In this document: piece by piece, positions 1 through 26,656 of the stretch
Layout of the letters: every line of letters begins with the position of its first letter
Position numbering within the stretch: position 1 is the stretch's first letter
Origin: a virus
DNA length: 26,656 bases
Strand: one strand, 5' to 3'
IMG/VR virus record: IMGVR_UViG_3300022745_000130
Span: 1 to 26,656 of that record
The notes under the pieces: generated by a model
The model's input: only the letters and a program-made list of their open reading frames with translations
Told to the model about the DNA's origin: nothing
The model's database searches: none
Made by a program: the position numbers and the translations under genes

Positions 1-240
1 GGCTGCTACGGGTCCACGCTCACCGGCGGCTACGGGGCCACGCTCACCGGCGGCAACCGGGCCACGCTCACCGGCGGCGACGGGGCCACGCTCACCGGCG
101 GCTACGGGGCCACGCTCACCGGCGGCAACCGGGCCACGCTCACCGGCGGCGACGGGGCCACGCTCACCGGCGGCAACTGGGCCACGCTCGCCGGCGGCGA
201 CGGGGCCACGCTCACCGGCGGCTACGGGGCCACGCTCGTG
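1..240 (+). repeat. 24-bp coding tandem repeat, ten units
   Basis: Ten in-frame 24-bp units start at 1, 25, 49, 73, 97, 121, 145, 169, 193 and 217. Most differ only at the third and fourth codons (TAC, AAC or GAC, then GGG, CGG or TGG). Units at 25-96 and 97-168 form a perfect 72-bp duplication of the order Y-N-D. The first unit (TGC and TCC) and the units at 169 and 217 are more diverged, as expected at array edges. Confidence 0.95.
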
Positions 241-369
241 TTCCGGTGGTGGGACGGGCAGGCTAGCCGCTGCCGCGTCACGGCCTTCGAGGTCGATGGC
301 GTCGTTGTGAGGCCGAAGCAGGCGTACCGCTGCGAGGCCGGCAAGCTCGTCGAGGTGCCCCATGCCTAG
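1..369 (+). CDS. Octapeptide-repeat protein, C-terminal part (5' end outside window)
   Basis: Reading frame 1 is open from the first base to a TAG at 367-369 (122 residues visible, no start in the window). The first 80 residues are ten copies of an eight-residue unit, consensus GG[YND][GRW]ATLT. They are followed by a non-repetitive tail of about 42 residues that begins FRWWDG and contains YRCEAGKLVEV. From memory, phage and plasmid proteins exist with short Gly-Thr-Ala repeats capped by a 'RWWDG ... YR' tail of this kind; their function is not established. Such regular short repeats suggest a stacked beta-solenoid, which is inference. It is the only plus-strand gene seen and converges on the minus-strand late operon, its stop lying 68 bases from the holin-like gene's stop. 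The protein could be a virion-surface or secreted repeat protein. The frame is certain; the role is unknown. Confidence 0.8.
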   Translation, partial: GCYGSTLTGGYGATLTGGNRATLTGGDGATLTGGYGATLTGGNRATLTGGDGATLTGGNWATLAGGDGATLTGGYGATLVFRWWDGQASRCRVTAFEVDGVVVRPKQAYRCEAGKLVEVPHA

Positions 370-437
370 CCTCATCCCCTGCCCGCGCGCGCTGGTTGCA
401 CCGGGGCTGCGTGTCGTCGACGGCGACGGTGGACGAA

Positions 438-785
438 CTAGGGCGCGTGCGTCGGGGGCGAGGCGTGGCTGATTGACTCGAATAGGCTGTTGACCGCGCC
501 GCCGCAGCTGCCGGCGAGCGCCAGCAGCGCGAGGATGCCGGCGAGCACACGACGCGGATCGGCGGGGGGCAGCGCCCCCCCGCTGCCATCCGGCTTTACC
601 CCCTGCGCCTTCATCAGCGCGTCGAGCTTCGTGCTCGTCGTCGCGTGCAACGTGGCGTTCTCGATGGCGGCAGCCGCCGTTTCCTTCCGGTGCGCGCGGA
701 GCTCGTCGGCCAACGCCTTGATGTCGCCTTCCTGGTTGTCGGCGTGGGCCTCGAGGGTAGCGACGCGCTCAAGAACGCTGGGCAT
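438..785 (-). CDS. Holin-like small membrane protein with coiled-coil N-terminus
   Basis: 115 residues from ATG at 785, preceded by GGAGG four bases upstream; a longer frame to 944 lacks this and would overlap the endolysin gene. Residues 1-60 are charged and heptad-like (LERVATLEAH, then IKALADELRAH), as in a coiled coil. Residues 61-78 are a Gly/Pro/Asp linker. Residues 79-98 (RVLAGILALLALAGSCGG) form one hydrophobic membrane span, followed by a short tail. A coiled-coil head with a C-terminal anchor is the layout of XhlA-type holin-associated proteins. It sits directly downstream of the endolysin, as holins often do. I infer a holin or holin partner for membrane permeabilisation; a spanin-like or structural membrane protein is the alternative. 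A promoter-like motif lies just upstream at 796-810. Confidence 0.6.
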   Translation of the reverse strand: MPSVLERVATLEAHADNQEGDIKALADELRAHRKETAAAAIENATLHATTSTKLDALMKAQGVKPDGSGGALPPADPRRVLAGILALLALAGSCGGAVNSLFESISHASPPTHAP

Positions 786-795
786 GGGGCCTCCG

Positions 796-810
796 TGCCC
801 CCACGCTACC
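796..810 (-). promoter_or_regulatory. 15-base promoter-like motif upstream of the holin-like gene
   Basis: On the minus strand this reads GGTAGCGTGGGGGCA. It matches the element upstream of the capsid gene (19094-19108) at 14 of 15 bases, in the same orientation. It lies in the 55-base gap between endolysin and holin-like genes and ends 10 bases before the ATG, so a transcript starting in its G-run would have a leader of under 20 bases that still carries the GGAGG. Whether a phage or a host polymerase, or a repressor, reads it is unknown. Confidence 0.4.
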
Positions 811-840
811 CCGGTGCTGAGTCCCGCACCAGTAGCGGAT

Positions 841-1377
841 TCACGGCCACCAGGGCGACCAGCCCAGGAACTCGCTGCCCACGCCGTCCCCATCGTGGGC
901 GCTGACGCAGGCCGATGGGTTCTGCCCGTGGTCGCTCGGTCCACCGAACGCGGAGCCCCACGTTCCCGACCGGGGCGCGGAGCGGTTGCCGTTGCCCGGC
1001 GGCACGAGCAGGTAGCCGACGTGGCTTGCGTGCGCGGGCTTGCCGTCCTTGGCGCGCGTGCCCCACCAGCCGATCACGCCGATGGGCGTGGCCGGGGTCG
1101 CGGCGCCAGAGGGCGATCCGGCGGCGCGGTACAGATCGTCCGCCGTGTGCATCGCCGCCGCCTTCGCGATGGCGAGGAGCTCCGGCCGAACGGGGAGGCC
1201 CGCCTCGGCGGCGAGCAGGAGGAACGCGAAGATGTGGCTCGAGCAGTCGAACGGCCCGGCCGGGTAGAACACCACGGGGTTGGGCCGGCCGCTGCCGAAC
1301 GAGTAGAGCGCCCCGAACGTCGCCGCGAAGAACACATGGATGGCGACGCGCGGGGTCATGCTCAGCAGCGCGCTCAC
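841..1377 (-). CDS. NlpC/P60-family endolysin (peptidoglycan endopeptidase)
   Basis: 178 residues. NlpC/P60 enzymes are Cys-His papain-fold peptidases that cut peptide stems of peptidoglycan, and phages use them as endolysins. The pattern is clear: ALYSFGSG followed by FDCSSH (catalytic Cys45), a helix with HTADDLYR near residues 77-84, a strand GVIGWWG near 100-106, then ASHVGYLL with His119 as the catalytic His. The third residue may lie near His150 but is not obvious. There is no signal peptide or separate wall-binding domain, so export would rely on a holin. The start is GTG at 1377, with GGGAG eight bases upstream and a GTGA overlap with the previous gene's stop; an internal ATG at 1359 lacks a well-spaced ribosome site. 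The last 30 residues (Gly/Trp-rich) are not recognised. Confidence 0.82.
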   Translation of the reverse strand: MSALLSMTPRVAIHVFFAATFGALYSFGSGRPNPVVFYPAGPFDCSSHIFAFLLLAAEAGLPVRPELLAIAKAAAMHTADDLYRAAGSPSGAATPATPIGVIGWWGTRAKDGKPAHASHVGYLLVPPGNGNRSAPRSGTWGSAFGGPSDHGQNPSACVSAHDGDGVGSEFLGWSPWWP

Positions 1378-1700
1378 TCCGGCTGCTCCCGGTTCGCGTC
1401 GTCGACCTTCTTCTTGAGCGCGTCGGCCAGGGGGTCGACCAGCGGGGTACTGGCCGGCGCCGCCTGCTCGATGGCTTCCGCGGCGACGTCCACGCTCAGG
1501 TCGAACAGGCGCTTGCCGATGCGGTCGAGCACCTGCTTCGCCCCCTCGCGCGAGAGCTTGCGTCCGTACACCTTGCCGTTCTCGTCCTTGAGCACGACGG
1601 CTTCGCAGTCCTGCTTGAAGCGCGCGGGCGTGAGCACGGCACGCACAGCGTGAACCACGTTCGCTTCGATGTCGTCGATGATGTCCTGGCGCAGTCGCAT
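1374..1700 (-). CDS. Small hypothetical protein upstream of endolysin
   Basis: 108 residues, ATG at 1700 with AGGAG five bases upstream; that ribosome site overlaps the TAG of the preceding adhesin gene. The upstream extension of the frame to 1970 is antisense-like, Arg/His-rich sequence inside the adhesin gene and was discarded. The protein is helical and charged: an N-terminal segment (MRLRQDIIDDIEANVVHAV), a middle with KDENGKVYGRKLSREG that looks like a beta-hairpin, an amphipathic helix, and a Lys/Asp-rich C-terminus. No membrane span or signal peptide is present. Its stop overlaps the endolysin start by four bases, so the two are probably translationally coupled. I do not recognise the family. 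It could be a lysis accessory or a virion protein. Confidence 0.75.
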   Translation of the reverse strand: MRLRQDIIDDIEANVVHAVRAVLTPARFKQDCEAVVLKDENGKVYGRKLSREGAKQVLDRIGKRLFDLSVDVAAEAIEQAAPASTPLVDPLADALKKKVDDANREQPE

Positions 1701-1708
1701 GAGCTCTC

Positions 1709-2467
1709 CTAGGTCGCGGTGGAACGGGTGGAAGCGGTGGTCCGCGCGCTCGCCGTGGTGCGCGCGCTCGCCGTCGAGCGCCCGCCGGACGGGGCGTCGG
1801 ACACGTAGGTGGTCGAGGTCCAGGCGATCGGGTTGCTGCCCACGGAATCCGCGGCCGTCGCGCCCGCGTCCTCCATGAGCCAGCGATTCAGCTGCGTGAA
1901 CGTGGACGGCACCACGTTCTGGTAGAGCATCCCGATCTCGGTAGCGCCCGGCGATCCCGTGAACGAGCACACGCGCGCGTCCTTGAGTACGCCGGGGAAG
2001 AAGGTCGAGACGCCATCGCGACAGCCGACGTTCACGTTGTCGGTCGTCATGTTCGCCGGGGTCGTTCCCGTCTGCGACGTGATCGTCCCCGACAACACGC
2101 CGTCGATGTACACCTGAACGCAGAGTCCCGAGGCGACGCTCTTGGAGCAGTCGAACACGACGGCGACGTGATGCCAGCAGCGATCGAGCACCGTCCGCAT
2201 GAGGCCGTAGCCCATGCTACCGCCGGTGGTCGTGAGAAAGGCGTTCACGCCGCCCGTGTCGTAGTAGATCGTGAACCGGCCGGCCGCCGCCGCGAACGAG
2301 GACGTCTCGAACAGGATGCCGACGCCGCCGGCCTCGGCGCGCATCCAGAAGTCAATGCACACCTGGCTCTTGGCAGCGAGGGCCAACGCCGTGATGAGCC
2401 CCTTCGATGCGGTGCCGTTGAACCGGACGCTCTTGGTCCAGTCGGCGCGGCACACCCGGCGAGGCAT
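1709..2467 (-). CDS. LamG/concanavalin-like adhesin or tail-fibre protein
   Basis: 252 residues. Residues about 12-195 have the rhythm of a Laminin-G/concanavalin A-like jelly roll: VRFNGTASKGL, then VCIDFWMRAE, a RCWHHVAVVFD core strand, VYIDGVLSG, VNVGCRDG and FFPGVLKDARV. Residues about 205-225 (LNRWLMEDAGATAADS) resemble the short strand that often follows LamG in adhesins. Such domains bind glycans, which suits a receptor-binding tail component. The last 22 residues are low-complexity Thr/Ala/Ser/Arg in a degenerate hexapeptide TASARTTASART. The start is ATG at 2467, sharing one base with the previous stop (TAATG). The domain call is solid; the role as receptor-binding protein is inferred from its place between virion and lysis genes. 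Confidence 0.82.
   Translation of the reverse strand: MPRRVCRADWTKSVRFNGTASKGLITALALAAKSQVCIDFWMRAEAGGVGILFETSSFAAAAGRFTIYYDTGGVNAFLTTTGGSMGYGLMRTVLDRCWHHVAVVFDCSKSVASGLCVQVYIDGVLSGTITSQTGTTPANMTTDNVNVGCRDGVSTFFPGVLKDARVCSFTGSPGATEIGMLYQNVVPSTFTQLNRWLMEDAGATAADSVGSNPIAWTSTTYVSDAPSGGRSTASARTTASARTTASTRSTAT
1739..1774 (-). repeat. 18-bp tandem repeat coding the adhesin's C-terminal tail
   Basis: Two adjacent 18-bp copies (1739-1756 and 1757-1774) differ at one base. They encode hexapeptides of the TASART type on the minus strand, and a decayed third copy follows towards the stop. The result is a positively charged Thr/Ser/Ala tail. Confidence 0.8.
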
Positions 2468-2688
2468 TACCCACCCGCCAGGACGTCACCGGGCTTGAAC
2501 GGCAACGCCGCCACCGCGAGCTTGGGCGTCGGCGCGTGCTCGATGGCGAGCCCCTCGGCGAGCGCGCGCAGGTGGTCCGCCAGCTGCTCGTCGCCCACGC
2601 CGTCCGCGATCGGACGGGTGACGAACGTGCCGTTGACGTTGAACGTGGCGGTGCGCGCCTTGGTGTCGACGCTCTCGAAGGTGACCAT
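2467..2688 (-). CDS. Small hypothetical protein (73 aa)
   Basis: 73 residues, ATG at 2688 with GGAGGT five bases upstream. The first half alternates hydrophobic and polar residues (MVTFESVDTKARTATFNVNGTFVTRPI), suggesting two beta-strands. The middle is a short helix (DEQLADHLRALAEGLAIEH), and the end is Pro/Gly-rich (LPFKPGDVLAGG). It is closely packed: its ribosome site overlaps the previous gene's stop, and its stop shares one base with the adhesin start. No family is recognised. Its position between a beta-rich virion protein and the adhesin suggests a small virion or adhesin-assembly protein, which is inference from context only. Confidence 0.72.
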   Translation of the reverse strand: MVTFESVDTKARTATFNVNGTFVTRPIADGVGDEQLADHLRALAEGLAIEHAPTPKLAVAALPFKPGDVLAGG

Positions 2689-2691
2689 GGA

Positions 2692-3297
2692 CTACCTCCA
2701 CAACACGGTGATGTCGGTGGCCGCGCTCGTCACGATCGTGAGGCCGGTGCTGAACTTCGCCCCGATGGGCGCGCAGATGATGGGCGGGTCGCCGAGCAGC
2801 GCCGCGCCGAACGTGATGGTCCCGAGCTTCGTACCGCTCGCCGCCGTGTTGTCGTAGATCGTGATCACGCCGGCCGCCACGCCCTTGTTGATGATGAGCC
2901 CGGCGTACAACCCGGCGCCGGACTTCACGGTCGTGGTCGTCGCGGTCGTGATGTTCGTGGCCGAGAACTGCCCCTCGACCTTGAGCACGTCGTTGGACTG
3001 GTCCTCGCCGGCCAGCTTCGTGTCGAGGTTCGCGTTGACCGCGCCGCGGGTGGTGGCCTGGAGCGGCCCCCACTGACCTTCCGTGCGCGCCGTGGGCGTG
3101 GCGTTGTAGATGGCCCCGACGATGGCGTTGAGCCACCCGGTCAGCGTCGCCGTCGGCGCCGTGATGCCGGAGATCGCCGCCGCGAACGCGACGAGCAGGT
3201 AGCCAAGCGCGGTCATCTGCACGGGGCCGCGCTCGCCGTCGGCGCGCGTCGGCGGCGTCACGTTGTACTGGCCGTGAATCTCGCTGTTGCCCGCCAT
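2692..3297 (-). CDS. Beta-rich phage virion protein
   Basis: 201 residues, ATG at 3297 with GAGGTG four bases upstream. Residues 1-90 mix a polar N-terminus with a hydrophobic stretch (MTALGYLLVAFAAAISGITAPTATL, about 28-52) that may be a buried helix or membrane-active segment. Residues about 108-201 are strand-rich: VEGQFSATNITTATTTTVKS, AGLYAGLIINKG, GVITIYDNTAASGTKLGTITF, then GLTIVTSAATDITVLWR. This last part resembles small beta-sandwich virion proteins common in tailed phages, where a compact domain of this type often follows a fibre or base protein. Its place between the giant protein and the adhesin fits a tail or fibre-anchoring part. The structural call is moderately supported; the exact role is unknown. 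Confidence 0.75.
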   Translation of the reverse strand: MAGNSEIHGQYNVTPPTRADGERGPVQMTALGYLLVAFAAAISGITAPTATLTGWLNAIVGAIYNATPTARTEGQWGPLQATTRGAVNANLDTKLAGEDQSNDVLKVEGQFSATNITTATTTTVKSGAGLYAGLIINKGVAAGVITIYDNTAASGTKLGTITFGAALLGDPPIICAPIGAKFSTGLTIVTSAATDITVLWR

Positions 3298-3323
3298 CGA
3301 TCACCTCGCGCGCTCAGCCTACC

Positions 3324-6300
3324 TCAGCGGGGCTTGACCGTCGAGGCGTCGTTTCCGAGGTCCACGCCGTACTGCTTGTAGACGTTCGCGCGCTTCTTGC
3401 GCGCCTCGTCTGCCAGCCGGTTCTCGGTGGGCGTGAGCCGGACCTTTGCGCCCATGGCGCGGGCCGCCGCCGCCGCCTCGGATTCCCAGCTGGGCCGCAT
3501 CGAGGGCGCCACGATCGCGGCGGCGTTCGCCACCGACGTGGCCGGTCGACCGATGGAGCGGAACAACAGGCGCCACTTGTACTGAGCGTCCTTGAAACCC
3601 TGCTCGTCGGAGAACGTCTCCGTCTCGCCATCGTCGGCGCGCACGTAGTCCTCGCCGGCCACCCAACGGTACGGGCCGCGTTCGTCCCAGCCGGCGGCCG
3701 AGGTCGTGTCGATCCCCGGCGGCAGGTACCGCTTGCCGACGGCGAACGTGCGCTGCACGAACTCGCCGAGCATCGGCATCTGGAGCAGGTAATCGGGAAC
3801 CACGTTCTCCGAGTCCATGTCCACGTCCTGGCTGTTCGTGGGGTTGAACCCCAACGTGTCGCCCGCGGCGAGGAACGGCATACTGGTCATCTTCGCCGTG
3901 TCGTTGGCGAGCCCGCTCAACCGCTGGTTGTAGCCGAGCCGCCCGCCGGTCGCGAGCCCCGGTCCCGCAAGCGCGGCGTACGTGAAGAAGTCCATGAACT
4001 TCGCGGCGTACACCATGCCGCCGACGATGGAGCCGGTCGGCGCCCCGATCGTCTCGCCCTGGAAGTCGAGCCGGCCCTTGCCCTGGACCGTGATCGGACG
4101 CGGGGGCAGGTCGAGGAGGATGGACTTTTCCTCGTCCTCGGTGAGCAGGTCGCGCCGCGTCCCGCCGCCGAACAGGCGCGCGTGGTTGTAAGCGTAGATG
4201 CGGGCGATGTACGCGAGGCGCGACGGGTCCTCGAGCATGGCGCCGAGGATCGCCTTCTGGGTGTTGCGGAAGTACGTCCAGAAGGGGAACACCAATCGAA
4301 TGTACTTGCGCTCGATCGCCGAGCTCGCGGTGGGATCGAACAGCGAATCCCGCGCTGCGTGCGCCGCGTCGATCACGGCGTGCCCCTCGCGGAGCTTGTC
4401 GACGAACACGGCGGTGCGGACGCTCACGTCCAGCACGTTGCTCAACTCGACGAGGCGCTCGCGCCAATCGTTCAGCGAGACAACCTGCTTCCACAGCGGT
4501 TCATCCCACCGGCGCAGGTCGTCCACGATCTGCTGCGCGAGCTCGACGCGCGAGCTCGAGGCGTCCACGCCGTACTTGCGCGCCTCGCGCTCGACGGCAT
4601 CGAGCGTCCAGATCCGGCCCGCCTTGTCGCGCATGATCCGCTTCGCGTTGATGTCGGTCCAGCTGCCCGACCGGGGCACGGCGCCGCCGTCGGTGGGCTC
4701 CACCTCCACCTTGCCGCCGAACATGCGGCCGAGCGCCTCCTTCGCCTTGATCGTCGCGGGTGTCTCCGAGCGGTAGTACCCGAGCCGGCTCGACAGCGAG
4801 CGCGTGAACGGGTCGAACACCACCTGGGTGACCGCACGCCGCGCAGCGCCGATGCCCGTCGTCGCCGTGATGTTCTCCGCGATCGAGTAGACGTTGCCCA
4901 CCAAGTGCGGTAGGTTCGCGCCGCCGGGGCCGGCGGTCACGATCGCGCGCCACGTCTGGTACGCATCGGCAAGCCACGGTCCCACCTTGGGGATGGACCG
5001 GAGGCCGGTCGGGGCGCGCGCCGACTCCTGGCCGTACGACGCCGCGCGCGACAGCTCGTTGGCGAACGATTGCGGGAGCACGTACTTCGTGCCGTCCGTC
5101 CCCGTCATCGTGCGCAGGTCCTCGTATGCCCGCGGGCGCAAGCCAACCTGCGCCATGTACGCGCGCGCTTCCGAGTGGATGGCTTGGTTCGGGACCACCT
5201 GGATGCGCTGCCCGCTCTCGTTGATGTAGGAATCGTGGCCGAACAGCTCGGCCTTGACCGCACGCGCCACGTCGCCGCCCTTGCGCAGACCGATGCCGGC
5301 GGCGGCCAGATCGTCCACAGCGCGCGCGAGCGCCGCCTGGGCACGGAGGCGGCCGGCCAGCGTCACGCCGGCCTGCACCGGCTCCGTCATGTGGGCGGCT
5401 GTTCCGGGGTGCGCTTCCTCGAGCGCCTTCTTGAGCACCGGGCCGTCGAGCTCGCCGTGGACGAACACCTCGTCATACAGCGCGTGGATGCCCACCGCCT
5501 TGATCGCCTCGCCGATCCGACCGTTGACCTTGCCGATCTCGGGGGCCACGGACTTGAGCGCGTGCTCGACCATGCCGAGCATGTCCCCGCGGCGGCGGGT
5601 GTACCACTCCTCGACGGCGGCGTCGGCGATCTCGACGTGCGGGCTCTCCATGCGCGTCACGAGGTCGGACGGCATGATCGCGCGTTCCTTGTCCAAGAAC
5701 TCGCGGCGCATCACCTCCATGTCGCGGACGGTCGAGGGTTCGTACTCGATGAGCTTGCGCACCTTCTCGGCGACAGGACGGATCGATTCGCCGAGCACCG
5801 TGCCCACGGCTTGCGGCAACGTATCCGTCGCGCGGCGCACCTTGTTGAGATCGGCGTGGAGCTCCTGGCCGATGGACTTGAGGCGAGCGGTGCCGCGCTC
5901 CAACGCGGCCTGTGCGCCCGGCGAACGAAACGGCTTCTTGCTGTTGTCCAGGTACTCGTCGAGCGCGTCCGTCTGCCCGCGCACCAGACGCTCAGCTGTC
6001 GGGACTTCAGTTTTCGTGATCGCCCACTGGAGCAGCGCGTTGAAGCCGGCGTGATCCTTGAGCGCCGCGTCCTGCCAGGTGAGGCGGTCGGCGTACCGAC
6101 GGACCAGCCCATCGATCAGCTTGCGTTGCTGCTCCAGCGTCGGCTGCCCGTACTGGCCCACGTCGGCCTCGCGATGCACAGACACGCGGCGCGCGTCCAC
6201 GCCATCCTGCACACGGCCCGTTTCCGTGGGCGCCAGTGGCTTGGTCCCGAACGGCTCGAAGGGGTCGAGCTTGCCCGCCTCGGTCGCGCCGTACAGGACC

Positions 6301-9300
6301 GCGAAGCGCGCGGCCTCCGGCTTCGTCAGGTTGATCGGCGAGTCCTCGGTCACGCGCTCGAACGCTGCGTGCAGATCGACGCCCGCGCCGGTGAGATCCG
6401 CGCGCACCTCGCGCAAGATCCGATCGGCCTCGAGCGGCGTCACGAACACGTCGCCGCCCAGGTGGACGACGTACGATCCGCCCATCCGAGAGCGCATCAC
6501 CGAGCGCCGCGCCTCCGCGAGACGATCCGCGAGCCGCTCCTTGGCGCGACCGATGGTCTGCTCGCGCGGGCTGGCGTTCTCGTCGAACAGCGGAATGTCC
6601 TTGGCGGACTTGAGGTCGCGACCGAGGATCTGCTTGGCGAGATCATGCAGCGCCTCGGCGCCAGGGATGAGCACCATCTGGTGCTGGCCGCCGATCTCCT
6701 CGTCGGTCAGCGGCACGATCTCGTCGATGGCGTCGGCGACGTAGAACCCTTCGTGGGTGGACGTCGACCAGCCCGTGGTGCAGACGCCGCCCTTCACCGG
6801 ATCGGTCGTGCCGCGCAGCGCGCCGGTCAGCCCGTTGCCCCGCGGCATCGTACCTTCGAGATCCCACCACGCGACGCGGCGCCAGCTGCCATGCGCGACG
6901 ACCACGCCCTCGGGATGGCGATCGGTGGCCAGCCGTGTGAGCGCGTCCTCCAACGACAGGAGCTTGCTCGTAATCTGCCCGCGCGTCACCACCACGTACT
7001 TCTCGCCGGTGACGTCGGGAAGGTCGAGCTCGAGCTTGCGAACGCCAGGGTGATACGCGAGCCCGCCCTCGTCGTGCGTCGCCATATCCATGGCCGCATC
7101 AGCCGCCGTCACGGGCCGAACGTCGGGAAACAAGTCCATCATCAACGTGCGCGGGTTCGGCGGAAAGTGCGTGTGGAACCGACCGAGCGCGTCCTGTGCG
7201 ACCTTGCGCATGGCCGAGGGCAGGTACCCCTTGGCGTCGGGGTCCGCCTCGGCGCGAACGTCCGCGGGACCGACCGGGACGCCCGCGTCGATCTGCGCCT
7301 TCGTGCGCCGGGTCGGCTTGGGGATCGCCTCGGGGTCCTCGCCCTTCGCGATGGCTTCGAGCCGATCGCGGTAGTAGCGCGTCACGTCGCGCGTGCGGAA
7401 CCCGAACTTCGGGCGGTTCGGATCAAGCGCCGCGTCCGCGCCAGCGGGGATCAGCTTCGCCTGCGCGGCCATCACGGTTTCGTTGTACGCCAGCTTGTGG
7501 GCCAGCTGCTCGCCGAGCTCCTGCGCCGAGGCCCAAGCGTGGTGCTTCTTCTGCAAGAGCTCCAAGAACTTGAGCATCGCGTCATCGGCGTGGTTGAGGA
7601 TGAGCTCGGCATCGCCCGCCTGGATGATGCCGCGCTCGACCGCATCACGGATCGCCGCCTGGAGGTCGATCGACAACGGCTCGGTGCGCACGCCGCGCGA
7701 CTCCACCGGCTGCTGCGCGATCGTCTCGGCGAGATCCCGCAGCGGCTCCGGCGCCACGCCGGGCACCTCGTACCCGTCAACCGGGATGTCGGCGATGTCC
7801 TCCGGCGCCATCGTCGGGTTCGTGCGCCGGGGCGGCACGGTGTCCTCGATCTGCACCTCGGCCTTCACGGGTGGTTCCGCCGGCGGAACCGTGTCCTCGA
7901 TCTGCACCTCGGCCTTCGCCGGCTTCGCCGTCGGATTCTTGCGGCGTTCGATCTCGCGCTTGAGCCGCTCGATCTCGCTCAGATCGGCATCGCGCTTGGC
8001 AGCCAGGAGATCGTCACGCTCCCGCTTGAGGTCGACGAGCTCCTGCTCGGGTGGCGTGTCATTGAACTTGGCGGGGTCGAACTGCGACAGCTTGTCCGTT
8101 CGGTGGCCCATTTCGTCGATCGGGTACTCCATGCGCCCGCTGATCCGCCGATCGTTCGGGAACTGGTCGACGTCCCCCACGGCGATCTCGCGCCCAATCG
8201 GGGCGCCCACGATGCGGAACGGGGCGCCACCCACCCGGCCGCCTTCACCGATCCCGCCGTGGTACTCGGGCTTGTCGAGCTCAGCCCCCGCGATCGTGTC
8301 GAGGTCGTGGTGGAGGAACTCGCCGCGCATCGTGTACGCGACCTGGAGCTGCTGACGCTCGGCCGGCGCCAGCCCGTCGATGAAGTCGACGTCGTTGCCG
8401 GCGAGCTTGATCCGCGTGGCAGCGTCCACATGATCGAGCGCGTCGATCGCGCCGCCCTTCTGCATGAGCTCGTAGTAGAACCCGCGCGCGCCCACGGGGA
8501 TGCCCATGCCCTTGGGCGCCAGTGCCGCCGCCTCCTTCGCGCCATACGCCGCGCGCACCGTGGCACCCACAGGATGCGCGACCATGCCTTCCCAGCCGGC
8601 GAGGCTCGACACGATGTCGGCCACGCGCGCGAGATCCTGCACGCGCTTGGGCGCGTCCGCCGTGATCGCCGCCTCCGTGAACAGCGTGGTGCCGCGCATC
8701 GACGAGACGTCCTGCGAGAACGCCGCGATAAAGTCGCCGCTGATCTTGCCGATCGGCCCCGTCCACGTTCCCGTCCACCGCGGGCCGCCGATCACCTGCT
8801 CGGTCGCCGCATCGCTGACGATCGGCTTCTCGCCAACCGCCTTGCCGGCGGCATCGGGATCGGCACCCATGACGAACGCGCCCGCGCGCGCGATGGCCGG
8901 CTTCGCGTCATCGATCATGGCGCCGGTGGACGCGGAGATCCCCTGCGACGGACCCCCGAACCAGTCGTCCACGAGCGCGTGCGGTGCCGGGATCTCGGGC
9001 ACGCCGAGGTTCAGATCGAGCGCCGCACCGGCCGCGTTGACCGCCGGCCCCAGCTGGGCGGCCGCCGTAACGGGAATCGCCAACGCATCGGCGGCGAGGT
9101 CGAGCCCCGTGTGGACGCCCTCGAGCGGTGCTGTCTGAAGCTTGAGGTACGCGGAGACGTTGGGGTTGTGGACGGCGAGATCGGCCATCGTCATCGGCAC
9201 CTGACCGATGGAGGATGCCGCGCGCAGCGCGTACCCGATGGGCGTCTCGGTGGTCACCGGGTCGTTGCCGGGCAGAACCGTGGTGGGCCGGTCGATCGCC

Positions 9301-9926
9301 GCCGGGATGATCGGCGAGTTGGACACGTCGTGGAGCGCCTCACCAAGATGCTGCTCGATCGGATCGTGCATCGCGTCCCACGCGGCGCCCACGCTGTGCT
9401 CCTTGAGCAGCGAGGAACCCGCGTTGTACGCCATCGTCAACGGCGACGCGCTCCACACGGTCTTGGCAAGGTCGCCGGCCACGTCGAGGTTCTGCTCCGC
9501 GCGCAACGCCGCGACGTTCCCGATCTGCTTGGGATCGTCGGTGCCCACCGTGCGGTACAAGAGGTCGCGCTCGGCGCTCATCTTGTCGGGGTCGAGCCCG
9601 TGGACTTGCGGCAGCGCCGCGTCCGTCAGCGCCAGGATGGGATCGACCACGCCTTCCGGGGTGGGCCGCGCGCGAGGCAGCGGAACGCCGTCGATGTCGA
9701 GGAGCTTCTGGTGCGCCTGGAGCTCCGTCACCGCCGGGTTCTGCACCGGGTTGTCCGCGGTGATGTCGGCCTTGAGCTTCGCCTTGAGCTTGCCCTCGAG
9801 GTCGATCATGTCCAGGCCGGACGGCATCGGCGGCGCGAACCCGATGGGTCCGGCCGTTCCACCGGCGGCGATACGTTCGGCACGACGGCGCGCGAGCTCG
9901 TCGGCAAGTACATCGGCCACGATCAC
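3324..9926 (-). CDS. Giant (about 2200 aa) virion/polyvalent-type protein, probable ejected internal protein
   Basis: The largest gene, a quarter of the window. The GTG at 9926 makes a GTGA overlap with the previous stop; a GTG at 9920 with GAGG five bases upstream is an equally good start. Visible regions: an Ala/Asp-rich N-terminus; a charged coiled coil at about 635-668 (LKRERDDLLAAKRDADLSEI); a linker with a twice-repeated KAEVQIEDTVPP (about 670-698); a segment at about 965-1090 with VVVTRG, STS and QHQ that may be an ADP-ribosyltransferase-like fold; a long helical stretch; and a C-terminal part with LVFPFWTYFRN (about 1880-1890) and hydrophobic helices near 1960-2000. The FPFWTYFRN region resembles, from memory, helical domains at the ends of large phage 'polyvalent' proteins that travel with the genome. 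By position it replaces the large internal virion protein of T7-like phages. No lysozyme or transglycosylase motif was seen. Confidence 0.85.
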   Translation of the reverse strand: MIVADVLADELARRRAERIAAGGTAGPIGFAPPMPSGLDMIDLEGKLKAKLKADITADNPVQNPAVTELQAHQKLLDIDGVPLPRARPTPEGVVDPILALTDAALPQVHGLDPDKMSAERDLLYRTVGTDDPKQIGNVAALRAEQNLDVAGDLAKTVWSASPLTMAYNAGSSLLKEHSVGAAWDAMHDPIEQHLGEALHDVSNSPIIPAAIDRPTTVLPGNDPVTTETPIGYALRAASSIGQVPMTMADLAVHNPNVSAYLKLQTAPLEGVHTGLDLAADALAIPVTAAAQLGPAVNAAGAALDLNLGVPEIPAPHALVDDWFGGPSQGISASTGAMIDDAKPAIARAGAFVMGADPDAAGKAVGEKPIVSDAATEQVIGGPRWTGTWTGPIGKISGDFIAAFSQDVSSMRGTTLFTEAAITADAPKRVQDLARVADIVSSLAGWEGMVAHPVGATVRAAYGAKEAAALAPKGMGIPVGARGFYYELMQKGGAIDALDHVDAATRIKLAGNDVDFIDGLAPAERQQLQVAYTMRGEFLHHDLDTIAGAELDKPEYHGGIGEGGRVGGAPFRIVGAPIGREIAVGDVDQFPNDRRISGRMEYPIDEMGHRTDKLSQFDPAKFNDTPPEQELVDLKRERDDLLAAKRDADLSEIERLKREIERRKNPTAKPAKAEVQIEDTVPPAEPPVKAEVQIEDTVPPRRTNPTMAPEDIADIPVDGYEVPGVAPEPLRDLAETIAQQPVESRGVRTEPLSIDLQAAIRDAVERGIIQAGDAELILNHADDAMLKFLELLQKKHHAWASAQELGEQLAHKLAYNETVMAAQAKLIPAGADAALDPNRPKFGFRTRDVTRYYRDRLEAIAKGEDPEAIPKPTRRTKAQIDAGVPVGPADVRAEADPDAKGYLPSAMRKVAQDALGRFHTHFPPNPRTLMMDLFPDVRPVTAADAAMDMATHDEGGLAYHPGVRKLELDLPDVTGEKYVVVTRGQITSKLLSLEDALTRLATDRHPEGVVVAHGSWRRVAWWDLEGTMPRGNGLTGALRGTTDPVKGGVCTTGWSTSTHEGFYVADAIDEIVPLTDEEIGGQHQMVLIPGAEALHDLAKQILGRDLKSAKDIPLFDENASPREQTIGRAKERLADRLAEARRSVMRSRMGGSYVVHLGGDVFVTPLEADRILREVRADLTGAGVDLHAAFERVTEDSPINLTKPEAARFAVLYGATEAGKLDPFEPFGTKPLAPTETGRVQDGVDARRVSVHREADVGQYGQPTLEQQRKLIDGLVRRYADRLTWQDAALKDHAGFNALLQWAITKTEVPTAERLVRGQTDALDEYLDNSKKPFRSPGAQAALERGTARLKSIGQELHADLNKVRRATDTLPQAVGTVLGESIRPVAEKVRKLIEYEPSTVRDMEVMRREFLDKERAIMPSDLVTRMESPHVEIADAAVEEWYTRRRGDMLGMVEHALKSVAPEIGKVNGRIGEAIKAVGIHALYDEVFVHGELDGPVLKKALEEAHPGTAAHMTEPVQAGVTLAGRLRAQAALARAVDDLAAAGIGLRKGGDVARAVKAELFGHDSYINESGQRIQVVPNQAIHSEARAYMAQVGLRPRAYEDLRTMTGTDGTKYVLPQSFANELSRAASYGQESARAPTGLRSIPKVGPWLADAYQTWRAIVTAGPGGANLPHLVGNVYSIAENITATTGIGAARRAVTQVVFDPFTRSLSSRLGYYRSETPATIKAKEALGRMFGGKVEVEPTDGGAVPRSGSWTDINAKRIMRDKAGRIWTLDAVEREARKYGVDASSSRVELAQQIVDDLRRWDEPLWKQVVSLNDWRERLVELSNVLDVSVRTAVFVDKLREGHAVIDAAHAARDSLFDPTASSAIERKYIRLVFPFWTYFRNTQKAILGAMLEDPSRLAYIARIYAYNHARLFGGGTRRDLLTEDEEKSILLDLPPRPITVQGKGRLDFQGETIGAPTGSIVGGMVYAAKFMDFFTYAALAGPGLATGGRLGYNQRLSGLANDTAKMTSMPFLAAGDTLGFNPTNSQDVDMDSENVVPDYLLQMPMLGEFVQRTFAVGKRYLPPGIDTTSAAGWDERGPYRWVAGEDYVRADDGETETFSDEQGFKDAQYKWRLLFRSIGRPATSVANAAAIVAPSMRPSWESEAAAAARAMGAKVRLTPTENRLADEARKKRANVYKQYGVDLGNDASTVKPR
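7831..7917 (-). repeat. 36-bp direct repeat in the giant gene
   Basis: Copies at 7831-7866 and 7882-7917, 51 bp apart and in frame, share a 27-base identical core. They encode the twice-repeated dodecapeptide KAEVQIEDTVPP in an acidic, Pro-rich linker just after the coiled coil. The pattern suggests a recent in-frame duplication that lengthened an interdomain linker. Confidence 0.92.
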
Positions 9927-11071
9927 CTCGTGTAGTCGAGATTCCTCCGCTTCTCGTACTCCGTCAACGCGGCGTCGTCCTCATCTTCGGAGGTGGCCTT
10001 GCCGTCCGTGCGCATCACGTCCTCGTAGCGCGCAGCGCCGATCGGTCCCGTCGCGCGGGCGGCCTCGTCGAACATGGGGCCGATGCCGGCGAGATCCTTC
10101 TCGGCCTGCTGGCGCAGTTGCTCGCGGTAGCTGGCGCCGCCGTCGGTGGGCGAGCCGGAGATCGAACCGCCCAACGAGCGCGAACCGCCGACGTCGATGG
10201 AGTAGTCCGTGCCGCCGAACGTGGGCACCTGGACCTTTCCGCCACCACCAGCGCCGAGGTACCGATCGAACTCTTGCGGACGCGGGGGACCGATCGGGGC
10301 GCCGCTCTGCTCGATGCTGTTGCGCAGGTGCCCGATGTGCTCCTCGGGGATCGCCGACAGCGCGACCTTGGAACCATCCGGCCCGTTCGTGGAGATCGTC
10401 GCCGAGCGCACCTCTTGGAACAGGTCGGACACGGCGGCCTGCTTCGCGGCATCGCTGTCCGCGGTGGTCTGCAACGCCTTGGTCTGCTGAACGATGGTCG
10501 CCTCGAGGGCGTCCACCGCGTCCCCGTACGCGATCACGGCGGGGTCACCCGCCGGCTTGCCCTGCGCCGCGAGCGCCGCCGCCTGGACCTTCGAGAGCTC
10601 AGCGCGCACCGACGTCTGCGCCTGCGACAACAGCGCCTTACCCTGCGGCGTGTTCATCTGCGCGTTCTTGGTCACCTCGGCCTGCGCGTCGATGACGTGC
10701 CCCTTCACCTGGGCCGCCGCTCCGATGCTCGCCACCTTGGTGTCCGTCTCGGCCTTAAGCCCCGCCTCCCACGCCTTTTCCTGCAAAGCCGCCGAGTCGT
10801 TCGTCGCCTTGATGTGCGCGTCCTCGCGTTCGCCGAGCTGCTGCGCGAGCTTCACCTGTCTGTCAAGGAGCGCCGCCTTCGCCTGGGCCTGGGCCGCGGG
10901 ATCGAGCGCCTGCAAGTGCGCGGCGTACTGCGCGCGGGCGTACGGATCGACGGACCCGTAGTACCCGCTCCACCAGCTGTTGGCGAAGTTGAACCCGTTT
11001 TCCGTCGGGGTGTAGTACGTCGTGACGTTGGGCGCGTAGCGCCCGCGGTTCGTGGCGATGGGACCGGGCAT
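9923..11071 (-). CDS. Internal-virion-like protein, coiled-coil rich
   Basis: 382 residues, ATG at 11071 with AAGGAG five bases upstream. The N-terminal 45 residues are aromatic and Asn/Tyr-rich (NVTTYYTPTENGFNFANSWW). Residues about 46-220 are Ala/Gln/Lys-rich and strongly helical (AHLQALDPAAQAQAKAALLD and similar), consistent with an extended coiled coil. Residues about 255-310 are Gly/Ser-rich and strand-like. The C-terminus is acidic, then basic (SEDEDDAALTEYEKRRN). Its place between the nozzle block and the giant protein, with a stop overlapping the giant gene's start by four bases, matches the second internal core protein (gp15-like position) of T7-like phages. That assignment is positional; I see no sequence motif proving it. 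Confidence 0.78.
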   Translation of the reverse strand: MPGPIATNRGRYAPNVTTYYTPTENGFNFANSWWSGYYGSVDPYARAQYAAHLQALDPAAQAQAKAALLDRQVKLAQQLGEREDAHIKATNDSAALQEKAWEAGLKAETDTKVASIGAAAQVKGHVIDAQAEVTKNAQMNTPQGKALLSQAQTSVRAELSKVQAAALAAQGKPAGDPAVIAYGDAVDALEATIVQQTKALQTTADSDAAKQAAVSDLFQEVRSATISTNGPDGSKVALSAIPEEHIGHLRNSIEQSGAPIGPPRPQEFDRYLGAGGGGKVQVPTFGGTDYSIDVGGSRSLGGSISGSPTDGGASYREQLRQQAEKDLAGIGPMFDEAARATGPIGAARYEDVMRTDGKATSEDEDDAALTEYEKRRNLDYTR

Positions 11072-11080
11072 CGGAGCTCC

Positions 11081-12025
11081 TTAGACGGGCCGGCCATCCG
11101 GCCCCATGCGTGCGACCATGCGAAGCGCCTGCTCGGCGGGGATGTTCGCCTTGAGCATTTCCTGGAACATCGCCTGCTGGTCGGGGCGCAGGCGCGCATA
11201 CGCGGCCATCTGGTCGGGCACGCCGGACGCCTGCGCTTGCGCAGCGCCCGCGAGGTTGGACGCGCCCGCCATGCCCGCCTGCGCGGCGGGGAACGAGGCC
11301 AGCGTGGGCGCCGCCGGAGCCATCGCCGGAGCCGCCGTGCGCGCTGCCGCGACCGCGTTGCCGGCGTTCGCGGAACCACCGTTGCCCGCCTCGGGCAGCG
11401 CGTTCATGGCGTTCGTGTCGAGCCCCTGGATGGAGCGTCCCTGCGACGCGCGCATGACGCCGCGCCCCGCGTTGATCGCGGACGCGAACGGAACGCCGGC
11501 CTTGCTCGACAGCGCGCCCACGTCGACCATGCCCTGGCGCGCTCCAGCCGCCTGGAGCGCGGAGCCAACCGTCTGTCCCTCGTCGCGCCAGAAGTCGTTG
11601 CGCGTTGCGGCCTTGTTGGCGAGTCGGTCCTCGAGCTCCTGCTTGTACGCTGCCTTCTGCGCGATGTCCTGACGCGCGAGCTCGGAGCCCACCTGCGTCG
11701 CCGCCTGCCCGATGCCCGTCGACTGCTGGCGCGCGATGGCGGCCTGCTGAGCGCCGCCGCCCACGCCACCGCTCGCGGCCTGCAACCGCGCCTGCTCCAT
11801 GGCCACCTGACCCATGGCCGCGCGCGCGGGCTGCATCGCCACGTTCGAGTACGCGGACTTCTCCTCGTCCGTCAGGCCCACGCCGGACTTCACCTTGTCC
11901 TTGAGGTCGCGAATCTGCTGGTTGTTGTACCGGCGGTACGGATCGGTGGCGTACTGAATGCCGCGCGACACGCCACCGATGATTGCGGGTGCCATCTGAG
12001 CAAGAGCGAGCAGGGGCAGCGGCAT
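11081..12025 (-). CDS. Internal-virion-like protein, Ala/Gln-rich with hydrophobic N-terminus
   Basis: 314 residues, ATG at 12025 with GGAGG five bases upstream. The first 20 residues (MPLPLLALAQMAPAIIGGVS) are hydrophobic and could insert into a membrane. Residues about 25-150 are helical and Gln/Arg/Ala-rich. Residues about 205-275 are almost wholly Ala/Gly/Pro/Ser (AAARTAAPAMAPAAPTLASF). The C-terminal 40 residues are amphipathic (LRPDQQAMFQEMLKANIPAE). Small Ala/Gln-rich proteins with a hydrophobic N-terminus occupy the first internal core protein position (gp14-like) in short-tailed phages, where they form part of the DNA ejection channel. Here it heads a three-gene set with the next two genes, ending in the giant protein. 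The role is inferred from order and composition. Confidence 0.75.
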   Translation of the reverse strand: MPLPLLALAQMAPAIIGGVSRGIQYATDPYRRYNNQQIRDLKDKVKSGVGLTDEEKSAYSNVAMQPARAAMGQVAMEQARLQAASGGVGGGAQQAAIARQQSTGIGQAATQVGSELARQDIAQKAAYKQELEDRLANKAATRNDFWRDEGQTVGSALQAAGARQGMVDVGALSSKAGVPFASAINAGRGVMRASQGRSIQGLDTNAMNALPEAGNGGSANAGNAVAAARTAAPAMAPAAPTLASFPAAQAGMAGASNLAGAAQAQASGVPDQMAAYARLRPDQQAMFQEMLKANIPAEQALRMVARMGPDGRPV

Positions 12026-12035
12026 GAACGCCTCC

Positions 12036-12740
12036 TCACGAAGTGTAGTCTTTCCAGACCCGAACGAGCAACGTGCTGTTCGTGAAGCACAGCCGGTAGT
12101 AGTCGGTGCCGCCGACGACGAGGAACTCGCTTCCGTCGTAGCTGTATTCTGCCCAAATCTCCGTCTCTCCGTCCTTTGCGGCGACGGTGGGCTCCCAATA
12201 CCCCGTCATGTGGATGGGCGCCGAGCCCGTATCCGCGAGCAGCGGCGGCACGACGCGGCGCGACCCGGCCACCGTGACCGGCCCCTGCCCCGGCTCGCGG
12301 ATCACCAGCTGCACGAAGCCGGCGTACTGGTCGACGATCACCGGATGGGCCGCGTCGGCCCACAGGTTTACGCTGATCGTGCAGTCAATCTTGACGCGCG
12401 ACAGGTACGGGAGCTTGCGCCGCAGCGTGCAGCCGTGCAGCCGGACCTTGCCCGACTGGTCGAGCATCGAGCCGAACACGTCGTTTCGACCCTGCGCGCG
12501 GTCGCCAAACTTATTGGCGTCGACCTTCGCCATGTTGACGCCGAACACGTCCTGCGTCTCGCCGAGCATGGCGAAGTCAGGACCGCCGTACACCTGCGGC
12601 CGGGGCCAGTGTTCGCGGCGCACCTCGAGGATGTCTGTGCCGGGAATCATCCCGTTGAGCCAGGCGCGAATCGGCGAGACGAAGTTGAATCCGTCGACGA
12701 GCTTGGACGTGCTGATCAAGGTGGGCAGGACAACCGGCAT
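12036..12740 (-). CDS. Beta-rich virion protein (third of a three-gene set)
   Basis: 234 residues from ATG at 12740, which shares one base with the previous stop (TGATG). The ribosome site is weak (GCGGGTG), so coupling to the upstream gene is likely; a GTG at 12767 without any ribosome site is less likely. The N-terminal 50 residues are partly helical (SPIRAWLNGMIPGTDILEVR). The remainder is strand-rich, with VRLHGCTLRRKL, VKIDCTISVNLW, FVQLVIREPGQGPVTVAGS, ETEIWAEYSYDGSEFLVVGG and YYRLCFTNSTLLVRVWKDY. A short helical anchor followed by a beta-sandwich is shared with the two genes upstream. Likely a tail or neck appendage protein; no named family is recognised. Confidence 0.72.
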   Translation of the reverse strand: MPVVLPTLISTSKLVDGFNFVSPIRAWLNGMIPGTDILEVRREHWPRPQVYGGPDFAMLGETQDVFGVNMAKVDANKFGDRAQGRNDVFGSMLDQSGKVRLHGCTLRRKLPYLSRVKIDCTISVNLWADAAHPVIVDQYAGFVQLVIREPGQGPVTVAGSRRVVPPLLADTGSAPIHMTGYWEPTVAAKDGETEIWAEYSYDGSEFLVVGGTDYYRLCFTNSTLLVRVWKDYTS

Positions 12741-13384
12741 CAGCGCACCCGCTTCAAGAGGTAGCACGACAGCTGCGCGCGGTTCACGTTGACCACGACG
12801 TCCGAGCCGTACGAGATCCCGATCTTTCGGATGGAGCCCGCCGTGGTCCAGTGGCGGATCATCGTCAGGTCAAACCGGCGCATCGGCACCTGACTGGCGG
12901 TGCCGGAGATCCGACGCCGCGTCTGCGACTGGCGCACGTAGCCGGCGCCGCTGTCGACGATCAGCGTGCAAGACGTGTTGGCGGTCGGAAGCACGCCATC
13001 CACGAACGCGCCCGCGTTGTGGTACCCGCAGGCAAGGATGCCTTCGATGATCAGGACGTCGTTCCCGCTGACCACGATGGGCAGCGCAGTAAGGTCGAGC
13101 TCCACGTTCGTGGTCATCACCAGCGGAACGATGCCCTCCGCGCCGTAGGCACCGTTGGCCGCCAGCGCGGTAGGACCCGACCACGCCTTGTACATCGTGC
13201 GGATCTTGCCGTCGAAATCGGTGCTCGCCTTCGCCGCAAGGTTGCGCAGATCGAGCCCCTCGGCGGCAAAGTTGTCGGCGTCGAGTGCCCCCGATGCCGT
13301 CTCCACCGATCGCGCCCACGCATTGAAGCCCGTGAGCGAACGCGGCCATCCCTCCATGAGCTTGGGCCATCCAACACGGCTCAT
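12740..13384 (-). CDS. Beta-rich virion protein (second of a three-gene set)
   Basis: 214 residues, ATG at 13384 with AGGAG eight bases upstream and an ATGA overlap with the preceding stop; the open frame further upstream is Arg-rich shadow sequence and was discarded. N-terminal residues 1-60 are helical, with ALDADNFAAEGLDLRNLA, a 'D-x-DN' motif often seen where phage appendage proteins start a helical anchor. The rest is strand-rich (VELDLTALPIVVSGNDVLII, TSCTLIVDSGAGYVRQSQ, IRKIGISYGSDVVVNVNRA) and ends SCYLLKRVR. This suggests a jelly-roll-like trimeric virion protein. The preceding gene product has the same plan. Function beyond 'virion component' is not supported. Confidence 0.74.
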   Translation of the reverse strand: MSRVGWPKLMEGWPRSLTGFNAWARSVETASGALDADNFAAEGLDLRNLAAKASTDFDGKIRTMYKAWSGPTALAANGAYGAEGIVPLVMTTNVELDLTALPIVVSGNDVLIIEGILACGYHNAGAFVDGVLPTANTSCTLIVDSGAGYVRQSQTRRRISGTASQVPMRRFDLTMIRHWTTAGSIRKIGISYGSDVVVNVNRAQLSCYLLKRVR

Positions 13385-13986
13385 CGGGCACACTCCTCGA
13401 CGATCAACGTGCGCTCCTGCACCTCGAGCAGATCGGACGCGCCGCTGAACTCGTCGAACTCGAGGAAGCACACCACCTTGTGGGTTCCGCCGGGAACACC
13501 GCACGCACCGATGGCGTAGAACGGGAAGGCCGTTCCGTTGCGCGTGCTGATGGTGATACCGACACGCTCCGAGCGAGCGACTACCTCACCGTCCACCATG
13601 ATGCCGAACGACACGTACCCGAAGTCCGTGCCTGCGCCGGTGCGATCGAAGATCACGTTGACGGCCGCTTGCACGCACAACACCGCGTCGCCGGTGGTGA
13701 TGGACACGTAGACGCCCGCGCTCGCGGCGGCGCTCTCGTCGAGCAGGTACGTCCCGTTGCGCGCCAGGAAGTTGGACGACGTGGTGACGAGCGGGTCCGC
13801 AGCGGCCGTCGTGTTGAAGCAACCCACGGCGATCGCCGTGCTCGGGATCGTGGCCTTCTTGATGTTGTCGCGGTCAATCCACCCGTCGAACTCCATCATC
13901 ACGTCACGGACTGCATCACGCAAATAGCGCGGCAACGCCGCCACTTTCGCGTTGAAGTATTCGTAACTGGTCCGCGGCCAGCTCAT
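13381..13986 (-). CDS. Beta-rich virion protein (first of a three-gene set)
   Basis: 201 residues, ATG at 13986, with an ATGA overlap with the nozzle gene stop and a GAGGGGG stretch upstream as ribosome site. Residues 1-45 are helical (YEYFNAKVAALPRYLRDAV, then EFDGWIDRDNIKKATI). The remainder is strand-rich, with VYVSITTGDAVLCVQAAVNV, FGYVSFGIMVDGEVVARSE, VGITISTRNGTAFPFYAIG and HKVVCFLEFDEFSG, ending in an acidic strand (LLEVQERTLIVEE). The 'DRDN' segment and overall plan match the next gene's product, pointing to paralogues or functional partners. Position directly after the nozzle suggests a tail-tip or neck appendage. Confidence 0.74.
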   Translation of the reverse strand: MSWPRTSYEYFNAKVAALPRYLRDAVRDVMMEFDGWIDRDNIKKATIPSTAIAVGCFNTTAAADPLVTTSSNFLARNGTYLLDESAAASAGVYVSITTGDAVLCVQAAVNVIFDRTGAGTDFGYVSFGIMVDGEVVARSERVGITISTRNGTAFPFYAIGACGVPGGTHKVVCFLEFDEFSGASDLLEVQERTLIVEECAR

Positions 13987-16073
13987 CGCTCGACCCCCTC
14001 ACCCAGCGCCCACTTGACGTCGGCGTCGCCGCCGGAAAGCTCGAAGGTGAGGCCGGAGAGCTCGACGCATCCTTGCCCCAGGCCCACCTGCGCGAACTCG
14101 AACTGGAGCTCATGGCCCGCGCCGTTCCACGCGATCGGGAACACGCGAGGCGCCGGCCGCAGCCAGTACGCCGTTTCGTTCGTGTCCCACACACCGGTGG
14201 TGTAGGTGTCGAGGCTGTACTCCGTCTCGCCCGACAGGGCGCCGGTGCCGGCGATGCTGACGTTGAACGGCTCCGGCAACGCGATGTCCGGCGTCGAGTA
14301 GCTGCCGATCGGCTTCTCGATCAACAGCGCGCGGTTCGCACGCCCACGGAACGTCAGGCCACCGTAGCTCTCGCGGAAGTCCGCTGAGAGCTCACCGTGG
14401 AGCTCCACGCGTGTGATGTTGGCGACCGTGGTTTTCGGTCCCCACCACGCGGTGCGGTACAACCACGCCGTGCCCCCGTCCGGTGTGCTTGCGGGCTCGG
14501 CCGTGAAGGTCAGCCCGCCAGCCGCCATCAGCCCGATCAGCTGCCCGCGCTGATCATCCTGCGAGACGATGTGTGACAGCGCACTTGCACACTCCTCGGT
14601 GCGCAACGACCACTCGTTGTGGAGGTAGTGGTACACCCACAGGGCGTTGTTGTCCGTACCCGGCAGGGACAGCACGACCTCCTGGTAGCGTGCGTCGCGC
14701 GCGGCCACGGCGTTGGGAAGCTGCTGCGGATCGACCACGCCCCAGCTGAGCGTCATCCCCGGCGCCAACGGCTTGACGTTCGTGGGCTCGCTCTCGCTGG
14801 CGAGCGTGCCCTCCAAGATCATCGGCCCGTCGTCGGACAGGAACATGAGCCCCACCTCGGGGATCTCCACGATCGCGTGCGGCGCGACGCAGCCGGTGTC
14901 GCTGGTCAGCGTGCGGATCTCGAAGCCGCTTGCCGTATTGACCGACTGCTTGATCAGGAACACGCCCCGCCGCTTGAACACGACGAGCGAGTCCTTGAAC
15001 GTGGCCAGCCCCGTGATCTCGCCGCCACCCACGCCGCCCGCGTCGAAGTAGTAGTCCGCGGGAAACTGCTCAAGGAACCCCGGCGTGGAGTAGAACACGC
15101 GCTCCGGATAGGCCGGCGAACCCGCGAGCCACCAGCACCCGCCGAACGACGCCTGGAGGCGAACGCCCGCCGGGATGCAGCCGAGCTTGGACTCGTCGAG
15201 CTCGAGGCCCAGGTATGCATCCGGGCACGAGTCAAGCCACTGTTGCGCGCTCCCCGACGTGAACTCCTGCAAGAAGTACAGGCTCACGCGCGCGCCCGTC
15301 AGCGCAGACACGCCGTCCACGTTGGGGGTGCGGTACAGCCGGATGGTCCGAACGTGCGCCGGCGCATCGGGGATCGAGACGTAGATCATGGAGCGCAGGC
15401 CGGCCGCGCCGTTGGTCCCGCTGACCCACACGATGTCCGACGTCGGCGACTCGCAGCCCACGTCGTTCACCCACGTCACCGCGTACCCGAACTTGAACGC
15501 GCTGTTCGCGGCGCCCACGCCAGTGTCCGGCTCGCCCTTGTTCGTCTGCCCCACGTAGTGCGAGCCGGAGATCCGTACGCGCGGCGCGGTCGCGGCCACC
15601 GGGAACCCGCACTGAACCACGCGCCCGTTGACGCTCGGATCGTTGCCGTCCCAGCGCACGGCGTTGTCGTAGCCGTTGAGGATGCGCAGCCACGCACCAT
15701 CCGGCAGGTACGTGGACCGGAGTCCGATCGACCGCAGGTTGTGGCGGCCCGTCGCCAGCGTGATCACGTCGCCGTTGTCGGAGCCACGCCACGCCTCGAG
15801 CGCCACGGACTTGGACGCCGTGGAGGTCGCGCGCTCCCACACAATCCACTGGCGACCGGCGCCACGCTGCGCCCACCAGCACAGCGAGCGGCCGGTGCCG
15901 GCGGCGATCCCCGCGCTGCCGCGCTGGCCGTACGTGCCGAACGATGGTGCCGAGCGCCAGATCCCCAGCTTGTCGAGCGTCAGGTTCTCGATGCGCTCAG
16001 CCGCGCCCTCGCGCGCGTCCGGCCGCTCGTCCATGCCGAGCAGGCGCCGAAAGATGCGGACTGCGCCCTGCAT
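13983..16073 (-). CDS. Tail nozzle / tail tubular protein B-like (beta-propeller)
   Basis: 696 residues from ATG at 16073, which follows the upstream stop as TGATG; a GTG one codon earlier is also possible. Short-tailed phage nozzles (T7 gp12, P22 gp10 positions) are beta-propeller-like rings that form the tail tube end. Diagnostic features are ENLTLDKLGIWR near the N-terminus, LNGYDNAVRWDG near 130, and YSTPGFLEQFP with EITGLATFKDSLVVFKRRG (about 328-375), the usual 'plug-and-propeller' signature. These are followed by GLMFLSDDGPMIL. Residues about 190-285 contain a fibronectin-like insert (YAVTWVNDVGCESPTSDIV). It lies directly after the adaptor gene, as in known short-tailed phages. The family call is good; exact oligomeric role is inferred. 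Confidence 0.82.
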   Translation of the reverse strand: MQGAVRIFRRLLGMDERPDAREGAAERIENLTLDKLGIWRSAPSFGTYGQRGSAGIAAGTGRSLCWWAQRGAGRQWIVWERATSTASKSVALEAWRGSDNGDVITLATGRHNLRSIGLRSTYLPDGAWLRILNGYDNAVRWDGNDPSVNGRVVQCGFPVAATAPRVRISGSHYVGQTNKGEPDTGVGAANSAFKFGYAVTWVNDVGCESPTSDIVWVSGTNGAAGLRSMIYVSIPDAPAHVRTIRLYRTPNVDGVSALTGARVSLYFLQEFTSGSAQQWLDSCPDAYLGLELDESKLGCIPAGVRLQASFGGCWWLAGSPAYPERVFYSTPGFLEQFPADYYFDAGGVGGGEITGLATFKDSLVVFKRRGVFLIKQSVNTASGFEIRTLTSDTGCVAPHAIVEIPEVGLMFLSDDGPMILEGTLASESEPTNVKPLAPGMTLSWGVVDPQQLPNAVAARDARYQEVVLSLPGTDNNALWVYHYLHNEWSLRTEECASALSHIVSQDDQRGQLIGLMAAGGLTFTAEPASTPDGGTAWLYRTAWWGPKTTVANITRVELHGELSADFRESYGGLTFRGRANRALLIEKPIGSYSTPDIALPEPFNVSIAGTGALSGETEYSLDTYTTGVWDTNETAYWLRPAPRVFPIAWNGAGHELQFEFAQVGLGQGCVELSGLTFELSGGDADVKWALGEGVER

Positions 16074-17452
16074 CACCCACCCCAGGTCAGCGTCGGCTTG
16101 CCGAGGCGGACGTGCTCACGCTGGAACGGGGACCACGCCTTCTTGGTCTTGATCGTCGAGCTCAGCGTGAGGTAGCGGTTCGCCATCTGACCGACCTTCT
16201 CCGCGGCCATCCGTTCGTGCATCCGAACGAGCTTGTCCGCGCCGTTGCGCGTACCGAGCACGATGCACACCCGGTTGACGAGGTACTCGTGGTACTGCTG
16301 CGGCATGTCGGGGCTGTCGTTCTCGGACAGCATCGCCTTGCAGCGCCGGAGGTATTGCACCTCGTACCAAGCGTCCGCCGCGGGTCGTGGCCAGAAACGC
16401 AGCGCGAAGCGCGGGGCCGCCATCGCGTCATCCCACACGAGCCGATCGGTCGCCGAGGTCGGCGGGAACGGCGCGGCGGCGTCGGTGTAGCCGGAGACGT
16501 TGGGGCCGGCCGTTCCGATGTAGTAGAACTTGTTGGACGTCCCATCGGCGCGGAAGATCAGCTTCACCTGCGGGAACGACCCCGTGTCTGTGACGTCCAT
16601 GCCCGTCAGCTGCACGGTGTTGGTCCCATCGGTGGTGACGCTCACGATGTTGGACGGCGCGCTGTACTGGCCGCCCACCATCCACACGTAGAAGTAGCGA
16701 TGCACGCCCGCGACGATGGCGCCAGCGCCGACGGTGGTGCCGACCAGCGTGCCCACCGGGGCATCGAGCGGGGGCAGCGGTTCATCCATGATGCACGCGG
16801 TCGGCGTGCCCTCGCCGTCCTGGTTCGTCGAGAGGGTGAGCTCGCGCTCGAAAGCGTGGTTCACGAAGTCGAGCGCCCCGCGCTGGCCGTCGCGGTCGAC
16901 GATGCCGAGCACCTCCGACACGTCCGGCGGAAGGATGTAGCGGTCGCGGCGGATCACCCAATCCGTCGCGTTCGCGGCCAGCGACGTGGCGACGGGCTCC
17001 TCGAAGAACAGCGACGAGACGCTCATCAGCTGGTCATTGGCGGGGTCCGGCATCCCGTACGCGGCCGTGCCACCGTAGGACGGATCGCGCGACTCCTGCT
17101 GGTACAGGTTCCTCCAGGTGGGCGGGAACGGCCCAGCGAGGCGGCCGTACCGACGGAGCCCGTTCGTCCCCTCAGACGCGCGGAACACGAGCGCATCCAG
17201 GGCCACGAACGGCCAGGGCGTGGCACCGCCGTGGGCGAACGCGCGCGACCCGCCGGTGGCGATGGCCGAGTGCGTGCGGTCCTTGTACACGCGGAGCTCG
17301 CGTTTGGCCCATCGCCAGTCCCACTTCCGCGACTCGACGAACGCGGCGCACTCCGCGTTGATCAGCGCGGCGATGTCGTTGCGCGCGGCCTGCGTCTGGA
17401 CCGCGTGCTGCGTCTCCGTCTGCACGCGCGCAATGATCGTGGCCAGATTCAC
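16073..17452 (-). CDS. Head-tail adaptor / tail tubular protein A-like
   Basis: 459 residues, GTG start at 17452 with GGAGG five bases upstream. The N-terminus (MNLATIIARVQTETQ, then AALINAECAAFVESRKWDWR) has the two-helix pattern of phage adaptors that dock under the portal. The C-terminus (YEVQYLRRCKAMLSEND, then PQQYHEYLVNRVCIVLG and a basic helix) is also typical of these proteins. Between them, residues about 235-325 carry a fibronectin/Ig-like insert (VHRYFYVWMVGGQYSAPSN, LIFRADGTSNKFYYIG). The combination places it as the gp11-like (T7) or gp4-like (P22) ring joining portal to nozzle. It is the first gene after a strong hairpin, so its expression may be set below that of the capsid genes. 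Confidence is high for 'adaptor', lower for the exact family. Confidence 0.8.
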   Translation of the reverse strand: MNLATIIARVQTETQHAVQTQAARNDIAALINAECAAFVESRKWDWRWAKRELRVYKDRTHSAIATGGSRAFAHGGATPWPFVALDALVFRASEGTNGLRRYGRLAGPFPPTWRNLYQQESRDPSYGGTAAYGMPDPANDQLMSVSSLFFEEPVATSLAANATDWVIRRDRYILPPDVSEVLGIVDRDGQRGALDFVNHAFERELTLSTNQDGEGTPTACIMDEPLPPLDAPVGTLVGTTVGAGAIVAGVHRYFYVWMVGGQYSAPSNIVSVTTDGTNTVQLTGMDVTDTGSFPQVKLIFRADGTSNKFYYIGTAGPNVSGYTDAAAPFPPTSATDRLVWDDAMAAPRFALRFWPRPAADAWYEVQYLRRCKAMLSENDSPDMPQQYHEYLVNRVCIVLGTRNGADKLVRMHERMAAEKVGQMANRYLTLSSTIKTKKAWSPFQREHVRLGKPTLTWGG

Positions 17453-17468
17453 GGAGCCTCCAAAGCAG

Positions 17469-17503
17469 GACAGCCGCGCCGAGTGTACCCCGGCGCGGCT
17501 GTC
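17469..17503 (-). terminator. Perfect 12-bp hairpin between capsid block and tail block
   Basis: Arms 17469-17480 and 17492-17503 are exact reverse complements (GACAGCCGCGCC), with an 11-base loop. It lies in a 70-base gap after the small head protein gene and before the adaptor gene, whose ribosome site starts nine bases further on. On the minus strand the stem is followed by CTGCTTTGG, not a real U-tract, so it is not a classic intrinsic terminator. A partial terminator, an mRNA-stabilising 3' hairpin or a processing site all fit. Confidence 0.6.
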
Positions 17504-17522
17504 GTTGGCGAACCGTCAGCTG

Positions 17523-17969
17523 CTAGTTGCCGGCGCCGAACAGCACGACCGTGATGGAGCCGGAGGCCGTCGCGGTGAGCGCGCGGCCCACGGCGCGCTC
17601 GGTCGTGGCGAACGCCTTTTCGAGCGTGCCGGCCACGCCGGACTTCTGCACGAGATCACCGGCGGCGATGCCGGCTTCCGCGAGCGCCAGGGTCTTGGTC
17701 CCCTGGACCACGACCATGCCCCAGGTCAGGTTCGGGATGTCGACGTCGACCACGCCGATGAAGCCCGGCGAGTCCGCCGTGGTGTCCTTCTTGATCGCCT
17801 GACCGAGCGCGGCGGTCGCCGTGCTGATCGAGAGATCCTGCACGACGGCTGAGCCGGCGGCGATCTTGGCGCCGGACCCGTTGTAGTACAGCCGCGTGGC
17901 GCGGGCGAGGTCCTGCTGCTCGGCGGTCCAGTTGGACTCCATGAGCTGCGGTGCGGGAATGCGCGACAT
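17523..17969 (-). CDS. Small head protein, decoration-like
   Basis: 148 residues, ATG at 17969 with GGAGG four bases upstream. After a 25-residue polar N-terminus the protein is built of short strands and turns: YYNGSGAKIAAGSAVVQDLS, GVVDVDIPNLTWGMVVVQGT, AAGDLVQKSGVAGTLEKAF, and SGSITVVLFGAGN at the end. The repeated 'G-A/I-AAGD/S-V' phrasing and the small, glycine-rich beta fold resemble capsid decoration or DUF2190-type proteins that sit next to major capsid genes. It follows the capsid gene by nine bases. A role on the capsid surface is inferred from fold and position; a head-completion protein is the alternative. Confidence 0.72.
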   Translation of the reverse strand: MSRIPAPQLMESNWTAEQQDLARATRLYYNGSGAKIAAGSAVVQDLSISTATAALGQAIKKDTTADSPGFIGVVDVDIPNLTWGMVVVQGTKTLALAEAGIAAGDLVQKSGVAGTLEKAFATTERAVGRALTATASGSITVVLFGAGN

Positions 17970-17978
17970 GGCGTCCTC

Positions 17979-19031
17979 CTAGTACGTCTCGCCGCGGACG
18001 CCGAGGGCGCACGAGGAGAGGCTGTTGGTGTTGAGCTGGCCCATGTGCTGGAACAGCTTGGCGCTGGAGTCGTAGAACGGCGACAGCTCCTTGTACGGGC
18101 CGGACTTCATCACGAAGCCGGCGATCGGGGTCCACTTCACGCAGGAGAAGTCGATGAAGATGCACGACCACTTCTGCGTCGCGGTCGTCGCGCCGGCCTG
18201 GGGCAGATCGGAGTAGATCGTGCTGATCTTCCGGCCGCCGAACACCATGATGCGCTTGCCGCCGTCGAGGTCCTTCTCGCTGAGGTACCGCTCGTTGGCC
18301 TGGAGCGCGCGCTTGAGGTTCTGCACGAACCCGCGCGACCCGAAGATTTCGATCTGGTCGGGCTCCATCGAGAGGGCTTCCACCGCGGTCTGCGCAGCGA
18401 ACAGCTGCGTCAAACCGTAGGTTCCGAACGCGTTCTGGAAGTCCATCGACTGGTTCTGCCAGTTGACGAGCGCCGAGTACGTGCTCTTGGACAGGCCCTC
18501 GATGGTGTTGCCCTGGGAGCCGTACGCCTCCTCCTCGAGCCAGCCGTCGGTGAAGTCCGTGCCGTTGAGCGTCTCGCAGTCCGCCCACGCCTGGAGGTCG
18601 CCGGCCGAGCCGCCGTCGAGCAGGACCTTCTGCCACTCCATCTTGAGGGCGTACTCGGTGTCCTCCTCGCGGTCCTTGGCGAGCTTGACGAGCGCGGCCG
18701 GGCCGCCGTTGATGCGCTCCTCGTGGCCGCTGATCACGACCGCGCGCGCGACGTCGCACCAGTCGACGCGAGCGCCCTGGAGCGTGGGGAACACGGTCAG
18801 GTTGTTGGCCTCGTAGCCCGTGCTGATGCGGATCGTCGAGGAGTGACGGGTCGTGCGCACCGGGATGCGCATTCCGTCACCGCCCTGCTTCGCCTCGCCC
18901 ATGCCCTTGGACATGAGCGCGTCGATGAACGGGACGGGCCTGTCGAGCCAGGACTTGACGCGCGTTTCGCGCCAAGCCTCCAGCGTCGAGTTGAGATAAT
19001 CGGCGGTCGTCGACCGGGAAGCGGCAGCCAT
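17979..19031 (-). CDS. Major capsid protein
   Basis: 350 residues, ATG at 19031 with AGAGGG five bases upstream. Composition and order suit an HK97-fold coat protein: a helical N-arm (TADYLNSTLEAWRETRVKSW), a conserved-looking PFIDALMSKG, an E-loop-like RIPVRTTRHSSTIRISTGYE, a spine-helix region (ALVKLAKDREEDTEYALKME), and a strand-rich C-terminal half with IEIFGSRGFVQNLKRAL and RIMVFGGRKISTIY. There is no cleavable pro-domain; a separate scaffold gene lies upstream. It is followed by a decoration-like gene and preceded by an 84-base gap with a promoter-like motif, which would allow the high expression expected of a coat protein. The fold assignment is by pattern and place in the gene order. 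Confidence 0.88.
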   Translation of the reverse strand: MAAASRSTTADYLNSTLEAWRETRVKSWLDRPVPFIDALMSKGMGEAKQGGDGMRIPVRTTRHSSTIRISTGYEANNLTVFPTLQGARVDWCDVARAVVISGHEERINGGPAALVKLAKDREEDTEYALKMEWQKVLLDGGSAGDLQAWADCETLNGTDFTDGWLEEEAYGSQGNTIEGLSKSTYSALVNWQNQSMDFQNAFGTYGLTQLFAAQTAVEALSMEPDQIEIFGSRGFVQNLKRALQANERYLSEKDLDGGKRIMVFGGRKISTIYSDLPQAGATTATQKWSCIFIDFSCVKWTPIAGFVMKSGPYKELSPFYDSSAKLFQHMGQLNTNSLSSCALGVRGETY

Positions 19032-19093
19032 GTGGCCCTCTCGCAGTAGGAGGTGGGGTCACGGGTGCGCCGGTGTTCCGGGGGGCCGTGTGT

Positions 19094-19108
19094 TGCCCCT
19101 ACGCTACC
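19094..19108 (-). promoter_or_regulatory. 15-base promoter-like motif upstream of the capsid gene
   Basis: On the minus strand this reads GGTAGCGTAGGGGCA. It lies in the 84-base scaffold-capsid gap, ending 62 bases before the capsid ATG. It matches 796-810 at 14 of 15 bases, same strand. A TTGCAC lies exactly 17 bases upstream of its TAGCGT, so it could be a weak sigma-70-type -35/-10 pair. The second copy lacks a good -35, which leaves a phage polymerase or regulator site as the alternative. Confidence 0.45.
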
Positions 19109-19115
19109 GCGGCCG

Positions 19116-20060
19116 TTACCCGCGTGCAAGCGCCCGTTCGAGATACGCCTTGCGTACCTCGGGGTTCGCCTGCAAGAACTCCGCGATTTTCACGGGATCG
19201 CCGCGGATCGCCTTCGGGATGGGCGATTCGTTCGTGTCCGCCGGTGGAGTTTCCTTTGCGGTGTCGCCGCGCGCGGTGCGCTTGCTCCCCGTCGCGTGAC
19301 GGATCGCACGCACCGTGTGGTACGCCGCCTCGACGGGGGTGCCGGGATGGTCCTTCCGGTACGCCTTGATGTCCTCGCGGAACGAGTCGAAGTCCGGGTT
19401 CCGCTCGGCGAACGCCTTGATCTCGTCGAGACGGCGAGACCTCTGCTGCTCCTCGAGGATCTTCTTGCCTTCGTTCTCGAGCTCCTCGACGCCTTCCGTC
19501 AGTCCCTTGGCGAAGTTGTTGAGGTACTCGTGGGCCGCCAGCTGCGCGAGCGTGCGCTGGCCTTCCGGCGAGTACGGGTCCACGCCCTTGGGATCGACGT
19601 TCGGCTTGGGCGCCTTCTGCGCGGCGTTCTCCACCAGGAGCTTGAGCCGGGCTGACTGCGCGCGGATCGACTCCTCGCGCTTGAGCACCTGCTCCGCGCG
19701 CGCGCGGAACGCCTCGCGCTCCTCGGCGAGAATCCGGTTCTTGCGGTCCCCGGCGTGGCGCATCCCGAACACGAGGTTGCGGACCACGGGGTCCTTCATC
19801 GCCTCCTCGATCGCCTTTCTCGGGACGCGGAACTCCACCTTCGAGAGCTCCTTGTACTCAGGGAAGTGCTCGGCGAACTTCTCGCCGAACATATCCACCG
19901 CGTCGATCCCGTCCTCAATCACATCGTGACCGGGGGCGAGCTTCGACGACGGGGGCGGCGCCACAGCGGGCGCGGGTGCCGTCGCGGGATCTGCGGCCGG
20001 TGCAGAGGCAGGGGCCTCGGGGGCGGCCGGATCATCGAGCAGGTCGGTTTCGGGGTCCAA
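19116..20060 (-). CDS. Probable scaffolding protein
   Basis: 314 residues, start TTG at 20060 with GGAG five bases upstream; no other start has a site. Scaffolds guide coat-protein assembly inside the procapsid and then leave. The features fit: a disordered acidic Ala/Pro N-terminus (residues 1-45), a predominantly helical, highly charged centre with long heptad stretches (NRILAEEREAFRARAEQVLK and GVEELENEGKKILEEQQRSR), and a C-terminal helical segment rich in Arg/Lys (EVRKAYLERALARG) of the type that binds coat protein. It lies immediately upstream of the major capsid gene, the usual place. No protease motif was seen, so removal would be by exit or host proteolysis. The TTG start may limit its translation. 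Confidence 0.75.
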   Translation of the reverse strand: MDPETDLLDDPAAPEAPASAPAADPATAPAPAVAPPPSSKLAPGHDVIEDGIDAVDMFGEKFAEHFPEYKELSKVEFRVPRKAIEEAMKDPVVRNLVFGMRHAGDRKNRILAEEREAFRARAEQVLKREESIRAQSARLKLLVENAAQKAPKPNVDPKGVDPYSPEGQRTLAQLAAHEYLNNFAKGLTEGVEELENEGKKILEEQQRSRRLDEIKAFAERNPDFDSFREDIKAYRKDHPGTPVEAAYHTVRAIRHATGSKRTARGDTAKETPPADTNESPIPKAIRGDPVKIAEFLQANPEVRKAYLERALARG

Positions 20061-20068
20061 GCGGGCTC

Positions 20069-20590
20069 CTACATGAACTCGTCGTACTTCTTTGCCGGTG
20101 CGGGAGATTCCGCCTCGGCCTCCTCAGAGGTTCCCGGCGGCTCGTCCTTCTCGGACGCGGCGTCGGGATCGGGAGACTTGGGGCCACCCTTGCGGACGGC
20201 CGACATCAGGGACTTGTCCTGCATCGCGCGCGCGAGCATGGACGTCGCCTCGACCATCGCGTCGGGATCGGCGGCGATCTTCTCGGGATCGACGGTGTAC
20301 TCGTCGAACTCGGAGAGGCCCTGCTTCTTCGCGTGCTCGACGAACTTCTGCCAGCCGACGAGCATCGAGTACACCTGCGGCGGCAGCTTCTTGGTCGGCG
20401 CCGCCATCGTCTCCACGTCGAACGTGCGGCCGGACAGCTTCGACACCAGCGCCTTGAGCCGGGTGGCCAGGGCGTTGGCGATCGTCGGGTCGATCTCGCC
20501 CTTCGCGGCCGGCGCCTTGCCGCCGATCTTGTTGGCGACCATGCGCTCGTTGTTCTTGCTCATGCGGTCGAGCATGTCCTCGAAACTCAT
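20069..20590 (-). CDS. Hypothetical head-module protein with acidic C-terminus
   Basis: 173 residues, ATG at 20590 with AAGGAG five bases upstream and an ATGA overlap with the zinc-ribbon gene's stop; the longer Arg-rich frame upstream is a shadow. The N-terminal half is helical (FEDMLDRMSKNNERMVANK, ANALATRLKALVSKLSG). The middle has PQVYSMLVGWQKFVEHAKKQ. The last 45 residues are Pro/Asp/Glu/Ala-rich and probably disordered, ending KKYDEFM. No family is recognised. Sitting between portal and scaffold, it could be a second scaffold, an assembly chaperone or an internal head protein. The acidic tail and small size favour an assembly factor, but this is inference. Confidence 0.73.
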   Translation of the reverse strand: MSFEDMLDRMSKNNERMVANKIGGKAPAAKGEIDPTIANALATRLKALVSKLSGRTFDVETMAAPTKKLPPQVYSMLVGWQKFVEHAKKQGLSEFDEYTVDPEKIAADPDAMVEATSMLARAMQDKSLMSAVRKGGPKSPDPDAASEKDEPPGTSEEAEAESPAPAKKYDEFM

Positions 20591-21090
20591 AGGTACTCCT
20601 TGGGCGTTTCGCCCCGTTTCAACGCCTGCTTCCGCGCCTCGGCCTTGTCCTTGCCCTCGGTGTCCATGTACCGCCGGAAGCCGGCGAACTCGGGCGCGTT
20701 CTTGAGCTTGTCCTGGTACGCGGCGTACCGCTCGGTGCGGGTGTTGTGCTCGATCTGCTCGTCCATCGACCGCTCGAGGTTCACGTCCCCATCCACGGGG
20801 ACGAGCCCGCGCTCCTTGCACAGCTGACGCCGGTGGGCGGCGGACTTGACGATGCACTGGAGCCCGCGATCGTACCGCGGGTAGTGCTTGCCCACGCCGG
20901 CCTCGTCGCCGAGCTCGATCCCCCGACCGAGCGCGACGATCGAGCGGTACTCCGTGCCGGCGCACTTCGGACAGCTGAGGTCGTCCTCCTTGCCGTCGGG
21001 CTGATCGAGGTTGCCCCACTCGCCCATGTGCTCGAACAGGTCGTACTTGGTCTTGCACGCGGAGCATTCCCGCGTCGTGATGGCTGGCAT
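20587..21090 (-). CDS. Zinc-ribbon (FmdB-like) protein in the head operon
   Basis: 167 residues, ATG at 21090 with GAGGG five bases upstream. The N-terminus has two CxxC pairs, CSACKTKYDLFEHM at about 9-12 and LSCPKCAGTEYR at about 40-43. Together they form a four-cysteine zinc ribbon like that of FmdB-type proteins. A lone Cys pair further on (LQCIVKS, QLCKERG) surrounds a basic segment typical of 'zinc ribbon plus Gly-Leu' phage proteins. The C-terminal half is helical and charged (MDEQIEHNTRTERYAAYQDK). Zinc ribbons bind nucleic acid or protein partners. Similar small proteins are found near phage portal genes, but their task is not established. It starts 11 bases after the portal stop. 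Confidence 0.78.
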   Translation of the reverse strand: MPAITTRECSACKTKYDLFEHMGEWGNLDQPDGKEDDLSCPKCAGTEYRSIVALGRGIELGDEAGVGKHYPRYDRGLQCIVKSAAHRRQLCKERGLVPVDGDVNLERSMDEQIEHNTRTERYAAYQDKLKNAPEFAGFRRYMDTEGKDKAEARKQALKRGETPKEYL

Positions 21091-21101
21091 GTTGTCCCTC
21101 G

Positions 21102-23087
21102 TTATTGCAGCATCATCGCCGCTTGTTCGTCACCCTGAGCGAGATCCTGTCCCGGCTCCTGTCCCGGCGGACGGCCTGGCCCGCCATCGCCCGCGGGAAG
21201 TCCGACCGCCCCCGCCGCGCCCAGCTGCCCGGCGGCGATCGGGTCCTGCGGCACCGGCGACTCGTCGACCGGCGGCTGATCCTGCGCGTCGGGCGGCGGA
21301 GGCGCCGGCAGCGGGGCGGGAGCCCTCGCCGCCAGCACCGCGTACGCGAGGCTCGAGGGCAGATCGAAACGGCGGACGTACAGGTCGTACAGATCGCGGG
21401 CGTTCTGGCGAACGATCGGCGGGGCAGACGGGTTCTCGGAGACGGCGATCAACGCGGTCAGCTGCGGGCTCGCCTGGACGAGCTCGGCGCGCTGCTTCTC
21501 GGCCTTCGCCGGGGTGGCGCTTCCGTTGGCGATGGAGATCCGCCACTCGCGCATGAGGTCCGCGTGGCCGATCTCCACCAGCTGGCGGTCGGAGTTGCGG
21601 AACCGGACGCGCATCCCCGACAGCACGTCCTTGTGGTCGATGGTGACGGGCTCCGCGTCGAACTGGCCGTTGCGGTGCTGGAGCGTGAGCGCATCCGCCT
21701 CCTCGCGCTTCGCGTGGTCCTTCGCCCGGCCTTCGAGAACGACGGCGAGCTCGGCGAGGTACGCCTTGCACACCTCCTCGACGGCGCGGTCGAGCACCTC
21801 GCGCATGGTGCCCATCTTGGACTCGACGTAATCGCCGGCCGCCTTCACGCCGGCCGCCGCCACGTACCGCTCGGCCTGTCCCTGGCCACTCGTCGAGGAC
21901 ACGCGGTCGAACTGCTGCTCCAGGTGTTGCGCCATCGACACGAGCTCGGTGGGCATGGGCGGCGGGGTGAGCCAGTGCGCCGCGTCCTCGAGCGGCCCCT
22001 CGCCCTCGATCTTGACGCGCTCCTGGTCGCTGCCGCTGTCGATGCGCGCCTCCGACTCCTCGTCGAGACGCTCGGCCCGGTACAGCAGCTTGCGCGCCGC
22101 GGACTTCTCCGCGCCCTGCGCGAGCCAGGCGTTAAAGAAATTCATGCGCTCCGCGAGCGCGTAGATGCTGCGGCCCTCGCTGATCCCGAACATCGGCTTC
22201 TCGGGAAGCGCGGTCAGCACCAGCGGGATGAACGGAACCGACGGCAATCCGTTCGGCTTGGTCGCCGAGATCGCGGACTCGTACACGAGGTTCAGCGTGC
22301 CGCTGTTGGGCGTGTTGTGGACTACCTCGTAGACCTTGAACTGGTCCTCCTCGTGAAACCAGAGCTCGAGCACGCGAACGTACGAGCAGTCCGCGGAGCG
22401 GCCGTCAGTCCCCATCACCGACTCGCCCGCGCTCGTCAGCTGCGGCCCGTTCATCTGGTCGCCGTACAGCACGTCCGGGATCGCGGTCGGCGTGGTCGGC
22501 GTGAACCCGTACCACCGCTTCGCCTCGTCGATGGTGATGTGCCGGGAGTGTCCGAGGTAGCGCGAGCCGTTCGCCTTGCGCGCGCGCCGGTCCCACACGC
22601 ATTCCCACGGGTAGGCGTACTCGAGCTTGAGCGCGTCGATCGGACGCAGGCGATCGTCGCACACCACGCGGAGCGCGCCGTGCGCGTAGTACAGCCCGCA
22701 GCGCACCGCCACGCGCATGGTCGCGCGGAAGTTAGGGTCGTCGAGCCAGCGGTTGAGCAGCTGCGTGATCGGCTCGGCGTCGGGAATGACGTTGGGATCG
22801 TCCCCGTCGTTCACCACGTCGTCCGGCTGCACCTCCACCTGCGTCTTGGAGTAGAACAGCGTCGCTTCGTAGCTGTCGGCCCACGGTCGCACGCGGTTGA
22901 TCTCGAACTGCGGCGCCTTGTTCGACGTCACGCCCTGGACCACGTTCTTCGTGTTGTTCTGGTTGCGCGGGGACCAGAAGGAATCGCTCATGGAATCGCG
23001 AATCCGGCTCCAGATCGACCGCATCGACATGACCCACTGGTCATGGTCGGCCAAGATGCGCTCGACGTAGCTTTGTTCGATCGTCAT
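21102..23087 (-). CDS. Portal protein
   Basis: 661 residues, ATG at 23087, overlapping the terminase stop as ATGA. The portal is the dodecameric ring at one capsid vertex through which DNA is packaged and ejected. The sequence has a helical N-terminus, INRVRPWADSYEATLFYSK at about 63-81, a wing rich in strands (YPWECVWDRRARKANGSRYL, YVRVLELWFHEEDQFKVYEV), then the clip/stem region GISEGRSIYALAERMNFFNA with the long helix AWLAQGAEKSAARKLLY. A predicted crown follows (YVESKMGTMREVLDRAVEEV). The last 70 residues are Pro/Gly/Gln/Ala-rich and disordered, with an unusual length of low complexity. Size and place directly after terminase large subunit support the call. Confidence 0.93.
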   Translation of the reverse strand: MTIEQSYVERILADHDQWVMSMRSIWSRIRDSMSDSFWSPRNQNNTKNVVQGVTSNKAPQFEINRVRPWADSYEATLFYSKTQVEVQPDDVVNDGDDPNVIPDAEPITQLLNRWLDDPNFRATMRVAVRCGLYYAHGALRVVCDDRLRPIDALKLEYAYPWECVWDRRARKANGSRYLGHSRHITIDEAKRWYGFTPTTPTAIPDVLYGDQMNGPQLTSAGESVMGTDGRSADCSYVRVLELWFHEEDQFKVYEVVHNTPNSGTLNLVYESAISATKPNGLPSVPFIPLVLTALPEKPMFGISEGRSIYALAERMNFFNAWLAQGAEKSAARKLLYRAERLDEESEARIDSGSDQERVKIEGEGPLEDAAHWLTPPPMPTELVSMAQHLEQQFDRVSSTSGQGQAERYVAAAGVKAAGDYVESKMGTMREVLDRAVEEVCKAYLAELAVVLEGRAKDHAKREEADALTLQHRNGQFDAEPVTIDHKDVLSGMRVRFRNSDRQLVEIGHADLMREWRISIANGSATPAKAEKQRAELVQASPQLTALIAVSENPSAPPIVRQNARDLYDLYVRRFDLPSSLAYAVLAARAPAPLPAPPPPDAQDQPPVDESPVPQDPIAAGQLGAAGAVGLPAGDGGPGRPPGQEPGQDLAQGDEQAAMMLQ

Positions 23088-24685
23088 TTGCGCAACCCCA
23101 GCGTGCGAAGCAGGTTTTTCTGGACGTCAACCTCCGACGGAGGCTGCGCGACTGGCCGAGAGTATACCCGGCGGGCCGCCCACAGCGCCAGCGCGTGCGC
23201 GACCGCGTGATCGTCATGGAATCCCGCATCTGCGGCGATGTTCCCGTCCTTTTGCTCGCGGATTCGCGTCATTTCGGCGATCAACAGCGCGTCGTTGAGC
23301 TCGAGCTTGTCCTCCTCGAGCTCCGCACGCGAGAAGTCCATGATCTGCGCCTTCGTCCGGCTGTCCGTGATGAAGTCCTTGCCCTCGTCGGTGTGCCAGA
23401 GGTTCACCTTGAGAGCGTTCAGGCGCTTTTTCACGGCCCGACCATACGTGTTGCCGAGCTCCACCAGCGTCGTGGCGTTGTAGACGTGCAGCCGGGGGGC
23501 CATGATCTCCGCTTGGCGCCTCGGATTGGCGGTCGTCGAGCTCCAGACCGCGCAGACGGCGAGGTCATCGCGCACGATCACGCACACCGACGAGTCGCGG
23601 TCCACGCCGCCGGCCGCATCGAAGCCCGCGAAGTATTTTCGGCCCTTCTCCGGGGCGTGGTAGACGCGCCAGCCCGTCCGCGGCGTCTTGATCGTGAGCT
23701 TCGACAGCGCCGCGTTGAGCTTCTCGGTGTCGAACCACATGCCGCCGGAGACGAGGAACGGCTCCTTCCACGTCGTGGGGAACTCGCGGCGAAACCGCGT
23801 GATCCCGTACCCCTCGACCTTGAGCTTGTACCGACGGAACGCGAGGTTCTCGACGGTCATGCCGGGGTTGTCGGTGAGGAGCTTCTTCTCCTCGTCGTCG
23901 GGGACGAACCCCTCCGCGGACTTCTGGTACTCGCGGAACTTCCACCACGGGTGGAACAGGAAGGCGATCTGCCCTTCCGACTCCATCGCCTCGCACACGC
24001 GGCGGTACCAGATCCCTCGCGGGCCGTCCGCGGTGGACTCCTCGATCACCATGCGCAGCGGATCGACGTCCGCGGTGGGCATCGTCGACAGGATCGACGA
24101 GATCAGATCCCCGTCGACATCGGTGTCCGCGTTCGCGCGCGCGCTCGAACCCGTCGGGTAGAACCCCACCTCCGTGAAGTGAACGGCGCGGAAGGTGTAC
24201 GACCGGCCCTGATCGCGTCCGCCGGCCATGGTGCAGCAGAAGGACGACTCGTGGCCGGCGAACCGGATGCGGATCTCCGCGGCGTTGTCGACGATGATCT
24301 CGGGAGCCAGCGGCCAGGGCAGGCTCTTGAGCATCTGCCGGAGCGCGCGCGTCACGCGACGGATCGCGCGGTGCTCGTGCGTCACGATCAGGACGTCGTA
24401 CGTGGCCCCGGCGGTGAGCACGCGCCACACGAGGAACGCCAGCACGATGGTTGTGATCCCCATCTGCCGGCTCTTGAGCACGCGGAGGTTGCGCCACTTC
24501 TGGAGCACCTCAAGCACGGAGTCCTGCTCCGCGTAGCGGTTGTTCAGCCGGCGGCGCTTGCCGGACTTCTCGGTGATGGAGAGGCGGGAGACGAGCCAGG
24601 TGGGATCGCGCAGGTTCTCGCGGATCGTCGCGAGGGAGGCGCGGATCGACTCGTCATCCCTTGCTGCTTCCTGGCGGCGGTTCAT
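23084..24685 (-). CDS. terL: Terminase large subunit (packaging ATPase-nuclease)
   Basis: 533 residues from ATG at 24685; the frame upstream to 24823 is Ser/Pro/Arg-rich shadow sequence. TerL pumps DNA into the procapsid and cuts concatemers. Motifs: a variant Walker A KSRQMGITT (about 71-79), a Walker B-type AVHFTEVGF (about 170-178, with TE in place of the usual DE), a coupling motif EESTADG (about 218-224), and a nuclease domain with FAGFDAAGGVDRD (about 366-378) and a final acidic DDHAVAHALALW near 500. Order and spacing are typical. The start overlaps the preceding gene by 32 bases with only a weak ribosome site, implying coupling. The packaging strategy (cos, pac or terminal repeat) cannot be told from the sequence. 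Confidence 0.95.
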   Translation of the reverse strand: MNRRQEAARDDESIRASLATIRENLRDPTWLVSRLSITEKSGKRRRLNNRYAEQDSVLEVLQKWRNLRVLKSRQMGITTIVLAFLVWRVLTAGATYDVLIVTHEHRAIRRVTRALRQMLKSLPWPLAPEIIVDNAAEIRIRFAGHESSFCCTMAGGRDQGRSYTFRAVHFTEVGFYPTGSSARANADTDVDGDLISSILSTMPTADVDPLRMVIEESTADGPRGIWYRRVCEAMESEGQIAFLFHPWWKFREYQKSAEGFVPDDEEKKLLTDNPGMTVENLAFRRYKLKVEGYGITRFRREFPTTWKEPFLVSGGMWFDTEKLNAALSKLTIKTPRTGWRVYHAPEKGRKYFAGFDAAGGVDRDSSVCVIVRDDLAVCAVWSSTTANPRRQAEIMAPRLHVYNATTLVELGNTYGRAVKKRLNALKVNLWHTDEGKDFITDSRTKAQIMDFSRAELEEDKLELNDALLIAEMTRIREQKDGNIAADAGFHDDHAVAHALALWAARRVYSRPVAQPPSEVDVQKNLLRTLGLRK

Positions 24686-24959
24686 CCTGGTTGATGAGCC
24701 ACTTTTGGAGCTCGGCAGCGGAGGCGCCGCCGTTCCCCTGCTTGTCGCGGGTGGCGGCGAGGGCACGCCCGGCGCCCTCGACGAGCGAGGCGAGCTGCCC
24801 GACGCTGGCGGACGCCGGGTCAACGACGGCCCGGTGCAGCGCGAAGCGCATTGTGGCCACGGCCAGATCCTCGAACGAGGCGTTCGGGTCCAACACCACC
24901 GCGTTGACCAGCTGGTCCAAGGTCAGCGGGGCGGGTTCCTCGGGAGGCTTCTTCGCCAC
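24654..24959 (-). CDS. Small hypothetical protein directly before terminase
   Basis: 101 residues, GTG at 24959, three bases after the preceding stop, with only a weak GGGCG site. The N-terminus is Lys/Pro-rich (MAKKPPEEPAPLTLDQLVNA), the middle is helical with small hydrophobic residues (EDLAVATMRFALHRAVVDPA, GQLASLVEGAGRALAATRD), and the C-terminus is Pro/Gly-rich. The stop lies inside the terminase gene. Small helical proteins immediately upstream of terL are often terminase small subunits. Here no helix-turn-helix is clear, so I leave it unnamed. Being read in an overlapping frame with terL makes its existence slightly less certain, although composition supports coding. Confidence 0.68.
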   Translation of the reverse strand: MAKKPPEEPAPLTLDQLVNAVVLDPNASFEDLAVATMRFALHRAVVDPASASVGQLASLVEGAGRALAATRDKQGNGGASAAELQKWLINQDEPPPGSSKG

Positions 24960-24962
24960 GCA

Positions 24963-25379
24963 TCACGCCCGGCGCTTCATCGGCAAGACGTTCGACGGCG
25001 CACGCGCGTCACGCATCGCGCGCAGCGCGCGAACCACCGCGAGGGCCTCGCCGATCGCCTTCCGGTGTTCGCTCCGCTTCTTGCCCCGCTCCTCGAGCAC
25101 GACGCGCTCCGCGCGCAGCGCGTCCGCTCGGCTGAGCTCGCGCGCGCGGACGCTCTCGCGCTCGGCGCGGATCGTCCAGTTGTCGGTGGCCACGGACCAG
25201 AGGTTCGCGGCCACGTCGCACGCGCACATCACCTCCACCGACGTGGGGGCCTCCGGGTCCCCGGCGACCATCACGAGCACCTCGCGCACGATCGCGAGAT
25301 ACCGCCCGGTGTCCGCCGACTCCGAGGCGACGAGCACCCGATCGGGCTTGGCCCACTCGATCAGCTGCTCGTCGGTCAT
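24963..25379 (-). CDS. Hypothetical helical/coiled-coil protein, terminase region
   Basis: 138 residues, ATG at 25379 with AGAGGTGAGC upstream as a good ribosome site; the extension to 25436 has none. The N-terminal half (QLIEWAKPDRVLVASESADT, YLAIVREVLVMVAGDPEAPT) looks like mixed helix and strand. From about residue 75 there is one long charged helix (RAERESVRARELSRADALRA, ERGKKRSEHRKAIGEALAVV), likely a coiled coil, ending in a basic tail (LPMKRRA). It is three bases from the next gene. No family is recognised. A small-terminase role is possible given location and a basic coiled coil, but so is a DNA-binding or packaging accessory. A near-identical 15-base repeat covers its ribosome site and the end of the upstream gene. 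Confidence 0.72.
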   Translation of the reverse strand: MTDEQLIEWAKPDRVLVASESADTGRYLAIVREVLVMVAGDPEAPTSVEVMCACDVAANLWSVATDNWTIRAERESVRARELSRADALRAERVVLEERGKKRSEHRKAIGEALAVVRALRAMRDARAPSNVLPMKRRA

Positions 25380-25473
25380 GCTCACCTCTTGACGGACGCC
25401 GAGCGGTGGAAGTCCCAACCCGGCGATTTTTGGCACTTGTGTAGTTTCGTCCGTTGGCGCTCAGCTCTTGACG
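25380..25473 (-). repeat. Gap bounded by a 15-base direct repeat (14/15)
   Basis: GCTCACCTCTTGACG (25380-25394) and GCTCAGCTCTTGACG (25459-25473) differ at one base and enclose 64 bases. On the minus strand both read as a possible ribosome site (AAGAGGTGAGC and AAGAGCTGAGC). The left copy serves the next gene; the right one abuts the previous gene's stop and has no start after it. The spacer is AT-richer than its surroundings near 25425-25450 and has no gene. Confidence 0.75.
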
Positions 25474-26487
25474 CTACAGGCCGAGGTCGGCCTTCGCCTT
25501 CGCCGCCGCCGCGTCCACCAGCGCCTCCGGCGTGAGCACCGGCGGCGTGACTGTGACGGCCTCCTTCTTGGGCCGGCCCGGCTTGCGCTTCGCCGGCGCG
25601 GCCGGCGCCGTGGGCTCGGGACCGAACACGCGATCGATCTGCTCCTCGTCCTCGCGCGTGATGCCCCACAGCCGATGCACCACGTCCTTCGACACCTCGG
25701 CGGCCTCGGCCGCCTCGATGCTGGACACCTTGCCCTTGAGCTTGAGCAGCAGGCGGCGGACGTCGGGGTCCATCGTCTCGAGCCGGCGCGCGGGGTTGCG
25801 CACCTCGGCCATGATCTGCAACGCCTCCTCGCGCTCGCGCTTGAACGCCAGCGGCATGTGGCCCGTTCGAATGTAGTCGGACACCGGGCCGCCCGTGGGA
25901 TTCCAGACCAGCATCGGGTCGATCTCGCAGTCCTTCGCCGCGTCGTACCAGACCACGCAGATCAGGAGCGAACGCTCCTGCTCCTTCTCGCGCTTCGTCC
26001 GCTGCGGCTTGGAGCCCGCGTCCGAGACGTTGCCGCGCTCGAACTCGCGCATCGCGCCCTCGAACTCCGGGTTCGCGACCCGCCGCGAGCGGACACGATC
26101 GTCGATCCGGCGCACGCCGCACAGCACCTCGAAGTGTCCGCCCACCTCGGAGTACGTCGTGGTGCGCCGGTTCGTGAGCGAGATCAGGATCTTCTCGGCG
26201 AACTGGCCCTTGGTGAGCTTCCCGTCGGCGTACAGCCCGCGGTAGTGGAACCGGATCTGCTGCGTCCGCAGGCGCCAATCGGGCTTCTGCGTCACGAGTC
26301 CCGACGCGCGATCGATGCGGCCCGGAAGGCACGCCATCGTCGATTCCCACACGTCGGCCGGTGCCTCCTGGTGTCGGATGCCCTCGAGCACCGCATCCAC
26401 CACCGCGTCCACGTCGGCGGGGCCTTGCAGGATGTCCTGGTTGTTGATCAGGTCGTGAAGCAGCACGCGCTGGTTGTCCCAGGACAT
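25474..26487 (-). CDS. Putative DNA-binding protein with HTH and AT-hook-like tail
   Basis: 337 residues from ATG at 26487 (a GGGG stretch eight bases upstream); a longer frame from GTG at 26652 runs through a region that looks non-coding. The N-terminal half is helical with a Trp/Arg-rich stretch (PDWRLRTQQIRFHYRGLY). The centre is charged. Near residues 250-280 KVSSIEAAEAAEVSKDVVHR resembles a helix-turn-helix. Residues about 300-309 (KRKPGRPKKE) form an AT-hook-like basic motif with the GRP core, within a Pro/Ala-rich tail ending in a Lys/Ala helix. It is the first gene of the visible operon, three genes before terL. Terminase small subunit, DNA-packaging factor or transcription regulator are all possible; I cannot choose. 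Confidence 0.65.
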   Translation of the reverse strand: MSWDNQRVLLHDLINNQDILQGPADVDAVVDAVLEGIRHQEAPADVWESTMACLPGRIDRASGLVTQKPDWRLRTQQIRFHYRGLYADGKLTKGQFAEKILISLTNRRTTTYSEVGGHFEVLCGVRRIDDRVRSRRVANPEFEGAMREFERGNVSDAGSKPQRTKREKEQERSLLICVVWYDAAKDCEIDPMLVWNPTGGPVSDYIRTGHMPLAFKREREEALQIMAEVRNPARRLETMDPDVRRLLLKLKGKVSSIEAAEAAEVSKDVVHRLWGITREDEEQIDRVFGPEPTAPAAPAKRKPGRPKKEAVTVTPPVLTPEALVDAAAAKAKADLGL

Positions 26488-26656
26488 CGAAAGACCCCGC
26501 AATGTCAGAGTGGTGGGGCCGTTCTCGCCGTCTGTTGGGCGGACCCCCAACCACGCACGCGGCCCCACCCCGTTCTTGCACGGCACGCGGGGGAACGCAA
26601 GCCCGCACACCTGATTTTCCCATGCAGTCCTGGAATAGCGCGCGATTTTCACATCC
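26488..26656 (-). promoter_or_regulatory. Leader region upstream of the first visible minus-strand gene
   Basis: No convincing gene in these 169 bases. Nearest the gene is a 10-bp perfect inverted repeat, arms 26512-26521 and 26560-26569 (GGTGGGGCCG / CGGCCCCACC), with a smaller hairpin inside its loop (GTTGGG / CCCAAC). Further upstream the DNA turns AT-rich, and GATTTTC occurs twice (26613-26619 and 26644-26650), 31 bases apart. This fits a promoter or operator followed by a structured leader, but no clear -10/-35 is seen and there is no U-tract for a terminator. Confidence 0.4.

Follow-up and report, generated by a model that had tools for sequence, protein, structure and literature searches.

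The question raised by this locus is whether a 15-nucleotide element directly ahead of a holin-like gene is a promoter and, if so, which polymerase would read it. The window, that is, the whole stretch of DNA that was analysed, is an entire virus record from IMG/VR (26,656 bases, 69% G+C) and is probably a fragment. All listed genes are carried on the minus strand, with the exception of a cut gene at 1-369, and they follow the order large terminase (phrog_2), portal, scaffold, capsid (phrog_9953), virion genes and, at the low-coordinate end, two presumed lysis genes, with portal and scaffold being assigned by position. The gaps on this strand sum to 333 of the 26,656 nt, and three of those in the gene list, including the 55-nt gap on the holin side, reach at least 50 nt. 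Two further features of the record are nine to ten head-to-tail 24-nt repeats at 1-240 of the plus strand, which encode a repeat protein truncated by the record end, and a 2,200-aa ORF (3324-9926), located where an internal virion protein would lie, for which Pfam and PHROG gave no match and which has similarly long counterparts in some relatives.

The element, GGTAGCGTGGGGGCA (810-796, minus strand), is composed of GG, a -10 box, a G-rich discriminator and a predicted start, A796. As the initial annotation had noted, it lies on the minus strand and ends 10 bases ahead of the ATG at 785. It is found in the 55-nt gap that separates the stop of the endolysin-like ORF (841-1377, minus strand, 178 aa) from the ATG of the holin-like ORF (438-785, minus strand, 115 aa), and a Shine-Dalgarno-like GGAGG, read from the sequence at 794-790 of the same strand, stands 4 nt ahead of this ATG. 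The holin-like frame is open upstream as far as a GTG at 944, so that the location of the 15-mer in a gap depends on the ATG with its GGAGG. With regard to the two gene names, they agree with the position of the genes, with the look of motifs and with a hydropathy profile that places one hydrophobic segment near the C-terminus of the holin-like protein. Neither product matched a Pfam family above the cut-off, a PHROG or a phage homologue, and both labels are therefore tentative guesses based on position, motif look and hydropathy. For the endolysin-like protein, a PDB search stayed at chance level and an alignment-free AlphaFold model was too poor to use (mean pLDDT 38).

The 15-mer has a single near-copy in the 26.7-kb record, GGTAGCGTAGGGGCA (19108-19094, minus strand; predicted start A19094), which is identical to it at 14 of 15 positions and is located in the 84-nt gap upstream of the major capsid gene (17979-19031, minus strand; phrog_9953, E 1.9e-13). 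In 300 dinucleotide shuffles of the window, nothing came within one mismatch of the capsid copy, and only 2 of 400 gap shuffles produced a 15-mer common at 14/15 to any two minus-strand gaps. At three mismatches the count is near chance, with 3 matches found, 1.27 expected and 15 of 100 shuffles reaching 3. A chance origin of the core common to the capsid and holin sites appears unlikely. A degenerate form of the pattern was present in 43 viral_contigs stretches, one copy in each, none of which matched a protein of the window or had a TTG at 16-18 nt spacing, and no copies of a 19-nt form were found.

Close kin of the window were not confirmed by single-protein searches. No relative came from a phage tblastn in which the queries were the proteins of the capsid, the portal position and the endolysin-like and holin-like genes, and a genome_contigs scan returned 429 pattern matches with zero relatives confirmed. 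Relatives were reached instead through terminase relatives from named phages, a profile, the locus L041 and capsid alignments that yielded 15 and then 68 loci, with a best-segment identity to the window of 27-39%. These loci and the window make up 69 sequences, 67 with a usable start and 65 with at least 120 nt upstream, and the 65 were grouped by upstream sequence into 24 clusters, one member of each being tested.

The capsid copy fits a sigma-70-type pattern, as its -10 hexamer TAGCGT (19101-19106, minus strand), the core of the 15-mer, is preceded at 17-nt spacing by the -35 hexamer TTGCAC (19124-19129, minus strand). TTGNNN-16..18-TANNNT occurs twice in the window when both strands are counted, and one of the two matches is this site. 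Within 200 nt of the capsid start, TTGNNN-17-TANNNT was found in 17 of the 24 clusters (window included) compared with 0.64 expected from shuffles, although the 17 counts are not independent, since the clusters are kin by descent and, in many cases, the -35 or the site runs into the end of the scaffold gene. Spacings of 16-18 nt gave 18 of 24 against 2.0 expected, the extra cluster, L169, having the pattern at another place. The exact 17-nt form is absent from seven clusters (L104, L147, L148, L153, L157, L169 and L170), and near-forms can be seen by eye in L147, L157, L169 and L170. What the relatives keep ahead of the capsid gene is the -35 and the -10, not the 15-mer itself. The capsid gene thus has a conserved sigma-70-type promoter pattern in this clade. 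A stricter E. coli-type consensus scan, run on the window except for 3001-9999, reported no promoter at the capsid or the holin site.

Downstream of this promoter lies what would be a short transcription unit, started by TTGCAC-17-TAGCGT, composed of the capsid gene and the 148-aa gene that follows it (17523-17969, minus strand), and closed by a strong hairpin. The latter is a terminator-like stem of 15 bp (17503-17469, minus strand; z -6.3, with none of 200 shuffles equally stable), which has a poor T tail and was not listed by a consensus terminator scan. The best hairpin within 100 nt past the counterpart of the 148-aa gene surpassed 40 shuffles by at least 2 SD in 20 of 22 clusters, window included, the exceptions being L098 and L132, while two clusters could not be tested. 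A strong hairpin of this kind is thus seen at 17453-17522 and at the corresponding place in these relatives. Promoter, leader hairpins, capsid gene, next gene and terminator-like hairpin are common to the capsid cassette of the relatives, as judged from their sequences.

The leader hairpins are small, with one or two of them in 21 of the 24 clusters and 38 units in total. Each unit combines an outer stem of 3 bp with an inner CC..GG stem; a C, as one or two bases, is left unpaired, as is an AYAM on the 3' side. All three outer pairs form in 22 units, by six pair types, and 97 of 114 possible outer-stem pairs are present, compared with a mean of 85.7 and a maximum of 94 in 2000 re-optimised shuffles; a simpler null gives a lower and more flattering expectation, and the stems were counted by a script, not by a covariance model. 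RNAalifold found no structure on a MAFFT alignment of the leaders, and Rfam returned nothing at gathering scores for 11 sources, nor up to E 10 for one leader. A covarying leader hairpin that acts as a new cis-acting RNA is possible. Examples are L140:9887-9936 and L098:7112-7161; the window is not among the clusters with these hairpins, having at most a degenerate unit.

The holin side was scored with a weight matrix built from the capsid promoters of the 16 non-window clusters. The capsid site of the window came out at the top with 17.0, the next score anywhere being 7.9, and the holin site reached 6.6, which ranks seventh on both strands and fourth of the 26,622 minus-strand positions. Its -10 hexamer, TAGCGT (803-808, minus strand), ranks first on this strand when the -10 part is scored alone; its -35 hexamer, TGGTGC (826-831, minus strand), has the 17-nt spacing and is poor, agreeing with TTGACA at 2 of 6 positions. 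Three of the four best minus-strand sites are located in gaps. The second best, at 3316-3344 (TCGACG-17-TAGGCT, 7.6), combines a candidate -10 (3316-3321, minus strand) with a weak -35 in the gap ahead of the gene at 2692-3297. The identity of the two copies runs on beyond the -10 into GGGGCA, which the relatives lack. Furthermore, seven gaps in the lysis regions of three relatives (G032, G035 and G043) held no comparable promoter, the best score being 5.8, and the presence of a holin copy may therefore be specific to this phage; among these gaps, only one adjoins a firm lysis gene, the Amidase_2 gene of G043.

As a prediction, a promoter ahead of the holin-like gene therefore has support from the near-copy of the capsid promoter core and from the matrix rank. 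The element described in the initial annotation as promoter-like can be kept in this sense, redefined as a sigma-70-type core. The start, which had been placed inside the G-run, moves just past it: about 7 bases after the -10 lies A796, corresponding to A19094 at the capsid site, and the G-run is better read as a discriminator. Most likely, transcription would begin at A796 and give an 11-nt leader with GGAGG, ACGGAGGCCCC-AUG. An mRNA that could begin just ahead of GGAGG and be separate from the upstream gene hence stands as a prediction. No clear terminator was found between the 841-1377 and 438-785 ORFs, and a start at A796 would add holin-like mRNA to the read-through from upstream. The suggestion that the element acts as a lysis-timing device is not supported, given the poor -35, the lack of a clear terminator between the genes, the lysis-region gaps checked in three relatives, which hold no such site, and the tentative names of both genes.

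In our view, the 15-mer is probably a promoter core of the sigma-70 type, from the -10 box to +1, for the host polymerase, and it repeats the core that lies ahead of the capsid gene. We infer that the host polymerase would use either site, and a near-copy of the capsid switch ahead of the holin-like gene suggests that a single host enzyme may activate both genes. On the holin side, the shared -10 and discriminator follow a poor -35, which points to a weak or activator-aided promoter. The presence of GGAGG and an ATG at a workable distance downstream counts for this reading, and the identity in GGGGCA, which exceeds the needs of sigma-70, the poor -35 and the silence of the E. coli-type scan count against it.

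A promoter for a phage-encoded T7-type polymerase, with the start in the G-run and the polymerase gene outside the fragment, was considered as some terminase relatives carry PF00940. Among 28 records tested around the terminase, which comprised the window, ten named phages and 17 IMG/VR records that the terminase search had supplied, this family was found in four, CRP-7 and three from IMG/VR; the matches show that the search works. The shared core past the -10 and the position before the capsid gene would also suit such promoters, and the record is a fragment. Against this, PF00940 was detected in 0 of 38 capsid-clade records (the window, L041 and 36 others, which correspond to 37 of the 68 relative loci and the window), and this alternative was demoted. 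The silence of the 36 other records does not amount to proof of absence, and many records are fragments. Six of the searched capsid-clade records exceed 30 kb, and one, G018, has replication genes, encoding a VapE-like helicase, an ERF recombinase and a Holliday-junction resolvase. Moreover, several copies of a consensus of about 20 nt would be expected across the late region, against two in 26.7 kb, and at the capsid copy a -35 stands at the exact spacing, with relatives that retain the -35 and -10 rather than the 15-mer. A T7-type promoter is thus improbable, no such polymerase having come up in the window and 37 capsid-clade records. The holin-side match could also be a coincidence or a decayed, functionless copy of a genuine capsid promoter, in keeping with the poor -35 and with the lysis-region gaps, in which the three relatives checked show nothing comparable; additionally, the 15-mer was picked by the initial annotation after a reading of the whole window, and matches at three mismatches are near chance. 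We regard this as rather unlikely, as the match was reached by none of the 300 window shuffles and 2 of the 400 gap shuffles, and as it falls in a gap, on the coding strand and 10 nt ahead of a start codon with GGAGG.

A phage regulator could instead bind at the two copies, or they could form an RNA element common to the capsid and holin-like genes, with the resemblance to a -10 being secondary. The identity into GGGGCA, absent from relatives, would fit, as would the GGGGC..GCCCC that follows both copies. A dyad, CTGGTGC-N8-GCACCGG (832-811), spans the -35 to about -15 of the predicted holin promoter, thereby overlapping the -35, and might serve as an operator or form a hairpin at the 3' end of an mRNA. 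A 45-nt fold including the dyad was somewhat stable (z -2.4, with 5 of 200 shuffles as good), but longer folds at both sites were unremarkable (z -0.8 to -1.4), and the GGGGC..GCCCC stem-loop was set aside as a candidate. The dyad is not seen by eye at the capsid site, where the copy falls on the -10 of the promoter pattern that relatives keep, and a regulator site or RNA element of this kind seems as improbable as the T7-type promoter. Additionally, the 3' half of the 15-mer is able to pair with the start region, and a ribosome site masked in read-through RNA and freed by the promoter was considered and rejected: mean accessibility was 0.53 in the read-through RNA and 0.52 from a start 11 nt upstream of the ATG, where the AUG opens and GGAGG closes with no net gain.

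A more tentative proposal, which we consider possible though not probable, is that one core (-14 to +1) before both genes ties the supply of coat protein to the lysis clock, with GGGGCA as a common control point. The GGGGCA start region would then be recognised by a late regulator or be a discriminator sensitive to the growth state, and the holin-like gene would be expressed in step with the capsid gene, and more weakly owing to its poor -35.

With the sigma-70-type reading, the analysis provides a sequence-predicted promoter map for uncultivated phages of a clade in which few genes are annotated. The set of capsid promoters can serve as a matrix for seeking late promoters in related metagenomic phages and, should the holin copy be active, a single -35 box could tune the timing of lysis. 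The use of the same host enzyme for both genes would be a useful and fairly ordinary form of viral gene control.

Among known systems, gene e of T4, which encodes lysozyme, has a late promoter close to its start and a ribosome site that is masked in read-through RNA. The present locus resembles it in having a lysis-type gene, a predicted start close to the ribosome site and an upstream arm that can base-pair with the start region, and differs in that folding gave no support (accessibility 0.53 versus 0.52). Phage promoters of the sigma-70 type, with TTGNNN-17-TANNNT, are known in high-GC hosts; the capsid site is like them in its -35, 17-nt spacing and -10 and the holin site in its -10, whereas the poor -35 of the latter and the discriminator shared by both sites set them apart. 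In T7, the phi10 promoter and the Tphi terminator flank the capsid gene. LUZ100 has a local promoter for the phage polymerase before the capsid gene and a terminator right after it (PMC10134795). Unlike in T7 and LUZ100, the promoter pattern seen here is of the sigma-70 type, and the clade records searched yielded no T7-type polymerase; in common with both, the capsid gene has a predicted promoter of its own and a hairpin directly downstream.
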